Shown here in pieces: positions 1 through 64,000 of a DNA stretch of 64,000 nucleotides. The first letter of the stretch is position 1; the number at the start of each line of letters is the position of its first letter. The notes beneath the pieces are model-generated. The model was not told the DNA's origin and did no database searches. It saw nothing but the letters and a program-made list of their open reading frames with translations. Made by a program: the position numbers and the translations under genes. This DNA is from Proteocatella sphenisci DSM 23131 (GTDB lineage Bacteria; Bacillota; Clostridia; Peptostreptococcales; Filifactoraceae), in NCBI RefSeq assembly GCF_000423525.1, contig NZ_AUID01000015.1, positions 1-64,000 on the forward strand, written 5' to 3'.

Positions 1-165
1 CATTTTGGAGATATCAAAGAAAATGATAATTTCAGAAGATTTAACCATCGTACATCTGAAAAAGTATATAAAGAATTTCTTTTATATGCTGTAGGAAGAA
101 ATTTAAATAAATATTATCGCTTCGCGAAGGAAAAAATCAAAACCTACGAAGCAAAAACAGCCTAA
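1..165 (+). pseudogene. C-terminal end of an IS1182-like DDE transposase (cut by window edge)
   Basis: The first 54 codons are open in frame 1 and stop at 163-165. The peptide (FGDIKENDNFRRFNHR, later LLYAVGRNLNKYY) resembles the extreme C-terminus of IS1182-family transposases: the FG-x-K-x-x-x-x-F-R-R-F segment followed by a helix with GxNxNK. The start and catalytic core lie outside the window, so it cannot be said whether the element is intact. The family call rests on recall of a short segment and is moderate. The 75 bases after the stop would hold the element's right end, but no terminal inverted repeat can be confirmed without the left end. Confidence 0.6.
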
Positions 166-242
166 TCCTATCGGGTTTTTATAAGTCATGAGAAAATATC
201 AAATGGCTTTTTTTGTCATACAATAAATATTAAATTAAACAA

Positions 243-303
243 AAAAATCCTAAATTATTCAGTGCTCTACATTTTTGTAGATGTTGAATAATCTAGGATT
301 TTT
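243..303. terminator. Long bidirectional hairpin between transposase tail and nhaC
   Basis: A 19-base arm at 243-261 pairs with 285-303 with one mismatch. The loop contains a smaller CTAC/GTAG stem. The outer arms begin with A-runs and end with T-runs, so the hairpin could terminate transcription from either side. It could alternatively be associated with the end of the insertion sequence. Confidence 0.6.
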
Positions 304-372
304 AATTATTAAAGTTTAGGGGTCAAAAAACGTCATTCTCCGACAGCCCCCTCTGGATTTAATAAATTGATT

Positions 373-1830
373 TTAAGCATGAACCTTTGAAGCTTCGTAA
401 GCAGCTTTTTCTTCGTCTGACATCAGTGGCTGGAATAAACCAAGGAATGCAAGAGTTATAGAAACGATTGGGTTTACGATGTTAAGGAAACAATATGGAA
501 GATATTCTACAGTAGGAACTCCAAGGGCTCCTGACATAAATGCTCCACATGTGTTCCATGGAATAAGTGGAGAAGTTATGGTACCACCGTCTTCCAGAGT
601 ACGAGAAAGGTTACGAGGAGCTAGTCCTCTTTCAGCATATGCATCCTTGTACATACGTCCAGGTACAACTATTGAAAGGTACTGGTCCGCTGCGATTATG
701 TTTATAAATATAGAAGTGAATATTGTTATAGTAACAAGTGATCCAGTTCCTTTTGCAAATTTTAGAAGTGATGCAGCAACAATTCCAAGCATTCCTGTAG
801 ACTCAAGTACTCCACCAAACGTAAGTGCGCAGATGATAAGGGATACTGTCCACATCATAGACTGCATACCACCACGAGAAAGAAGTTCGCTTATCATTAT
901 TTCTGAAGCGCCTGCACCTTCAGAAAGTGGGAATTCGAATCCGTTGTTTGCAGCACTAAGGATATCTCCAAAGTTAACTCCCTGGAATGCCATTCCAAAG
1001 AATGAACCAAGGACAACTCCGCCTATAAGTCCTGGAATAGCAGGAACTTTGAATACAACCATCAGTATAACAGCTACTGGAGGTATAAGCATTAACATAC
1101 TGATATTGAAATTTGCCTGAAGTACTGCAAGCAACTCATTTATAGCAGCGTAATCAAGTTCTTGTCCAGCATACTTTGCTCCCATGAAGCCGAAGATTAT
1201 AAGTGATATTATGTATGATGGGCCAGTAGTGTAAATCATGTGTTTAACGTGATCAAAAAGTGTAGCTCCAGCCATTGCTGGTGCAAGGTTTGTAGTATCA
1301 GAAAGCGGTGACATCTTATCTCCAAAATAAGCTCCAGAGATGATTGCTCCAGCCGCAACTGGTGCTGGGATTCCTATACCCTGTCCAATACCTATAAGTG
1401 CTATACCTACTGTACTTGCAGTAGTCCATGATGAACCTGTAGCAAGTGCAACAACTGAACATATAAGAACTGTTGCTATAAGGAAGATACTTGGTGAAAG
1501 AATCTGAAGACCGTAGTAGATCATTGCAGGTACTACACCACCTTGAATCCATGTTCCAACAAGCATACCAACTATCATAAGGATAATTACAGCCTGCATT
1601 CCCATGTTGATTGTTTTAAGTATTCCTTCTTCGATTTCACCCCATGTATATCCAAGTTGAAATGTTGCAACGAAAACTGCAATTGCAGAACCGATAACAA
1701 GTGGGATGTGAGCATCTGCCCCGAATATTACAAGGCCAACATAAAGAGCAATAATAAGAGCGATAATAGGCAGAAATGCTTCCCAAAGTTTAGCTTCTCT
1801 TTTTTGCCTGACTTTTGGTTCTTTTGACAT
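373..1830 (-). CDS. nhaC: Na+/H+ antiporter, NhaC family
   Basis: A 485-residue polytopic membrane protein with about 11-12 hydrophobic segments. It has a charged cytoplasmic N-terminus (MSKEPKVRQKREAK) followed by the long hydrophobic blocks typical of NhaC. Conserved-looking stretches include SGAYFGDKMSPLSDTTNLAP and EDGGTITSPLIPWNTCGA, characteristic of the NhaC/ion transporter superfamily. Members exchange external protons, or malate-lactate in some paralogues, with cytoplasmic Na+. The ATG at 1830 has a GAGGAGG ribosome site at good distance. It is monocistronic: the upstream gene is 218 bases away and the downstream hairpin at 243-303 would end the transcript. The exact substrate (Na+/H+ versus Na+-lactate/malate) cannot be told from the sequence. 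Confidence 0.9.
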   Translation of the reverse strand: MSKEPKVRQKREAKLWEAFLPIIALIIALYVGLVIFGADAHIPLVIGSAIAVFVATFQLGYTWGEIEEGILKTINMGMQAVIILMIVGMLVGTWIQGGVVPAMIYYGLQILSPSIFLIATVLICSVVALATGSSWTTASTVGIALIGIGQGIGIPAPVAAGAIISGAYFGDKMSPLSDTTNLAPAMAGATLFDHVKHMIYTTGPSYIISLIIFGFMGAKYAGQELDYAAINELLAVLQANFNISMLMLIPPVAVILMVVFKVPAIPGLIGGVVLGSFFGMAFQGVNFGDILSAANNGFEFPLSEGAGASEIMISELLSRGGMQSMMWTVSLIICALTFGGVLESTGMLGIVAASLLKFAKGTGSLVTITIFTSIFINIIAADQYLSIVVPGRMYKDAYAERGLAPRNLSRTLEDGGTITSPLIPWNTCGAFMSGALGVPTVEYLPYCFLNIVNPIVSITLAFLGLFQPLMSDEEKAAYEASKVHA

Positions 1831-2048
1831 AGAAACCTCCTCAAATATGAAATTAAATAATAAAAAAATATCAGCCTGAAAGTAACAGGCAGTTTACCAT
1901 AAACCAAATTGTCAAATTATTAAAATAAGACAAAATCTTGTTAAGGTTAACGTGAACAAGTGAATTTTAGAAAACTTATAAATTCATAAATTGATTATAA
2001 CAGTAAACAAATAAAATTTCAAGGATAAAAATAGATTGTGAAAACGTT

Positions 2049-3482
2049 TTAAACAGTGACAAAGCATTTTATTTCAGAAAATTCGTGATACTTCAATGCT
2101 TTGACTATATCTTTGTTAATTTTTTCATATGGCATTAAAAGTGGTATACCCGGAGGATAGGGAATTATTTCTTCGGCACATATATCCTCATCCAAGTCTG
2201 AAACATTCTTACTTATAATTAATAAATGCTCGTTATTTTCACCCTTGTTTAAAATGTAGTTTTTTACGTTTTCTGTTTTTGGATAAAGTAGGCCAAAATC
2301 TGATTCAAAACTGTCGTCAAACAAGAGTTCGTTATTTTTTAGTAAAGCTTCAATACTCTTTACAAGTCTTATTATGTCATCTTGTGTGTGGGTAAGCCCT
2401 ATCATAAATAAGACATTGAATCCAGTGGACATTTCACATTGTATTTTGTATTCCTGTCTTAAAATTTTTTCCAAGACGCTGCCTTTTATTGGAGTTTTTA
2501 TGCCAAGCTTGCAGAAATCCTGATCATTATTGCAATGCGAAGAAGAATATACTTTTATATGAGGGTTGGCAGACAGCTTTTTTTTAGCGGATTCCATCCA
2601 AATTTTAATATTATTAAGACGATCATTGCCATAGCGAGCCATAATAGCAACTGATGTTTCGCAAGATGCCATAAGTATATATGAAGGGCTTGATGTCTGA
2701 TAGAAATTGATGTTTTTTTCAAGCCTTTCCATCCTGGATTTTGGAAAATCATGACCAAGATGTATCATGCAGGCCTGGGTAAGTGCTGGAAGAGTCTTGT
2801 GAGCGCTCTGTATGGAAATGCTTGCACCTTGAGAAATTGCATTTTCTGGAAGGCATTCATTGAAGGGGAAGTGGGCTCCGTGAGCTTCATCTACTATAAG
2901 GAAGATGTTTTTGGATGAAAGATAATCAGAGATATCTTTGAGGTTAAAAGTTCGACCAAAGTAATTTGGACAGGTAAGTATAACTGCAGAAATATCAGTT
3001 ATACCTTCTGCAAGTAAAGCATCTGCCATAGCGATCAGTTTTTCTGAATCTATGTGAGAATCATTATGAAAAATCTCATCTATTTCGGGATATATATAAT
3101 GAACGTTGACATTTTTTCTGCCGAGGATGCTATGAACGCTCTTGTGGCAGTTTCGAGCAGCAATAACATGGGAGTTATTATCCACAAGAGTATCTATGGC
3201 TACATAAAGTCCACTGGTGCTTCCGTTTACGAGCACGTATGATTTTTTTGAACTATATATCTGGCTTATTTCATTTAGCGAGTGAAGTATCATCTCATGG
3301 GGATCATTCAAGTTGTCTGTTCCTTCTACTTCGGTGATATCAAAGTTAAAAATATTTTCAGCGAGATACTTTAGCTCAGGAAAGCTGGATCTTCCATAAT
3401 GTCCAGGCATATGGAATCTAAGTATGTTTTCATCTCTGTAATTTGAAAGACCTTGAACTATAGGTGAATATAGGGGTTTCAT
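2049..3482 (-). CDS. Orn/Lys/Arg decarboxylase family PLP enzyme (short form)
   Basis: A 477-residue fold-type I PLP enzyme of the short Gram-positive Orn/Lys/Arg decarboxylase group (YaaO/SpeA-like). It matches in length and lacks the N-terminal wing domain of the enterobacterial enzymes. Visible features are FHMPGHYGR near the N-terminus, the PLP region NGSTSGL, the Asp of IVDEAHGAH, and the Schiff-base lysine in SIQSAHKTLPALTQ. The C-terminal domain contains YPPGIPLLMPYE. The product would be a polyamine precursor such as agmatine or cadaverine; which amino acid is used is not decidable here. The ATG at 3482 is preferred over the adjacent TTG because AGGAG lies 7 bases upstream. It is divergent from scfA. 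Confidence 0.85.
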   Translation of the reverse strand: MKPLYSPIVQGLSNYRDENILRFHMPGHYGRSSFPELKYLAENIFNFDITEVEGTDNLNDPHEMILHSLNEISQIYSSKKSYVLVNGSTSGLYVAIDTLVDNNSHVIAARNCHKSVHSILGRKNVNVHYIYPEIDEIFHNDSHIDSEKLIAMADALLAEGITDISAVILTCPNYFGRTFNLKDISDYLSSKNIFLIVDEAHGAHFPFNECLPENAISQGASISIQSAHKTLPALTQACMIHLGHDFPKSRMERLEKNINFYQTSSPSYILMASCETSVAIMARYGNDRLNNIKIWMESAKKKLSANPHIKVYSSSHCNNDQDFCKLGIKTPIKGSVLEKILRQEYKIQCEMSTGFNVLFMIGLTHTQDDIIRLVKSIEALLKNNELLFDDSFESDFGLLYPKTENVKNYILNKGENNEHLLIISKNVSDLDEDICAEEIIPYPPGIPLLMPYEKINKDIVKALKYHEFSEIKCFVTV

Positions 3483-3573
3483 CAAAATTCTCCTTTAATA
3501 ATAAAATATATATTTACTATAACAATTATAACATCTATTATATTATTATATTGCCTATATACAAATATAAAAC

Positions 3574-3602
3574 TTGAAATTTTAGAGCTAAAGAAGTATA
3601 AT
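3574..3602 (+). promoter_or_regulatory. Sigma-A-type promoter of scfA
   Basis: A TTGAAA -35 box at 3574-3579 and a perfect TATAAT -10 box at 3597-3602 are separated by 17 bases. The predicted start lies about 25 bases upstream of the scfA ribosome site. Confidence 0.7.
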
Positions 3603-3635
3603 TAGAAATGAAATCTTAATATGGAGGGAAATAAA

Positions 3636-3776
3636 ATGAAAAAACACATCAAAACATTAACAACAAATAACCTTAAAAAAGACGCAGAGAAAAAAGGTTG
3701 CGGCGAGTGCCAGACTTCATGTCAGTCAGCTTGCAAAACTTCTTGTACAGTTGCAAATCAGGAATGTGAAAGATAA
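3636..3776 (+). CDS. scfA: SCIFF peptide precursor (six cysteines in forty-five residues)
   Basis: A 46-residue peptide starting MKKHIKTLTTNNLKK with six cysteines at 22, 25, 29, 33, 37 and 44 (CX2CX3CX3CX3CX6C). Length, the KHIKTL leader, the GCGECQTSCQSACKTSC core and the final Cys match the SCIFF family. This is the RiPP precursor nearly universal in Clostridia, whose partner radical SAM enzyme ScfB forms a Cys-Thr thioether. AGGAGG-like GGAGGG sits 9 bases before the ATG, a consensus promoter is at 3574-3602, and a terminator follows at 3826-3854. This makes it a single-gene transcript. Oddly, no scfB follows; the next gene is cysE. The maturase must lie elsewhere in the genome. Confidence 0.93.
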   Translation: MKKHIKTLTTNNLKKDAEKKGCGECQTSCQSACKTSCTVANQECER

Positions 3777-3825
3777 TTGAATATTATTATTTATACAACT
3801 GAAAATTTGTCTGTAAGACTTTATT

Positions 3826-3854
3826 GAATGTTGGTGAAAGCCAACATTTTTTTA
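3826..3854 (+). terminator. Intrinsic terminator after scfA
   Basis: The stem AATGTTGG (3827-3834) pairs with CCAACATT (3841-3848) around a 6-base loop, followed by a T-run to about 3853. Confidence 0.85.
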
Positions 3855-3938
3855 TAGACAAATCATACTAAAATGCTATGAATTAAAAAGCAATCAAAAT
3901 CTTACATATAAATGTAGTGATTTTATTTGGAGGTATAT

Positions 3939-4466
3939 ATGAAAAAAAACAAATTAAATCTTGGAGAACTGCTTGGAGTGTATCTTGAACAAGATCCTGC
4001 TGCGACGTCCAAGCTCAGCGTACTTATAAATTATCCAGGAGTACATGCTATAATAGTGCACACGCTTTCCCATGCATTATATGAAAAAGGGTTAAATTCT
4101 CTGGCAAGGTTTATATCACAGGTGTCTCGATTTTTTACAGGAATAGAGATTCACCCTGGAGCAAATATTGGAAGAAACCTCTTTATAGATCATGGAATGG
4201 GGATAGTAATAGGCGAAACTGCTGAAATTGGAGATAACTGTACAATATATCACCAGGTAACACTTGGTGGAACGGGAAAAGATAAGGGCAAGCGCCATCC
4301 TACTCTGGGAAATAATGTAATGATAGCTACTGGTGCCAAAGTTCTGGGGCCAATATATATAGGCGATAACAGCAAGATTGGAGCAAATGCTGTAGTCCTC
4401 AAAGATATTCCGGAAAATTCCACTGCTGTAGGAATACCTGCAAAGGTAGTGAAAAGCAGGGTTTAG
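3939..4466 (+). CDS. cysE: Serine O-acetyltransferase
   Basis: A 175-residue hexapeptide-repeat (left-handed beta-helix) acyltransferase of the short clostridial CysE type. It would make O-acetylserine from acetyl-CoA and L-serine for cysteine synthesis. The signature [18 protein letters not shown], followed by [24 protein letters not shown], and the C-terminal GIPAKVV are diagnostic. The active-site His of FIDHG is present. The ATG at 3939 follows GGAGG by 5 bases; an in-frame TTG at 3927 overlaps that ribosome site and is rejected. No cysK lies next to it. A cysteine-rich SCIFF peptide directly upstream is a suggestive neighbour, though the terminator between them argues for separate transcripts. 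Confidence 0.92.
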
Positions 4467-4544
4467 CAAATTAAACCTCTTAAATGGAAAATTCCGTCTA
4501 TTGAGATAATTGTTTTGTAATGATATTAGTGGATATATAAGATG

Positions 4545-4550
4545 TATAAT
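4545..4550 (+). promoter_or_regulatory. Probable -10 box for the c-di-GMP-I leader
   Basis: A perfect TATAAT lies 31 bases before the aptamer. A matching -35 is poor (around 4521-4526), so transcription from here is likely but not proven. The start would fall near 4557, leaving the whole aptamer in the leader. Confidence 0.45.
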
Positions 4551-4580
4551 TAACAAAAGATTTAAAGCTAGTTTAAATAT

Positions 4581-4731
4581 ATTGGCAAACTTCGTGAAAA
4601 CGGAGGTCGCAAAGCTAGGAGTCTAAGTTAGATACATAGGTCACACTTTAGTTTTATTGTCGTGATCAAACTTATATCTAATATGATAGTTCAGCTGCAA
4701 CTAAATTTATAGTTGCAGCTTTTTTATTTTC
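4581..4731 (+). promoter_or_regulatory. Class I cyclic di-GMP riboswitch (GEMM) with terminator
   Basis: The leader carries the GEMM-I landmarks in order. GGCAAAC is at 4584-4590, then a stem capped by a GAAA tetraloop (cgtGAAAacg, 4593-4602), GGTCGCAAAGC (4605-4615), and a GTCTAAG motif at 4621-4627. A long arm is closed by TTAGATA (4628-4634) pairing with TATCTAA (4675-4681). The 3' landmark ATGATAGTTCAGCTGC follows at 4683-4698. A perfect 11-bp terminator stem, 4693-4703 with 4710-4720, is followed by a T-run. Its 5' arm overlaps the conserved 3' end of the aptamer, so the ligand-bound fold and the terminator should exclude each other. This predicts an ON switch (inference). It lies 22 bases upstream of the SipW/TasA-like operon. 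Confidence 0.85.
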
Positions 4732-4753
4732 TTGCTTTTAAGGAGAGTGTCAT

Positions 4754-5686
4754 ATGAAAAATCCAAAAACCAAAATGACAGCCTGGAAGCTGGGGGCATT
4801 ACTTATCACTAGCAGTTTATGTATATCGACACTTGGAATAAGTTATTCATATTTTGGAGAAAGCCTTATGGGGAAAGCGTCGATGTCGGTAGCCAAAATG
4901 AACATTGAGGGCGAAGAAACCGGGAAAATAGAGTATGACTATGAAAATAAGATTCTTAAAGTGATATTTGATCTCAAAAATACAGGAGAAATACCAGTAA
5001 AGATATATATAAAAAGTGCAGAAGCTACGTATAACAGTTTTTCTGATGAATCAGAAAAGAGAGTATTTATGGAATATGAAGATAAGATATTCGATGATGC
5101 TTTACTTGAACCAGATGAGATGGAAAAAGAATTCACACTGGAATTTATAAATGTTCATGTAGAAGACAATGAATATGGATATTTTGAAACAGAGATCGAA
5201 GTTGAATATGTGAATTCGGAAACAGAATCCTGGAAAGATACATTAAAAATAGAGGCAGTAGATGAAAACAGGCGTATGCAGGCGGAAAGATATCTTGAAT
5301 ATCTAACTTCACTTGAAGCACAATCCGTGCAACCAACACCGGGAGCACCATCTGAGCCAGCACCAGAAGTTCCAGCACCAGAGGCTCCAGTACAGGCATC
5401 ACCAGAAGTTCCATCTGAGCCAGCACCAGAGGCTCCAGTACAGCCATCACCAGAAGTTCCAGCACCAGAGGCTCCAGTACAGCCACCACCAGAAGTTCCA
5501 GCACCAGAGGCTCCAGTACAGCCATCACCAGAAGTTCCATCTGAGCCAGCACCAGAGGCTCCAGTACAGTCACCACCAGAAGTTCCATCTGAGCCAGCAC
5601 CAGAGGCTCCAGCAGAACCAAAATCAGAGGCTCCAGCAGAGTCCTCAGCGCAGGAACAAAATGATTCTGAGGTGGTTATATCATGA
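4754..5686 (+). CDS. Secreted protein with SipW-type signal and Pro-rich tail
   Basis: A 310-residue protein with no recognised full-length family. The N-terminus (about residues 10-36, ending [12 protein letters not shown]) has the hydrophobic core plus aromatic YSYF pattern of SipW-dependent signal peptides. Residues about 45-175 form an acidic, beta-rich domain containing [15 protein letters not shown], the N-TG-x-x-P-V motif of TasA/camelysin-like proteins. Residues about 193-300 are Pro/Glu/Ala/Val repeats ([23 protein letters not shown]), a typical cell-wall-spanning stalk. No LPXTG motif follows. It is the first gene behind the c-di-GMP-I riboswitch and overlaps the signal peptidase gene by ATGA, implying coupled translation. 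It may be a fibre anchor or minor subunit (inference). Confidence 0.7.
5333..5640 (+). repeat. Degenerate Pro-rich coding repeats
   Basis: Imperfect repeats built from ccagcaccagaggctccag and ccatctgagccagc units encode the [14 protein letters not shown] stalk. All units are multiples of three, so copy-number change would alter stalk length without breaking the frame. Confidence 0.85.
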
Positions 5687-6870
5687 TCAAGTTGTCCACA
5701 AGGATAAGAGCATCTTCAGCAATTGCAGTTACTATGGTTGCGATACTATACGCTGCTGAGAACACCAGGATTAACGTAAATTTTAGTATAGGAATGATTA
5801 CTGTGCCACTGTGGCTAATAATAGCAGTTATTATATCGAGGTGGTTTCCGCAGGGAAGAAGTCGTGCAAAGCTGCAATATAAAAAGAAGATTTATTTATG
5901 GGCATTAAATATGGGTACGGCTTATGTAATTATAAATATCATAGCAGGATATCTGCTTGGTTTTGGTAAATCGCCTTACCAGTTTACTCTCAAGGGTATA
6001 GCGCTTAACATATTTCTTTTTTCAGCTGTGATAGGGAGAGAATTTGTAAGAGATTATATTTTGAGATCTTTTACAGAACACAAAAAGGCGGGTGTGGCTG
6101 GAGTTACAGTACTTATGACATTTATTGCCATATCATTCTTTTCGTGGACAGAGATAGTGGATTTTAAATCAGGTGTAATATTTATATCTGAAACGTTGCT
6201 CCCACATCTTGGAGAAAACATTCTTGCAACAACTTTGGTATATTTTGGAGGCCCCTGGGCTTCTGTAATATATATATCGATTACAAGGGGGATTACATTC
6301 TTTGTACCGATACTTCCTAATCTTAACTGGCTCGCTAAGGCCAGCATAGGTTTTGGAATTCCAGTAGTGTGTACAGTTTTTTTTAACAATCATTATCTGA
6401 GGCTTACAAAAATCATCAAAGACTGTAAAAATAATGATGAAAATGTACTGTTTTGGGTATTGACGATGGTTACATCAGTTGCTCTTATATGGTTTGTAGC
6501 TGGGGTGTTTCCATTATATCCATCTGCTGTTGCAACTGGGAGTATGATTCCAGTAGTACAGCCAGGGGACGTGGTTATAATGAGAAAGATAACAGAGGTT
6601 GACCAGGCGGCGCAGCTTAGTGTTGGAGATGTCATACAGTTTAAAAGATCAGACATACTCATAACACACAGAATTGTAGCTATTGAAAATTCAGAGAAGG
6701 AGGAGATGCGGATAATTACTAAAGGAGATAATAACTCGGGTATCGATTCGGTGCCTGTAGGGTTAGAAGATTTGAGAGGAAAGCTATTGAGGGTAATTCC
6801 CAAGATTGGCTGGCCCACTCTTCTTCTCAAGAGTGGAAATCAGATTTTGGATACCGAGGTTGAATTTTAA
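5683..6870 (+). CDS. SipW/ER-type signal peptidase I with extra N-terminal membrane domain
   Basis: A 395-residue protein. Residues about 255-380 are a signal peptidase I of the SipW/archaeal/ER type: a membrane anchor ([20 protein letters not shown]), the catalytic serine in VATGSMIPV (Ser287), and His329 in LITHRIV in place of the bacterial lysine. The TKGDNN box is at 347-352. Residues 1-250 form about six hydrophobic segments absent from the roughly 190-residue Bacillus SipW. The start overlaps the upstream stop (ATGA). It should cleave the SipW-type signals of the genes at 4754, 6941 and 8955, as SipW does for TasA and YqxM/TapA. The function of the extra membrane domain is unknown. Confidence 0.88.
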
Positions 6871-6940
6871 GTTCTCTGGCCCCAATAGAATGATCAGATA
6901 TGTTTAAATATGATTGTAAAATATTTGGGAGGAAAATACA

Positions 6941-7678
6941 ATGAGAAAAATGAAGAGTATATTAGGTATACTTATACTATCTATTGGTATATTAGGAACA
7001 GGATACGCATACTGGTGTGATACACTAAAAGTTGAAGCAACAGTAAAAACAGGTTCATTTGACGTAGACTTTGGTTGCATAGGAGTGATGGATTATTGTA
7101 CTGAAGCAACTGCAAGCGGACCAAATGGGGATATGATTTCCATCAACACTGGCGAACTTGTACCAGGCAGCTGGGCATTCTTTAATATTCCTTTTATAAA
7201 CAGAGGAGCAAACCGTGCATATCTTGCAGATGTAACAGTTCGTGGAAACGATGATGCAAGAGAAGTAGATTACTGGGTAGGAATGAATGGACACTGGTAT
7301 CTATGGAAATTAGACTCAGCTTATAGTATTGATGATGTTATAGAAAGAATGTTTGATAGAGTATACCCAAGAGGATTAAAAGAAGAAAGAATGATGTCAG
7401 TTCAAATAATGCCATTTATTAAAAATATTAATGAATGTCAGGGCGGACAGAATACAGAATCTAATTTTGATCTAATGTTCAAATGGATACAAGGGGATTG
7501 TAACGAAGGATGTAACAGAACAATGCTAAAAACTGCGGAAGCATTTGATATCGTAGATGGAGCAGCATTTGCAGCAGCTATGGAAGGAATGGGAGAACTA
7601 CCTGTTTCTGAAGTAATAGATGAAGATGTAGCAATAGATATGGGTCAAGACGTGGCAGACGAAGAAGTAGCGTTTTAA
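6941..7678 (+). CDS. TasA-like fibre protein with SipW-type signal peptide
   Basis: A 245-residue protein. Its N-terminus is a short signal ending GTGYAYW, followed by CDTLKVEATVKTGSFDVDFG; the ATVKTGSFDV stretch is the TasA/camelysin hallmark. ELVPGSWAFFNIPFINRGANRAYL matches the L-x-P-G-x...F-x-N-x-G repeat element of TasA-type domains. Eight or so cysteines are present, one at the fourth position after the predicted YA cleavage. The C-terminus is acidic (DEDVAIDMGQDVADEE), with no anchor. The strong GGGAGG ribosome site and simple codon choice suggest high expression, as expected for a main matrix subunit (inference). It shares its signal and first mature segment with the protein at 8955. 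Function is inferred from family and signal peptidase context. Confidence 0.75.
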   Translation: MRKMKSILGILILSIGILGTGYAYWCDTLKVEATVKTGSFDVDFGCIGVMDYCTEATASGPNGDMISINTGELVPGSWAFFNIPFINRGANRAYLADVTVRGNDDAREVDYWVGMNGHWYLWKLDSAYSIDDVIERMFDRVYPRGLKEERMMSVQIMPFIKNINECQGGQNTESNFDLMFKWIQGDCNEGCNRTMLKTAEAFDIVDGAAFAAAMEGMGELPVSEVIDEDVAIDMGQDVADEEVAF

Positions 7679-7715
7679 TAATTGATACAACCCACATTTG
7701 CATTTACTATATATT

Positions 7716-7784
7716 GATGCCCTGTATTATGCAGGGCATCACAAATAGATTTATTTTCGGCACTTCCGATTATAAATCTATTTG
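7716..7784 (+). other. Two tandem RNA hairpins between matrix genes
   Basis: Hairpin 1 is GATGCCCTG (7716-7724) with CAGGGCATC (7732-7740). Hairpin 2 is a perfect 13-bp stem, 7742-7754 with 7772-7784, containing an inner CGG/CCG stem. Neither has a T-run. They probably act as an mRNA stabiliser or partial block that keeps the upstream matrix gene more abundant than the downstream gene (inference). Confidence 0.6.
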
Positions 7785-7832
7785 TACATAAAAGCTAAAA
7801 TGCCTGTGAGGGAGAACATCGGGAGGGTTCAA

Positions 7833-8924
7833 GTGAAAACTCAGAAAAAATATAATATAAAGCGGGTTGTACTTATTTTATCTGGAGTTATTATAGCCTC
7901 TGCAGGTATTTTTGCAGTAGTTTCAGAGTTCATGAATTCCGAAAAAATAAGCATTGAGACACCAGTTGCAGATTACAGATCCGATATGAATGTTAGTTAT
8001 AATGTCATTCCCAAAGCAAATATGCTTTACGGGGAAGGAATTCTTAACGAGGGACTTACCTATATTACAGAATTTGTAAATCAGGTGGATTCAAATTTTG
8101 AATATAAGGTTTCTGGAGATTCTACTATGAAAGTAAACGGATATTATAGCGTAAATGTAGTGTTTACAGGTTACGTGGATTCTGAAGGAGAAGGAGCAAA
8201 CGTATGGAGCAAGCAAAAAGAGATTGTTCCAAAGACAGAATTCAACCTTAATGCTACAGGAGATGTGCTAAAACAGAGAGTGAGAATGGATGTAGATGAT
8301 TATAACAGCTTTGTAAAAACTGTTATTGAAGCCAGCAGTATAAAAGTTCCAGTTAAGGCCACTGTAACTATGGCAGGTGAAGCTACAATAAAAAATTCAA
8401 ATGGAGAGACAATAGAACCCATATCGGGCTCACTTGTGATACCTCTTGACAAATCATATTTTAATATAGAAAAAACAGGAGTGGGGTCCAAAGAAGGCAA
8501 TATTTTTAAAGTTGAAGAAATACAAGCACCGTTGAATCTTTTAAAAATTTCAGTGTCAGCAATACTGTTAATGGCAGGGATTATAATTCTAGCTTATGGA
8601 TCAATGTCAAAACCTTTGGACAATGAAGGAATTAGATTCAAGGATATAAAAAAAATGTTATCAAGCTATGGAAGCCGATCAGCTGCAGTAGGTAAAATAT
8701 CCACCGAAAAAATGGATAGTATTTATGAAATAAAACTTATGGAAGACATAGTAAAAGTAGCTGATGAACTTGGAAAGCCCATTCTTTATGAATATAGAGA
8801 TAATATAAAAGATATAGAATATTTTTGTGTAATAGATGGAAGTACCATGTACAGGTATAATATAGAAGTTGATGAAGGGGAAAGTGTAAATGCAAGTTTG
8901 AGATATGCAAGGATAGAAATATGA
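7833..8924 (+). CDS. DUF5305 membrane protein
   Basis: A 363-residue protein with a short cytoplasmic N-terminus, a membrane segment at about 10-30, an extracellular beta-rich region of about 220 residues, a second membrane segment (LLKISVSAILLMAGIIILAYG), and a cytoplasmic tail of about 100 residues. The layout, with MLYGEG...NFEYKVSG...YSVNVVF and WSKQKEIVPKTEF, fits DUF5305. That family often neighbours SipW-type signal peptidases in Clostridia and archaea. The GTG at 7833 is chosen because GGGAGG lies just upstream; the earlier ATG at 7800 and TTG at 7782 lack ribosome sites and fall near or in a hairpin. The biochemical role is unknown; a membrane scaffold or assembly factor for matrix proteins is a guess. 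Confidence 0.75.
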   Translation: MKTQKKYNIKRVVLILSGVIIASAGIFAVVSEFMNSEKISIETPVADYRSDMNVSYNVIPKANMLYGEGILNEGLTYITEFVNQVDSNFEYKVSGDSTMKVNGYYSVNVVFTGYVDSEGEGANVWSKQKEIVPKTEFNLNATGDVLKQRVRMDVDDYNSFVKTVIEASSIKVPVKATVTMAGEATIKNSNGETIEPISGSLVIPLDKSYFNIEKTGVGSKEGNIFKVEEIQAPLNLLKISVSAILLMAGIIILAYGSMSKPLDNEGIRFKDIKKMLSSYGSRSAAVGKISTEKMDSIYEIKLMEDIVKVADELGKPILYEYRDNIKDIEYFCVIDGSTMYRYNIEVDEGESVNASLRYARIEI

Positions 8925-8954
8925 TTGATTAAAACCTTTAGAAAGGAGGTTTTT

Positions 8955-9848
8955 ATGAAGAAAATTAAGGGGATTTTTGGAATTCTGCTTATGATTACAG
9001 GGATGTTGGGGACCGGTTATGCTTACTGGATGGATGATCTCCAGGTATATGCTACTGTAGCGACTGGTAATTTTGATGTAGAATACTGCGAAGAACATAC
9101 CGAAGGAGAGATTTATGGAGTTGCATCGCTGGAAGTTGATATAGAAGATGGAAAAGCGGAAATAATGGTAGACAAGCTTGCTCCAGGGTGCGATCTTACT
9201 GCAACTCTTTGTTTCAAAAATACAGGTACTGTAAATGCAATATTGAGCGAAATACGTATAGAAAATATGGAATATACGGATGAGTACGATATAGTCCAGT
9301 ATAGAGCTGAGATAGGCGAGAATATAATATCGGGTGAGAACCTTGTTGCTTTTAAAGAAGAACTGGAAAATCTCATAGATATGTTAAAACTGAATAGAGA
9401 AGAATGTAAGAGCCTTGAAATTACAGCATTCATACCATATGATGAAGAACAATACCAAAAAGGACAAAAGCAGAATTGTAAATTTGAAATAATATTTGAC
9501 TGGAGACAAGATATAGCTAAATACGGAAGTACTTCAGAACCAGCTGTAACAGAACCAGCTGTAACAGAACCAGCTGTAACAGAACCAGCTGTAACAGAAC
9601 CAGCTGTAACAGTTGTTCCAGGGATCAACAAGCCTGATGGCTCAAAAGTTACTGATGGAGAAAAATACAATAAGGTAGAATTTTCAGGACCAGGTATTTC
9701 ATCAGGAGGTTCTGGCGGAGGCGGAGTAGCAATTAAAAAAACTCAAAACAAGTTTGATTTTAAAGACTTAGAATATTTTTTCAAGTATCTGAAAAAGCAG
9801 TTTGGTATAGAATTTATCCAGGAAATGACAGGGAAAGCTAAGTATTAA
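8955..9848 (+). CDS. TasA-like protein with SipW-type signal, EPAVT repeats and Gly-rich linker
   Basis: A 297-residue protein. The N-terminus GILLMITGMLGTGYAYWMDD is nearly the same as that of the protein at 6941, and VYATVATGNFDVEY gives the same TasA-type start of the mature protein. DKLAPGCDLTATLCFKNTGTVNAIL matches the L-x-P-G...F-x-N-x-G motif. Residues about 195-220 are five EPAVT units, then a Gly/Ser segment (SSGGSGGGG) and a Lys-rich helical C-terminus ending in GKAKY. The ATG at 8955 follows AAAGGAGG by 6 bases; an in-frame TTG at 8925 is rejected. It is the last gene of the operon, with a terminator at 9879-9911. It is probably a second fibre subunit or cap (inference). Confidence 0.72.
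   Translation: MKKIKGIFGILLMITGMLGTGYAYWMDDLQVYATVATGNFDVEYCEEHTEGEIYGVASLEVDIEDGKAEIMVDKLAPGCDLTATLCFKNTGTVNAILSEIRIENMEYTDEYDIVQYRAEIGENIISGENLVAFKEELENLIDMLKLNREECKSLEITAFIPYDEEQYQKGQKQNCKFEIIFDWRQDIAKYGSTSEPAVTEPAVTEPAVTEPAVTEPAVTVVPGINKPDGSKVTDGEKYNKVEFSGPGISSGGSGGGGVAIKKTQNKFDFKDLEYFFKYLKKQFGIEFIQEMTGKAKY
9537..9611 (+). repeat. Five perfect 15-bp tandem repeats (EPAVT)
   Basis: The unit gaaccagctgtaaca is repeated five times without a mismatch in the gene at 8955. Perfect identity implies recent expansion or ongoing slippage; changes keep the reading frame. Confidence 0.95.
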
Positions 9849-9878
9849 GGTGATTAAAATAATATTGGTAACAAATAG

Positions 9879-9911
9879 AGGAACTTCGCTATAAGCGGTT
9901 CCTTTATTTTA
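9879..9911 (+). terminator. Terminator of the SipW/TasA-like operon
   Basis: AGGAAC (9879-9884) pairs with GTTCCT, and an inner CGCT/AGCG stem closes a 3-base loop. The following sequence, ttattttat, is T-rich. Confidence 0.75.
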
Positions 9912-10100
9912 TATCTCATATGTGGCTAAAAACTTACTTTAATGCCACATTGCTAAAAGAGTATACCTTGTGCCATAGGGTATATTAAGTTAAAGGATAT
10001 ATTAAATTTTAATTGTTATATTGAAGGGGGATGATGCCTATTAAATTAGATTTGAGGATTGCAGGTATAACCTTTAATCTAAGCTTACTGTTAACTAAGT
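9912..10100 (+). other. Structured leader of unknown type upstream of class II aptamers
   Basis: Three hairpins can be drawn: ATGTGGC (9920-9926) with GCCACAT (9944-9950); 9961-9967 with 9979-9985; and a longer one from TTAGATT (10046-10052) with AATCTAA (10076-10082), extended by GAGG/CCTT. No coding potential or known RNA family is recognised. The adhesin promoter must lie here or just upstream, but no convincing -35/-10 pair was found. Confidence 0.4.
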
Positions 10101-10102
10101 TT

Positions 10103-10181
10103 AGAAAGGAAGCAATGAAGCACATCCGTTTCACCTGGGCACCTAGGGATGTGTGGAGCCAGTAGTGCAACCGACCTTTCT
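10103..10181 (+). promoter_or_regulatory. Class II cyclic di-GMP riboswitch aptamer 1
   Basis: The aptamer has a perfect P1, AGAAAGG (10103-10109) with CCTTTCT (10175-10181). The GGAAGCAATGAAG motif is followed by P2, CACATCC (10121-10127) with GGATGTG (10147-10153). The loop carries CTGGGCAC, and the strongly conserved 3' block GGAGCCAGTAGTGCAACCGA follows. These match the class II c-di-GMP riboswitch consensus known from Clostridioides difficile. No terminator lies between it and the second aptamer. Confidence 0.9.
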
Positions 10182-10198
10182 CGGATACTCTATCATTT

Positions 10199-10295
10199 GG
10201 AGAGGAAGCTATGAAGTGTATTTTTAATCTGGGCACTTACGAAATACATGGAGCTAGTAGTGCAACCGAACTTTTTAAATTAATAGTTTAAAAAG
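10199..10295 (+). promoter_or_regulatory. Class II cyclic di-GMP riboswitch aptamer 2 with SD-hiding hairpin
   Basis: The second aptamer has GGAAGCTATGAAG, P2 TGTATTT (10217-10223) with AAATACA (10242-10248), CTGGGCAC in the loop, and GGAGCTAGTAGTGCAACCGA. P1 is weak: GAGAGG (10200-10205) with CTTTTT (10271-10276), including G-U pairs. The same CTTTTTAAA (10271-10279) pairs perfectly with TTTAAAAAG (10287-10295), covering the start of the adhesin's AAAAGGGG ribosome site. Ligand-stabilised P1 would free the ribosome site, so a translational ON switch is predicted (inference). Confidence 0.88.
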
Positions 10296-10301
10296 GGGAT
10301 A

Positions 10302-13300
10302 ATGAAGATGAGAAAAATCACGAGAAGAAAAAGATTGTTATCATTATTTACAATGGTAATCCTTCTTACATCAACTGCATGGACTTCATTTGCATATGCA
10401 GACAGTGAAGGAATAGACCAAGGAGTTCCAAATCAACTTGTTCAGGAACTTTCTTCTGAAGAAGCCCCAATAATGCCAGCTGAAGAAACACCAGAATTAT
10501 ATTCTGAAGAAAATATTGAGCAGGTTGTGGGAGACGGAACTCAAGAAGAGGTAATTGAAGAAGAGGTAATTGAAGAAGAGGTAATTGAAGAAGAAGTAAT
10601 TGAAGAAGAGGTAATTGAAGAAGAGGTAATTGAAGAAGAACTAATCGAAGAAGAAGTAATTGAAGAAGAGGTAATTGAAGAAGAGGTAATTGAAGAAGAA
10701 GTAATTGAAGAAGAGGTAATTGAAGAAGAGGTAATTGAAGAAGAACTAATCGAAGAAGAACTACAATTAGGAGCGAATCCTCTGATTCCTCTTGCGGCAC
10801 CATATTCTTGGTTACCTGTTGTTAAAAAACAGATAACAGTTAGAAAAGTATGGACAGATGGAAAAAACGTTATTAAGGATAAGGATACAAAAGATTTTCC
10901 TGAAGTTACAGTAGAAATTGATTTCACTGATAAAAAAGTCAAAGACATATCATTGAAACTTAATAGCAAAAACGGTTGGAAAGCTGAAGTTAAAGATATT
11001 GACTTAAGGCTTGTATATACAGTTAAAGAAAAAACGGTGAAACCGCCTAAAGGCTACACACTCAAAGAGACTGTAATAACTGAAGAATGTAATTCACCTG
11101 ACCAAGCTCGATTTGATTATCAAGAGGGCAATGACAAAAATAAATGTAAAGACATCGAATGTATATATACAGTTATAAATACAGTAATTCCAGTCAATCA
11201 AAAGCAAGACAAAAAGATTACTGTAAAAAAAGTATGGACAGATGGAAAGAATGTTATTGAAGATACAAGCGGTTTCCCTGAAGTTACAGTAAAAATTGAT
11301 TTTACTGATAAAAAAGTTAAAGATGTGTTCTTAAAACTTAACGAGGGAAACAAATGGACAAAAACGGTGGACGATATTGATTCAAAACTTAAATACACTG
11401 TTACAGAAGAACCTTTAAGTATACCTAATGGATATACACTAAAAGAGACTGTAATAACCGAAGAATGTAATTCACCTGACCGAGCTCGCGTTGATTATCA
11501 AGAGGGCAATGACAAAAACAAATGTGAAGACCTAGAATGTCTATACACAGTTACAAATACGGTTATAGAGATAGAGCATGATAAAGATCCAATAAAAATT
11601 GTAAACTTTGAGAAGATATGGGAAGATGAAGAGGGAAATGTAATAGAAGCTAAAGATACTTCAAATTTCCCAACAGTCAAAATCAAAATATACCAACCAG
11701 CGGATAAAAATGCTCCTTGGGGTAGCTCAATCCAAACACTTGAACTTAAATCTAAACATGGATGGAAAGCTAGCTCAAATCCTCTTGACGTAGGTGAAAA
11801 TACACACAGATTTTTAGAATTTAAAGAAAGTAGTGTTGGTATCCCTGAGGGATATATGATAGCTGCTGACTATAAAATTGACAAAATATCTGAAAAAACA
11901 CGTGAAGAAGACTTTTACAATTTAGACTATAAAATCATGGTAACACGTTGTTATTACACAGTTACCAATAGAATTGTACCGATTCCTACAGAAGGAAAGG
12001 AAAGCATCATAGTAACAAAGGTATGGAAAGACGGAGAAACTGTTATCGAAAACACAGTTGATTTCCCAGAAGTTAAAGTTAAAATTGATTTTACAGACGA
12101 AACAGTAACAGATATAGAATTGATGTTAAACCATGGCAACGACTGGAGTCAAACAACAGCTGAGAAAATCGATGTAAATCTTGAATACAATTTAACTGAA
12201 GAAGATGTTACAGGTCTTCCAGATGGCTATGAAATAGCAGGAACTTATAAAGTTAATAAAAACACGCCTTATTCATGGACAGTTGAAAACACAGTTAAAA
12301 AAGAAGCTGAGGCGACAGGCACAATCCAAGGTTATAAATTCAACGACCTTGACAGAGATGGTGCATGGGATGAAGGCGAAGCAGGACTAGAGGGCTGGAC
12401 AATAACACTTTGGAAATACCTTGGTGATATGGATGAAAGCGGAAATCTTTCAGTTGCAGATGTTGAAAATATGGGAACTGCATTAACAGATGTAAACGGA
12501 ATGTATCAGTTTATAAATCTTGAAGATGGAGCAACTTATTATCTGTCTGAAAATATCACATCAATGTCTTATTGGTATCAGACATATCCAGTTACTGGAC
12601 CAGAGCTTGCAGGTACAGGTAAAATGAATATTGTTGAATCTGTTAAAAATGGTGACGAGATTACTAATGTAAACTTTGGTAACTATTATGACAAACCAGG
12701 CGATGGCGGCGGAGGTAACGAAAATCCTGGCGAAAAAGGCACAATCCAAGGTTATAAATTCAACGACCTTGACAGAGATGGTGCATGGGACGAAGGCGAA
12801 GCAGGACTAGAGGGCTGGACAATAACACTTTGGAAATACCTTGGTGATATGGATGAAAGCGGAAATCTTTCAGTTGCAGATGTTGAAAATATGGGAACTG
12901 CATTAACAGATGTAAACGGAATGTATCAGTTTATAAATCTTGAAGATGGAGCAACCTATTATCTGTCTGAAAATATCGCATCAATGTCTTATTGGTATCA
13001 GACATATCCAGTTACTGGACCAGAGCTTGCAGGTACAGGAAGACTGAATGTTGTAGAACTTATCGAAGCTGGCGCAATCGTTTCAGATGTAAACTTTGGT
13101 AACTATTATGACAAACCAGGCGATGGCGGTAACGAAAACCCTGACACACCTGACACTCCAAGTGGAAATAGCGGCGGCGGTGGTGGTGGTACTACTGTTA
13201 GAATAACTCCTGGTGGAGGAACTTCAAATCCTATTGCTATAGAAGCATTTGGCCCAGGTGAAGAAGAGTTTATTACTTTAGATATGCCAGTATTTTCATC

Positions 13301-13469
13301 AGTGGAAGAACCAGAAGAAATAGCTACAGAAGCTTTTCTTGAGCAGGCAGTGATGTCAGCAGGTCCTGATGATAATCCACAGACTTCGGATGCTGGATTT
13401 GCAATGCAGATGCAGATGCTTGGACTTTCTTTGGCAGCTATGTTTGTATTAAGAAGAAAAATTAAATAA
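10302..13469 (+). CDS. Large Cna-B/SdrD-B adhesin with NPQTS sorting signal
   Basis: A 1055-residue surface protein. In order: a Sec signal (about 1-34, ending SFAYADSEG); 14 EEVIE/EELIE repeats (82-151); four Cna-B-like domains (about 174-290, 300-425, 428-560, 565-668), each with the K-V-W-x-D-G start and T-V-x-N-T end; two almost identical SdrD-B-like domains (from about 673 and 813) with GYKFNDLDRDGAWDEGEAG calcium-type loops and DMDESGNLSVAD loops; a Gly-rich linker; and the sorting signal NPQTSDAG at 1025 with a hydrophobic helix and RRKIK tail. ATGs at 10302 and 10308 are both possible; the second has better ribosome-site spacing. Expression should be governed by the tandem class II c-di-GMP aptamers. 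The convergent class B sortase is its likely anchoring enzyme. Confidence 0.9.
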   Translation: MKMRKITRRKRLLSLFTMVILLTSTAWTSFAYADSEGIDQGVPNQLVQELSSEEAPIMPAEETPELYSEENIEQVVGDGTQEEVIEEEVIEEEVIEEEVIEEEVIEEEVIEEELIEEEVIEEEVIEEEVIEEEVIEEEVIEEEVIEEELIEEELQLGANPLIPLAAPYSWLPVVKKQITVRKVWTDGKNVIKDKDTKDFPEVTVEIDFTDKKVKDISLKLNSKNGWKAEVKDIDLRLVYTVKEKTVKPPKGYTLKETVITEECNSPDQARFDYQEGNDKNKCKDIECIYTVINTVIPVNQKQDKKITVKKVWTDGKNVIEDTSGFPEVTVKIDFTDKKVKDVFLKLNEGNKWTKTVDDIDSKLKYTVTEEPLSIPNGYTLKETVITEECNSPDRARVDYQEGNDKNKCEDLECLYTVTNTVIEIEHDKDPIKIVNFEKIWEDEEGNVIEAKDTSNFPTVKIKIYQPADKNAPWGSSIQTLELKSKHGWKASSNPLDVGENTHRFLEFKESSVGIPEGYMIAADYKIDKISEKTREEDFYNLDYKIMVTRCYYTVTNRIVPIPTEGKESIIVTKVWKDGETVIENTVDFPEVKVKIDFTDETVTDIELMLNHGNDWSQTTAEKIDVNLEYNLTEEDVTGLPDGYEIAGTYKVNKNTPYSWTVENTVKKEAEATGTIQGYKFNDLDRDGAWDEGEAGLEGWTITLWKYLGDMDESGNLSVADVENMGTALTDVNGMYQFINLEDGATYYLSENITSMSYWYQTYPVTGPELAGTGKMNIVESVKNGDEITNVNFGNYYDKPGDGGGGNENPGEKGTIQGYKFNDLDRDGAWDEGEAGLEGWTITLWKYLGDMDESGNLSVADVENMGTALTDVNGMYQFINLEDGATYYLSENIASMSYWYQTYPVTGPELAGTGRLNVVELIEAGAIVSDVNFGNYYDKPGDGGNENPDTPDTPSGNSGGGGGGTTVRITPGGGTSNPIAIEAFGPGEEEFITLDMPVFSSVEEPEEIATEAFLEQAVMSAGPDDNPQTSDAGFAMQMQMLGLSLAAMFVLRRKIK
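10545..10754 (+). repeat. Fourteen 15-bp repeats (EEVIE/EELIE) in two 105-bp blocks
   Basis: Unit gaagaggtaattgaa and variants. Units 1-7 and 8-14 each consist of six V-type units and one L-type unit (gaagaactaatcgaa). The two 105-bp blocks differ at one base, showing a block duplication on top of unit-level repetition. Confidence 0.95.
12318..13130 (+). repeat. Two 420-bp-spaced near-identical SdrD-B modules
   Basis: The sequence from 12318 repeats from 12738. About 290 bases show only three or four substitutions (for example in GGGATGAAGG/GGGACGAAGG), then a short diverged stretch, then a shared stretch ending GACAAACCAGGCGATGGCGG. This is a recent in-frame domain duplication and could recombine. 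Confidence 0.93.
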
Positions 13470-13481
13470 TAATTTATAATG

Positions 13482-13525
13482 AAAAACATCAGGCTCCTCA
13501 TTTAAATGAGAAGTCTGATGTTTTC
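13482..13525. terminator. Bidirectional terminator between adhesin and sortase
   Basis: AAAACATCAG (13483-13492) pairs with CTGATGTTTT (13515-13524), with an inner CTCATTT/AAATGAG stem. Flanking A and T runs suit both converging genes. Confidence 0.85.
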
Positions 13526-13555
13526 GTGTTAATAGGGTATTGATTTGAAATTAAT

Positions 13556-14368
13556 TTAGAATTCGGTTATAGAAGTCAGTACCGCATGAAGTGCAATACG
13601 GGAATCTTTGAAAGTATAAGCACAGGTAGAAAGTGTTATTATCTTGCTTTTGTCACTGAGGATGACGTCTGATTGAATAAGTGATTTTTCTTTGAATTCT
13701 GTGAGTTTTGATTCAAAGCTAAGCTTGTCAAAATCAGGGGACCTGTAATCATAATCTTTTTGGGTCTCATATATAGAAAAAACTGTATACTCCAAAATGC
13801 GATTATCAAGGGTTATGATAATTTTATTATGATCTTTATAGAAATTCTTATCCATGAAGAGGGATACATCGTAGAACATGGAGCCGTCTCTCATATTGTG
13901 TCCATAAATGACTGTATTTTGATTATCAAAATCAGGTGAATTCCTATAATCGGCAAATATACTTCCGGTTATATTATACTGGCGGTTGAAAGTCCTTCTA
14001 AGGTAGTATGAGTTTGTATCTGATTGCATTACTGGATAGTCTATTCCTGTTCCGGGGATTTCTATCCATGCTATGGTATCTGGATTTTTACTCTTAAGTT
14101 CTTTTAGCATCTGTGGTTTTTCTGATATATTCAAATTTATTGTTTTGACGTTTGTATCTTTGTCATCAATTGCTGCTTGATTTATATTTTCATCTGAAAT
14201 CTTTGGGGGTGAGGGTTTTTCGTCTTTAAGACTATCCATCATAGTGCGCGCACTGTATCTGCTGTACACATTCATTGCTATGTTAACAGAAAGAAAGATT
14301 GATACTATAAGAAATAATAAGAATAATAATCGAAATATCAATGCCTGCTTTGAATGTTGGCTTTTCAT
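13556..14368 (-). CDS. srtB: Class B sortase
   Basis: A 270-residue membrane-anchored sortase: an N-terminal hydrophobic segment (LIFRLLFLLFLIVSIFLS), a linker to about residue 95, then the catalytic domain beginning NPDTIAWIEIPGTGIDYPVMQ. The class B signature is complete: catalytic His in VIYGHNMRDGSMF, Cys in ITLSTCAY, and Arg in DSRIALHAV. The ATG at 14368 follows GGAGGGGGG; the TTG at 14392 lies upstream of that ribosome site and is rejected. It is convergent with the adhesin gene whose C-terminus bears NPQTS, the NP(Q/K)T(N/S)-type motif handled by class B sortases. It therefore probably anchors that adhesin to peptidoglycan. No riboswitch is visible upstream of it. Confidence 0.9.
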   Translation of the reverse strand: MKSQHSKQALIFRLLFLLFLIVSIFLSVNIAMNVYSRYSARTMMDSLKDEKPSPPKISDENINQAAIDDKDTNVKTINLNISEKPQMLKELKSKNPDTIAWIEIPGTGIDYPVMQSDTNSYYLRRTFNRQYNITGSIFADYRNSPDFDNQNTVIYGHNMRDGSMFYDVSLFMDKNFYKDHNKIIITLDNRILEYTVFSIYETQKDYDYRSPDFDKLSFESKLTEFKEKSLIQSDVILSDKSKIITLSTCAYTFKDSRIALHAVLTSITEF

Positions 14369-14423
14369 AAAAATCCCCCCTCCAAAAATCAAGAATTACA
14401 TAAGATATATATACCCTTTCAAA

Positions 14424-15506
14424 TTAGTGCTTAACATATGAAAACTGGTATATAGTCTTAAATCTGTATTTTTGGTCGGATTTGAGAACCGGACTTGGAA
14501 AATTGCTATGGTTTATACTGTCTGGAAAATACTGGGTTTCAAGGCAGAATCCATGCCTGGGACCATATATGGCACCTGATTTTCCCTTTGTTTTTTCTGA
14601 AATAAAATTTCCTGTATAAAGCTGAACTCCGGGCTTATCTGTATAAACTTTCATAAAAAGTCTGAGTCCAAGTGAATTAGAAGGTGAAAATGCTGTTGCT
14701 GCAAGGGGCAGATTTTGCATATAATCGAAGTCGCCGGTTTTGTCTATTACAAAGTTGTGGTCATAACCATTTCCTTTAATCATCTGAGGGTGGGAGGAAT
14801 GTATTCTTTCGCCTAGTGTATGAAAGCTTGTAAAGTCAAAGGGCGTGCCCTTTACAGAAAGAATTTCTCCAGTTGGGCAAGAAGTAGTGTCTATAGGAGT
14901 ATACTCCGTAGCATTAAGCTGAAGACTCTGGTTTAGAATGTTTCCGCTGTCATGGCCACAAAGATTGAAATAGCTGTGGTTTGTAAAATTAATTATAGTA
15001 TCTTTGTCTGAAGAGGCGCCGTATTCAATAATTAGAGCATTATCTTCAGTGATGGTATAGGTTACTCTTGCCTGGAGGTTTCCCGGATAGCCTTCTTCGC
15101 CGTCGGGACTGACATAAATAAGCGATATGCCGTTTTCTATAAATTCGGCTGTCCAGAGTTTTTTATGAAAGCCGATATTTCCCCCGTGCAGGTGGTTGCC
15201 ATTGTTGTTTGCAGCGAGTTTATATTCTTTTCCATTGAGGCTGAAACAAGCATTTTTTATTCTGTTTGCAAAACGTCCACAGACTCCACCAAAACAAGAT
15301 GAATCGCTCTCATACTGAGCAGCACTGTCAAAACCAAGGACCAGGTCGGTGTGTTCGCCTGTGTATGGATTTTTTATAATAAGAGAGACCACAGTAGCAC
15401 CGTAGTCGCTTATCTTGACTGTAAAGTCTTTACGCGAAAGAGTGTATAAGGTGGTCTCTCTTTTATCACTGAGTCTTCCAAATGACTGTTTTTCTTTTTT
15501 CGTCAT
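14424..15506 (-). CDS. galM: Aldose 1-epimerase (galactose mutarotase)
   Basis: A 360-residue GalM. It converts beta-D-galactose to the alpha anomer used by galactokinase. The family residues are visible: NGNHLHGG (catalytic His), NFTNHSYFNL (second His), and the C-terminal CLETQYFPDS with the catalytic Glu. Length fits the family. It is the last gene of the mgl-gal operon, 9 bases after galT. The start ATG at 15506 has AGGAG upstream. No T-run terminator is obvious between its stop and the sortase start at 14368. Confidence 0.93.
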   Translation of the reverse strand: MTKKEKQSFGRLSDKRETTLYTLSRKDFTVKISDYGATVVSLIIKNPYTGEHTDLVLGFDSAAQYESDSSCFGGVCGRFANRIKNACFSLNGKEYKLAANNNGNHLHGGNIGFHKKLWTAEFIENGISLIYVSPDGEEGYPGNLQARVTYTITEDNALIIEYGASSDKDTIINFTNHSYFNLCGHDSGNILNQSLQLNATEYTPIDTTSCPTGEILSVKGTPFDFTSFHTLGERIHSSHPQMIKGNGYDHNFVIDKTGDFDYMQNLPLAATAFSPSNSLGLRLFMKVYTDKPGVQLYTGNFISEKTKGKSGAIYGPRHGFCLETQYFPDSINHSNFPSPVLKSDQKYRFKTIYQFSYVKH

Positions 15507-15515
15507 GTAGTGCTC

Positions 15516-17033
15516 CTAACTGAGAGAATTCAAAAAGTCATCAAAGGCTTTTGAACCCGCTGGATTTCTCTTAAAAACGCCTGCATGAGACAGGATTGTT
15601 GCGAAGGTTTTACCTATTTCTTCTCTGAGTATCTGGTCTACATTATCGAGGTTGATATTTGAGTGTCTTTGGACTATATCACTGGCCCACTGACTGTGAT
15701 GGGAGATTTTTTCATTTTTTGAAATATCTTCATTTTTTACCAAAGCCTCTGCTAAAAGAGCTATTTCTTCTTTCAGTCTTGAAGGGAGAACTGCAAGTCC
15801 CATAACCTCAATGAGGCCGATATTTTCTTTTTTTATGTTATGAAATTCTTCGTGAGGATGGTATACTCCCATGGGATGTTCTTTGGTGGTTATATTGTTT
15901 CGAAGCACCAGATCCATTTCAAAGAACTGTCCTTTTTTACGTGCTATTGGTGTTATTGCATTGTGGAGTGTATCATCTGTAAAGGCAAAAACAAATGCTT
16001 TTGGGTCACTGTAATTTCTCCAGCGCTCCAGTATATGTCTTGCAAGATCTATAAGTGGCTGGGTATCTTTGTGCCTTAATCTTATTACAGACATAGGCCA
16101 CTTCACAATACCGCATTCCACGTCTTCAAAGCCCTTAACTTTAAACTGCTTTTCGATTCCGGCTTTTGCCATGGCAAATTCATAGTTTCCACCTTGAAAA
16201 TGATCATGAGAAAGAATTGAGCCACCTACAATTGGCAGGTCTGCATTGGAGCCTACAAAATAGTGGGGGAAGAGCTTTACAAAATCAAAAAGTTTCACAA
16301 AGGTATCATCATCTATTTTCATGGGGCTGTGCTTACTGCTAAGTACTATGCAGTGCTCGTTGTAATAAACGTAGGGTGAGTACTGAAATCCCCAGTTATG
16401 GCTATTTATTGTCACAGGTATGATTCTGTGGTTTTGTCTTGCAGGGTGATTAATTCTTCCTCTGTAACCTTCATTTTCCATGCAGAGCAGGCATTTTGGA
16501 TATCCGGACTGCTTTGCATTTTTTTCTGCGGCTATGTCTCTAGGATCTTTTTCTGGTTTTGAGAGGTTTATTGTAATGTCCATCTCTCCATACTCAGTTT
16601 GCGTCTTCCACTGTATGTCTTTTTCTATTCGGTCTCTGCGTATATAGTTGTTGTCCTGGCTGAATTTGTAAAAGAAGTCTGTAGCAGACTTGGGAGAGAC
16701 TTTGTATAGTTTATCAAATCTTGAAATGACATTGCTTGGGTTTGGGGTAACTAAACCCATTATTCTGGTATCGAACAAATCACGGTTTACCGAGGTATCT
16801 TTTTTAAGAAGATCTTTTTTTATAGCATAATCAAGCATGGAATCGAGAATGTTTGAAAGAGGTGGAGGGCTTATGGCGTCTTCCTGGCCAGGTTCAAATT
16901 CATCGTAATAATCTGGTTCATCTATTTCAAACAGGTCCATGAGGGAGTTTGTGGCAAATGTTTTATCAGCCGGGTCTAAGAGCTCTGATTGCAGAGCATA
17001 GCAAATGAGCTGATTGATATATTTTGAAATCAT
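15516..17033 (-). CDS. galT: UDP-glucose-hexose-1-phosphate uridylyltransferase, type 2
   Basis: A 505-residue GalT of the Firmicute type 2 family, longer than the roughly 350-residue enterobacterial enzyme. It exchanges UMP between UDP-glucose and galactose-1-phosphate. Visible motifs are SGYPKCLLCMENEGYRGR near residue 175, INHPARQNHR, and SILSHDHFQGGNYEFAM, the histidine-rich active-site region of this family. HPHEEFHNIKKENIGLIEVMG follows near residue 390. It starts 9 bases downstream of galE with AGGAG before the ATG. It belongs to the Leloir part of the operon together with galK, galE and galM. Confidence 0.94.
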   Translation of the reverse strand: MISKYINQLICYALQSELLDPADKTFATNSLMDLFEIDEPDYYDEFEPGQEDAISPPPLSNILDSMLDYAIKKDLLKKDTSVNRDLFDTRIMGLVTPNPSNVISRFDKLYKVSPKSATDFFYKFSQDNNYIRRDRIEKDIQWKTQTEYGEMDITINLSKPEKDPRDIAAEKNAKQSGYPKCLLCMENEGYRGRINHPARQNHRIIPVTINSHNWGFQYSPYVYYNEHCIVLSSKHSPMKIDDDTFVKLFDFVKLFPHYFVGSNADLPIVGGSILSHDHFQGGNYEFAMAKAGIEKQFKVKGFEDVECGIVKWPMSVIRLRHKDTQPLIDLARHILERWRNYSDPKAFVFAFTDDTLHNAITPIARKKGQFFEMDLVLRNNITTKEHPMGVYHPHEEFHNIKKENIGLIEVMGLAVLPSRLKEEIALLAEALVKNEDISKNEKISHHSQWASDIVQRHSNINLDNVDQILREEIGKTFATILSHAGVFKRNPAGSKAFDDFLNSLS

Positions 17034-17042
17034 GGCTTCTCC

Positions 17043-18023
17043 TTATATTAAATCAGTATTTTTGTGCCAGTTCCAGGCACTTGATATCATTTCAGCTATA
17101 TCTGTATGTTTAGCTTCCCATCCAAGTATTTCGTTTGATTTTTTGCATGATGCGACTAGTCTTGCGGGATCGCCGCTTCTTCTTGGTGTGATTTGTTGTG
17201 CTATAGGAAGGCCCGTAACGCTTCTTGCACAATCTATCACTTGTTTTACGCTAAATCCAAGTCCTATACCCAGGTTAAATATATTGCTTTCTCCTCCGTC
17301 TTTAAGATATCTGGTAGCCAGAATATGTGCCTGGGCGAGGTCGGTAACGTGGATATAGTCTCTTATGCAGGTGCCGTCTGGGGTATGGTAATCATCTCCA
17401 TATACACTTATGAATTCTCTTTTACCAAGGGGAACCTCAAGTATAAGGGGGATGAGATGAGTTTCAGGGTTGTGTGCTTCTCCTATTTTTCCGCTCTTGT
17501 GAGCACCGCAGGCATTGAAATAGCGAAGGGAGATGTATCTTAGACCATGAGCCTTCTGTGTCCATGACATCATCTTTTCCATGGCAAGTTTGGTTTCACC
17601 ATAAGCGTTTGTAGGGCAGGCAGGGTCGCTCTCTTCGATAGGTACTTTTGCGGGTTCGCCATAAACGGCAGCGGTAGATGAAAAAACTATTTTTTTCACG
17701 TCGTGTGCTATCATTGATTCAAGCAGGACTTGTGTACCGTATACATTGTTATTATAGTATTTGAGTGGATTAGTCATACTTTCTCCGACAAGCGAATTTG
17801 CTGCAAAATGAATCACGCAGTCAATGTTTTCTTTTTCAAATACACTGTAAAGGAAGGATTTGTCACGGATATCACCTTTGTAAAATCTAGCTTTTGGATG
17901 AATTGCCCATTCGTGTCCGGTTTCTAGATTGTCTATTACTACTACTTCTTCTCCGATTTCAATTAGCTCGTATACTGTATGCGAGCCTATATAACCAGCT
18001 CCTCCAGGTACTAAAATTGCCAT
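17043..18023 (-). CDS. galE: UDP-glucose 4-epimerase
   Basis: A 326-residue extended short-chain dehydrogenase. The N-terminal NAD-binding loop is GGAGYIGSH, preceded by Pro (LVPGGAG) where Thr is usual. The catalytic Ser of SSTAAVYGE and the YxxxK of YGETKLAMEK are present. ACGAHKSGKIGE and TPDGTCIRDYIHV are standard GalE blocks. It interconverts UDP-galactose and UDP-glucose, closing the Leloir pathway and supplying UDP-galactose for surface polymers. GGAGG lies before the ATG. Gene order galK-galE-galT-galM is tight, with gaps of 9-30 bases. Confidence 0.95.
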   Translation of the reverse strand: MAILVPGGAGYIGSHTVYELIEIGEEVVVIDNLETGHEWAIHPKARFYKGDIRDKSFLYSVFEKENIDCVIHFAANSLVGESMTNPLKYYNNNVYGTQVLLESMIAHDVKKIVFSSTAAVYGEPAKVPIEESDPACPTNAYGETKLAMEKMMSWTQKAHGLRYISLRYFNACGAHKSGKIGEAHNPETHLIPLILEVPLGKREFISVYGDDYHTPDGTCIRDYIHVTDLAQAHILATRYLKDGGESNIFNLGIGLGFSVKQVIDCARSVTGLPIAQQITPRRSGDPARLVASCKKSNEILGWEAKHTDIAEMISSAWNWHKNTDLI

Positions 18024-18053
18024 AATTTCCTCCTTCTATAGCTGATGAAAAGT

Positions 18054-19349
18054 TTATACAAAAAGTTTAAGGACATTTACTCCCCCATAAGGTCTTATGG
18101 AAAGCACGTGGCAGCAGCCTTGACCGATCGAAGCTTCAATATTATATTTAAAGTTCTCAAGCATATCTGCAGGGACAAAGGCCTGGATGGTTCCTGCGAA
18201 TCCTCCTCCATGTACGCGAAAGCTGCCTCTTTCTTTGAGCAGATACTGGCATAGGGCTAGAGCTACCGAAACATCTTGTGTATCAGGAGAAGTGCTTACA
18301 TATACATTTTGAAGATATTCAAACGATGAATGTCCGGATTCTTTTGAAATCCTGAGAAATTCATTCCAATTGTCATTTTTAAGGGCAAGGCTCAAGGCTA
18401 AGGCTCTTTTGGTATCCGCAAAAAAATGCGATGATCGAAGTACAGCTCTGTCTCCTGTGATTTTTCTTATTTGCATTATATTTTTATAAAAATCATCTTC
18501 TGCTACTTCTTGCAGAAATTCTTTACCAAAAAATGATGCTACTTTTTTCATATCTGAAGGGATTAAAGAATACTCACCTGTCAGATCCGCATGGTCTGCT
18601 CCAGTATCTATGATACAAAGCAAGTGACCAGTAGAGCTAAAGTCAAAATCGATTTTTTCTATTTGAGGATTATGAATATCTTTAAAATCTATCTCTACTG
18701 CACTTCCTACAGAAGATGCCATCTGATCCATAAGGCCACTGGGTTTTCCAAAGTATATGTTTTCAGCATATTGTCCTATTTTTGCAATTTCGACTGGTGA
18801 AATTTCGCCACTACAAAACAGATGATTGAGTATTACTCCGATTAAAACTTCAAATGCTGCAGAAGAAGATAGCCCTGATCCTGTCAGCACATCTGATGTT
18901 ATGCACGCATCAAAACCGCCAAGGGGGTATCCTTTTGATTTTATCTTTGCTGATATACCTCTTACAAGAGCTGCAGATGTGTTGATTTCTTCTATTTTGG
19001 GATATTCTTCATCTATGTTTATCTCAAAAGTGTCAAAGCCTTCTGATTTTATTCTTATGATATTACTTTCATTTGTACAGCAGCAGGCAACCATATCCAG
19101 ATTTACAGCGGCCGCTATAACCTGACCGTGCTGGTGGTCTGTGTGGTTACCACCAAGCTCAGTTCGACCGGGTGCACTAAAAAAACTGGCATTTTGGTTA
19201 CTTGAAAATGTGGATTCAAAAAAATCTGCCAGTTTTATATATCGGTTTCTCTGGTAGTTTAAAATGTCAGGTTTTGAAGAATACAAAAGGGAAAGCTGTC
19301 TGTCTATATCTCTAGCTTTAAGCATGGTTTTTAGTTCTTTAATATTCAC
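18054..19349 (-). CDS. galK: Galactokinase
   Basis: A 431-residue GHMP kinase, longer at the N-terminus than the roughly 390-residue E. coli enzyme, as common in Clostridia. The galactokinase signature GRTELGGNHTDHQHG lies near residue 62. The ATP loop TGSGLSSSAAFEV lies near 155, and VHGGGFAGTIQAFVP near the C-terminus. It phosphorylates alpha-D-galactose at C1. The start is GTG at 19349, seven bases after AGGAGG. It follows the small membrane-protein gene at 19365 by 15 bases. Confidence 0.95.
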   Translation of the reverse strand: MNIKELKTMLKARDIDRQLSLLYSSKPDILNYQRNRYIKLADFFESTFSSNQNASFFSAPGRTELGGNHTDHQHGQVIAAAVNLDMVACCCTNESNIIRIKSEGFDTFEINIDEEYPKIEEINTSAALVRGISAKIKSKGYPLGGFDACITSDVLTGSGLSSSAAFEVLIGVILNHLFCSGEISPVEIAKIGQYAENIYFGKPSGLMDQMASSVGSAVEIDFKDIHNPQIEKIDFDFSSTGHLLCIIDTGADHADLTGEYSLIPSDMKKVASFFGKEFLQEVAEDDFYKNIMQIRKITGDRAVLRSSHFFADTKRALALSLALKNDNWNEFLRISKESGHSSFEYLQNVYVSTSPDTQDVSVALALCQYLLKERGSFRVHGGGFAGTIQAFVPADMLENFKYNIEASIGQGCCHVLSIRPYGGVNVLKLFV

Positions 19350-19364
19350 GAAAATGCCTCCTGT

Positions 19365-19625
19365 TTAAACTTGGGCTTTAAATATTCCAAATAGTATAAC
19401 TGCCGTGATTAGGGCAAATAAAACTATTATTATTTTGTCCAGAGTTTTGATGTCAATATTTATTTTATCATAGATATGTTCTTTGTGGTTAGTATGGGTA
19501 ATTTCTCTTTCTTTAAGTTCTGTTTCTTTTTTTGATAATTCTTCTTCTTTTTCTAATAGAGCGCTGGAGAGCTGCTCCAGCTCTTCAGCGCTCATTGATT
19601 TTATATCAAGATCGTTTTTTTTCAT
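19365..19625 (-). CDS. Small coiled-coil, single-membrane-segment protein in gal operon
   Basis: An 86-residue protein, not recognised. Residues about 10-45 are a charged heptad-like helix (SAEELEQLSSALLEKEEELS, then KKETELKERE). Residues about 62-80 are one membrane segment (IIIVLFALITAVILFGIF), giving a tail-anchored-like layout with the coiled coil probably in the cytoplasm. It starts 6 bases after the mglC stop and ends 15 before galK, so it is translated as part of the operon. No strong ribosome site is visible, suggesting coupling to mglC. A role in transporter assembly or regulation is possible but unsupported. Confidence 0.65.
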   Translation of the reverse strand: MKKNDLDIKSMSAEELEQLSSALLEKEEELSKKETELKEREITHTNHKEHIYDKINIDIKTLDKIIIVLFALITAVILFGIFKAQV

Positions 19626-19631
19626 ATGCGG

Positions 19632-20642
19632 TTATTTCTTTGCAAGATACTTACGAAGGTCAAGAGCTACCGCAATTATTATTACGAGACCCTGAACGAT
19701 GTATGTATAGCTTGTTTCAACACCCATAAATTGAAGACTTACCTTTAAAAGCTCAAATACAAGCACACCTATAAGTATTCCGCTTATTCTACCAACTCCA
19801 CCATTTGTGGATACTCCACCTATTGTACAGGCTGCAATTGCTTCGAGTTCATAACCCATGCCTGTGTTTACAGAGGCTCCTCCTGATTTTGAGGCAAGTA
19901 TAAAGCCGGCAAGTCCATAAAGACCAGCAGCCAGAGTATATATAAGTATTTTTGTCTTGTTACAGTTTACTCCGGCAACTTCAGCGGCTGTTTCATTACC
20001 ACCTATGGCATACATATATTTTCCGTGGCGGGTTTTATTATAGAGAAACCACATATATATTCCTACTGCCAGAGCGATAAGTATTATATAGGGTAATTTA
20101 TTTGCAAAAAGCCCCGAAGTTGAAAGTAATGTGTAGTTCTTTTTAAGACCACCTATAGGTTTTGCTCCAGTATAAACCAGGCACAGGCCATAGACAAGTG
20201 TCTGCATACCAAGTGTTGCAATAAATGGAGGTACTTTGAAAAATGATATTATAGCGCCGTTTGCTCCACCTATAACGGCACATACTGCTATTACAATAAG
20301 AAGGACTACAAACATATTCATCTCACCAAGGGCAGGATAAAATTTGTCGGAATAGTCGGCTTTTTGAAGAAGGATTGCTGCTATACATGCTCCCAGACCG
20401 ACCACGCGACCAGCACTAAGGTCAGTACCCTTGGTGATAAGGCATCCTGAAACACCGGCAGCTATTATGAATCTTACAGCAGTATTTAATGCAAGGTTTT
20501 TAAAACTTGGGATAGATACAAAGCTGGGCTTGTATATGCCTACGCCCACGGCAACTAAAAGCATAAGTATTATTATAGCGTTATTTTCTAAAAAACGTGC
20601 CAGGGATTTTTTATCTATTTTTTTCTTTATGATATTGTCCAT
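19632..20642 (-). CDS. mglC: Galactose ABC transporter permease
   Basis: A 336-residue permease of the ribose/galactose (BPD_transp_2) family. About 8-10 membrane segments are visible. Typical blocks are GTDLSAGRVVGLGACIAA near residue 70, PPFIATLGMQTLVYGL, and IGGNETAAEVAGVNCNKTKI. EAIAACTIGGVSTNGGVGRI near residue 260 is the cytoplasmic EAA-like coupling region. It pairs with the two-domain ATPase MglA and binding protein MglB encoded just upstream. AAGGAA precedes the ATG at 20642. Confidence 0.93.
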   Translation of the reverse strand: MDNIIKKKIDKKSLARFLENNAIIILMLLVAVGVGIYKPSFVSIPSFKNLALNTAVRFIIAAGVSGCLITKGTDLSAGRVVGLGACIAAILLQKADYSDKFYPALGEMNMFVVLLIVIAVCAVIGGANGAIISFFKVPPFIATLGMQTLVYGLCLVYTGAKPIGGLKKNYTLLSTSGLFANKLPYIILIALAVGIYMWFLYNKTRHGKYMYAIGGNETAAEVAGVNCNKTKILIYTLAAGLYGLAGFILASKSGGASVNTGMGYELEAIAACTIGGVSTNGGVGRISGILIGVLVFELLKVSLQFMGVETSYTYIVQGLVIIIAVALDLRKYLAKK

Positions 20643-20664
20643 TTCAATATTTCCTTTCTAAGCA

Positions 20665-22176
20665 CTATTCGAATTTTGTAGCAAGAGATATGACGTTTTC
20701 TTGAGTTGCACTCTCGCCTTCCAAAAATCCGGTTACTTTACCATCACACATAACCATGATTCTATCAGACATACCGAGCAATTCGCTCATTTCGGATGTA
20801 ATCATTATTATGCTCTTTCCTGCTTTTGCAAGATCGGCTATAATACAGTAGATTTCATATTTTGCACCTACGTCAATTCCACGGGTAGGTTCGTCAAGTA
20901 TGAATATGTCAGGGTCATTGGCAAGCCATCTGCTTATAAGCACCTTCTGCTGATTTCCTCCAGATAGGGACTGAATAAGCGTTTTGCTGCTCGGAGCTTT
21001 TATGCTTAGTTTTTTTATGTTTTCAAAAACGAGTTTATCAATTTTCTTTTGATTAAGGATGAATCCAAAATCCAGATATTTGTCGAGCGAAGCTATTGCT
21101 ACGTTTTCTTCTATAGAAAGAACTCCAAGTATACCTGTAGCTCGCCTGTCCTCGGTCAAGAGCGCCATGCCTTTTTTTATTGCATCCTGGGGGCGATTGA
21201 TATTTTGAATTTCATTCTTATAGGTTATAGTTCCTTTGGAGTGACATCTTATACCAAAAAGGCCTTCCATTAGTTCTGTACGCTGGGCACCTACAAGGCC
21301 ACCTACTCCAAGTATTTCTCCTTTTCTGAGTGTGAAATTCACATCTCTGAAAGATTTGGGATTTATTGAAGTGTAATCTTTTACTTCAAATATTACTTCA
21401 CCAGGGATGTTTTGTTTTGTGGGAAAGAGATTGGAGAGTTCACGACCAACCATTTTAGTAATAATAAAATCTATATCTAAACCCTTGGATTCCCAAGTAC
21501 CTATGTACTGACCATCTCGCATTATAGTTACCTCATCACTTATACGAAGGATTTCAGACATCTTGTGAGATATATATACTATGGATACGCCCTTAGCTTT
21601 AAGCTCTTTTATTATAGCAAAGAGAGCATCTACTTCTCTTGAGGTAAGGCTCGAAGTGGGCTCATCAAGTATGAGTACTTTGCAGTCCGCGCTTACTGCT
21701 TTTGCAATTTCGACGCTCTGCATCTGAGAAACACTTAGGGTAGACAACTTGGCTTTAGGGTCAAAGCTCATATGTACCTGTTTAAGAAGAGCTTCTGTAT
21801 CTGTATACATTTTTTCGTGATCTATAACAGATATTGCACCTAAAATCTTTTTCATTGGATATCGTCCAAGGTATATATTTTCTGCTACGCTTCTTTCGGG
21901 TACGGGCTGAAGTTCCTGATGGACCATGGCAATACCTTGTTTTAAAGCCTCGAGAGGATCGTTTATTACAACTTTTTCGCCTTCATAATATATCTCACCG
22001 CTATCCATCTTATAAATACCAAACATACATTTCATAAGCGTGGATTTTCCGGCTCCATTTTCACCCATAAGGGCATGGACGGTTCCGGGCTTTAGATTGA
22101 GGCTTACGTTATCCAGAGCTTTTACACCAGGGAATGTCTTAGTAATGTTTTTCATTTCTAAACGATATTTTGACAT
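20665..22176 (-). CDS. mglA: Galactose/methyl-galactoside ABC transporter ATPase
   Basis: A 503-residue two-domain sugar ABC ATPase. Domain 1 has Walker A GENGAGKST (about 37-45), a signature region LSTLSVSQMQSVEIAKA, and Walker B KVLILDEPTSSLT. Domain 2 has a degenerate Walker A (GVGGLVGAQRTELMEG) as usual in this class, with signature LSGGNQQKV and Walker B DIFILDEPTRGIDVG. The length is normal. It powers MglC and receives galactose or related sugar from MglB. The AAGGAGGG ribosome site precedes ATG at 22176. It lies 92 bases downstream of mglB, across a hairpin. Confidence 0.94.
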   Translation of the reverse strand: MSKYRLEMKNITKTFPGVKALDNVSLNLKPGTVHALMGENGAGKSTLMKCMFGIYKMDSGEIYYEGEKVVINDPLEALKQGIAMVHQELQPVPERSVAENIYLGRYPMKKILGAISVIDHEKMYTDTEALLKQVHMSFDPKAKLSTLSVSQMQSVEIAKAVSADCKVLILDEPTSSLTSREVDALFAIIKELKAKGVSIVYISHKMSEILRISDEVTIMRDGQYIGTWESKGLDIDFIITKMVGRELSNLFPTKQNIPGEVIFEVKDYTSINPKSFRDVNFTLRKGEILGVGGLVGAQRTELMEGLFGIRCHSKGTITYKNEIQNINRPQDAIKKGMALLTEDRRATGILGVLSIEENVAIASLDKYLDFGFILNQKKIDKLVFENIKKLSIKAPSSKTLIQSLSGGNQQKVLISRWLANDPDIFILDEPTRGIDVGAKYEIYCIIADLAKAGKSIIMITSEMSELLGMSDRIMVMCDGKVTGFLEGESATQENVISLATKFE

Positions 22177-22203
22177 TGTGCCCTCCTTAAATTAAGTATA
22201 TTT

Positions 22204-22242
22204 TAAAAATTGCGTGTGCTGTCGTTCATTTGCACACGCAAT
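22204..22242 (-). terminator. Intercistronic hairpin/partial terminator between mglB and mglA
   Basis: A perfect 11-bp stem (22209-22219 with 22232-22242) and 12-base loop are followed, on the minus strand, by a short T-run. Such hairpins after binding-protein genes let mglB be made in excess over the membrane components. Confidence 0.75.
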
Positions 22243-22268
22243 CTTATCTTATTCCATATTAATCTGTA

Positions 22269-23255
22269 TTACTCTGAAATTTTAACATAATCTACAGTAT
22301 AGTTTTTCTCAAGAGTTCCACCTTCAACAACTAATTTAGCTGCGTCCGCTGCCTGATGAGCTTGTCCTATGTGGTCATTAAGAACTGTTCCAGTCATAGT
22401 ACCGTCTTTTACCATCTGTTGACATTCTTCAAGTGCATCAACTCCAAGAAGAGCGATGTCTGTTCCTACTGTACGTCCATTGGCAGCAATAGCTTGAGCT
22501 GCTCCAAGAGCCATACCATCGTTGTTACAGAAGATTACATCGATTTCGTTTCCGAATTGAGTAAGAGCAGTGTTTGCAAGCTCTTGTCCTTTAGACTGAT
22601 CCCAGTCTCCTCTTTGCTCGAACAATTTGTTAACTTCAAGTCCAGCATCAGTAAGTGCTTTGATAGAGAATTCAGTTCTGTACTGAGCATCTACGTTTTC
22701 TGGGTCTCCCATGATCATAACGTAGTCAACTACGCCGTTTCCATTGTAGTCACCCTTGTTTTCAAGATTTGCAACTATTTCACCCTGGAATGTTCCTGAC
22801 TGACGTGCATCAGCACCAACGTAGCAAGCTTTGTCATAAGATTCAAGATCTTCTTTAGTTGGCTCACGGTTTATGAACACTACTGGGATATCAGCAGCTT
22901 TAGCAGCTTCGATTACAGTAGGAGCTGCAGAAGCTTGAACCAGGTTTACTACAAGTACATCAACTCCATCAGCTATAAATGTATTAACTTGATTTGTCTG
23001 CTCTGCCTGGTCATTCTTTCCATCCACAACAGTAACGTCATATTTTGTTCCATCTGCAGAAAGATCCTCTTCAAAGTATCTTTCAAGTTCCTGACGATAA
23101 AGAGTCATAAAGTTGTCATCAAATTTGTAGATACAAACCCCAACTTTTACTGCATCTCCAGTTGCCTCAGTATCTGTAGCTGCTTCATCACTTCCGCAAC
23201 CTGCAAGTGTGAAAATCATCATAGAAGCAAGAAGCATCGATAGTAATTTTTTCAT
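22269..23255 (-). CDS. mglB: Galactose-binding lipoprotein
   Basis: A 328-residue periplasmic-type sugar-binding protein anchored as a lipoprotein. The N-terminus MKKLLSMLLASMMIFTLAGC ends in the lipobox LAGC. The mature part is a type I fold: VGVCIYKFDDNFMTLYRQEL, then NQVNTFIADGVDVLVVNLVQ, then FCNNDGMALGAAQAI and LLGVDALEECQ. These match MglB-type galactose/glucose-binding proteins. It is the first gene of the operon, followed by a hairpin that may favour its expression. Sugar specificity is supported by the downstream Leloir genes. Confidence 0.93.
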   Translation of the reverse strand: MKKLLSMLLASMMIFTLAGCGSDEAATDTEATGDAVKVGVCIYKFDDNFMTLYRQELERYFEEDLSADGTKYDVTVVDGKNDQAEQTNQVNTFIADGVDVLVVNLVQASAAPTVIEAAKAADIPVVFINREPTKEDLESYDKACYVGADARQSGTFQGEIVANLENKGDYNGNGVVDYVMIMGDPENVDAQYRTEFSIKALTDAGLEVNKLFEQRGDWDQSKGQELANTALTQFGNEIDVIFCNNDGMALGAAQAIAANGRTVGTDIALLGVDALEECQQMVKDGTMTGTVLNDHIGQAHQAADAAKLVVEGGTLEKNYTVDYVKISE

Positions 23256-23290
23256 AATTTCTCTCCTTTTTAAGTTTTAATTATGTAAAC

Positions 23291-23332
23291 AGTGTATTAG
23301 GAAACAAGTGTTAGAAAACGTTATTTCCTAAA
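23291..23332. promoter_or_regulatory. Candidate operator upstream of mglB
   Basis: An inverted repeat TTAGGAAA (23298-23305) and TTTCCTAA (23325-23332) overlaps two imperfect direct repeats of AGTG-TTAGRAAAC. It sits 36-77 bases upstream of mglB. A regulator of galactose uptake could bind here; none is encoded nearby. The match to a cre box is poor. Confidence 0.35.
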
Positions 23333-23489
23333 CAAGATAATATCATATTCGTGATTGAAGGTCAATTATTTTTAATTATATAAATATTTGTGAATACTTG
23401 TTTATATATTACAATACAATTGAAAAAATGATATAATAAAAAATAGAGCAAATTGGAAACTGACATAAATAAAACAGGAGAAAAATTAT

Positions 23490-24410
23490 ATGAGAAAAAA
23501 GATTAGTATTTTAATGGCAGCCGTAATTTTAATGGTGGGCTTAACGGCGTGTTCACAGAAACCATCTGAGCAAGAGGCCCAGACTGGGCAAACTGCTATT
23601 GAGTTTACAGACTTTAGAGGTAATGAGATAAAGCTTGACCAACATCCACAAAGGATAGTATCACTTTCGCCTACAAGCACAGAGGTAATGTTTGCAATAG
23701 GGGCACAAGACAAACTGGTAGGGGTTACTAACAGCTGCGATTATCCTCAAGGAGCGCTGGAGATTGAAAAAGTTGGAGATTTCTCAGGACCAAATCTGGA
23801 AATGATAATAAATTTGAAACCAGATGTGGTAATTGGGGGCACTTATATACAAGAAGATGTAATTAAGGCTCTTTTTGAACTTGGAATACCGGTTATATCT
23901 ACAGAAGCTGAAAACGTTGCTGATATATTTACTTCAATTGAAATTCTTGGAATGCTTTCTCAAAATGAAGACAATGCCAAAAAAGTTATTGATGACATGA
24001 AAGTAAGGCTCGAAGAAATAGCGAAAAAAGTTAAAAATTCAGAGCCAGTACCGGTATTTTACGTAGTTTGGAAGGATCCTTTCAAGACTGCAGGCAATAA
24101 TACCTTTATAAATGAAGTTTTAACTCTGGCGGGTGGAGAAAATGTTGCGTCTGATGTAGAAGGATGGGCAGATTACAGCAGAGAAGAATTAATAGTAAAA
24201 AATCCTTATGCATTGGTATCTTCATCACACTCATCACCTGTGAAGGAGACGGTAGAGTCATTTGTGAGTGATCCTTTGTTTAGTGAGCTCGAGGCAAGCC
24301 AGGCGAAAAGAGTCCACATAATGTCTGATGACTCAATCATAGCCCGTGGAGGTCCTCGTATAGTAGATGCAATAGAAGAAATAAGGGTTTCACTGGAAAG
24401 CTGGAAATAA
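23490..24410 (+). CDS. BtuF-like ABC transporter substrate-binding lipoprotein
   Basis: A 306-residue type III (helical-backbone) binding protein. The N-terminus MRKKISILMAAVILMVGLTAC is a lipoprotein signal with lipobox LTAC. QRIVSLSPTSTEVMFAIGAQDKLVGVTNSCDYP is the opening of cobalamin/iron-complex binding proteins; VGDFSGPNLEMIINLKPDVVIGG follows. Closest in style to BtuF (cobalamin), but heme or siderophore cannot be excluded. No cobalamin riboswitch was seen in the 234 bases upstream. The gene is one base from the ATPase gene at 24412 and is followed by the permease gene. It is divergent from mglB. Confidence 0.82.
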   Translation: MRKKISILMAAVILMVGLTACSQKPSEQEAQTGQTAIEFTDFRGNEIKLDQHPQRIVSLSPTSTEVMFAIGAQDKLVGVTNSCDYPQGALEIEKVGDFSGPNLEMIINLKPDVVIGGTYIQEDVIKALFELGIPVISTEAENVADIFTSIEILGMLSQNEDNAKKVIDDMKVRLEEIAKKVKNSEPVPVFYVVWKDPFKTAGNNTFINEVLTLAGGENVASDVEGWADYSREELIVKNPYALVSSSHSSPVKETVESFVSDPLFSELEASQAKRVHIMSDDSIIARGGPRIVDAIEEIRVSLESWK

Positions 24411-24411
24411 A

Positions 24412-25647
24412 ATGGGAATCGTTAAGATAGACGGACTGAGTGTAAGTTTTGGTAAGCATGAAGTTTTGACAGATATAAATATTGAAATAAAAAAAGGCGA
24501 GTTTGTTACTATTTTAGGGCCAAATGGTTCGGGGAAAACAACTTTGCTAAAGAGTATATCAAATATGATAGAAACAAGAAAAAATACAGTCTGGGTAGAT
24601 GGCCAGGATGTTTTTCTCATGAAGGCCAAAGAAAGAGCCAGACTTATGTCGGTAGTACCTCAAAATACTGATGTGGTCTATGAATTTACATGTCAAGATG
24701 TTGTCATGATGGGAAGATATCCACACGTAAGCAGATTCAAGGGTGAAACTGAAAAAGACAAAGACATTGTTTTAAAAGCTATGCAGACAACCAATGTGGA
24801 ATATCTCAAAGACCGTTTTTTCACTGAAATATCAGGAGGGGAAAGACAAAGAGTAGTTTTGGCCCAGGCAATAGCACAAGACCCAGAATTAATACTGCTT
24901 GATGAACCAATATCAAATCTGGACCCCCAGTATCAGGTGGAAATTTTAGATACGGTCAAGAAGCTTAGTATAGAAAAAGGACTGACTGTAATAGCAATCC
25001 TGCATGATCTTAACTTTGCTTCTATGTATAGTGATAAAGTAATCCTCATGAAAGAAGGCAAGATATTTACATCGGGCATGGCTCAAGATGTACTGACCGC
25101 AGAAAATATTAAAAGAGTATTTGATGCAGACGTGCTGGTATCAAAAAGTCCGGTAATTAATCGGCCTCATATATATTCAAAAAGCAAAGGATTTTTTGAA
25201 AAGCCCAAAGAAAAAATTCATATAGTATGTGGTGGAGGCAGCGGAAGTGACCTAATACATGAACTTCATCATCTGGGATACAGGCTCAGCGTGTGCGTAC
25301 TCAATAAAGGGGACGTAGACTGGCAGCTTGCAAAAGATTATGGACTGGACATGGTGGAAGAAAGCCCTTTCAGGCCTATATCAGAAGAATCATACCAAAA
25401 GAACCTCAGTAATATAAAAAAAGCTGATGCTGTTATAATCTGTCCGGTCTTCTTTGGTTATATGAATTTAGAAAACCTGGAAGTACTATGTGAGAATGAA
25501 GTGTCTGACAAAGACATATATATAATAGGAGATGGAGATTTTAAAGATAGAGACTTTACAGATGGAAGAGCGAGTGAAATACTCTGCAGCCTGATGGGAA
25601 GAAAAACTTGCAGGAAGGGATTCTTAGATGAAGACAGCAGAAAATAG
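24412..25647 (+). CDS. BtuD-like ABC ATPase with C-terminal Rossmann-like extension
   Basis: A 411-residue protein. Residues 1-255 are an FecE/BtuD-type ATPase: Walker A GPNGSGKTT, Q-loop VVPQN, signature ISGGERQRV, Walker B LILLDEPISNLD, and the H-switch AILHDLNFA. Residues about 268-411 are an extra domain beginning IHIVCGGGSGSDLIHELHHL, a glycine-rich nucleotide-like fold. Archaeal BtuD proteins of about 400 residues also have C-terminal extensions. It overlaps the permease gene by 20 bases. The function of the extension is unknown; a regulatory ligand-binding role is possible. Confidence 0.85.
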   Translation: MGIVKIDGLSVSFGKHEVLTDINIEIKKGEFVTILGPNGSGKTTLLKSISNMIETRKNTVWVDGQDVFLMKAKERARLMSVVPQNTDVVYEFTCQDVVMMGRYPHVSRFKGETEKDKDIVLKAMQTTNVEYLKDRFFTEISGGERQRVVLAQAIAQDPELILLDEPISNLDPQYQVEILDTVKKLSIEKGLTVIAILHDLNFASMYSDKVILMKEGKIFTSGMAQDVLTAENIKRVFDADVLVSKSPVINRPHIYSKSKGFFEKPKEKIHIVCGGGSGSDLIHELHHLGYRLSVCVLNKGDVDWQLAKDYGLDMVEESPFRPISEESYQKNLSNIKKADAVIICPVFFGYMNLENLEVLCENEVSDKDIYIIGDGDFKDRDFTDGRASEILCSLMGRKTCRKGFLDEDSRK

Positions 25648-26641
25648 CAGGGAAAAAATGGCGTTGATATATATACTTATGATATCAGCATTCTTTTTGT
25701 CTATGCTTGTATCTATGAGATTCGGAGCGGTGGATCTAAGCCTGAGGGAAATCATAAATGCACTAATGACAGGTCCTGGAAGCACAGAACACACGATATT
25801 TTATAAGATAAGGCTTCCAAGAGTTTTGCTGGGAGCCATTGCTGGAGCAGGGCTTGCTATGGTGGGAGCTGTAATGCAGGGAATTTTTCAAAACCCACTT
25901 GTCGATTCATATACACTTGGAATGTCATCGGGAGCTTCTCTTGGAGCTGTGATTGCAATAGTTACGGGAGTCACTGCCAAGATACCGGGGGTAAGCGCCT
26001 TGAGTTTATTTGCATTTACAGGAGCTGTAGGAACTCTTTCTTTTGTATATTTTTTGAGTAGCAGAAGTGGAAAAGTATCTACATCTTCTTTACTACTTTC
26101 AGGAATTGTAGTAAGCTATTTTATATCGGCACTGATATCTATAATAATGATGCTCAACAGTGATAAGATAGAAAGTATAGTATTTTGGAATATGGGAAGT
26201 ATAGCAGGCGCGACCTGGAAAAAAACAAGAGTTGCAACCGGAGTCATAGTCCCGTGCACTTTTGTACTTTATTATTTTTGGAGAGAGCTCAATATGATGT
26301 CTTTTGGAGAAGAGTCTGCATCAAGTCTTGGAGTCAATACAGCAAAAACCAAAATAATACTGCTTCTTACCAGTTCACTGATAGTTGGAACTGTGGTGTC
26401 CGTCGGCGGAACAATAGGCTTTGTGGGACTCATTGCACCACATATAGCAAGGTATTTTACCGGAGCTGAAAATAAAAAGCTGCTTTTTCTGTCAGCGCTT
26501 ACAGGCTCTGTTACATTAATGCTCGCAGATACGGCAGGAAGGTTACTCACAAGGCCAGCAGAGATTCCTGTGGGAGTTATGACCGCTGTCATAGCAGGGC
26601 CATTATTCATATATTTACTTAGAAAAAATGGGAGGAAATAA
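25628..26641 (+). CDS. BtuC/FecCD-family ABC permease
   Basis: A 337-residue permease with about ten membrane segments. The family blocks [41 protein letters not shown], and [12 protein letters not shown] are present. [20 protein letters not shown] follows near the C-terminus. This is the classic BtuC/FecD architecture. ATG at 25628 has AGGAAGGG upstream and lies inside the end of the ATPase gene. With the genes at 23490 and 24412 it forms a complete importer for cobalamin, heme or a siderophore; the first is favoured by the binding protein. Confidence 0.9.
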
Positions 26642-26643
26642 TT

Positions 26644-28038
26644 ATGAAGTTATATAATACACTCACTAGAAAAAAAGAAGAATTTGTACCTATTGAAGAT
26701 AAAAAAGTAAGAATGTATTCATGCGGACCGACTGTATACAATTATTTTCACATTGGTAATGCAAGACCTTTTATAATGTTTGATCTTCTTAGAAATTACC
26801 TTGTATACAAAGGGTATGAAGTCACATTTGTACAAAATTTCACCGATGTCGATGATAAGATAATAAAAAAAGCTAATGAAGAGGGCATAAGTCCATTAAA
26901 ACTGGCAGATAAATATATAAAAGAATATTTTAAAGATGCAGACGGTCTTGGAATAAGAAGAGCAGATGTGCATCCTAGAGTTACTGAAAATATAAAAGAG
27001 ATAGTAGAATTTATAAGTGAGCTTATCGAAAAAGGCTACGCATATGAATCAGGCGGAGATGTCTATTTTGATACACAAAAATTTAAGGATTACGGAAAGC
27101 TTTCGCGCCAAAATCTTGCAGAGCTTAATTTTGGATCACGTATAGAAGTAAGTGAAGATAAAAAACATCCAATGGATTTTGTACTTTGGAAAAAGAAGAA
27201 GGAAGGCGAAATTGGCTGGGAATCTCCATGGAGCGAGGGAAGACCGGGATGGCATATCGAGTGTTCTGTAATGAGCAGAAGATATCTTGGAGATACAATT
27301 GACATACACTCAGGTGGACAGGATCTAATCTTCCCGCATCACGAGAATGAAATAGCACAGAGTGAGGCCAGATCAGGTAAAAAATTCTCGAATTTTTGGG
27401 TTCACAATGGATATATAAACATAGACAATCAAAAAATGAGCAAGTCGCTCAACAACTTTTTTACAGTAAGAGAAATCTCAGAAGAAATGGATCTGGAGAT
27501 AGTAAGATTTTTCATGCTCAGCGCACACTACAGAGGACCGGTAAACTACAGTAAAGAACTTCTGGATCAGGCGAAAGCAGGGATGACAAGGCTTTACAAT
27601 TCAAAGAACAGAATGGAATTTCTGATTTCGATGGCAGAAGATGGGCTACGTGAAGACGAAAAAGCTAATCTAAAAAAACTTCCTGAGTTCAAGAAGGCTT
27701 TTATAGATGCCATGGATGATGATTTAAATACGGCAGATGCAATAACTGCTATATTTGAACTTGTTTCATTTATAAATACAACAGCAGAAGATAACAGTTC
27801 AAAGCAGTATGTTGAAAAATGCCTTGAAGCATTTAATGAACTTACAGGAGTGCTTAACATCATACAGAAAAAAGATGATGTAGACGAAGACAAGATTAAT
27901 GAGCTTATAGAAAAAAGGACAGCAGCAAAGAAAAATAAAGATTTTGCAGAATCTGACAGGATAAGAGATGAACTTAAAGAAATGGGTATAGAATTATTGG
28001 ATACCAGACAAGGAACAACATGGACAAAAATCAAGTAA
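26644..28038 (+). CDS. cysS: Cysteinyl-tRNA synthetase
   Basis: A 464-residue class I synthetase. The HIGH motif appears as HIGNARPF after YNYF. The zinc ligands include CGPTVYNY and [11 protein letters not shown] with [12 protein letters not shown]. The KMSKS motif is [10 protein letters not shown]. Length is standard. The gene is three bases after the permease stop and has GGGAGG before the ATG, so it may be read from the ABC transporter promoter. No T-box leader is present because there is no leader space. It overlaps mrnC by 19 bases; the cysS-mrnC pairing is widespread in Firmicutes. Confidence 0.96.
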
Positions 28039-28460
28039 ATACAAAAAACACCTCAGAGTGTAACCAAGTCAGAGTTCCGTTATCTGCAATGAATCCCATA
28101 GTACTGGCCTATATAGGAGACGGGACATATGAGCTATTAGTTAGAAAAAAAATGGTTGAAAATTATCCAAATGACAAGATACAGAGCTTGCATAAGAAGA
28201 CAGTAAGTTTTGCAAAAGCAGCCAGTCAGGCTAAGATAGTAAGATCGCTCAGAGAATCCGGATTTTTTACAGAAGAAGAGTGGGCGTGGGTAAAAAGGGG
28301 GAGGAATCAGCAATCTATTCCCCCTAAAAACGCAGACATGTCTGAGTACAGATATGCTACTGGCTTTGAAACTTTAATTGGATTTCTTGACCTAAGCGGG
28401 CATAGAGAGAGAATAGAAGAAATCGTAGAAGCCGCGTTTGGGATAATTCAAATAAAGTAA
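28020..28460 (+). CDS. mrnC: Mini-ribonuclease III
   Basis: A 146-residue RNase III domain protein without the double-stranded RNA-binding domain. The catalytic block is [14 protein letters not shown], and [30 protein letters not shown] provides the second acidic cluster. In Bacillus it matures 23S rRNA ends. The ATG at 28020 lies within the 3' end of cysS in another frame. The N-terminal 20 residues, rich in Asn/Thr, are poorly conserved, so an internal start is possible but no other good ribosome site was found. Confidence 0.93.
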
Positions 28461-28488
28461 GTAATATAAGTGCAGTTCAGGAGGAAAG

Positions 28489-29064
28489 ATGGAAACCTTA
28501 TTGAAATATGAGTTTACAATACTTGACTTTATACAATCTGACATGACAAGTCCAGTGATGGACAAAATAATGACCGTATTTACTTATCTGGGATCTTATG
28601 GATTGATATGGATACTTTTGGCGGTATTGCTTCTTTCATCTGCAAGGACCAGGAAAAATGGAGTTATCATGGCGGTATCTCTTATAGGATGTCTGCTCAT
28701 AGGCAATATTATTTTAAAACCTCTCATTGGAAGGATAAGGCCGTCTGATGTAAATGCCGCGGTGGACCTTCTTATAAAAAAGCCTCTTGATGCTTCATTT
28801 CCTTCAGGACATACCATGTCGTCTTTTGCAGGAGCCATGTGCATGATGTTTTACAGCATTAAGTACGGAATTCCGGCAATGATTTTGGCATTAATAATAT
28901 CTTTCTCAAGGCTCTATCTTTATGTGCATTACCCAACTGATATACTTGCGGGGGCTATACTTGGAATATTGATTGCACTGCTTTCAAAGAAAATTGTAGA
29001 AACCTATTTAAGCAGAAAAAACGCTATGGTGATCGATCGTTTTGCAAGAAAAAAATACAAGTAA
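28489..29064 (+). CDS. PAP2-family lipid phosphatase
   Basis: A 191-residue membrane phosphatase. All three motifs are present: KPLIGRIRP (KX6RP type), PSGHTMSSF, and SRLYLYVHYPTD (SRX5HX3D). About five membrane segments surround them. Likely substrates are undecaprenyl diphosphate or phosphatidylglycerophosphate; the sequence does not decide. CAGGAGG precedes the ATG. It is 28 bases after mrnC, and the bidirectional terminator at 29085-29137 ends the operon. Confidence 0.88.
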   Translation: METLLKYEFTILDFIQSDMTSPVMDKIMTVFTYLGSYGLIWILLAVLLLSSARTRKNGVIMAVSLIGCLLIGNIILKPLIGRIRPSDVNAAVDLLIKKPLDASFPSGHTMSSFAGAMCMMFYSIKYGIPAMILALIISFSRLYLYVHYPTDILAGAILGILIALLSKKIVETYLSRKNAMVIDRFARKKYK

Positions 29065-29084
29065 ACAGGGCTAAAATCAATAAA

Positions 29085-29137
29085 AACAAAAGACTGGAAA
29101 ATTCCTCTAAAAGGAGCTATCCAGTCTTTTTGTTTTA
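29085..29137. terminator. Bidirectional terminator between PAP2 gene and fabZ
   Basis: ACAAAAGACTGGA pairs with TCCAGTCTTTTTGT with one bulge, and an inner TCCTCTAAAAGGA stem. A and T runs flank both sides. Confidence 0.85.
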
Positions 29138-29138
29138 G

Positions 29139-29582
29139 TTATCCTATTGCAAACATAAGTTCGCATTGGCAGGCAAGTTTGTCTTCTACATATGCTCTTG
29201 CTTTTGCTTTTCCTATGTTCCTTTTTATTGTTGTCATTTCAACTTCAAGCCTTAACAGATCTCCTGGAACTACCTTTTGCCTGAATTTGGCATTTTCTAT
29301 TCCTGCGAAGAAGGCTATTTTTCCTTTGTAGGCTTCCATTGATAAAACAGCGACAGCTCCAGTTTGTGCAAGAGCCTCTATTATAAGTACTCCAGGCATA
29401 ACGGGCTGCTGAGGAAAGTGTCCTGCAAAAAAAGGCTCATTATAGGTAACTGCCTTGTAGCCGGTAGCTCTACCTTTTTCTATATCAAGTTCAGTTATTT
29501 TATCGATTAGAAGAAACGGACTCCTGTGAGGGATGATTTTTTGAATATCTGTTATGGAATATGGCAATACAAGATTTTCCAT
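29139..29582 (-). CDS. fabZ: 3-hydroxyacyl-[ACP] dehydratase
   Basis: A 147-residue hot-dog fold enzyme. The active-site region is [24 protein letters not shown], with catalytic His (GHFP) and Glu (IEAL). [11 protein letters not shown] opens the protein. It dehydrates beta-hydroxyacyl-ACP in type II fatty acid synthesis. The start ATG shares one base with the fabG stop (TAATG), implying coupled translation. It is the last gene of the fab operon. Confidence 0.96.
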
Positions 29583-30310
29583 TATACCATACCTCCATTT
29601 ACAGAAAGTACCTGACCTGTTATATATGAAGCCTTTGAAGACACAAGAAACTCAACTGCGTCTGCAACGTCTTGAATTGTTCCAAGCTTGTTCATAGGGA
29701 TACCGCTAAGTATCGAAGCTTTTACCTCTTCTGGAAGTACGTCAGTCATGTCAGTCTGAATAAACCCTGGTGCTATTGCATTGACTCTTACATTGTATCT
29801 TGCAAATTCTTGTGCACATGATTTAGTAAATGAGATTACTGCACCTTTGGAGGCGCTGTAGTTTGCCTGTCCCATATTTCCTCTTATTCCAACAACTGAG
29901 GACATATTTACTATTACCCCGTGTTTTTGCTTCATCATATATTTCAAGGCATGCTTTGTACAGTTGAAAGTTCCGTTTACATTGACCTTCATTACCTGAT
30001 CAAAATCTTCTTCCTTCATTCTTGCTATAAGCTTGTCTTTTGTTATGCCGGCGTTGTTAACCAGTATATCTATTTGACCAAATTCAGCAGCAGTAAGGTC
30101 TATAAGTTCTTTTGCCTGATCAAAATCGCTTACGTCTTTTTGAAGTGCAAGGCACTTTACTCCAAGGGACTCTATTTCATTCACAAGCGATGTTATTTCA
30201 GGGTTTTCACTTCTGTAGTTGATTACTATGTTATGGCCACCTTTTGCAAGGGTAAGCGCGATTCCTCTGCCTATACCTCTTGAAGCGCCAGTTATTACAG
30301 CACAGCTCAT
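29582..30310 (-). CDS. fabG: 3-oxoacyl-[ACP] reductase
   Basis: A 242-residue short-chain dehydrogenase. The NADPH loop [25 protein letters not shown], the active-site Ser in [12 protein letters not shown], and [11 protein letters not shown] (YxxxK) are all present. The C-terminal [12 protein letters not shown] is typical of FabG. It reduces beta-ketoacyl-ACP. AAGGAG precedes the ATG, and the gap to fabD is 10 bases. Confidence 0.96.
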
Positions 30311-30320
30311 CTGTTTCTCC

Positions 30321-31268
30321 TTATCTGTAACTATTCAAAAAAGTCTCAAGCATCTCTACGTTGGATATGCTTATTATCTCTACATTTTTATCTATCTTTT
30401 TTATAAGCGATCCCGCAACGTTTCCTGGGAAGACTTCGACAAATGTATTTATTCCCTGAGCAATCATATTCTTTATGGTCTTGTTCCAAAGAACAGGGCT
30501 GTATACCTGTTTTTCAAGCAGATCTGCTATGGCAGAATGTACACTTTGTGATCCGGCACTGAAAATTTCACCGGTAACATTTGGATAATAGTCTTTATCG
30601 GGAGCTTGTATAGCAATTTTATCAAGCTCAAATCTGAGTTTTGTTCCGGCGCCTGTAAGCATTTTTGTATGAAATGGTGCGCTCACATTGAGAAACATGG
30701 CTCTTTTTGCTCCGGCAGTTTTGAGTATGCCTTCAGCTTCTTTAAGTAGCTCAACCTGGCCTCCAATAACAATCTGATTGTCGGTATTTATGTTGGAGCA
30801 TGAAATTATTCCCTTTGACTGAAGTGGAAGTATGGCTTCTTCAATCTTTTCCTGGCTAAGTCCCATTATAGCCATCAAGCTGCCTTTTCCCACGGGAACT
30901 TCATCTTGCATAAGCCTTCCTCTGGTTCTTACAAGGAGTACTCCGTCTTCTATAGATATGGCTCCGGCTGCAGAGAGTCCTGAATATTCTCCAAGGCTGA
31001 GGCCTGCGAATGCAGATGTGTTTATTCCATTGCTTTCAAGTATCTTTGACAGAGCCATGCTTACTGTAAATATTGCAGGCTGAGTATTTTCTGTAAGGCT
31101 CAGCTTTTCAAGGTCGGATTCAAAACATAGGTCTTTTAAATCTTCCCCAAGAGACTCGCTCGCAAGTTCAAACACTTCGCGCGCACAGGCATAGTTGTCA
31201 TAGAATTCTTTGCCCATTTTTTCAAACTGGCATCCTTGGCCAGGATATACAAATGCGATTTTTTTCAT
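30321..31268 (-). CDS. fabD: Malonyl-CoA:ACP transacylase
   Basis: A 315-residue acyltransferase. YPGQGCQFEKMGKEFYD (with Cys in place of the more usual Ser after GQG), the catalytic GLSLGEYSGL, and the His of NVSAPFHTKML are present, as is EVFPGNVAGSLIKKI. It loads malonate onto ACP. It lies between fabK and fabG in the operon, with 23 bases before and 10 after. Confidence 0.95.
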   Translation of the reverse strand: MKKIAFVYPGQGCQFEKMGKEFYDNYACAREVFELASESLGEDLKDLCFESDLEKLSLTENTQPAIFTVSMALSKILESNGINTSAFAGLSLGEYSGLSAAGAISIEDGVLLVRTRGRLMQDEVPVGKGSLMAIMGLSQEKIEEAILPLQSKGIISCSNINTDNQIVIGGQVELLKEAEGILKTAGAKRAMFLNVSAPFHTKMLTGAGTKLRFELDKIAIQAPDKDYYPNVTGEIFSAGSQSVHSAIADLLEKQVYSPVLWNKTIKNMIAQGINTFVEVFPGNVAGSLIKKIDKNVEIISISNVEMLETFLNSYR

Positions 31269-31291
31269 AAGAAATACCTCTATTTTATTTT

Positions 31292-32200
31292 TTATTCAAA
31301 AAGTGATTTAATTATTTCTTCTGCAGTTTCTTCTTTTTTCACAAGGCCTGCTACTTGTCCTGACATCAGAGAACTATATCTTGTGTCACCGTCTACGACT
31401 GCTTTTCTAAAACTTCCCATTGTCAGTTCTTCGATTTTGGCTATTTTTTCTTCTGTACTCATTCCAGGAGCGTTTTCGATTTCCTTGATTTGTCTGGTCA
31501 TCCTGTTTTTAAGTACACGTACTGGATGTCCTGTGATTCTTCCAGTAACGGTAGAATCGGTATCTTTTGCTGCTATGATTTCGTCTTTGTATTGCTGAGA
31601 TATGGTGCATTCTTTTGCAACCAGGAATCTTGTTCCCAGCTGAACTCCTTGAGCTCCCAGTGCAAATGCAGCATTTACACCTCTTTTGTCAGCTATTCCC
31701 CCGGCTGCTATTACTGGTATGCTTACAGCATCGACGACCTGAGGGACAAGAGTCATCGTTGTAAGCTCTCCTACGTGACCTCCAGCTTCAGTGCCTTCTG
31801 CTATTATTGCATCAGCTCCAAGTCTTTCCATTCTTTTTGCAAGTGCTACGGAAGCAACTACTGGAATAACTATAATACCGTGTTCTTTCCATTTTTTCAT
31901 GTATTTAGACGGATTACCTGCGCCTGTAACCACGATTTTTATATCTTCTTCTATAGCTAATTGGGCAAGATCATCCGAGTGTGGACTCATAAGCATTATG
32001 TTGAGTGCAAATGGCTTGTCTGTGAGGGATTTAATCTTGTGGATTTCTTCTTTGCAGGCTTCTTTTGTAAGTGAGCCTCCCCCTAAAATTCCAAGACCTC
32101 CTGCATTAGATACAGAAGAAACAAGGCTTGAATGTGATATCCAAGCCATTGCACCTTGAAAAAGAGGATATTTGATACCTAAAATATTCTCGATTCTCAT
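31292..32200 (-). CDS. fabK: Enoyl-[ACP] reductase II (FMN-dependent)
   Basis: A 302-residue FMN enzyme of the nitronate monooxygenase/FabK fold. It reads IKYPLFQGAMAWISHSSLVS at the start, then GGLGILGGGSL, EGTEAGGHVGELTTMTLVPQ, and IAAGGIADKRGVNAAFALGA with GVQLGTRF. The H-x-G-E and G-x-Q-x-G-TRF blocks and length fit FabK. It replaces FabI as the last reduction step. Enzymes of this class are known to be insensitive to triclosan. It sits in the fab operon between fabF and fabD. Confidence 0.93.
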   Translation of the reverse strand: MRIENILGIKYPLFQGAMAWISHSSLVSSVSNAGGLGILGGGSLTKEACKEEIHKIKSLTDKPFALNIMLMSPHSDDLAQLAIEEDIKIVVTGAGNPSKYMKKWKEHGIIVIPVVASVALAKRMERLGADAIIAEGTEAGGHVGELTTMTLVPQVVDAVSIPVIAAGGIADKRGVNAAFALGAQGVQLGTRFLVAKECTISQQYKDEIIAAKDTDSTVTGRITGHPVRVLKNRMTRQIKEIENAPGMSTEEKIAKIEELTMGSFRKAVVDGDTRYSSLMSGQVAGLVKKEETAEEIIKSLFE

Positions 32201-32225
32201 ATATGTTTTCCTTTTTTAATCCGGA

Positions 32226-33464
32226 TTATTTGTTTTCCCATTTTTTCATGATTATTGTTGCATTGTGTCCACCAAAGCCAAGTGAATTAGACAGTGTATA
32301 TTTAATATCTGACTCTATTTTGAAATCAGCTACATAGTTAAGGTCGCATTCAGGATCTGGGTTTTGTAAATTAATTGTTGGAGGAACTATACCCTCTTCA
32401 AGAGCTTTGACACAAGCTATGGCTTCTATTGCTCCGGCAGCTCCAAGCAGGTGACCAGTCATAGATTTTGTAGAGCTTATCAGGAGTTTTGAACTGTGAT
32501 CTCCAAAAACCGCTTTTATAGCCTGCGTTTCGAATTTGTCATTGTATGGAGTACTTGTTCCATGTGCATTGATGTAGTCTATCTTATCAGGTGTTATGCC
32601 TGCATCAGAGATTGCTCTTTGCATTGCCTTTATAGCGCCTTTTCCTTCTGGGTCTGGTGAGGTTATATGATAAGCATCACAACTCTGGCCATATCCCGTT
32701 ATTTCGGCATAAATCTTTGCATTTCTGGCAAGAGCATGGTCAAGTTCTTCAAGTACAAGGGCTCCTCCGCCTTCACCCATAACAAAGCCACTTCTGTCTT
32801 TGTCAAAAGGTATGGAAGCGCGGTTTTTGTCTTCGCCTGTATGAAGGGCGGTCATATTTGCAAATCCTGCAATTCCTGATTCTGTTATTGCAGCTTCACA
32901 TCCACCCGCTATAGCAATCTCGTGATAGCCGTCTCTTATAGATCTGAAGGCATCACCGACAGCATCTGTACCAGAAGCACAAGCTGTAACTATGGCAGTA
33001 GAAGGACCTTGCAGACCTAGCTCCATTGAAACGTGAGCTGGGGCTATATTGACTATAGAAGCAGGTATGAAGAAAGGGGAAACTTTTCCCGGACCCTTAA
33101 GAGTAAGTTTTTCAATTTGTTCCTGAATGGTTCCAAGTCCGCCTATACCGCTACCTATTACTACTCTTGCATCAGATTTGTCAAAGTTAGTGTCGTTAAG
33201 CATAGAATCTTCAAATGCCATCTTTGCAGCGCATACTATAAACTGAGTAAATCGGTCCATTCTCTTTGCAGATTTAGGATCTATATATTTGCTGTAATCA
33301 AAATTTTTTACTTCGGCAACAAGCGATACCTTTGATCTTGAAGGATCAAACAAAGTTATTTTATCTATTCCGTTTTTTCCGGCTTTGAGAGATTCCCAGG
33401 TTGATTCTATATCATTTCCGACAGGACTTACTGCTCCCAGGCCGGTTATCACTACTCTTTTCAT
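32226..33464 (-). CDS. fabF: 3-oxoacyl-[ACP] synthase II
   Basis: A 412-residue condensing enzyme. The active-site Cys lies in ATACASGTDAVGDAF. The two His residues are in YINAHGTSTPYND and STKSMTGHLLGAAGAIEA, and the protein ends SLGFGGHNATIIMKKW. It elongates acyl-ACP with malonyl-ACP. An intercistronic gap of 108 bases separates it from acpP and contains a hairpin at 33518-33545. Confidence 0.96.
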   Translation of the reverse strand: MKRVVITGLGAVSPVGNDIESTWESLKAGKNGIDKITLFDPSRSKVSLVAEVKNFDYSKYIDPKSAKRMDRFTQFIVCAAKMAFEDSMLNDTNFDKSDARVVIGSGIGGLGTIQEQIEKLTLKGPGKVSPFFIPASIVNIAPAHVSMELGLQGPSTAIVTACASGTDAVGDAFRSIRDGYHEIAIAGGCEAAITESGIAGFANMTALHTGEDKNRASIPFDKDRSGFVMGEGGGALVLEELDHALARNAKIYAEITGYGQSCDAYHITSPDPEGKGAIKAMQRAISDAGITPDKIDYINAHGTSTPYNDKFETQAIKAVFGDHSSKLLISSTKSMTGHLLGAAGAIEAIACVKALEEGIVPPTINLQNPDPECDLNYVADFKIESDIKYTLSNSLGFGGHNATIIMKKWENK

Positions 33465-33517
33465 AAAAACTCCTTAAATTTTAAAATATATTTATGGCTT
33501 TATATTCCTGGAATTAC

Positions 33518-33545
33518 TATCCCCCTGTAAAATTACAGAGGGATA
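33518..33545 (-). other. Hairpin between acpP and fabF
   Basis: A 12-base stem (33518-33529 with 33534-33545, one mismatch) and 4-base loop. No T-run follows on the minus strand, so it is more likely an mRNA processing or stabilising element after acpP than a terminator. Confidence 0.55.
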
Positions 33546-33572
33546 AGGGGTAGGCCATCAATAAGTCTAAGA

Positions 33573-33800
33573 TTATGCCTGTTTTTTTGTTACGTAATCT
33601 ATTATATCTTGAACTGTGATTATAGAAGCAGTATCAGCATCTTCTACTTCAACATCAAATTCTTCTTCGATTTCCATTACTATTTCTACCATATCCAGTG
33701 AATCTGCTCCAAGATCTTCTTTGATGTTTGAAGTTACAGTTATTTCGCTTGCATCCTTATCCAGTTTTTCTGCCAGTATTTCTATTACTTTGTTTAACAT
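33573..33800 (-). CDS. acpP: Acyl carrier protein
   Basis: A 75-residue acidic four-helix protein. The phosphopantetheine serine is in DLGADSLDMVEIVMEIEEEF. The length and C-terminal VQDIIDYVTKKQ are standard. It carries the growing acyl chain. It lies between fabH (60-base gap) and fabF, and its 3' hairpin may help keep its mRNA abundant. Confidence 0.97.
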   Translation of the reverse strand: MLNKVIEILAEKLDKDASEITVTSNIKEDLGADSLDMVEIVMEIEEEFDVEVEDADTASIITVQDIIDYVTKKQA

Positions 33801-33860
33801 GTTGTTTTCTCCTTTTAGTTTTCCTAATTTAAAATTTAGATAATAAAAATTTATTTATAA

Positions 33861-34826
33861 TTACCATTCTATCAGTATTGATCCCCATGTGAGACCGGCT
33901 CCAAAACCAGCTATGATTATTTTGTCTCCTTTTTTAAGAAGGCCAAGATTGTTCATTTCTGCAAGTGCTATTGGAATACTTGCTGATGATGTGTTTCCGT
34001 AGTTTTCGATATTCATGTAGAACTTATTGATATCTATTCCAAGTTTTTTGGCTACAGTTTCTATTATTCTGAAATTGGCCTGGTGTGGGACGATATATTT
34101 TATATCATCATTGGTAAGGTTATTTCTTTCTAATATAACTTCGATAAGTTCACTTAGTGCTCCAAGTGCAAATTTGTAAACTTCTCCGCCATTCATTGAC
34201 AGTTTTGGAAGTGTAGATGCATCCTGAGAAGTGTGCATTGCGTTATTTACGTTTACACTTTGAATCTGTATATTGTGAGCGGTATCATATTCACCCTGAA
34301 GATAGATATCTTTTATTTTATCATTTAAATCCTTTGTAAGGACAAGTGCACCGGCGCCATCGCCAAATATTACACAGGTATTTCTGTCAGTATAGTCTAA
34401 CACTTTACTTAGAACTTCAGAACCTATTACAAGTGCATTTTTTGCAATTCCATTTTTTATCATCGAACTTGCTATTCCAAGAGCGTATACAAATCCTGTA
34501 CAACCAGCAGAGATATCAAAGGCAACCGCATTCTTTATTCCCAGTTTACCCTGAACCATGCTTGCTGTAGAGGGAGTGAAGTGATCTGGAGTTATTGTTG
34601 CAACAAGAACAAGATCTATATCTTCTAGGTTTACATTTGAATTTTCAATTGCTTGTTTTCCTGCTTCATAAGCAAGGTCAGATGTATTTTCTCCGGCAGA
34701 AATATTTCTTTTCTTTATACCAGTTCTTTTTTCAATCCATTCAGAGCTTGTATCTACAAGTGTTGTAAGATGGTCATTGCCCAGGCTGAATTTGGGAGCA
34801 TAGCTTCCTGTTGAGATTAAAGACAT
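33861..34826 (-). CDS. fabH: 3-oxoacyl-[ACP] synthase III
   Basis: A 321-residue initiating condensing enzyme. The active-site Cys is in DISAGCTGFVYALGIA. The His and Asn of the triad are in YIVPHQANFRII and NIENYGNTSSASIPIAL, and the protein ends IIAGFGAGLTWGSILIEW. It condenses acetyl-CoA or a branched acyl-CoA with malonyl-ACP. It is the first gene of the fab operon; a promoter lies at 34885-34913. Confidence 0.96.
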   Translation of the reverse strand: MSLISTGSYAPKFSLGNDHLTTLVDTSSEWIEKRTGIKKRNISAGENTSDLAYEAGKQAIENSNVNLEDIDLVLVATITPDHFTPSTASMVQGKLGIKNAVAFDISAGCTGFVYALGIASSMIKNGIAKNALVIGSEVLSKVLDYTDRNTCVIFGDGAGALVLTKDLNDKIKDIYLQGEYDTAHNIQIQSVNVNNAMHTSQDASTLPKLSMNGGEVYKFALGALSELIEVILERNNLTNDDIKYIVPHQANFRIIETVAKKLGIDINKFYMNIENYGNTSSASIPIALAEMNNLGLLKKGDKIIIAGFGAGLTWGSILIEW

Positions 34827-34884
34827 ATATTACCTCTTTCTTTGCGATTCCATATGTGTAAAATGTGGAATAATGATATGGTTA

Positions 34885-34913
34885 ATAATAATACTAAAAT
34901 GGTTTTTTGTCAA
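34885..34913 (-). promoter_or_regulatory. Promoter of the fab operon
   Basis: On the minus strand, TTGACA (34908-34913) and TATTAT (34885-34890) are 17 bases apart, about 60 bases upstream of fabH. No clear FapR or FabT operator could be recognised. Confidence 0.7.
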
Positions 34914-34951
34914 CAGTTCTTAATAAAAAAAATATAGACATTGGAAAATAA

Positions 34952-34993
34952 GTGTTTTTATCAGACACACATAAACATGTCTGATAAAAACAC
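34952..34993. other. Perfect 16-bp inverted repeat between fabH and the GntR gene
   Basis: The arm at 34952-34967 pairs exactly with 34978-34993 around a 10-base spacer. It lies upstream of both divergent promoters and lacks a T-run, so it is either a regulator-binding site or an old terminator-like relic. Confidence 0.6.
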
Positions 34994-35012
34994 TGAATAA
35001 AAAAATATATTA

Positions 35013-35060
35013 TTGACATGTGCTTTGTATTATTGTATTATATAATTAGTACAGTGGTAC
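35013..35060 (+). promoter_or_regulatory. Promoter and likely autoregulatory operator of the GntR operon
   Basis: TTGACA (35013-35018) and TATTAT (35036-35041) are 17 bases apart. Just downstream, GTAC (35049-35052), four bases, GTAC (35057-35060) forms an inverted repeat at the transcription start, in the position expected for a YtrA-type repressor site. Confidence 0.6.
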
Positions 35061-35104
35061 AATATGAAAATATGAATGATTATTCTGATGTTAAGGAGGT
35101 AAAC

Positions 35105-35560
35105 ATGGCTTGGAATTTTGAACAGGACAAACCCATATATATACAGATTATAAACAAAATAGAACTTGGAATATTATCTGGAGAGTATAAAGCTGGGGCA
35201 AAACTCGATTCAGTAAGAGAGCTTGCATCTATTGCAGGAGTTAATCCAAATACTATGCAAAAAGCTCTGCAAGAACTTGAAAACATGAATTTAGTATATA
35301 GCCAGAGGACAAGTGGAAGATTTATAACAGATGACGAGTCTGTTATAAGTCGCCTGAGAAGAAAACTTGCAGGGGTAAAGATAGTATCTTTTATGAATGA
35401 CATGAAAAAACTGGGATATACTATTGATGAAATCGAAAACATGATGAAGGACTACCATGAACAGGGAGAAAAAGCATTTGAAGCCCAGGAGGTAACTTCG
35501 AAAAAACTTACAAAAGCAGTTGGAAATCTGGAAGATCTTTTAAAGGAGGGTATAAAGTAA
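35105..35560 (+). CDS. GntR-family regulator, YtrA subfamily
   Basis: A 151-residue regulator. The winged-helix domain spans about 8-75 (PIYIQIINKIELGILSGEYK, then GAKLDSVRELASIAGVNPNTMQKALQELE). It is followed by a short helical dimerisation domain of about 60 residues, the hallmark of the YtrA subfamily. Such repressors usually control an adjacent ABC transporter, and one follows with a one-base overlap (TAATG). The ATG at 35105 is chosen because AAGGAGG lies 6 bases upstream; upstream in-frame codons cover the promoter and operator. Confidence 0.9.
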   Translation: MAWNFEQDKPIYIQIINKIELGILSGEYKAGAKLDSVRELASIAGVNPNTMQKALQELENMNLVYSQRTSGRFITDDESVISRLRRKLAGVKIVSFMNDMKKLGYTIDEIENMMKDYHEQGEKAFEAQEVTSKKLTKAVGNLEDLLKEGIK

Positions 35561-36261
35561 TGAATGAATATATTTTGCAATGCAATGATCTTACGAAAAA
35601 GTTTGGAAGCAAGACGGCACTTTCAAGAATAGACTTAAAACTAAAACGAGGGAAGATAACGGGATTGCTTGGACCCAACGGAAGTGGAAAAACAACGCTC
35701 ATAAAGCTGGCTAACGGACTTTTGCATCCTGATGGTGGAGAAATTCTTATAGATGGCAATGCTCCAGGAGTAGAATCAAAGACTATAGTTTCATATCTTC
35801 CTGAAAAGACATATCTAAATGATTATATGACCGTAAAAGAGATAATACAGTTTTTCTGTGATTTTTACAGTGATTTTGACAAAAACAGGGCGATGGACAT
35901 GCTGGCAAGACTTGGCATAAACGAAAATGACAAGCTCAAGACTATGTCAAAAGGCACAAAAGAAAAAGTCCAACTTATACTTGTTATGAGCAGAAGAGCT
36001 CAGATATATTTTCTAGACGAGCCTATTGCAGGAGTTGACCCTGCAGCAAGGGATTATATACTGGAAACTATAATTACTAATTATGACGAGAATGCGGCTA
36101 TTGTTATTTCGACTCACTTGATTGCAGACATTGAAAAAGTCCTTGACGAAGTTATATTTATTAAATATGGAGAAGTCGTTATGCATAAGAGCGTAGATGA
36201 AATAAGAGAAGATGAGGGAAAGAGCGTGGACATGCTTTTCAGGGAGGTGTTTAAATGTTAG
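35560..36261 (+). CDS. ABC transporter ATPase (YtrB-like)
   Basis: A 233-residue ATPase. Walker A is GPNGSGKTT, and Walker B is IYFLDEPIAGVDP. The signature is divergent (MSKGTKEKVQL), as usual in transporters paired with YtrA regulators. The Q-loop region is VSYLPEKTYLN. It overlaps the permease gene by 7 bases. Such systems typically export or sense cell-envelope-active peptides; the substrate here is unknown. Confidence 0.88.
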   Translation: MNEYILQCNDLTKKFGSKTALSRIDLKLKRGKITGLLGPNGSGKTTLIKLANGLLHPDGGEILIDGNAPGVESKTIVSYLPEKTYLNDYMTVKEIIQFFCDFYSDFDKNRAMDMLARLGINENDKLKTMSKGTKEKVQLILVMSRRAQIYFLDEPIAGVDPAARDYILETIITNYDENAAIVISTHLIADIEKVLDEVIFIKYGEVVMHKSVDEIREDEGKSVDMLFREVFKC

Positions 36262-37049
36262 GAAAATTGCTTAAATATGAAATGAAGGGGACTGGGAGAA
36301 CCCTGTTACCTTTTTATGGACTTATGATTACACTCGCAGCTATAACGAGACTATTCAATGGAATTAACATATATGAGTTCAGCAAACTTGGACAGATTGC
36401 AATGGGAATCGTAGCATTTTCATACGGACTTACAGCTACCTCTGTTATGATGCTTACTGCATTTCTTGTAGTACAGCGTTTCTACAAAACAGTTTATGGG
36501 GATGAGGGATATCTTACCCATACTCTTCCTGTCAAATCAAGAGACATAATAATAAGTAAGACAATTTCATCTTTTGTATGGGTTGCACTTAGCGCACTCA
36601 TTGCTGGTATATCTGTAATTATAATAGCCTATCAGGCGGGAATGTGGAATGATATTCTTTATGCTTTAAATTACTGGACAGAAGGAATAGTGTTTGGGAA
36701 AATAATAATAACAGGTGTAAATCTAATGCTGCTTTCGATTTTTTCGATAATATCCATGACACTTATGGTATACATGTCTATATCTATAGGGCAGCTGTTT
36801 AAAAGAAAACTGATAGGATCTCTAGGGGCATTTATTGGAGTGAGCTTTATAGTTAACACTGTAACGGGAATAATTGGTAACAGTAGAATAGCTGAAAAAT
36901 TCATAAATATAAGTGGTCAAAATTCAGCGCAGGCAATTTCTGATTTCAATGTATTAGTATGGATCTTAATAGCATTTTATATAATAAAAATAGTGATATA
37001 CTATTTTGTTACTGAACATATGATGACAAAAAAACTCAATCTTGAATAA
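36255..37049 (+). CDS. ABC transporter permease
   Basis: A 264-residue membrane protein with six predicted segments. The N-terminus MLGKLLKYEMKGTGRTLLPFYG and the segment GDEGYLTHTLPVKSRDIIISK are typical of ABC-2-type permeases next to YtrA/YtrB-like genes. AGGGAGG lies upstream within the ATPase gene. It ends the operon at the terminator 37050-37084. It acts with the ATPase encoded at 35560. Confidence 0.85.
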   Translation: MLGKLLKYEMKGTGRTLLPFYGLMITLAAITRLFNGINIYEFSKLGQIAMGIVAFSYGLTATSVMMLTAFLVVQRFYKTVYGDEGYLTHTLPVKSRDIIISKTISSFVWVALSALIAGISVIIIAYQAGMWNDILYALNYWTEGIVFGKIIITGVNLMLLSIFSIISMTLMVYMSISIGQLFKRKLIGSLGAFIGVSFIVNTVTGIIGNSRIAEKFINISGQNSAQAISDFNVLVWILIAFYIIKIVIYYFVTEHMMTKKLNLE

Positions 37050-37084
37050 AACAAAAACAGGGCTTTGCCCTGTTTTTGTTTTAT
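37050..37084. terminator. Bidirectional terminator
   Basis: ACAAAAACAGGGC pairs with GCCCTGTTTTTGT around TTT. It serves the ABC operon and, from the other side, the minus-strand gene ending at 37084. Confidence 0.9.
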
Positions 37085-37530
37085 TAATAGTTATATTTGT
37101 GCTTGCTTGACTTGTAGCTTTGAGTTTTGCCTAATTTTTTGTTGGATCCTGAAATAAGACCAAAAACTATGCACAAGATGAGGGTTACATAACCATAATT
37201 CATTATGCTTTGTGCTGCAGATTCAAAATTGATCAGTAAAGACCTCAAAAGAGGATAATCTCCATAATTTGAGAAATCAAATAAATAAGCGCCTATAAGA
37301 CTAAATACTCCGATGGAAAAAGAAACAATCGAAAGCACTATTTTGTCGTGATTTTGAGTTTTTCTATTTTCAGTAATGTTTATTATTATTATTGAAGATA
37401 CAAAAGATGTAACTAAAATAGTAAAAACAGGACTCATATCCAGTGGTCCTTTAATGAGTACGGTGTCTCTTGCCAGAAAAGAGCCGGTAATTATTATTGT
37501 GAGTAAAACAATTTTATTAAAACTTCTCAT
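37084..37530 (-). CDS. Hypothetical four-segment membrane protein
   Basis: A 148-residue protein that is not recognised. Four hydrophobic segments are visible (about 5-20, 32-50, 63-85, 105-125), followed by a Lys/Ser/Tyr-rich tail (KTQSYKSSKHKYNY). AAAGGAAG precedes the ATG, and TTGGTA/TACTAT boxes 17 bases apart lie about 25 bases upstream of the ribosome site. The stop directly abuts the terminator at 37050-37084, which supports it being a real gene. No function can be given. Confidence 0.65.
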   Translation of the reverse strand: MRSFNKIVLLTIIITGSFLARDTVLIKGPLDMSPVFTILVTSFVSSIIIINITENRKTQNHDKIVLSIVSFSIGVFSLIGAYLFDFSNYGDYPLLRSLLINFESAAQSIMNYGYVTLILCIVFGLISGSNKKLGKTQSYKSSKHKYNY

Positions 37531-37646
37531 GTCATGACTTCCTTTCTTATCTGATAATAGTATACCAAAAAAGTGTACTTACCAACACATAATTTATGAT
37601 ATTATATATATATTGTGAATTTAAAAAACATCAGGAGGAATTATAA

Positions 37647-38282
37647 ATGACAAAAAAAATACTGCTTCTTAATCTGGGATTCTTTTTTTGCGCGCTTGGA
37701 AGTGTATTTTTTATAAGATCAGGAAGTGGAATGTCTCCGTGGGAAGTACTTCACAGTGGCATGGCAACGACACTGGGAATAAGAATTGGCAGAGCTGGTA
37801 TAATGGTGTCGGGAATAATAGTAGCTATTGATTACCTGCTGGGGGCAAAAATAGGCATAGGGACTATTTTAAATATGATTATAATAGGATTATACACAGA
37901 TATAATATTGTCGCTTGATATAATAAGAACCAGTGATATATATATGGTGCAGATTGCATTTCTTTTTGTAGGAATGTTTGCAATGAATATAGGTATATGG
38001 ATATATATAAGTCAAGGGCTTGGGGCTGGACCCAGAGATGGACTCATGGTAGCACTCTCAAAGCGTACCAATGTTTCGGTACAGGTAGTAAGAAGCTCAA
38101 TTGAAACAGGTGCAGTAATAATTGGCATAATGCTTGGAGGAAGTTTTGGTTTTGGAACAATAATATGTGCGCTTTTGGCGGGGCCTTTTATGAAACTGAT
38201 ATTTGACAAAATTGGATTTGATGTAAAGGGCGTAGAACATACTTATATAGGAAACTACACTTTAAAAAAAGGTGAACTATGA
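37647..38282 (+). CDS. YczE/YitT-like membrane protein
   Basis: A 211-residue integral membrane protein with five or six segments. It has GSVFFIRSGSGMSPWEVLH near the N-terminus and SQGLGAGPRDGLMVALSKRT in the middle, both hallmarks of the YczE/YyaS group (COG2364). Function is not established. It overlaps the metallophosphoesterase gene by 4 bases (ATGA), suggesting co-translation. CAGGAGG precedes the ATG. Confidence 0.85.
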   Translation: MTKKILLLNLGFFFCALGSVFFIRSGSGMSPWEVLHSGMATTLGIRIGRAGIMVSGIIVAIDYLLGAKIGIGTILNMIIIGLYTDIILSLDIIRTSDIYMVQIAFLFVGMFAMNIGIWIYISQGLGAGPRDGLMVALSKRTNVSVQVVRSSIETGAVIIGIMLGGSFGFGTIICALLAGPFMKLIFDKIGFDVKGVEHTYIGNYTLKKGEL

Positions 38283-39106
38283 GATTTATAGCTGGTGTTT
38301 TAAACAAAGTAGTAATTTTGACAATTCTTTTTTTAATGATACTGGGATACGGAATAATAATAGAACCAAATCTTCTTAGAATTAACAAAATAGAAGTTGG
38401 GACACTTACCAAGGGAAAAGTAAGAGTAGTACAGTTTTCAGATACTCATCTTGATGACAACTATACAATAAGAGATCTCGAGAAAATTGTCAGGATAATT
38501 AATCATCAAGACCCTGATATAATAGTGTTTACAGGAGACCTTATAGATTCGGTGCAAGACAGTAAATATCCAGAAGACGCACTCAAGACCCTAAAAAAAC
38601 TTGATGCAGAACTTGCAAAAATTGCGGTGTTTGGAAATCACGACTATGGTTCACAGGGATATAAATATTACAGGAATATGATGGAAGGGGCAGGCTTTAA
38701 GGTCCTTGTCAACGAATCGGTGATATTAAATCCAGGCGGTCAAATGATGATAAATGTTGTAGGTTTAGATGATGCACTGCTTGGAAATCCTGATTATAAA
38801 AAAGTGTCTTCACTTATAACCAAGAAGTACTATGATATACTTGTAATGCATGAACCAGATGAAATAAGTCACTTTGAACAAGACCCTTATGAACTTGCAC
38901 TTGCAGGCCACAGTCATGGGGGGCAGATAAGGATTCCATTTATAGGGGAAGTAAGTACTCCACCCCTGGCAAAAAAATATGTCAAAGGTATGTATGAAAT
39001 AACAGAAGAGAAAAAACTCTATGTAAGCTCAGGAATAGGAACGACTGTATTACCTGTCAGACTGATGAATATACCTGAAATAGCTGTTATAGACGTGAAT
39101 ATCTAG
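38279..39106 (+). CDS. Membrane-anchored metallophosphoesterase (YkuE-like)
   Basis: A 275-residue calcineurin-fold phosphoesterase. The N-terminal hydrophobic segment (VVILTILFLMILGYGIII) anchors it. All metal-site motifs are present: FSDTHLD, FTGDLID, GNHDYG, VMHEPDE, and AGHSHGGQIRIP. Relatives include YkuE and UDP-diacylglucosamine-hydrolase-like enzymes, and many are envelope phosphatases. The substrate is unknown. The start overlaps the previous stop. An outward-facing catalytic domain is inferred from the signal anchor. Confidence 0.88.
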   Translation: MRFIAGVLNKVVILTILFLMILGYGIIIEPNLLRINKIEVGTLTKGKVRVVQFSDTHLDDNYTIRDLEKIVRIINHQDPDIIVFTGDLIDSVQDSKYPEDALKTLKKLDAELAKIAVFGNHDYGSQGYKYYRNMMEGAGFKVLVNESVILNPGGQMMINVVGLDDALLGNPDYKKVSSLITKKYYDILVMHEPDEISHFEQDPYELALAGHSHGGQIRIPFIGEVSTPPLAKKYVKGMYEITEEKKLYVSSGIGTTVLPVRLMNIPEIAVIDVNI

Positions 39107-39117
39107 AAAAATATACA

Positions 39118-39156
39118 ATTGTAATCAAATTGTAAATGGATTGTACAGCTCTTGTT
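39118..39156 (+). promoter_or_regulatory. Helically phased ATTGTA repeats upstream of secreted protein gene
   Basis: ATTGTA occurs at 39118, 39129 and 39140, exactly 11 bases apart, with a degenerate copy (CTTGTT) at 39151. An 11-bp direct-repeat period is typical of OmpR/PhoP-class response regulator boxes. It ends 88 bases before the start codon. Confidence 0.5.
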
Positions 39157-39243
39157 ATGGTATTATTTGATTAATTTTGATAATATTACAGGTGTAAGGT
39201 AAATAATTTAGTTTTTGAAAATTTTCATAAATAGGAGGTTTAC

Positions 39244-40458
39244 ATGAAGCGAGATATAAAAAAATTAATGGCACTGGTAATGGTTGGCTCAATGATAGCA
39301 ACACCACTTTCAGCAAGTGCAGAAAAAGGCGGAAATTCTGACAAAGGAGATACTTTGACTACAAATTCAGATGAGTCTGCACAGGTAGAAAAAGCTTCAG
39401 GTATCATACAGTCTGTTGAAGGTGACGTAATAGTTGTTAACACTTCTGAGATGGGTATAGGCAGATTTATTGCAAATAAAGAAGTTGAAATAAAAGATGG
39501 AAATGGGAAAAAAATCACGGTTGCTAATTTAAAAGCAGGTATGACAGTGGATATGAGAGGCGACTTTAGAGTAGCTGGACTAAGCTACCCAGCATATTAT
39601 GGTGGTACCCAGGAGATAAGTGTAAGAGCTGAAAAAGAAACAGTTACACAGGCTGTCTCAGACAATGAATATTTATATTTTGAAGGAAAAGTAACTGATA
39701 CTGATGACAACAGAATAACGGTTACAAGCGGAGGTGTATCAAGGATATTTCATCTTTCTACGGTAATAATAGATACTGAAAAGGGGAATATAGTATCTCC
39801 AAATGAAATAAGCAAAGGTGATACAATTACGGCGCTTTATACTTCTAATACACCTATGGCGCTGAGCGAGCCACCACAGATAAATCCACTTATGATAGTA
39901 CTTCATGACGGAGACAACTATGTAAAGATAGATCACTTCGACAAGGATCTGCTTAGTTCAGATAAAAATCTGCAACTGGTGCTTGCTGATAATACTATAA
40001 TCGAAGCTTTTAAAACAAAGCAGATAGTAAAAGCTGAAGATATAAAAAACAGAGATTTGATGGTCATATATGGAGCTACTACAAGAAGCATACCAGCTCA
40101 GACTGTGGCATCGGGAATTAAAAAGATAATTCTTCTTCCAGAACTTGAAAATAATGCTTCAGACAAAGAAACTGGAACCCCAAACTCCAACTCAGATACA
40201 GATAACAAAGGAAACAAGGCCAATGCTCATGCTAAAAATGCGATAGCAAAAGAAGCTAGAAGTATGGGATACAAAGTTAACTGGAATCCAAAATCAAAAG
40301 TTGTGGTAATGACAAAAGGATCAGAAACAATAGAAGTATATGTGGGGACTACAAGATACAAGATAAATGGGATTGAAAAAAGATCAATTGTGACAAACAA
40401 CATAGTAAATGGTACGACTTACGTTGGAAATGAAATACTGGACTTGCTGAAGAAATAA
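39244..40458 (+). CDS. Secreted protein with C-terminal stalk (copper amine oxidase N-like) domain
   Basis: A 404-residue exported protein. The signal peptide (LMALVMVGSMIATPLSASAE) is cut near residue 26. Residues 45-300 hold repeated small beta domains (KASGIIQSVEGDVIVVNTSE, then EGKVTDTDDNRITVTSGGVS), perhaps OB-like. After an Asn/Asp/Lys linker, residues about 330-404 match the copper amine oxidase N-terminal 'stalk' domain common in clostridial secreted proteins (ARSMGYKVNWNPKSKVVVMT, ending YVGNEILDLLKK). No enzyme motif is seen. A phased response-regulator-like site precedes it. The role is likely cell-wall associated, otherwise unknown. Confidence 0.75.
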   Translation: MKRDIKKLMALVMVGSMIATPLSASAEKGGNSDKGDTLTTNSDESAQVEKASGIIQSVEGDVIVVNTSEMGIGRFIANKEVEIKDGNGKKITVANLKAGMTVDMRGDFRVAGLSYPAYYGGTQEISVRAEKETVTQAVSDNEYLYFEGKVTDTDDNRITVTSGGVSRIFHLSTVIIDTEKGNIVSPNEISKGDTITALYTSNTPMALSEPPQINPLMIVLHDGDNYVKIDHFDKDLLSSDKNLQLVLADNTIIEAFKTKQIVKAEDIKNRDLMVIYGATTRSIPAQTVASGIKKIILLPELENNASDKETGTPNSNSDTDNKGNKANAHAKNAIAKEARSMGYKVNWNPKSKVVVMTKGSETIEVYVGTTRYKINGIEKRSIVTNNIVNGTTYVGNEILDLLKK

Positions 40459-40502
40459 ACTAAAAGTGAATTATAAGTGGTTAATTATATTGAAATGTCA
40501 GG

Positions 40503-40532
40503 AGCGAGCAGTTACAACTGTTCGCTTTTTTT
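40503..40532 (+). terminator. Terminator after stalk-domain protein
   Basis: AGCGAGCAGTT pairs with AACTGTTCGCT (one G-U pair) and is followed by seven T residues. Confidence 0.85.
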
Positions 40533-40543
40533 GTTGAAAATGA

Positions 40544-40572
40544 TTGCAAAATTAATACTATTACGTTATAAT
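40544..40572 (+). promoter_or_regulatory. Promoter of the EF-G-like gene
   Basis: TTGCAA (40544-40549) and TATAAT (40567-40572), spacer 17 bases. Confidence 0.7.
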
Positions 40573-40635
40573 TGTTTAAAATACTCAATATTTTGAAAAT
40601 TGCATACAATGGCATTGCCAGAAGGAGGATTTGAC

Positions 40636-42621
40636 ATGAGGGTTTATGAGAGTGATAAAATCAGAAACGTTGCAATACTGGGACACAGTGGTTCGGGAAA
40701 GAGTAATCTTACAGAAGCAATACACTACACAGCAGGGTTGACAAACAGAATTTCAAAACCAACAGACGAGGCAAAATTTACTTCTTCAATGGGATTATTT
40801 TCAATAGAATATAAGAACAATAAATACAATTTTATTGATACTCCCGGATATTTTGATTTTGCGGGAGAACTCACTTCGGCAATGAGAGCTGTTTCGGGTG
40901 CTATAATAGTTGTAGATGGAACTACGGATTTGCAGGTAGGAACAGAAAAGTCGCTCGAGATAACAGATGAGCTCAATATACCTAAATTTATATTTGTTAA
41001 CAAGATAGACAGTGACAAGGCTGATTATGAAAAAATTCTGGACCAGCTTAGAGACCGATATGGCAAAAAAGTAGCACCCTTTCACGTGCCATGGGGCAAG
41101 GCAGAAGACTTTAAGGGATTCATCAATGTAGTTGACATGTTTGCAAGAGAGTATAACGGAAAAGAATGCGTGACTGTAGAAATGCCAGATGACATGCATT
41201 TACAGGTAGATCCAATCAGAGAAATGCTTTTAGAGTCGGTTGCAGAAACTGATGAAGAACTGATGGAGAAATTCTTCAATGGAGAAGCTTTTACAAAAGA
41301 AGAGATAACAAAAGGACTTAGAATAGGAGTGCTTTCTGGAGAAATCATACCGGTACTATGTGGTTCTACGGCAAAGAATATAGGTGTACATACACTTATG
41401 GATATGGTGGTAGATTATCTTCCTACTCCAATTGATGCAGGACTTCCAAGATATTCTACGGTATCTGTAGCTCAGATATTCAAGACAATGATAGATCCTT
41501 TTCTTGGGAGAGTATCATATGCAAGAATATGTGAAGGTGACTTTAAGCAGGAAATGGAAATATTCAATGTAAATCGAAATACCAAAGAACGAATCCATAA
41601 GATGTTTACTATAGTTAATAAAGAACTTAAAGAAATTGAAACAGCGCATTGTGGGGATCTTGTAGTATTTACAAAGCTAAATGATATACTTACAGGTGAA
41701 ACTCTTTCTACCAGGGATGGCTATGGTCAGCAGCCTGATATGGATTTCCCAAAACATCAGATGTTAGTGGCAATTGAGGCAGTTAACAAAAATGATGAGG
41801 ATAAGATTTCTACAGGTATCCAAAGACTTAAAGAAGAAGACCCGTCATTCACATATTACAGGAACAAGGAAACAAAACAACTGGTTCTTGGAGTTCAGGG
41901 AGATATACATGTGAATGCAATAAAGGATAAATTAAAAGATAAATTTGGGGTAGAAGTGCTGATAAAAGATCTCAAGGTACCATACAGAGAAACTATAAAG
42001 GGAAATTCCGACGTACAGGGAAAACACAAGAAACAGTCAGGTGGTCACGGTCAGTATGGTGATGTAAAGATAAAATTTGCACCTTCAAGTGAAGCTTTTG
42101 AATTTACAGAAGAAATTTTTGGAGGCTCTGTTCCAAAATCATATATTCCGGCAGTAGAAAAAGGACTCAGAGACTGCCTTGAGCATGGTGTGCTAGCGGG
42201 ATATCCTGTGACAAATATTAAAGCAACTCTTTATGATGGATCCTATCATGATGTAGATTCATCAGAGATGGCCTTTAAAATGGCAGCAAGTTTAGCCTTT
42301 AAAAAAGGAGTAGAAGAAGCTAAACCCGTTCTTCTTGAACCTGTGATGAAACTCTCCATAGTTATTCCTGAGGAATACATGGGAGATATAATGGGAGATA
42401 TGAATAAAAAAAGAGGAAGAGTTCTGGGGATGGAACCTTTCAAAAATCATAAGCAGATAATATTTGCAGAAGCGCCACAAGCTGAAACTTTTAAATATGC
42501 AATAGATCTTAAGGCCATGACACAAGGAAGAGGATACTTTGAGATGGAATTTGTAAGATATGAAGAAGTCCCTGGGCAGATGGCAGAAAAGATAATTGCT
42601 GAAGCAAAAACTGAAAAATAA
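40636..42621 (+). CDS. Elongation factor G-like GTPase (EF-G paralogue)
   Basis: A 661-residue translational GTPase shorter than canonical EF-G (about 690). G1 is GHSGSGKSN instead of AHVDAGKTT; G3 is DTPGYFDFAGE, where EF-G has DTPGHVDF; G4 is NKID. Domains II-V follow, with RETIKGNSDVQGKHKKQSGGHGQYG (split here for length: RETIKGNSDVQG then KHKKQSGGHGQYG), the EF-G domain IV block. The substitutions place it in the EF-G-like subgroup found in Clostridia and Thermotoga beside a normal FusA, not the housekeeping factor. ATG at 40636 follows GAAGGAGG. Single-gene unit with its own promoter and terminator. Role unknown; a ribosome-associated or recycling function is possible. Confidence 0.88.
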   Translation: MRVYESDKIRNVAILGHSGSGKSNLTEAIHYTAGLTNRISKPTDEAKFTSSMGLFSIEYKNNKYNFIDTPGYFDFAGELTSAMRAVSGAIIVVDGTTDLQVGTEKSLEITDELNIPKFIFVNKIDSDKADYEKILDQLRDRYGKKVAPFHVPWGKAEDFKGFINVVDMFAREYNGKECVTVEMPDDMHLQVDPIREMLLESVAETDEELMEKFFNGEAFTKEEITKGLRIGVLSGEIIPVLCGSTAKNIGVHTLMDMVVDYLPTPIDAGLPRYSTVSVAQIFKTMIDPFLGRVSYARICEGDFKQEMEIFNVNRNTKERIHKMFTIVNKELKEIETAHCGDLVVFTKLNDILTGETLSTRDGYGQQPDMDFPKHQMLVAIEAVNKNDEDKISTGIQRLKEEDPSFTYYRNKETKQLVLGVQGDIHVNAIKDKLKDKFGVEVLIKDLKVPYRETIKGNSDVQGKHKKQSGGHGQYGDVKIKFAPSSEAFEFTEEIFGGSVPKSYIPAVEKGLRDCLEHGVLAGYPVTNIKATLYDGSYHDVDSSEMAFKMAASLAFKKGVEEAKPVLLEPVMKLSIVIPEEYMGDIMGDMNKKRGRVLGMEPFKNHKQIIFAEAPQAETFKYAIDLKAMTQGRGYFEMEFVRYEEVPGQMAEKIIAEAKTEK

Positions 42622-42683
42622 TATTATGGACACTTGGCACTGAAGGTAACAAACGATTTGGAGAATATAGGAAAGATTTATAA

Positions 42684-42722
42684 AAAAAGGGTTATACAAT
42701 TAAATTGTATAACCCTTTTTCA
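42684..42722 (+). terminator. Terminator after EF-G-like gene
   Basis: A perfect 16-bp stem (42685-42700 with 42704-42719) and a T-run. The short loop means the tip opens in practice. Confidence 0.9.
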
Positions 42723-42785
42723 TTTTATATCCTGGTTTCCAGAAGGGAACTAGCAACTTGAAACTATACAACCATCAAAATCCTT

Positions 42786-42814
42786 TTGTGGAAAAGAATT
42801 AAATGTGGTAAAAT
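42786..42814 (+). promoter_or_regulatory. Promoter of the tsaE operon
   Basis: TTGTGG (42786-42791) and TAAAAT (42809-42814), spacer 17 bases, 36 bases upstream of tsaE. Confidence 0.6.
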
Positions 42815-42850
42815 ATATAAGTCTTAATTAATAATAAAACGGAGAAAATA

Positions 42851-43312
42851 ATGAAAAAATATATAGAAAATGTTGAAAAGACCATAGAAATAGGAATGAT
42901 TATCGGTAGAGCTCTGAAAAATGGAGACATTATATGCCTTGATGGTGACCTTGGTGCGGGGAAAACGCATCTCTCAAAAGGAATTGCAAAAGGCCTGGAC
43001 ATTGAAGAAGAAATTACAAGTCCAACATTTACCATAGTTCAGGAATATGAAGGCCGTATACCTCTTTATCATTTTGATGTATACAGGATTGCTGACAGCG
43101 AAGAGATGTACAATGTCGGATTTGAAGACTATCTTAACAAAAATGGAGCTATAATAATCGAATGGTCAGAAATTATAAGAGATATACTTCCTAATGACAG
43201 ACTTGAAATAAAGCTGGTTTATGCGCCTGAAGGCGGCAGGTATTTTACTTTTAATGCATTTGGGAAAAGGCACGAAGATTTGCTGAGAGATATATCTGAG
43301 AGATTAACATAA
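42851..43312 (+). CDS. tsaE: tRNA t6A biosynthesis ATPase TsaE
   Basis: A 153-residue P-loop ATPase. It has GDLGAGKTHLSKGIAKGLDI, then SPTFTIVQEYEG and LYHFDVYRI, and the Walker-B-like IIIEWSE. TsaE works with TsaB and TsaD to transfer threonylcarbamoyl to A37 of ANN-decoding tRNAs. Length is normal. It is the first of four genes, tsaE-tsaB-rimI-tsaD, spaced by 4-17 bases. Confidence 0.95.
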   Translation: MKKYIENVEKTIEIGMIIGRALKNGDIICLDGDLGAGKTHLSKGIAKGLDIEEEITSPTFTIVQEYEGRIPLYHFDVYRIADSEEMYNVGFEDYLNKNGAIIIEWSEIIRDILPNDRLEIKLVYAPEGGRYFTFNAFGKRHEDLLRDISERLT

Positions 43313-43329
43313 GGAAGGAAAATATAATA

Positions 43330-44100
43330 ATGAAAATACTTGCTATAGATACATCTTCTGCATCTCTTGGAGTAGCGCTTTGCAGCGAAAAAGCCATGCT
43401 TGCAGAATTTACTCAAAATAAAGCGCTGACCCACAGCGAAAAACTAATGCCGCTCATTGACACAATGCTGAAGAACATAGATGAGGACATAAAATTGGTA
43501 GACGCAGTCGCGTGCACTACAGGGCCTGGATCTTTTACAGGAATAAGGATAGGAGTTTCAACTGCAAATGCATTTGCCATGGCAAATGGGATACCTGTAA
43601 TTGGGATTTCATCACTGGAGGCCCTTGCTCACAATTTCAAATATGCAGACCATGTTATAGTGTCGACAATGTATGCGCAAAGAGATGACTATTACAGGGG
43701 AATATACAGTTTTGAAGATGCAAAGATACGTATCATAAAATCTGAAGAGGCAATAAGCAAAGATGATATAATCATTGAGATAAGAGAAATGATGAAATCT
43801 CAAAAAAAAGTAATACTTTGTGGAGAAATGCCAGACAGGTATAGAACAGGGCTTATGGAATCTGAAGAACTAAAAAACCTTACAAAAGAACCAGGATTTC
43901 TGATTGCGGACAAAAACCTTAATTTTCTAAGGTCCTCAAATCTTTGTGAAATCGCGTTTGATATAATTACATCGGGAAAAGCTGTGGATATGCCAAGATA
44001 CATTGAACCTGTCTATATAAGAAAACCACAGGCCGAGGTTCAGTATGAGGAAAAGATGGCAAAAGTAAAAGCTATGCAAAGTATGAAAGACAGAGGATGA
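43330..44100 (+). CDS. tsaB: tRNA t6A biosynthesis protein TsaB
   Basis: A 256-residue ASKHA-fold protein. It opens ILAIDTSSASLGVALCSEK, and TGPGSFTGIRIGVSTANAFA follows near residue 65, both diagnostic of TsaB. It is the non-catalytic partner that stabilises TsaD. The C-terminal YIRKPQAEVQYEEKM is typical. GGAAGG precedes the ATG. Confidence 0.95.
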   Translation: MKILAIDTSSASLGVALCSEKAMLAEFTQNKALTHSEKLMPLIDTMLKNIDEDIKLVDAVACTTGPGSFTGIRIGVSTANAFAMANGIPVIGISSLEALAHNFKYADHVIVSTMYAQRDDYYRGIYSFEDAKIRIIKSEEAISKDDIIIEIREMMKSQKKVILCGEMPDRYRTGLMESEELKNLTKEPGFLIADKNLNFLRSSNLCEIAFDIITSGKAVDMPRYIEPVYIRKPQAEVQYEEKMAKVKAMQSMKDRG

Positions 44101-44103
44101 AAA

Positions 44104-44538
44104 ATGGAATGTAAAAAGATGGATCATGCACACGCAGAGCAGGTGTATCAGATTGAAGAACTGTCGTTTGTGACTCCCTGGGGCAGAAAATCTATAAAAA
44201 CTGAGATAGATAATAAGTTAGGAAGATATATAGTAATAATGGATGGTGACAAGGTGGCGGCATATGGAGGGTTCTGGCTGGTACTTGATGAAGCAAACAT
44301 AAACAATGTAGCGGTTCATCCTGATTACAGAGGAAAAAAGATATCTAAAATGTTGATGAATAAACTTATGGAAATGGCAGTCAGCGAGAATGCAAAACAC
44401 ATGTATCTTGAAGTAAGGTCCAGCAATTCTATAGCCCAGGGACTTTACAGAGGACTTGGTTTTAAAATGATTGGCCTTAGATCGGGTTATTATACAGACA
44501 CTGATGAAGATGCCATAGTTATGATGAAGGAATTTTAA
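44104..44538 (+). CDS. rimI: Ribosomal protein S18 N-acetyltransferase-like GNAT enzyme
   Basis: A 144-residue GNAT acetyltransferase. The acetyl-CoA loop is [14 protein letters not shown] (motif A). [29 protein letters not shown] is the RimI C-terminal block (split: [29 protein letters not shown]). Its location between tsaB and tsaD is the usual place for rimI in Firmicutes. It begins 4 bases after the tsaB stop. The actual substrate in this group may be S18 or other N-termini. Confidence 0.9.
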
Positions 44539-44542
44539 TAAT

Positions 44543-45589
44543 ATGAAATCACTAAATAATGATAAGATAAAGGAAAAAGATGTAATAATCCTTGCAATAG
44601 AGAGCAGCTGCGACGAAACTGCTGCGGCGGTGATTAAAAATGGAAGAGAGATAATGTCAAATATTGTCTCAACTCAGATAGAAATCCATAAAAAATTTGG
44701 AGGAGTAGTTCCAGAAGTTGCATCGAGAAATCACGTTGTGGATATAAATCCTGTAATAGAAAATGCGCTTTTAGCTGCCAAAATAAAACTTGAAGACGTA
44801 GATGTAATTGCAGCAACATATGGCCCAGGGCTTGTGGGAGCGCTTCTTGTAGGGCTTTCAACTGCAAAAGCACTGTCTTATGCAACCGGTAAACCTTTTG
44901 TAGGAGTAAATCACATACAGGGCCATATCGCGGCGAATTATCTTGCATTTCCAGAACTGAAACCGCCTTTTATTTCCCTTATAGTTTCAGGGGGCCATAC
45001 TCATATAGTAGAGGTTAAGGACTATAACGAAATAGAGATAATAGGAAAAACCAGAGATGATGCAGCCGGAGAAGCCTATGACAAGGTCGCAAGGGCAATT
45101 GGCCTCGGATATCCGGGCGGGCCCCTGGTAGATGAACTTGCAAAAGAGGGGAGTCCTAATATTGAATTTCCAAAGGCGATGTATAAAGAAGACAATTATG
45201 ACTTCAGCTTTTCAGGGATAAAATCATCCGTCCTAAATTATATAAACAACAAGAAGATGAAAGGTCAAACCTATAGCAATGCCGACATTGCAGCTTCTTT
45301 TCAGCATGCGGTAGTGGATATTCTTATTCATAAAACTATAAAGGCTGTAAAAGACAGAGGCTATGACTGCGTAGTTCTAAGCGGAGGAGTTTCTGCAAAT
45401 TCTGCGCTAAGAAAAAACATGGAAAAGAGATGCAAAGAAGATAAATTGGATATATATTATCCGCCTCTTGGACTTTGTACAGATAATGCGGCAATGATAG
45501 GGTCATGTGCATATTACAGGTATATAGATGGATATGTGGATGATATGTACCTAAATGCAAAGCCAAATCTGAAAATTGGCGAAAATTAG
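44543..45589 (+). CDS. tsaD: tRNA N6-threonylcarbamoyladenosine transferase TsaD
   Basis: A 348-residue Kae1/TsaD enzyme. It shows [20 protein letters not shown], the metal ligands [12 protein letters not shown] (HxxGH), [10 protein letters not shown], and [12 protein letters not shown]. The Asp of [10 protein letters not shown] completes the site. It transfers the threonylcarbamoyl moiety to tRNA A37. It ends the operon; no strong terminator is evident before the purA promoter. Confidence 0.97.
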
Positions 45590-45607
45590 AAACAAAATCT
45601 AATAAGT

Positions 45608-45648
45608 ATACAAGGATACTTGTATTAACTGCGAATGTTTGATAAAAT
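45608..45648 (+). promoter_or_regulatory. purA promoter with palindrome over the -35 box
   Basis: TTGTAT (45620-45625) and TAAAAT (45643-45648) have a 17-base spacer. A perfect palindrome, ATACAAG (45608-45614) and CTTGTAT (45619-45625) around GATA, overlaps the -35 box and could be an operator. Confidence 0.55.
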
Positions 45649-45694
45649 AGTATGGGAAAAGTTCGAAAAAATATAAATATATAAATTGGTTTAG

Positions 45695-47023
<1,329 letters not shown>

Positions 47024-47060
47024 TAACATCAAATTTTAAGAAATATTTTCCCTGACTTTG

Positions 47061-47088
47061 GAAATAATCCCGGGTCGGGGATTTCTTA
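47061..47088 (+). terminator. Weak terminator after purA
   Basis: GAAAT...CCC pairs with GGG...ATTTC around a small loop, followed by a short T-rich stretch. The stem has a bulge, so confidence is limited. Confidence 0.45.
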
Positions 47089-47131
47089 TATGTATTAAAG
47101 CAGAGATAGAATATAGAAGCGAGGTGAAATT

Positions 47132-47695
47132 ATGAAAAAGGCAGTTATAATAAACGCAAGCCCAAGAAAAAATGGGAACAGTAGCCAGATATCAGAGTAT
47201 ATAATAAAAAAACTTGAAGGAATGGATATAACATATTTCAATCTCAGAGAAATGGAATTCACGGGCTGTATAGACTGCGGCTACTGCAGTAAAAATAGGG
47301 GTTGCGTGATAAAAGATGAATTGCAAAATATGTACAGTATATTTGACGAATCAGATATTACAATTACCATAACGCCCATATATTTTGATGGAACACCGTG
47401 GAAACTCAAAGCCATGATAGACAGGATGCAGGCCATATACAACAGCAAGTATACTCTAAAAGATTCACTTATAGACAGGTCTAAAAAAAGAAGAGGATTT
47501 GCCGTTTCTATTGCAGGGGGGCCTGAGTATGAGACTCAGTTTCAAGGAAATAAAAACGTGCTTGAATTTATGTACAAAAGTATAAATACGGAGCTTATAG
47601 AACACATAAATGTATCAGATACAGACCATGTTCCAGCATATGAAAATAAAAAAGCTATGGCAGAAATTGACATGCTTATAGATAGGATATATTAG
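47132..47695 (+). CDS. NADPH-dependent FMN reductase-like flavoprotein
   Basis: A 187-residue flavodoxin-fold protein. It starts AVIINASPRKNGNSSQISEYI, the FMN phosphate loop of the NADPH-dependent FMN reductase/iron-sulfur flavoprotein group. Four cysteines follow in GCIDCGYCSKNRGCVIKD near residue 47, arranged as in iron-sulfur flavoproteins or related multimeric flavodoxins. Later ITPIYFDGTPWKLKAMIDRM is typical. GAGGTG precedes the ATG. The physiological partner is unknown. It is 14 bases upstream of the PHP gene. Confidence 0.85.
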   Translation: MKKAVIINASPRKNGNSSQISEYIIKKLEGMDITYFNLREMEFTGCIDCGYCSKNRGCVIKDELQNMYSIFDESDITITITPIYFDGTPWKLKAMIDRMQAIYNSKYTLKDSLIDRSKKRRGFAVSIAGGPEYETQFQGNKNVLEFMYKSINTELIEHINVSDTDHVPAYENKKAMAEIDMLIDRIY

Positions 47696-47709
47696 GAAAA
47701 GAGGAAATT

Positions 47710-48486
47710 ATGTATACAGTAAAACAGGGAAATACTTTAGAAGATGCAAAATGGAAATTTAAATCAGACCTTCATACCCACAGTATAGTAAGTGGGCACG
47801 CATATACAACGCTTATGGAGAACATAGATTTTTGCAGTAAAGAAGGCATGAAAATACTTGGATTTTCAGAGCATGGACCTCATTTCCCGGGAGGCCCTCA
47901 TGAGGCATACTTTCATAATATGAGAATAATACCAAGGAAAATAAAAGATGTAACAGTTCTGCGAGGATGCGAGCTCAATATTATGAATGCAGAGGGTGAC
48001 GTTGACCCGGGTTTTGAACGATTCAAAAAAGTCATGGATTACTGCATAGCAAGTCTTCATGAGCTGGTAGTTGCACCTATGAGCCTTGAAGAAAACACTC
48101 AGTCAATAATAAATGCCGTAAACAGATACAGTGAGATTATAATTTTGGGCCACATCGGGAATCCAAACTATCCTATAGATCAGGAAAAAATTGTAAAACT
48201 TGCAAAAGAAAAAGACATCATGATAGAGATAAACAACTCATCTCTTGGAAATGGGTCAAGAAAAGGAAGCAGGACTAACTGTCAAAACATTGCAGAGCTT
48301 TGTATGAAACACGAAGTAAAGATAATACTTTCAACCGATGCACATATAAACTCTGAGATAGGAAGATTTGACAGATCGATAATGCTGCTCGATGAAATTG
48401 ATTTTCCAGAAAAGCTTGTTATGAACGAACCCGAAAAACTCATGAAATACCTTCATGAAAGAGGGATCGCAACTGATGTAGATTAA
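47710..48486 (+). CDS. PHP-domain phosphatase (YcdX-like)
   Basis: A 258-residue PHP-fold metal-dependent phosphoesterase. It has SDLHTHSIVSGHAYTT, then GFSEHGPHFPGGP, GCELNIMN, the His of GHIGNPNYPID, and LSTDAHINSEIGRFD near the C-terminus. Together these supply the trinuclear metal site. The order and length match YcdX-type phosphatases. Substrate unknown. A strong terminator follows at 48517-48557. Confidence 0.88.
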   Translation: MYTVKQGNTLEDAKWKFKSDLHTHSIVSGHAYTTLMENIDFCSKEGMKILGFSEHGPHFPGGPHEAYFHNMRIIPRKIKDVTVLRGCELNIMNAEGDVDPGFERFKKVMDYCIASLHELVVAPMSLEENTQSIINAVNRYSEIIILGHIGNPNYPIDQEKIVKLAKEKDIMIEINNSSLGNGSRKGSRTNCQNIAELCMKHEVKIILSTDAHINSEIGRFDRSIMLLDEIDFPEKLVMNEPEKLMKYLHERGIATDVD

Positions 48487-48516
48487 AAGCTGATAATGAA
48501 TATAGATAAAAACTCC

Positions 48517-48557
48517 AAAAAAATGGTATGCAAGTTACGATTGCATACCATTTTTTT
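48517..48557. terminator. Strong bidirectional-looking terminator
   Basis: A perfect 17-bp stem, 48517-48533 with 48541-48557, 7-base loop, A-run on one side and T-run on the other. Confidence 0.92.
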
Positions 48558-48593
48558 CAGTTTTATATAATAGATATTGAGAAAAAAATTATA

Positions 48594-48652
48594 TTGACAA
48601 GGGTATGATTTAGGATTAATATGTACATATTAACAAATGCGCATATGATGAT
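48594..48652 (+). promoter_or_regulatory. Promoter and candidate operator of the ArsR operon
   Basis: TTGACA (48594-48599) and TAATAT (48617-48622) with a 17-base spacer. Just downstream CATAT (48625-48629) and ATATG (48643-48647) form an inverted repeat in the zone where ArsR/SmtB repressors bind. Confidence 0.6.
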
Positions 48653-48686
48653 TAGAAATATGAGATTAGAAGCAGAGGTGCCTTAA

Positions 48687-49040
48687 ATGAACAGATTAAC
48701 AAACATATTCAAGCTGTTGTCTGACGAGACAAGACTTAGGATGATAATGCTACTTAACAAAGAAGCTATGTGTGTATGTGAAATAAGTGGGATACTTAAT
48801 ATACCACAGCCAAGAATATCGCAAAATCTTTCAAAACTAAGAGATATGGATCTCGTAAAAGATGAAAGAAAAGAAAAATTTGTGTATTATGCACTCAAAA
48901 AAAATAATATAGTATTAAATGAGATAATAAAAAATATAGAAGATGACGTGGAATCATATCCCCAGCTTTTGGAAGACAGAAAAAGAATAAGTGATAAGGA
49001 TATTTATCTAAGTCAATGTGGAGTCAGCTTAAATAAATAA
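48687..49040 (+). CDS. ArsR/SmtB-family repressor
   Basis: A 117-residue winged-helix regulator. KLLSDETRLRMIMLLNKEAMCVCEIS holds the alpha-3 ELCVCDL-type metal site as MCVCE (two Cys), the arsenic/antimony-binding motif of ArsR. The recognition helix is PQPRISQNLSKLRDMDLV. Another Cys occurs near the C-terminus (SQCGVS). It would repress its own operon with the permease and thioredoxin-like genes and release on thiol-reactive metalloid binding (inference). GAGGTG precedes the ATG. Confidence 0.9.
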   Translation: MNRLTNIFKLLSDETRLRMIMLLNKEAMCVCEISGILNIPQPRISQNLSKLRDMDLVKDERKEKFVYYALKKNNIVLNEIIKNIEDDVESYPQLLEDRKRISDKDIYLSQCGVSLNK

Positions 49041-49067
49041 TCTTATTAGTAAGAAGGAGATGGAATT

Positions 49068-50072
49068 ATGATTATTTTTAAATGGATCAACAGTCAGGTC
49101 CTGAAGATGGATTGGCTTTATAATATAGTAAAGCTGCTTGTGGAGAATGTATTTGGATTAAGCCTGGCTGAAAGGCTGGGTGGAAGTATACACTTCTTTA
49201 TATATGATGTAATAAAGATATTCATACTGCTTTCTGTACTGATTTTTTCTATTTCTTATATACAGAGCTTCTTTCCACCGGAAAAAACACGTAAGATACT
49301 TGGGAAATATAACGGAATCTCAGCAAATATACTTGGAGCGCTGCTTGGAACGGTAACTCCATTTTGTTCCTGTTCATCAATTCCACTTTTTATAGGTTTT
49401 ACGAGCGCAGGGCTTCCTATAGGAGTTACTTTTTCTTTTCTTATATCTTCACCTCTTGTAGACCTTGCATCGGTAATACTCCTTGCGAGCATATTTAATT
49501 GGAAGATTGCCATTGCGTATGTAGTAGTGGGTCTTGTCCTTGCAGTAATTGGAGGAAGCATAATAAGCAGAGCAAAGCTTGAAGATCAGGTGGAGGATTT
49601 TGTCTTCAGTAACAAGATGATAGAAGTAGAAGAAGAGGAGCTAACTGTCAGGGATAGAATAAATTTTGGTAAAGACCAGGTAAAAGATATAGTGAAAAGA
49701 GTATGGCTCTATGTAATTATTGGAGTTGGAATAGGTGCAGCTATACACAACTGGATACCCGAAGCACTTATTGCGGCAGTACTTGGCCAGGACAAATGGT
49801 ACTCAGTTTTCGTGGCAACATTTGCAGGAATACCTATGTATGCAGACATATTTGGCACGCTTCCTATTGCAGAGGCACTTGTAGGTAAGGGGGTTGGGAT
49901 TGGAACTGCACTTTCTTTCATGATGGGAGTAACGGCCCTTTCACTTCCTTCTCTGATAATGTTAAAAAAAGTTGTAAAGCCTAAATTGTTGGGTGTATTC
50001 TTTGGGATAGTAACAGCAGGCATATTGGTAATAGGATTTGCTTTTAATGCTTTTGCTTATCTCTTTATCTAA
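49068..50072 (+). CDS. ArsP/DUF318-type permease
   Basis: A 334-residue permease of the COG0701 family with eight membrane segments and a charged central loop (about residues 170-205). The conserved TPFCSCSSIPLFIGF near residue 105 contains two Cys, matching the family motif. GIPMYADIFGTLPIAEALVGKG near residue 245 is the second conserved block. Some members (ArsP) export trivalent organoarsenicals; others have unknown substrates. It lies between an ArsR repressor and a thioredoxin-like protein, supporting a metalloid or thiol-linked role. Confidence 0.88.
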   Translation: MIIFKWINSQVLKMDWLYNIVKLLVENVFGLSLAERLGGSIHFFIYDVIKIFILLSVLIFSISYIQSFFPPEKTRKILGKYNGISANILGALLGTVTPFCSCSSIPLFIGFTSAGLPIGVTFSFLISSPLVDLASVILLASIFNWKIAIAYVVVGLVLAVIGGSIISRAKLEDQVEDFVFSNKMIEVEEEELTVRDRINFGKDQVKDIVKRVWLYVIIGVGIGAAIHNWIPEALIAAVLGQDKWYSVFVATFAGIPMYADIFGTLPIAEALVGKGVGIGTALSFMMGVTALSLPSLIMLKKVVKPKLLGVFFGIVTAGILVIGFAFNAFAYLFI

Positions 50073-50088
50073 AAAGGAGGAAATGAAG

Positions 50089-50319
50089 ATGGTAATAAAA
50101 ATACTTGGAACAGGATGTGCAAGCTGTAAAAAATTGGAAGAAAATGCTAAAGAAGCGGTAAAGTCACTTGGAATAGAAGCAACTGTAGAAAAAGTTGAGG
50201 AACTCCAGGAAATAATGGCATATGGAGTAATGAAAACTCCCGCTCTTGTTATTGATGAAAAAGTCAAATCTATGGGCAAGGTACTTTCAGCAGAAGATAT
50301 TAAGAAATTTCTTAAATAA
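50089..50319 (+). CDS. Small thioredoxin-like protein (redox-active disulfide protein 2)
   Basis: A 76-residue thioredoxin-fold protein. IKILGTGCASCKKLEENAKEAV gives a CxxC active site, and VMKTPALVIDEKVKSMGKVLS contains the cis-Pro. The size and sequence fit the TIGR00412-type 'redox-active disulfide protein 2' family that often follows COG0701 permeases. The ATG at 50089 is chosen because AAGGAGG is 8 bases upstream; the ATG at 50083 is too close. It may reduce the permease Cys pair or the transported species (inference). Confidence 0.9.
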   Translation: MVIKILGTGCASCKKLEENAKEAVKSLGIEATVEKVEELQEIMAYGVMKTPALVIDEKVKSMGKVLSAEDIKKFLK

Positions 50320-50337
50320 TAAAAGGAAAAAAACAAG

Positions 50338-50383
50338 TAAAGGGAATGGCAGAGACTTTGGAAGATATGCCATTCCCTTTTTA
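50338..50383 (+). terminator. Terminator of the ArsR operon
   Basis: AAAGGGAATGGCA pairs with TGCCATTCCCTTT, followed by T residues. It also faces the converging gene ending at 50394. Confidence 0.88.
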
Positions 50384-50393
50384 AGATTCAGCA

Positions 50394-50801
50394 TTAGTAT
50401 TTTCGCTTAAGATAGAAATAACCTGCCCAGTACACAGACAGCTGAACGCACATCAAAAGGCCGGTAACTGTGCTGGCTTCATTTCTCCCCATAATCCTGA
50501 GAATTATCACTGCGACAGCCTCGAGCAGGATAGAGTAGGAAAATGTTATGCTCCTGGCTTTTTCTGCAAGGAATCTGTTTCTTTCGTCACTGTTTTCTAT
50601 GTCTGTTTTTTTCGCATAGCCTTCATCTGTCCTGTACCTGTGTATCTGAACCAGTCTGAGAGCGGATATGATCACAAAACCAAGACCCATTCCGGGCCAG
50701 TAGGAATCACTTACTCCCTTCAAAAGAGATATAATGAACATGGCTGCTCCAGTTATGGCAAGCAGTATATAATAGTATTCTTTCTTTCTTATGTTATCCA
50801 T
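50394..50801 (-). CDS. Hypothetical membrane protein of XRE two-gene module
   Basis: A 135-residue protein with four membrane segments in two pairs. Between them is a charged linker (RYRTDEGYAKKTDIENSDERN) ending in the NSDERN motif often seen in such small proteins beside XRE regulators; DUF2178-like at best. The ATG at 50801 follows GAGGAGG; upstream in-frame ATG codons overlap the regulator. It overlaps the XRE gene by 8 bases. Function unknown; anti-regulator or stress-sensor roles are guesses. Confidence 0.75.
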   Translation of the reverse strand: MDNIRKKEYYYILLAITGAAMFIISLLKGVSDSYWPGMGLGFVIISALRLVQIHRYRTDEGYAKKTDIENSDERNRFLAEKARSITFSYSILLEAVAVIILRIMGRNEASTVTGLLMCVQLSVYWAGYFYLKRKY

Positions 50802-51000
50802 CGGGTTCCTCCTCAAAAATAAAAATATCCTCAATGCTCATTGAAAAATATCTTGCAATCTTGAATGCAAGAAGTATGGAAGGATTGTATCTTCCGTTTT
50901 CAAGCGAGCTTATGGTCTGACGTGAAACGCAAAGTGCTCTGGCGAGGTCTTCCTGGTTGAGGCATCTCTCGTTTCTTATTTCTTCCAGCCTGTTTTTCAA
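50794..51000 (-). CDS. XRE/Cro-type small repressor
   Basis: A 68-residue single HTH_3 domain: KNRLEEIRNERCLNQEDLAR, then ALCVSRQTISSLENGRYNPS, ending IEDIFIFEEE. The start is taken as TTG at 51000, 8 bases after GGAGG; the GTG at 51009 would overlap the ribosome site. This gives the usual MKNRL-type N-terminus. It is co-transcribed with the membrane protein at 50394. A 28-bp perfect palindrome covers its promoter, so negative autoregulation is likely. Confidence 0.88.
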   Translation of the reverse strand: MKNRLEEIRNERCLNQEDLARALCVSRQTISSLENGRYNPSILLAFKIARYFSMSIEDIFIFEEEPDG

Positions 51001-51032
51001 GCATTTCACCTCCCGTGCAGGTCATATTTCAA

Positions 51033-51087
51033 ATTAATGTAAAGTTAACTTTACATTAATGATAACAATAATTTCTGAGATTGTCAA
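51033..51087 (-). promoter_or_regulatory. XRE promoter with 28-bp perfect palindrome
   Basis: On the minus strand TTGACA (51082-51087) and TATCAT (51059-51064) are 17 bases apart. A perfect palindrome at 51033-51060 (half-site ATTAATGTAAAGTT) overlaps the -10 box and the start point. Confidence 0.85.
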
Positions 51088-51131
51088 CAAAAAAGACAGG
51101 ATGCAGTTTATTCAAACTGTAGCCTGTCTTT
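51087..51131 (-). terminator. Terminator of the ECF S-component gene
   Basis: AAAGACAGG (51092-51100) pairs with CCTGTCTTT (51123-51131), with an inner CAGTTT/AAACTG stem. On the minus strand a T-run follows. Confidence 0.85.
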
Positions 51132-51163
51132 AGTACGATTTATCAATAATTTAGTGTATTTAG

Positions 51164-51955
51164 TTAAAGTGAAATCTTGAAAAGTTTTTTTGCAGGGGTT
51201 CTCATCAGCGCTGAATAAATTACCATTGCTATTACAAAACCAAGGAGGAACTGAATCATATTCCAAGGTACGCTCAGGGCTGAAACTGCAAAGTTTGCGT
51301 AGAGGAGTCCCCCGGCGATGTAATAGGCAAACACCATCCAAAGCCCCGCGAATGTCATTGAGATAATAATATATACAGGAATCCTTATGTTGTTTTTCTT
51401 CTTCATATATACAGCAGCTATTATCAGAAAAAGAGGAATCAGAAGGGCTCCTATCATTATTTGTGATTGAACCTCAGAAATAAATGCAGGTAGAGCATCT
51501 AAAGATCCAAGCTCAGCGCTATCAACAAGTACCTGAGGATTAGAAAGAGCCTGGGATGAAATTATGCCTCCAAGCACGAAATTGAATCCCAGCCATGAAG
51601 CTGCAGTCGCTATGCTTATACCGGCCAAGTTTCTTTTGTTTTTTCTTGCAAGTTCTATGCATAGACCCATTATTATGGCCATAACAAGTTTTATTACAAG
51701 GGTCCAGGGAGCCCAGTTTGCGTATCCTGCAAATAGGTCGGCCATCATAGAGCCAACCCCAGCTGCAAATCCGCCTCTTTTCCATCCAAGCAGTAGGACT
51801 GATATGAATATCATGCTGTCTCCAAGGTGGATGTATCCGCCAGTAAATGGAACTGGTACCATAAGAAACATCGTTGCTATTGTAACCAGTGCGGTCATAA
51901 GTCCGGTCAGTACCAGTAGACTAGTTTTATTATTTGATTCTCTTGATTTGTTCAT
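51164..51955 (-). CDS. ECF transporter S component, predicted vitamin B6-type
   Basis: A 263-residue membrane protein with about six segments. VLTGLMTALVTIATMFLMVPVP near the N-terminus and GGYIHLGDSMIFISVLLLGW are typical of ECF S components; the GDSMIF block is characteristic of the HmpT/PdxU/ThiW-like group. The ATG at 51955 follows GAGG; an upstream extension would cross the regulatory region. It is divergent from a PdxR/MocR regulator, the setting in which PdxU-type pyridoxine transporters are found. The substrate is therefore probably vitamin B6 (inference from context). The energising EcfA/EcfT genes are elsewhere. Confidence 0.78.
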   Translation of the reverse strand: MNKSRESNNKTSLLVLTGLMTALVTIATMFLMVPVPFTGGYIHLGDSMIFISVLLLGWKRGGFAAGVGSMMADLFAGYANWAPWTLVIKLVMAIIMGLCIELARKNKRNLAGISIATAASWLGFNFVLGGIISSQALSNPQVLVDSAELGSLDALPAFISEVQSQIMIGALLIPLFLIIAAVYMKKKNNIRIPVYIIISMTFAGLWMVFAYYIAGGLLYANFAVSALSVPWNMIQFLLGFVIAMVIYSALMRTPAKKLFKISL

Positions 51956-51985
51956 GTTTATACCTCGTTTCTCAGTGTATGTAGA

Positions 51986-52029
51986 TTGACAATTATGCTT
52001 ATATAATATATTATACAATAAATTGTATA
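51986..52029. promoter_or_regulatory. Divergent regulatory region with palindrome between S component and PdxR-like gene
   Basis: TATACAAT (52012-52019) and ATTGTATA (52022-52029) form an inverted repeat with a 2-base centre. TTGACA (51986-51991) with TATTAT (52009-52014), spacer 17, is a plausible promoter for the regulator. The palindrome overlaps that -10 box. Confidence 0.6.
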
Positions 52030-52081
52030 TTAAAAAAGAGTCAGTTTTCGAAATTTCAAAGAGTACAGATTGGAGTTTTAT

Positions 52082-53485
52082 ATGAAAGAAATATTGCCAG
52101 TACTGGATTATACCAGCGAGGAACCACTTTATCAGCAATTGTATAAATATATAAAAAATGAGATTGAAACAGGAAGGCTGAGGCCCGATGAAAAACTGCC
52201 CTCTATCAGAGGAATCTCCGAGAAAACAGGTGTAAGTAAGACGACTATTCAGACAGCCTATGATCAGCTCATGATAGAAGGATATATCTATAGTAAATTA
52301 AAATCGGGTTATTATGTAAGTCACATAATACTTGAGGAAATTTTAGAAGATGATGAAAGGGAGCATTTTTCTAACAAGCATGCGGCAGAAGAAGTGCCAT
52401 CATCAGAATATCTTAAATATCATGATGACACTTCATTTGATTTTGTAAAGTGGAAGAAATGCAGCAATCACGTACTCACATATAAAACCATGGAGCTTCT
52501 CACCGATGCGGAGGCACAAGGAGAGCAAGAACTGAGGCGGGGAATAGCAAAATATGTATATCAGTCCAGAGGCGTTTACTGTAAGGCGGAAGACATAGTA
52601 GTTGGGGCAGGTGTGCAGCAGATAATGGTAATGCTGTGTGTAATTTTTAAAAAACTGGAAAAAGAATCCATAAGTTTTGAGAATCCAGGTTTTGTCCTAA
52701 GTCAGAATATATTTCGTGATTATTCTTATGACGTGACATCCATAGATATAGAAGAAAATGGCATTGATATGGATATACTTAAAAAAACAGACCCAGATAT
52801 AGTTTATATAAGTCCTTCTCATCAATTTCCCACGGGTGCGGTCATGCCTATAGCAAAAAGGATGCAGGTATTGAGCTGGGCAATGGAAAATGAAAAATAT
52901 ATAATTGAAGATGACTATGACAGTGAGCTCAGATATACAGGAAAGCCTGTACCTGCACTCAAAGGCCTAGACAAGAATGACAGGGTCATATATGCAGGGT
53001 CGTTTTCTTCTACGCTCTTGCCTTCTATAAGAATAAGTTACATGGTCATGCCAGAGCCCATAAAAAAAAATTATATGAGTATGAAGAACAATTATGCCCA
53101 GGGGTGCTCAAAGGTGGATCAATTGACACTGAGCCGGTTCATGAAGGAAGGTTATTATCAGAAACATATAAGGAGGATAAGAAGGATATATGCTGAAAAA
53201 AGCATGCTCATGACCAGCATAATAAAGAAAAGATATGCTGATATAATGGACGTTGTAAGCAATTCGTCGGGGCTTTATATAATACTTGAGATAAAGTCTG
53301 GAAAATCTGAATTAGAAGTAGTAGAAAAGATAAATATAGCTGGTATAAAGGCAACTTCATTCAGCGATTATGTCAGAGGACTCAAAAAAATCAGGAGGCC
53401 TATGTTCATGCTCTATTTTTTTAATCTAGACATCAGCAGATTTGAAGAGATAACGGATGTCATTGCAAATATAATAAGAGAATAG
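52082..53485 (+). CDS. MocR/PdxR-type GntR regulator with aminotransferase domain
   Basis: A 467-residue fusion. Residues about 8-75 are a GntR winged helix (PLYQQLYKYIKNEIETGRLR, KLPSIRGISEKTGVSKTTIQ). Residues about 110-465 are a fold-type I aminotransferase-like domain with DDYDSELRYTGKP and the PLP-lysine region YAGSFSSTLLPSIRISY. At the usual Lys position the text reads SFSSTLLPS, so the Schiff-base lysine appears to be replaced. Family members such as PdxR sense PLP and control vitamin B6 synthesis or uptake. It is divergent from an ECF S component, supporting that role. The ATG at 52082 follows TTGGAG. Confidence 0.87.
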   Translation: MKEILPVLDYTSEEPLYQQLYKYIKNEIETGRLRPDEKLPSIRGISEKTGVSKTTIQTAYDQLMIEGYIYSKLKSGYYVSHIILEEILEDDEREHFSNKHAAEEVPSSEYLKYHDDTSFDFVKWKKCSNHVLTYKTMELLTDAEAQGEQELRRGIAKYVYQSRGVYCKAEDIVVGAGVQQIMVMLCVIFKKLEKESISFENPGFVLSQNIFRDYSYDVTSIDIEENGIDMDILKKTDPDIVYISPSHQFPTGAVMPIAKRMQVLSWAMENEKYIIEDDYDSELRYTGKPVPALKGLDKNDRVIYAGSFSSTLLPSIRISYMVMPEPIKKNYMSMKNNYAQGCSKVDQLTLSRFMKEGYYQKHIRRIRRIYAEKSMLMTSIIKKRYADIMDVVSNSSGLYIILEIKSGKSELEVVEKINIAGIKATSFSDYVRGLKKIRRPMFMLYFFNLDISRFEEITDVIANIIRE

Positions 53486-53502
53486 TAAATGTTTAACTAC
53501 GC

Positions 53503-53531
53503 TTGAAAACGTATTCATGAAGTGGTAGAAT
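53503..53531 (+). promoter_or_regulatory. buk promoter with perfect cre box
   Basis: TTGAAA (53503-53508) and TAGAAT (53526-53531) are 17 bases apart. The 16 bases at 53503-53518 (TTGAAAACGTATTCAT) match the catabolite-responsive element WTGNAANCGNWNNCAW at every position and cover the -35 box, suggesting repression by CcpA. Confidence 0.75.
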
Positions 53532-53565
53532 AAAGATAACTTAATAAATTGGAGGATAAGAAATT

Positions 53566-54621
53566 ATGAAAATTTTAGCAATAAATCCGGGATCAACATC
53601 TACAAAAATAGGTCTCTATGAAGACAAGGACCTGCTGTTCAAAGAATCAATTGAACATTCAAGTGAGGAACTTTCCCAGTACCCAACTATAGCATCACAG
53701 TATTCTATGAGAAAGAATCACATCATGGAGACACTTTCAAAACATGGATATTCTACAGATATGCTTAGCGCTGCAGTTGGAAGAGGAGGACTCCTTCCGC
53801 CGGTTAAGTCTGGGGCTTACGAGGTAAATGATGTAATGGCAGATGTGCTTCTCAACAGACCGGTGCTTGAACACGCTTCAAATCTAGGCGGGCTCATAGC
53901 AAAAGATATAGCAGATACGGCGGGAATTCCTGCATATATATATGATTCGGTTTCAGTCGATGAACTATCTGATGTGGCAAGAGTAACAGGGCTCAAAGAA
54001 ATAGTAAGAGCCAGTCAGTCTCACTGCCTAAATATGAGAGCCGCAGCCATAAAGACAGCCGAGCAGATGGGGGATACATATGCTAACATGAATCTTGTAG
54101 TGGCCCATCTTGGTGGAGGAATATCTCTTAGTGCTCATAAAGAAGGGAAGATGATAGACATAGTGTCTGATGATGAAGGCCCATTTTCGCCTGAACGCTC
54201 TGGAAGACTTCCTATAAAAAATTTCATCAATATATGTTCCAAATACGAGATAAATGATATAAAAAAAATGGTTAGAGGAAATGGCGGCCTGGTTTCGCTT
54301 CTTGATACAAACAGTGCACTTGAAGTTCAAAAAAGAATAGATGCCGGAGATGAGAGGGCAAAGCTGGTATACGAAGCTATGGCGTATCAGATTGCAAAAT
54401 CAATTGGAGAGCTTGCGGTTGTACTTGACGGAGAAGTCCATGCAATTGTAATAACAGGCGGAATTGCATATTCTAAATTTATAACAGAATATATTACGAA
54501 AAAAGTAAAGTTTATAGCGCCTGTAAAATTGCTTCCGGGTGAAAATGAACTTGAGTCTCTTGCCTTTGGAGCGTACAGAGTTCTTGCCGGAGAAGAAACA
54601 GCACATATTTTTACCGAATAA
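53566..54621 (+). CDS. buk: Butyrate kinase
   Basis: A 351-residue acetate kinase-superfamily enzyme. It has ILAINPGSTSTKIGLYEDKD, AVGRGGLLPPVKSGAYEVND, HASNLGGLIA, NLVVAHLGGGISLSAH and VITGGIAYS, matching Buk rather than AckA. Normally it acts after phosphotransbutyrylase, giving butyrate and ATP; paralogues use branched-chain acyl phosphates. No ptb gene is adjacent, so the acyl group used is uncertain. GGAGG precedes the ATG. A perfect cre box overlaps its promoter. An aminotransferase follows, compatible with amino acid fermentation. Confidence 0.9.
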   Translation: MKILAINPGSTSTKIGLYEDKDLLFKESIEHSSEELSQYPTIASQYSMRKNHIMETLSKHGYSTDMLSAAVGRGGLLPPVKSGAYEVNDVMADVLLNRPVLEHASNLGGLIAKDIADTAGIPAYIYDSVSVDELSDVARVTGLKEIVRASQSHCLNMRAAAIKTAEQMGDTYANMNLVVAHLGGGISLSAHKEGKMIDIVSDDEGPFSPERSGRLPIKNFINICSKYEINDIKKMVRGNGGLVSLLDTNSALEVQKRIDAGDERAKLVYEAMAYQIAKSIGELAVVLDGEVHAIVITGGIAYSKFITEYITKKVKFIAPVKLLPGENELESLAFGAYRVLAGEETAHIFTE

Positions 54622-54667
54622 GTATTTTTAAAATGTTAACATTACCATAAAAATCTGGAGGTATGAA

Positions 54668-55912
54668 ATGGGAATAAGAATGACGGCAAAACATGCACAG
54701 TGGCCAAGAGAAAATGATCCGATTTTTGCAATCGCGGGAAGAGCAAAAGAAGCACAGAACAAGTTTGGAAAAGACAAGGTTATAGATGCGACAATTGGTG
54801 CACTTGTTGATGATGAGGGCGATCTTGTATGCATGGACAGCGTATACAGTGTACTTAAAAATCTGCCTAATGCAAAAATTGCGGCATATGCGGCGCTTGC
54901 GGGACAGCCTGACTTTTTAAAGGCAGTAGAAAAAGCGTGTTTTGGGGAATTTAGACCAGATGCCCACATAAGGACAATTGCCACGCCAGGAGGAACAGGT
55001 GCTGTAAAGCATGCGGTGTGGACTTATACGAATCCTGGAGATAAAATCCTTGTTTCGGACTGGTTTTGGTCGGCATACTCTACTATAGCTGGAGATGTAG
55101 GAAGAAGTCTTACCCACCACAAACTTTTCAATGAAAAAAACGAGTTTAATATAGAATCATTCAAAGAAAATTTTGATGCACTTGCAGATGAACAAAATAT
55201 GGTACTTACAATAATAAACTCCCCTGCACAAAATCCCACGGGATACAGTCTTTCGGATGAAGAGTGGGATAAGGTTCTCGATGTTATGAAAAATAAGGCC
55301 AAGGACAGTGAAAAAAGACTGATACTTTTTGTGGATACTGCCTATATAGATTTTGCAGGTCAAGGCATGGAAAGAAGAGAGTTCTTTAAAAAATTCTCTG
55401 GACTTCCTGAAAATATTCTTATTGTTGTTGGGTACAGTATGTCAAAAGGGTATACAATGTATGGACTCAGATCAGGAGCGGCGATAGGAATATCATCCAA
55501 TGAAGATGTAGCAGAAGATTTTTATTACGCATGTCTTCACGCAGGTAGAGCCAACTGGTCAAATGGCACCAGGTGCGCCATGGAAGTTATGTCTGAGATA
55601 GAAAATAATCCAGATAAACTGGAGGCATACTCCGAGGAACTCCTTAAGTATAAAAACATGCTAAGATCAAGAGCAGCAGCTTTTGTAAAAGCTTCGGAGG
55701 AAATTGGACTGGAAATACTTCCGTACAGAGACGGGTTCTTTACATCTATACCGCATAAAGACCCAAAGGCAGTAGTAGAAAAACTTACGCAGTATAATGT
55801 GTTTGCTGTACCCCTTGAAATGGGAGTAAGATTTGCAGTATGTGCAGTATCTGAAGAAAACTGTGCAAAGGCTCCGGCTATAATAAAGAAGGCAATAGAT
55901 GAACTAAAATAG
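54668..55912 (+). CDS. Class I/II aminotransferase
   Basis: A 414-residue PLP aminotransferase. It has IATPGGTGAVKHAVWTYTNP, INSPAQNPTGYSLSDEEW (NPTG motif), FVDTAYIDFAGQ (the Asp binding the PLP nitrogen), and VGYSMSKGYTMYGLRSGAAIG with the Schiff-base Lys. The layout fits aspartate/aromatic aminotransferase-like enzymes of anaerobes. Substrate unclear; aromatic, branched or aspartate are possible. GGAGG is 6 bases before the ATG at 54668; a second ATG at 54680 is less well placed. It is 46 bases after buk, so co-transcription is possible. Confidence 0.88.
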   Translation: MGIRMTAKHAQWPRENDPIFAIAGRAKEAQNKFGKDKVIDATIGALVDDEGDLVCMDSVYSVLKNLPNAKIAAYAALAGQPDFLKAVEKACFGEFRPDAHIRTIATPGGTGAVKHAVWTYTNPGDKILVSDWFWSAYSTIAGDVGRSLTHHKLFNEKNEFNIESFKENFDALADEQNMVLTIINSPAQNPTGYSLSDEEWDKVLDVMKNKAKDSEKRLILFVDTAYIDFAGQGMERREFFKKFSGLPENILIVVGYSMSKGYTMYGLRSGAAIGISSNEDVAEDFYYACLHAGRANWSNGTRCAMEVMSEIENNPDKLEAYSEELLKYKNMLRSRAAAFVKASEEIGLEILPYRDGFFTSIPHKDPKAVVEKLTQYNVFAVPLEMGVRFAVCAVSEENCAKAPAIIKKAIDELK

Positions 55913-55952
55913 AATTTTATTAACTTAATTTATTTGTTTGATGGAGGAGAAT

Positions 55953-57731
55953 ATGAAAAAAAGAATCAGCAGATTACTAACTTCAGTAATGGTAATTACC
56001 AGTATTTTTACTTATCCTGGATTTGCTCAGGAAAAGGAGACACTTACAATCATTCATACAAACGACACACATGCAAATGTTTCAGACGATGGAAAAGCGG
56101 TAATAGGATTTGCAAAACTGGATTCTTATGTTGAAAACCTCAGAAAATCTGAAGACGTACTTTTGGTAGATGCAGGCGATATGTTTCAGGGTTTGCCTTT
56201 TGCCAATCTTGAAAAAGGTAACAGCGTAATACCAGTTGTTAACCTTGTAGGCTATGATGCGATGGTTCCTGGAAATCATGAATTTGATTTTGGGGCAGAC
56301 AACCTTATGGAAATCTACAAAAAGATTAATTTCCCGATGGTTTCAGCAAACGTATACAAGGGTGGAACACAAGTTTTTCCTTCATATGTAGTCAAAAATG
56401 TTGGCGATCTTAAGGTTGGAATATTTGGAATTACAACTCCAGAAACTTTATTCAAGACTCATCCAAATAATATCAAAGGATATGAATTTGCTGACATGAT
56501 AGCAAATGCTTCAAAATCAGTTAAGGACCTTAAAGAAAAAGAAAATGTTGATGTGGTTATAATGCTTGCTCACCTCGGACTTTATGAGGGAGATTATACA
56601 TCTGACAAGGTGGCAGAAGCTGTTGATGGAATAGATTTGATAATAGACGGTCACAGCCACACGGCACTTCCTGAAGGCCTTATGGTTGGGGATACACTTA
56701 TAGCGAGTGCAAACACGGCACTTAAAAACGTGGGAAAAGTAGAGATTACCTTAGATAATAATAAAGTTACAGATAAGAAGGCAAGTCTTCTTGCTTATTC
56801 TGATTTTGCAGCTGTGGAGCCAAAAGCTGAAATTCTTGCGGCAATAGCAAATGTATCAACAGCTCAAGATGCCGTACTTTCAAAGGTTGTAGGAAAGACC
56901 TCTGCAAAACTTAACGGAGAAAGAACCGCGGCAAGAACCGGTGAGACAAATCTTGGACAGCTTGCTACAAATGCTATGATAGATCTTACGGGAGCAGACG
57001 TTGCAATTACTAACGGTGGAGGAATCAGAGCCTCTATTGAAACTGGGGATATAACTATGAAAGACCTTGTTACAGTGTTCCCATTTGGAAATACTGTGAT
57101 GGTAAAAGAAATAAAGGGAAGCGACCTTGCAGCAGCACTTGCTCATGGAGCAGGGGATTACCCGGTTGAAAAAGGAGCATTCCCTCACGTTGCGGGAGTA
57201 ACATTCACACTTAATGCAGGCGCCGAGCCGGCAAACAGAATAACGGATGTAAAAGTAAATGGTCAGCTACTTGATATGAACAAGACTTATTCAGTAGTTA
57301 CAAATGACTTTATGGCAGCAGGTGGAGATGGTTATGAAATGTTCAAGCCTTACCCTGTTGCAAAAGAATACAATACGCTCATGGATACGCTTCTTGCTTA
57401 CATCGCGCAAGAGGGTGAAGTAAATGGTGAATTCGAGACTAGAATGAACGTTAATAATATTGGAGAGTTAAGATACTTTGCTGAAGCTCGTGGATTCAAA
57501 GTTGTATTTGATGCTAAGACAAAAGCAGTTAATCTTATGAAAACCGATGCAGAAACAGGAGCGGGATCAAAGATACAGCTTAAGGTAAATGAAAAAGCTT
57601 ATACTGCTGTAGATTCAGACAGCAATATAGCATCAGAATTTATGTATGTCCCTGCAATAAAAGCTGGGAAAACATGGGTAGATATAAAAGAACTTAACAA
57701 TGTGATAGAAGCGCTTAACAAGGCTGCATAA
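55953..57731 (+). CDS. Secreted 5'-nucleotidase/cyclic phosphodiesterase with stalk domain
   Basis: A 592-residue exported phosphoesterase. A Sec signal (about 1-25, ending PGFAQ) is followed by a calcineurin fold with IIHTNDTHAN, VDAGDMFQG, PGNHEFDFG, and LIIDGHSHT. The 5_nucleotid_C domain contains NGGGIRASIETGDITMKDLV and the substrate loop YSVVTNDFMAAGGDGY. Residues about 505-592 resemble a copper amine oxidase N-like stalk domain (ARGFKVVFDAKTKAVNLM, ending KELNNVIEALNKA), probably for surface retention. It likely recovers phosphate or nucleosides outside the cell. The ATG at 55953 follows GGAGGAG. Confidence 0.92.
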   Translation: MKKRISRLLTSVMVITSIFTYPGFAQEKETLTIIHTNDTHANVSDDGKAVIGFAKLDSYVENLRKSEDVLLVDAGDMFQGLPFANLEKGNSVIPVVNLVGYDAMVPGNHEFDFGADNLMEIYKKINFPMVSANVYKGGTQVFPSYVVKNVGDLKVGIFGITTPETLFKTHPNNIKGYEFADMIANASKSVKDLKEKENVDVVIMLAHLGLYEGDYTSDKVAEAVDGIDLIIDGHSHTALPEGLMVGDTLIASANTALKNVGKVEITLDNNKVTDKKASLLAYSDFAAVEPKAEILAAIANVSTAQDAVLSKVVGKTSAKLNGERTAARTGETNLGQLATNAMIDLTGADVAITNGGGIRASIETGDITMKDLVTVFPFGNTVMVKEIKGSDLAAALAHGAGDYPVEKGAFPHVAGVTFTLNAGAEPANRITDVKVNGQLLDMNKTYSVVTNDFMAAGGDGYEMFKPYPVAKEYNTLMDTLLAYIAQEGEVNGEFETRMNVNNIGELRYFAEARGFKVVFDAKTKAVNLMKTDAETGAGSKIQLKVNEKAYTAVDSDSNIASEFMYVPAIKAGKTWVDIKELNNVIEALNKAA

Positions 57732-57740
57732 ATTAATTGA

Positions 57741-57773
57741 AGGCCCGGGAAAGTTAATTTCCGGGCCTTTCTC
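57741..57773 (+). terminator. Terminator after nucleotidase
   Basis: AGGCCCGGGAAA pairs with TTTCCGGGCCT around a small loop, followed by a pyrimidine-rich tail. Confidence 0.85.
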
Positions 57774-57797
57774 TTATATTCAAAGGAGGAAAAATTT

Positions 57798-58841
57798 ATG
57801 AAAAAATATGGAAAAATTATTGCTTCTTTTTTAGCTGCGATGCTCGTAATGTCTGGGTGCAATGCACTTCCCCAACCAAATGAACCTGATGCTGAAAAGC
57901 CTCCAGAACCCATAGAACTTAAACTTGAACTTGAAAATTTCATCCAGTCTGAAGAAAACACCATGTATTATTACGAGGGAAGAGGAAACGAATATGCACG
58001 CTATATTTCGTGGGTGGATTATAAGACTGATGACGCAATTCAGCTAAGAGTAAACAATGGAGGAACTGAAACGGCAAGCGTTTACAGGATAGACGGAGAC
58101 AAACTGATAAAATCATTCACTCAGGCTGAGACATACCACAGAGAAGACATGACCTTAAGAGAGAATAATTCTCAGGAAGTTCTGCTTATGGAGCCTCTTG
58201 AAGAAGGAACATCGTGGACACTTGAAGACGGGTCAAAGAGGATGATTACAGGCGTGGATGCGAAGGTGCAAACTCCATCGGGGGACTACACGGCAATAGA
58301 AGTAGTCACCGAGTATGCGGATTCTAAAACTATGGATTACTATGTAAGCGGGATTGGACTTGTAAAATCAGTATTTGAATCAAATGGAGAACAAGTTATA
58401 TCGGCTCTTGAAAATATAGAAAAAGATAAAAAGATTACTCAGGATGTAAGTCTGTATTATCCTGATGAAGAAGAAAAGCTCCAGAAAACAGATGTAAAGC
58501 TGGAATTTGCTACAAATGACAGTGCAGAAAAAGTTTTGACACAAGCTTTCAAAAGTAATGTTCCTGAAAATGCAGTAGGCGTTATAGGAGAAAATGCGCA
58601 GATAAACAGTCTGTATTTTGAACAGGAGACCTCAACTGCAAGAATAGATTTAAGTAAGGAGTTTGTTACAGAAATGAATGCGGGCTCATACTATGAGTCG
58701 CTTATACTGCAGTGCCTTGCAAATACACTTAGAAGTTATGCAACGAGTGAAAAAATGTCTTTAACAATTGATGGCGGGGTATATGAATCTGGACACATAG
58801 TACTTGAAAAAGAAGACTATATCTTTGCGGAAGCCGAATAA
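57798..58841 (+). CDS. GerMN-domain lipoprotein
   Basis: A 347-residue lipoprotein with signal IIASFLAAMLVMSGC (lipobox MSGC). The central part (about 40-210) is a beta-rich region. Residues about 220-340 are a GerMN domain: QDVSLYYPDEEEKLQKTDVK, then EKVLTQAFKS and ARIDLSKEFVTEMNAGSYYE. GerMN domains occur in the spore germination lipoprotein GerM and in LpqB. A spore, sporulation or peptidoglycan-related role is likely, though the fused N-terminal region is unassigned. AAAGGAGG precedes the ATG. Confidence 0.85.
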   Translation: MKKYGKIIASFLAAMLVMSGCNALPQPNEPDAEKPPEPIELKLELENFIQSEENTMYYYEGRGNEYARYISWVDYKTDDAIQLRVNNGGTETASVYRIDGDKLIKSFTQAETYHREDMTLRENNSQEVLLMEPLEEGTSWTLEDGSKRMITGVDAKVQTPSGDYTAIEVVTEYADSKTMDYYVSGIGLVKSVFESNGEQVISALENIEKDKKITQDVSLYYPDEEEKLQKTDVKLEFATNDSAEKVLTQAFKSNVPENAVGVIGENAQINSLYFEQETSTARIDLSKEFVTEMNAGSYYESLILQCLANTLRSYATSEKMSLTIDGGVYESGHIVLEKEDYIFAEAE

Positions 58842-58867
58842 GAAATATTTAAATAGGTATTGATATA

Positions 58868-58914
58868 TAAAGAAAGAAGCTAATTCACAATTTATGAATC
58901 GGCTTCTTTCTTTT
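58868..58914. terminator. Bidirectional terminator
   Basis: AAAGAAAGAAGC pairs with GCTTCTTTCTTT across a partly paired inner loop. It separates the converging GerMN and DUF815 genes. Confidence 0.85.
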
Positions 58915-58953
58915 GGGTGTACTATTTAGGGACAGCAGGGTAAATCTGGAAAA

Positions 58954-60183
58954 CTATGTTATTACTCCGCTGTTCATAAGTTCCACAAAATGTTTTGCAA
59001 CCCTTGGAGAACGGCCACTTCGCCTTATGGCAAATGCTTCTGCCTTAACGGATAGCTGATCATGAGAAACGTTAAGTCCAAGTTTTTCAGCAAGTTCGAA
59101 TACTATGCTCAGGTATTCTTCTTTGTTCGGCCTTGAAAAAGTTATGGTAAGTCCAAATCTGTCGCTCAGGGAAGATATTTCTTCCATGGTCTCGCTGAAA
59201 TGAAGATCATCTCCATCTCTTTCGGAAAAGGACTCTTTTACAAAATGCCTTCTGTTGCTGGTTGCATAAATGGTAATATTATCAGATTTTGATGATACTG
59301 AGCCCTCCAGGATGGCTTTAAGTGAAGAAAAGTCATCGTCATCTTTACTGAATGAAAGATCATCAATAAAAAGTATGAATTTAAGAGGGTTGGTAGAAAG
59401 GGTATCCATCAGTTTTGGAATCCTTGAATACTGTGATTTCTTGATTTCAATAAGCCTCAGTCCCTGATCAAACATGTCATTTGCCAGAGCTTTAACCGTA
59501 GCCGACTTTCCAGTTCCAGCGTCTCCGTACAAAAGTATGTTGGCAGCTCTGTTTCCATTGATAAGAGCCTTTGTATTGTCTATTACCTGTCTTCTTTGAG
59601 CTCGATAACCCATAAGGTCAGAAAGTGAAGTCTTGTCAGGTTTTTGAACTGGAATAAGGGTTTCGTCTTCAAGCATGAATGTACTGTGTTTTGCAAATTT
59701 TCCAAAGCCTTTCTGGTGAATCTGGGAAATTCTTTCCAGATAAAGCTTTTCAAAATCATGCTCAGTCACAGTATATTCCAAAAGAAAGCCTTCGTATCCA
59801 ATTTTCTGCTTAAGCGTAGTGCTCTGCAAAAGAGAAAGCTGGCTTAGGGTGTCAAGTTCTTTTGCAAGACATTCTTTAAGAGAAGCTGGGACTTCTCTTT
59901 TTAGAGATAAAGACTTGCTGTAGACGTTCTGGTCATCAAGTATAAGGTTTATTATATGGTCGCTGAGGTTTCCGCCACTTTTTTCATAAAGCTCTCCGAC
60001 AAATTCACTGTAGTACTTGAGTGCTATTGCCTGATTGTTAAGGTCCAGTTTATCTTGGTATTCACTTAGGGTACATAGATGTTCCATGAGTAAGTTCAGC
60101 TTATTCAAAGCTTCATCTTGGGGTAAACTGCTAAATATCACGAGTGTCTGAACTTTTTTGTAAAGTTTTGCAAGATCTTTCAT
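58954..60183 (-). CDS. DUF815 AAA-type ATPase
   Basis: A 409-residue ATPase. The first 200 residues are helical and poorly conserved. The AAA core follows: Walker A YGDAGTGKSATVKALAN, Walker B FILFIDDLSFSKDD, then the sensor-1 region TIYATSNRRHFV and the sensor-2-like RRSGRSPRVAKHF near the C-terminus. This matches DUF815. The start ATG shares a base with the ilvD stop (TAATG), so translation is coupled; an upstream in-frame extension would only overlap ilvD. Function is not established; its link to the ilv operon may be positional. Confidence 0.85.
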   Translation of the reverse strand: MKDLAKLYKKVQTLVIFSSLPQDEALNKLNLLMEHLCTLSEYQDKLDLNNQAIALKYYSEFVGELYEKSGGNLSDHIINLILDDQNVYSKSLSLKREVPASLKECLAKELDTLSQLSLLQSTTLKQKIGYEGFLLEYTVTEHDFEKLYLERISQIHQKGFGKFAKHSTFMLEDETLIPVQKPDKTSLSDLMGYRAQRRQVIDNTKALINGNRAANILLYGDAGTGKSATVKALANDMFDQGLRLIEIKKSQYSRIPKLMDTLSTNPLKFILFIDDLSFSKDDDDFSSLKAILEGSVSSKSDNITIYATSNRRHFVKESFSERDGDDLHFSETMEEISSLSDRFGLTITFSRPNKEEYLSIVFELAEKLGLNVSHDQLSVKAEAFAIRRSGRSPRVAKHFVELMNSGVIT

Positions 60184-61847
60184 TATATCATTACCGCTCC
60201 TGTGTTTGCTGAGCCCGCGAGTCTGGAATATCTTGCCAGCCAACCTTTTGTTACAACAGGTTCTTTGGGTTTGAAAGTACTTCTTCTAAGGTTCAGTTCT
60301 TCGTCTGAAACTTTTACATTTATCCTGTTTGCAGGGATGTCAATCTCTATGAGGTCATTTTCTTTTATGAGAGCTATATTTCCGCCTTCAGCAGCTTCTG
60401 GGGATACGTGCCCTATAGAAGCTCCTCTTGAGGCACCACTGAACCTTCCGTCTGTAACAAGTGCAACTTCTTTGTCAAGTTTCATGCCTGCCAGAGCAGA
60501 AGTAGGGTTTAGCATTTCTCTCATGCCAGGTCCACCTTTTGGACCTTCGTATCTTATTACTACAACGTCTCCTGAGTTTATGCCACCCTTGTAGATTACC
60601 TCTATAGCTTCTTCTTCGCTGTCAAAAACCCTTGCTGGTCCTGTGTGACGCATCATTTGAGGTGCTACGGCAGATCTTTTTACGACGCAGCCATCCTTTG
60701 CAATGTTGCCCCAAAGTATTGCGATTCCACCATTTTCACTGTATGGATTATCGATAGGCCTTATTATATCTGGTCTTTTATTAAATGCGCCTTTGAGATT
60801 CTCGCCAAGCGTAGTTCCAGTTGCTGTGATTACATCTAAATTAAGGAATCCTTTTTTTGCCAATTCACTGTATAGAGCACTTATTCCTCCGGCTTCATTT
60901 AAGTCTTGTATATGTGCCTCTCCTGCAGGTGCAAGGTGGCAAAGATTTGGAACCAGGTTGCTGATCTCGTTTATAAGCTCGAGATCCAGTTTTACCTCAG
61001 CCTCATGAGCTATTGCAAGAAGGTGAAGTACACTGTTTGTGGAGCACCCAAGCGCCATTTCTGCGCAGAGTGCATTTCTAAATGACTCTGGAGTGAGGAT
61101 GTCTCTTGGCTTTATATCTTTTTCAATAAGCTCCATTATTTTCATTCCGCTCTTTTTCGCAAGCTGAATTCTCTGACTGTAAACGGCTGGAATAGTTCCG
61201 TTTCCTGGAAGGGCAAGTCCGATGGCTTCTGAAAGGCAGTTCATACTGTTTGCCGTATACATTCCAGAACATGAACCACATCCAGGGCAGGAATTGTTTT
61301 CAAACTCCGCCAGTTCTGCATCGTCTATGAGATTTGCCTTTTTTGCTCCGGCTGCTTCAAACAAGACAGAAAGACTTACTTCTCTTTCCCCAACTTTACC
61401 GGCAAGCATTGGTCCACCGCTTGCAACTATTGCAGGGATGTTTATTCTTGCCGCTCCCATGATCATTCCAGGGACAATTTTGTCACAGTTTGGAACCAGT
61501 ACCAGTGCATCAAAACAGTGTGCATTAGCCATTGTCTCAACTGAATCTGCTATGAGTTCTCTTGAGGCAAGGGAATATCTCATGCCATCGTGTCCCATTG
61601 CGATTCCGTCACATACTCCTATTGCAGGAACCATGATTGGGGTTCCGCCCGCCATCCTGATTCCGGCCTTTACTGCCTCTGCGATCTTGTCGAGATGTAT
61701 GTGCCCTGGTACTATTTCACTGTGAGCAGAGACAACGCCGACAAGTGGTCTCGAAAGCTCTTCTTCAGTATAACCCATAGCATAGAAAAGGGAACGGTTA
61801 GGGGCTCTTTCTACCCCTTTTGTAACCTGATGACTTCTTAACTCCAT
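60183..61847 (-). CDS. ilvD: Dihydroxy-acid dehydratase
   Basis: A 554-residue Fe-S dehydratase converting dihydroxyacids to the keto acids of valine and isoleucine. Cluster and site motifs are [40 protein letters not shown], and [32 protein letters not shown] is also typical. Length is normal. It sits between ilvC and the DUF815 gene. The oxygen-sensitive cluster fits an anaerobe. Confidence 0.97.
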
Positions 61848-61856
61848 AATTGCCTC

Positions 61857-62852
61857 CTATTTTTTTAACCAGCTCATCATTTTTCTTAACTGTGCGCCCA
61901 CAGCTTCAAGTGGATGTGCAGCTTCAACTCTTCTTGTAGCAAGGAATTTAGCTCTTCTTCCGGCTTGGTTTTCAGCTACCCACTCGCTCGCGAATTCTCC
62001 TCTTTGTATTTCAGAAAGGATTTTTTTCATTTCTTTTCTTGTATCTTCTGTTATTATTCTTCTTCCGGTTCTGTAGTCTCCATATTCAGCTGTGTCTGAT
62101 ATTGAATATCTCATCATCGCAAATCCACCGTCATTTATAAGGTCAACTATAAGCTTCATTTCGTGGATACATTCAAAGTAAGCCATCTCTGGAGAATACC
62201 CAGCTTCTACAAGAGTGTCAAATCCAGCTTTCATAAGCTCTGTAACCCCACCGCAAAGTACAGCCTGCTCTCCGAATAAGTCGGTCTCAGTTTCTTCTTT
62301 GAATGTTGTTTCAAGTATTCCAGCTCTGCCAGCTCCGATTCCTGCAGCATATGCCATCGCAAGATCTTTGGCTTTTCCTGAATAATCCTGATGGATAGCT
62401 ATAAGTGAAGGTACTCCTTTTCCTTCCTGATATTGAGTTCTTACTGTATGGCCAGGTCCTTTTGGAGCCACCATTACAACGTCAACATTTGTTGGTGGAG
62501 TAATCTGAAGGAAATGTATATTAAATCCGTGTGCAAACATAAGGCAAGCTCCATCGTTAAGGTTTGGAGCTATTTCACTGTAATATACATCGGCTTGTCT
62601 CTCGTCTGGAAGAAGAATCATAACCAGTTGAGCCTGCTTTACAGCATCGGCAACTTCTGCAACCTTAAGACCCTGAGCTTCAGCTTTCTCACGGCTTGGA
62701 GAGTCTTTTCTTAGTCCTACCACTACATCTATGCCGCTTTCTTTAAGGTTTAGAGCATGTGCATGGCCCTGTGATCCATATCCTATAACAGCTACAGTTT
62801 TTCCATTAAGTAAATCTAAATTACAATCTTTCTCATAATACATTTTTATCAT
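61857..62852 (-). CDS. ilvC: Ketol-acid reductoisomerase
   Basis: A 331-residue class I enzyme. It has [20 protein letters not shown] (NADPH loop), [13 protein letters not shown], and the acidic metal site [19 protein letters not shown] with later [13 protein letters not shown]. The R-x-D-S segment (LRKDSPS) in the beta-2 loop suggests NADPH use. The ATG at 62852 is chosen because GGAGG lies 8 bases upstream; the ATG at 62867 overlaps that site. The length then equals the usual 330 residues. Confidence 0.96.
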
Positions 62853-62906
62853 TTTCTTATCCTCCATTAAATTTTATATAGCTTAATTAAATTGTATACA
62901 GTGTAA

Positions 62907-63419
62907 TTAAAGTGTGTCTTTTAGATCTGTAGAGCTTGTAAGACTTCCTCTTTCCATGCCGGTAACACCCGTTCGGCATGATTCAATTACCTGGTAGTTA
63001 CCCATTACATTAATGAATGCATCTATTTTACTTTCCTTGCCTGTAAGTTCAAGAATTAATGAATCTAAGTTCAAATCGAGTATTCTTGCTCCAAATATTT
63101 CGGCTATTTCTTTAACATCTGTAACTTGTCCCTGGTTTAATTTTATCTTAAGAAGAAGAAGTTCTCTAAAAAGAGAAGTTTCCTCTTCAAGAATAAATGT
63201 TTTCCTCACTTCTTCAAGTTTTTCTGTCTGCTTTATAAGGGCTTCAACGGAATCTCTTTCTGCAAGCACTGAAAATGTCACTCTGGATATGTCATCTTCA
63301 GTGGTTGTAGAAGTAGTAATAGAATTTATGTTAAATCCTTTTTTGCAAAACAGACTGGAAATCCTTGCAAGTACTCCTGGGTGATCATAAACTATCATTA
63401 CCAGTACATATTTTTTCAT
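62907..63419 (-). CDS. ilvN: Acetolactate synthase small (regulatory) subunit
   Basis: A 170-residue ACT-domain protein. VMIVYDHPGVLARISSLFCK and GFNINSITTSTTTEDDISRV form the N-terminal ACT domain that binds valine. The C-terminal half contains EIAEIFGARILDLNLDSLIL. It activates and gives feedback control to IlvB. AAAAGGAGG precedes the ATG. It sits 30 bases after ilvB. Confidence 0.95.
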   Translation of the reverse strand: MKKYVLVMIVYDHPGVLARISSLFCKKGFNINSITTSTTTEDDISRVTFSVLAERDSVEALIKQTEKLEEVRKTFILEEETSLFRELLLLKIKLNQGQVTDVKEIAEIFGARILDLNLDSLILELTGKESKIDAFINVMGNYQVIESCRTGVTGMERGSLTSSTDLKDTL

Positions 63420-63449
63420 ATTTTAAACCTCCTTTTTACGTAAGTGTTT

Positions 63450-64000
63450 TTATGCAAGCATTACATCATCTATTGATTTGCCAGCAGGGATCATAGGATA
63501 TACAGACTCGTCTTTGTCTATTACGCAATCTATCAACGTAGGGCCATTTTTATTTTGAAGGGCCAGCTCAAGCGCTTTTTCAAATTCAGCTATATTTTCA
63601 GCTCTATATCCTCTCCCGCCAAAAGCCTCAGCGATTTTTACAAAATCTGTCTTTCTTTCAAGGGAAGTGCATGAATATCTTTGTTCATAGAATTTTGTCT
63701 GCCATTGTCTTACCATTCCAAGAACGGAATTATTTAAGATTATAGTTATTACCGGGAGCTCATAACTTACAGTAGTACATAACTCATTAAGGTTCATATG
63801 AAAGCTCCCGTCTCCAGTTATATGAATAACGCGGCTGTCAGGATTTCCTATCTGAGCTCCTATTGCGGCTCCGTATCCGTAACCCATGGTACCAAGGCCT
63901 CCGGATGTTAGAAATGATCTTGCTTTTGTTCTTCCACAGTACTGCGAAGCCCACATCTGATGCTGGCCAACGTCAGTGGCAATTATGGTGTTCAAATCTG
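63450..64000 (-). CDS. ilvB: Acetolactate synthase large subunit, C-terminal part (cut by window edge)
   Basis: About 183 C-terminal residues of a thiamine-diphosphate enzyme. It shows VGQHQMWASQYCGRTKARSF, GGLGTMGYGYGAAIGAQIG, and the ThDP motif GDGSFHMNLNELCT ending in LNNSVLGMVRQWQ. The reading frame stays open to the right edge of the window, so the start lies beyond 64000. It heads the visible ilv operon: ilvB-ilvN-ilvC-ilvD-DUF815. Any attenuator or T-box upstream is outside the window. Confidence 0.95.
   Translation of the reverse strand, partial: DLNTIIATDVGQHQMWASQYCGRTKARSFLTSGGLGTMGYGYGAAIGAQIGNPDSRVIHITGDGSFHMNLNELCTTVSYELPVITIILNNSVLGMVRQWQTKFYEQRYSCTSLERKTDFVKIAEAFGGRGYRAENIAEFEKALELALQNKNGPTLIDCVIDKDESVYPMIPAGKSIDDVMLA

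Follow-up and report, generated by a model that had tools for sequence, protein, structure and literature searches.

Two adjacent, separately transcribed surface-protein modules preceded by c-di-GMP riboswitches of different classes in Proteocatella sphenisci

Genes for a SipW-like signal peptidase and candidate matrix proteins lie beside an adhesin gene and a sortase gene in Proteocatella sphenisci, and both of the unrelated classes of c-di-GMP riboswitch occur among them. The question raised by this locus is whether these genes constitute one regulated island, and in which direction each riboswitch would act. The preliminary description of the window (the whole stretch of 64,000 nucleotides that was analyzed) regarded the region as a single c-di-GMP-controlled island of a kind not previously described. 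The analysis presented below favors, with a probability of about 0.7, two adjacent and separate surface modules, a SipW matrix operon and an anchored adhesin, both predicted to be ON at high c-di-GMP. The genome encodes 26 GGDEF domains, which makes c-di-GMP signaling plausible in this organism.

Transcription units and their distribution in relatives

The features of the region are as follows.

4574-4702, plus strand: c-di-GMP-I riboswitch aptamer (RF01051, 63.7 bits, gathering threshold 35; core conserved)
4693-4720, plus strand: intrinsic terminator, class I expression platform (11 bp and a U tract; -16.7 kcal/mol, z -6.5)
4754-5686, plus strand: exported protein with a SipW-like signal and proline-rich C-terminal repeats (open reading frame; ATGA overlap with the sipW start)
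5683-6870, plus strand: SipW-like (archaeal/ER-type) signal peptidase with an N-terminal membrane domain (TIGR02228, 72 bits, cut-off 51.85)
6941-7678, plus strand: candidate matrix/fibre subunit with the SipW-type signal GYAYW..TVKTGSFDV (TIGR04088, 15 bits, below the cut-off of 19; alignment A5)
7800-8924, plus strand: DUF5305 membrane protein, start codon uncertain (PF17231, 93.7 bits)
8955-9848, plus strand: candidate matrix/fibre subunit with a SipW-type signal, Thr/Pro repeats and a glycine-rich tail (TIGR04090, BsaA family, 18.8 bits)
9873-9909, plus strand: terminator ending the SipW operon (-16.3 kcal/mol, z -5.1)
10099-10185, plus strand: c-di-GMP-II aptamer 1 of a tandem (RF01786, 69.3 bits, gathering threshold 53.5; core conserved)
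10195-10280, plus strand: c-di-GMP-II aptamer 2 of the tandem (RF01786, 75.2 bits, gathering threshold 53.5; core conserved)
10271-10295, plus strand: hairpin in which aptamer 2's P1 3' strand pairs with bases reaching into the Shine-Dalgarno sequence (-6.5 kcal/mol, z -2.7; without a U tract)
10308-13469, plus strand: predicted sortase-anchored adhesin with a signal, acidic EEEVI repeats, Cna_B-type repeats, two SdrD_B domains and NPQTS (PF05738; PF17210 twice)
13556-14368, minus strand: class B sortase, srtB (TIGR03064, 203.7 bits, cut-off 153.75)

All three aptamers named in the preliminary description, one of class I and two of class II, thus score above the Rfam gathering thresholds, and its DUF5305 protein, its Cna-B/SdrD-B adhesin with NPQTS and its class B sortase were likewise confirmed. 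The region comprises three transcription units, not one: the class I riboswitch with the SipW operon, the class II aptamers with the adhesin gene, and srtB. The SipW operon ends at a strong terminator of its own, a symmetrical bidirectional terminator (z -4.7) lies between the adhesin gene and srtB, and srtB is found on the minus strand, directly after gal genes and without a riboswitch. Because terminators separate the parts and srtB lies on the opposite strand, the region is not one regulatory unit, and the earlier view of a single island does not hold in this sense. The adhesin gene is the only one served by the tandem class II aptamers. Inclusion of srtB in a c-di-GMP unit was considered and is ruled out by strand and terminator. 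What survives of the proposal that matrix and adhesin modules stand under two unrelated c-di-GMP sensors is the predicted control of each.

The adhesin C-terminus consists of NPQTS, a hydrophobic stretch and RRKIK, and its gene adjoins that of the predicted class B sortase, the sole sortase of the genome (a single PF04203 match). The adhesin would be anchored to the wall by SrtB, which would be expressed separately. A Pfam scan of the whole adhesin missed Cna_B; scanned separately, two of the four repeats match PF05738. An alternative start codon, ATG at 10302, has poorer Shine-Dalgarno spacing than that at 10308. The N-terminal part of the adhesin gene (10302-10760) is a near-perfect tandem repeat encoding EEEVI, a repeat that likely varies in length.

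A genome scan found three class I aptamers, and the tandem contains the only class II aptamers of the 2.41-Mb genome. Given these counts, the chance of a class I and a class II aptamer lying within 5.4 kb is estimated at roughly 1-2%. The second class I aptamer (L028:7538-7621; G000:C5:19537-19620) lies before a gene for a transglutaminase-like secreted protein (PF01841), and two genes for GGDEF proteins come after it. The third (L029:7903-7985, minus strand; G000:C2:148902-148984) is within a type IV pilus cluster, between pilT-like and pilin genes.

It is nearly an even proposition that no joint system exists, and that an acquired accessory class II-adhesin unit, possibly including the sortase gene, ended up by chance next to a class I-SipW operon that was inherited vertically. 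This possibility fits the best explanation for each module and denies only that their pairing was selected. The order cysE-class I aptamer-SipW operon is conserved in the congener (G001, Clostridia bacterium INTA.CYC.035, L099), whereas a search of the congener and of family members yielded neither an adhesin counterpart nor a close srtB orthologue, and the class II-adhesin unit is absent from all other family members searched. However, the congener assembly is split into 820 contigs and is 88% complete, so absence there is weak evidence. Within the order, adhesin genes under tandem class II aptamers are common: about nine order-mates have two to four class II aptamers before genes for large sortase-anchored proteins, several of these loci adjoin a sortase-like gene, and the sortase of one (L206) is of class B and 41% identical to SrtB. 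On the favored reading, the SipW module is inherited in the genus and the adhesin module is probably accessory. Together with the terminators that divide the units, these observations agree with independent origins. On the other side, the same signal would act on both units whatever their origin, and the SipW islands of two order-mates also join both classes. One of these (L179) has, in order, a class I aptamer, a transglutaminase-like protein, a class II aptamer, a kinase, a regulator and a SipW operon; the other (L178) has two class I aptamers, a transglutaminase-like protein, a class II aptamer and a short SipW operon. In two further loci (L180 and L181) a class II adhesin adjoins a class I aptamer. 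The presence of both classes in one region is therefore not unique to the window. The comparison of neighborhoods in Clostridia shows that the two modules recur separately, and that both classes meet in L178 and L179.

Tandem class II aptamers also occur before an apparent exopolysaccharide operon (L210:165-248 and 368-451), in which a chain-length regulator, a tyrosine kinase and glycosyltransferases were recognized by eye.

Products of the SipW operon

The peptidase encoded at 5683-6870 has invariant catalytic residues, Ser287 and His329 (alignment A1), and its neighbors have SipW-type N-termini. These Ser/His motifs and neighboring signals identify it as a putative SipW-like ER-type signal peptidase. 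The SipW-type assignment made earlier stands at the level of the ER-type family model (TIGR02228) but not at that of the Bacillus SipW equivalog (NF046067), where the score of 49.1 bits is far under the cut-off of 190. The three SipW-type signals reported before are visible by eye (SYSYF, GYAYW and GYAYW). HMM searches support them less well: the two later proteins score below cut-off (TIGR04088, 15 against 19 bits; TIGR04090, 18.8 against 60), and the first has no match. The protein encoded at 4754-5686 matched nothing in Pfam or NCBIfam; its position is that of a small SipW-signal protein preceding sipW in relatives. The exported proteins would be processed by the SipW-like peptidase and would form a proteinaceous matrix or fibres.

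Alternatively, the peptidase and its partners may serve another exported structure, for example one associated with a surface layer, rather than a TasA-type matrix. The exported proteins score under the family cut-offs for TasA, BsaA and SipW substrates. The model of the protein encoded at 8955-9848 has a beta-sandwich core with blocks of pLDDT 80-90 (mean pLDDT 62) and no fold match at E<=0.001. In addition, operons of relatives often end in a gene for a protein whose C-terminus resembles, by eye, S-layer-homology repeats. Nonetheless, the SipW-type signals and a BsaA-type N-terminus matching TIGR04090 are common to seven of the nine aligned homologues of that protein, and sipW-bsa of C. perfringens is a matrix operon (PMC7395162). 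A different structure thus seems improbable, and a matrix remains the preferred role for the SipW operon.

The related operons that were inspected encode a DUF5305-like protein together with SipW, and DUF5305 is a regular companion of the long SipW peptidase (in the window and in L098, L102 and L190-L201). DUF5305 may be a component of SipW export systems; it is nowhere mentioned in the literature searched. A fold search with its predicted structure (pLDDT 81) gave only weak and partial matches, to Ig-like and ApaG-like folds, and no function is claimed on this basis.

A separate arrangement was seen in an unrelated Bacillota MAG, in which a 9-kb stretch contains three class I aptamers (L143:208-300, 2149-2246 and 8771-8873) around genes for exported proteins with TYAKYVT signals and for a short SipW-like peptidase.

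Expression platforms and their predicted direction

The class I aptamer is followed by an intrinsic terminator whose 5' arm takes in nucleotides 4693-4696, which in the aptamer belong to the lower P3 helix as part of its 3' arm. The ligand-stabilized aptamer and the terminator are therefore mutually exclusive. Folding of growing transcripts (prefix folding) shows P3 persisting until the distal terminator arm is complete, whereupon the RNA switches to the terminator. The congener, the one examined, has an RF01051 aptamer (54.2 bits) upstream of the same operon (L007/L030), and the aptamer, its insertion, the overlap of P3 with the terminator and the terminator itself are all conserved. Nucleotide changes in the congener preserve both alternatives: an A-U pair of the terminator becomes G-C, and in P3 U-A becomes U-G and G-U becomes A-U. 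This arrangement predicts an ON switch. When ligand is absent, RNA polymerase would halt at the terminator; binding of c-di-GMP would hold P3, which includes part of the terminator 5' arm, and transcription would enter the SipW operon.

The class II platform appears to act on translation. Two complete aptamers, 9 nt apart, occupy one 5' leader of the NPQTS adhesin gene, which is the tandem arrangement, and no terminator follows aptamer 2. The Shine-Dalgarno sequence, AAGGGG, is at 10293-10298. The P1 3' strand of aptamer 2 can pair with 10285-10295, masking half of it; positions 10293-10295 are unpaired with a probability of about 0.06 in the free ensemble, versus 0.94-0.98 when aptamer 2 is formed. 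The AU-rich masking hairpin has modest stability. This layout predicts a translational ON switch, in which ligand binding to aptamer 2 would allow the P1 helix to capture the strand that in the free RNA blocks part of the ribosome site, and adhesin translation would begin. No expression platform is evident for aptamer 1 itself, and two aptamers should steepen the response. Since no class II-adhesin unit was found in family relatives, the class II platform is without conservation support. The P1 3' strand of aptamer 1 could lock the P1 5' strand of aptamer 2 (a duplex of -10.0 kcal/mol, versus -6.8 kcal/mol for the latter's own P1). This cross-pairing is not claimed because it is largely explained by the similarity of the two aptamers.

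Operons of the same kind in relatives bear on the direction of control. The long SipW peptidase is encoded in 29 of 395 order-level genomes. A class II aptamer directly precedes a kinase-regulator-SipW operon in eight of them (G085, G107, G059, G092, G080, G023, G065 and G279, the aptamer of the last being barely above threshold), and a class I aptamer stands before the SipW operon instead in two, P. sphenisci and its congener; the operon of P. sphenisci lacks the kinase/regulator pair. No aptamer was found in the remainder of the 29, some of whose loci end at contig edges. The class II layout also precedes a homologous SipW operon in two Tissierellia MAGs. Five genomes of the same family have a related operon (kinase, regulator, two SipW-signal proteins, SipW, DUF5305 and a larger SipW-signal protein) in which no c-di-GMP aptamer was detected. 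In most of the class II-SipW cases the aptamer P1 3' strand doubles as the first arm of a terminator, and this reuse of P1 predicts ON control there too. The same kind of SipW operon is thus found under either aptamer class, with the same predicted direction.

Still less probable than a non-matrix role is control in opposite directions, with rising c-di-GMP exchanging matrix for adhesin: this would parallel the neighboring C. difficile genes for PPEP-1 and CD2831, where class I is OFF and class II is ON (PMC11477304), but in the window the terminator itself shares P3 nucleotides, which gives ON control without a separate antiterminator and is conserved in the congener, and the class II ON layout occurs on the same operon in relatives. 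Co-regulation of the two modules, both rising with c-di-GMP, is therefore the direction preferred here.

A sub-gathering class II-like aptamer was also observed before an apparent type IV pilus operon in two members of the same family (L031:7331-7414 and L032:6714-6797; G002 and G003).

Comparison with known systems

The claim that the locus is not a described system is too strong. In C. difficile, both classes already lie on neighboring surface-protein genes, CD2830 (ppep-1, class I) and CD2831 (adhesin, class II) (PMC11477304). Both loci have the two classes side by side and a sortase-anchored adhesin under class II, and a similar layout is found in L180 and L181. However, class I aptamers in C. 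difficile are OFF switches and the one at CD2830 controls a secreted protease, whereas that of the window precedes a SipW operon and is predicted to be ON; CD2831 has a single class II aptamer rather than a tandem. Tandem c-di-GMP-II riboswitches before a surface anchor protein (COG4932) are known from Paraclostridium and relatives (PMC9481103). The window resembles these in that a gene for a surface-anchored protein follows more than one class II aptamer; here, aptamer 2 seems to control access to the ribosome site, and aptamer 1 is the one without an evident platform. L178 and L179 are further precedents for the two-class island.

The SipW operon has its own counterparts. Like C. perfringens sipW-bsaABCRSD, a matrix operon in which a sortase B gene adjoins sipW (PMC7395162), and B. 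subtilis tapA-sipW-tasA, it encodes a SipW-like peptidase with dedicated exported proteins, here candidate matrix proteins. The C. perfringens operon requires the operon-encoded BsaRS two-component system, while the window operon has a riboswitch and no kinase/regulator pair; riboswitch control has not been reported for either the C. perfringens or the B. subtilis operon. Closer are the operons of order-mates and Tissierellia MAGs (L098, L102, L179, L194-L199 and L201), which encode homologous SipW, DUF5305 and SipW-signal proteins under a c-di-GMP aptamer. They combine class II with a kinase/regulator pair, whereas the genus of P. sphenisci has class I and no such pair. No pairing of SipW or TasA with c-di-GMP riboswitch control appears in the literature searched, which is weak evidence, as most subscription papers lie outside it. 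What is apparently new is therefore not the two-class island itself but c-di-GMP riboswitch control of SipW/TasA-type operons, with the class changing between lineages.

It is an evenly balanced possibility that clostridial SipW matrix operons are an unrecognized c-di-GMP riboswitch regulon, in which the same kind of operon was captured by two unrelated aptamers, class II in several families and class I in this genus, with ON control kept and the class I takeover coincident with loss of the two-component system. If so, RNA would link a widespread lifestyle signal directly to the SipW machinery for protein matrices in clostridia, in contrast to the characterized clostridial example, that of C. 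perfringens, which relies on a two-component system. One operon under two unrelated RNA sensors would offer a natural comparison for the replacement of one riboswitch class by another, and the matrix behavior of uncultured anaerobes would become predictable from sequence.
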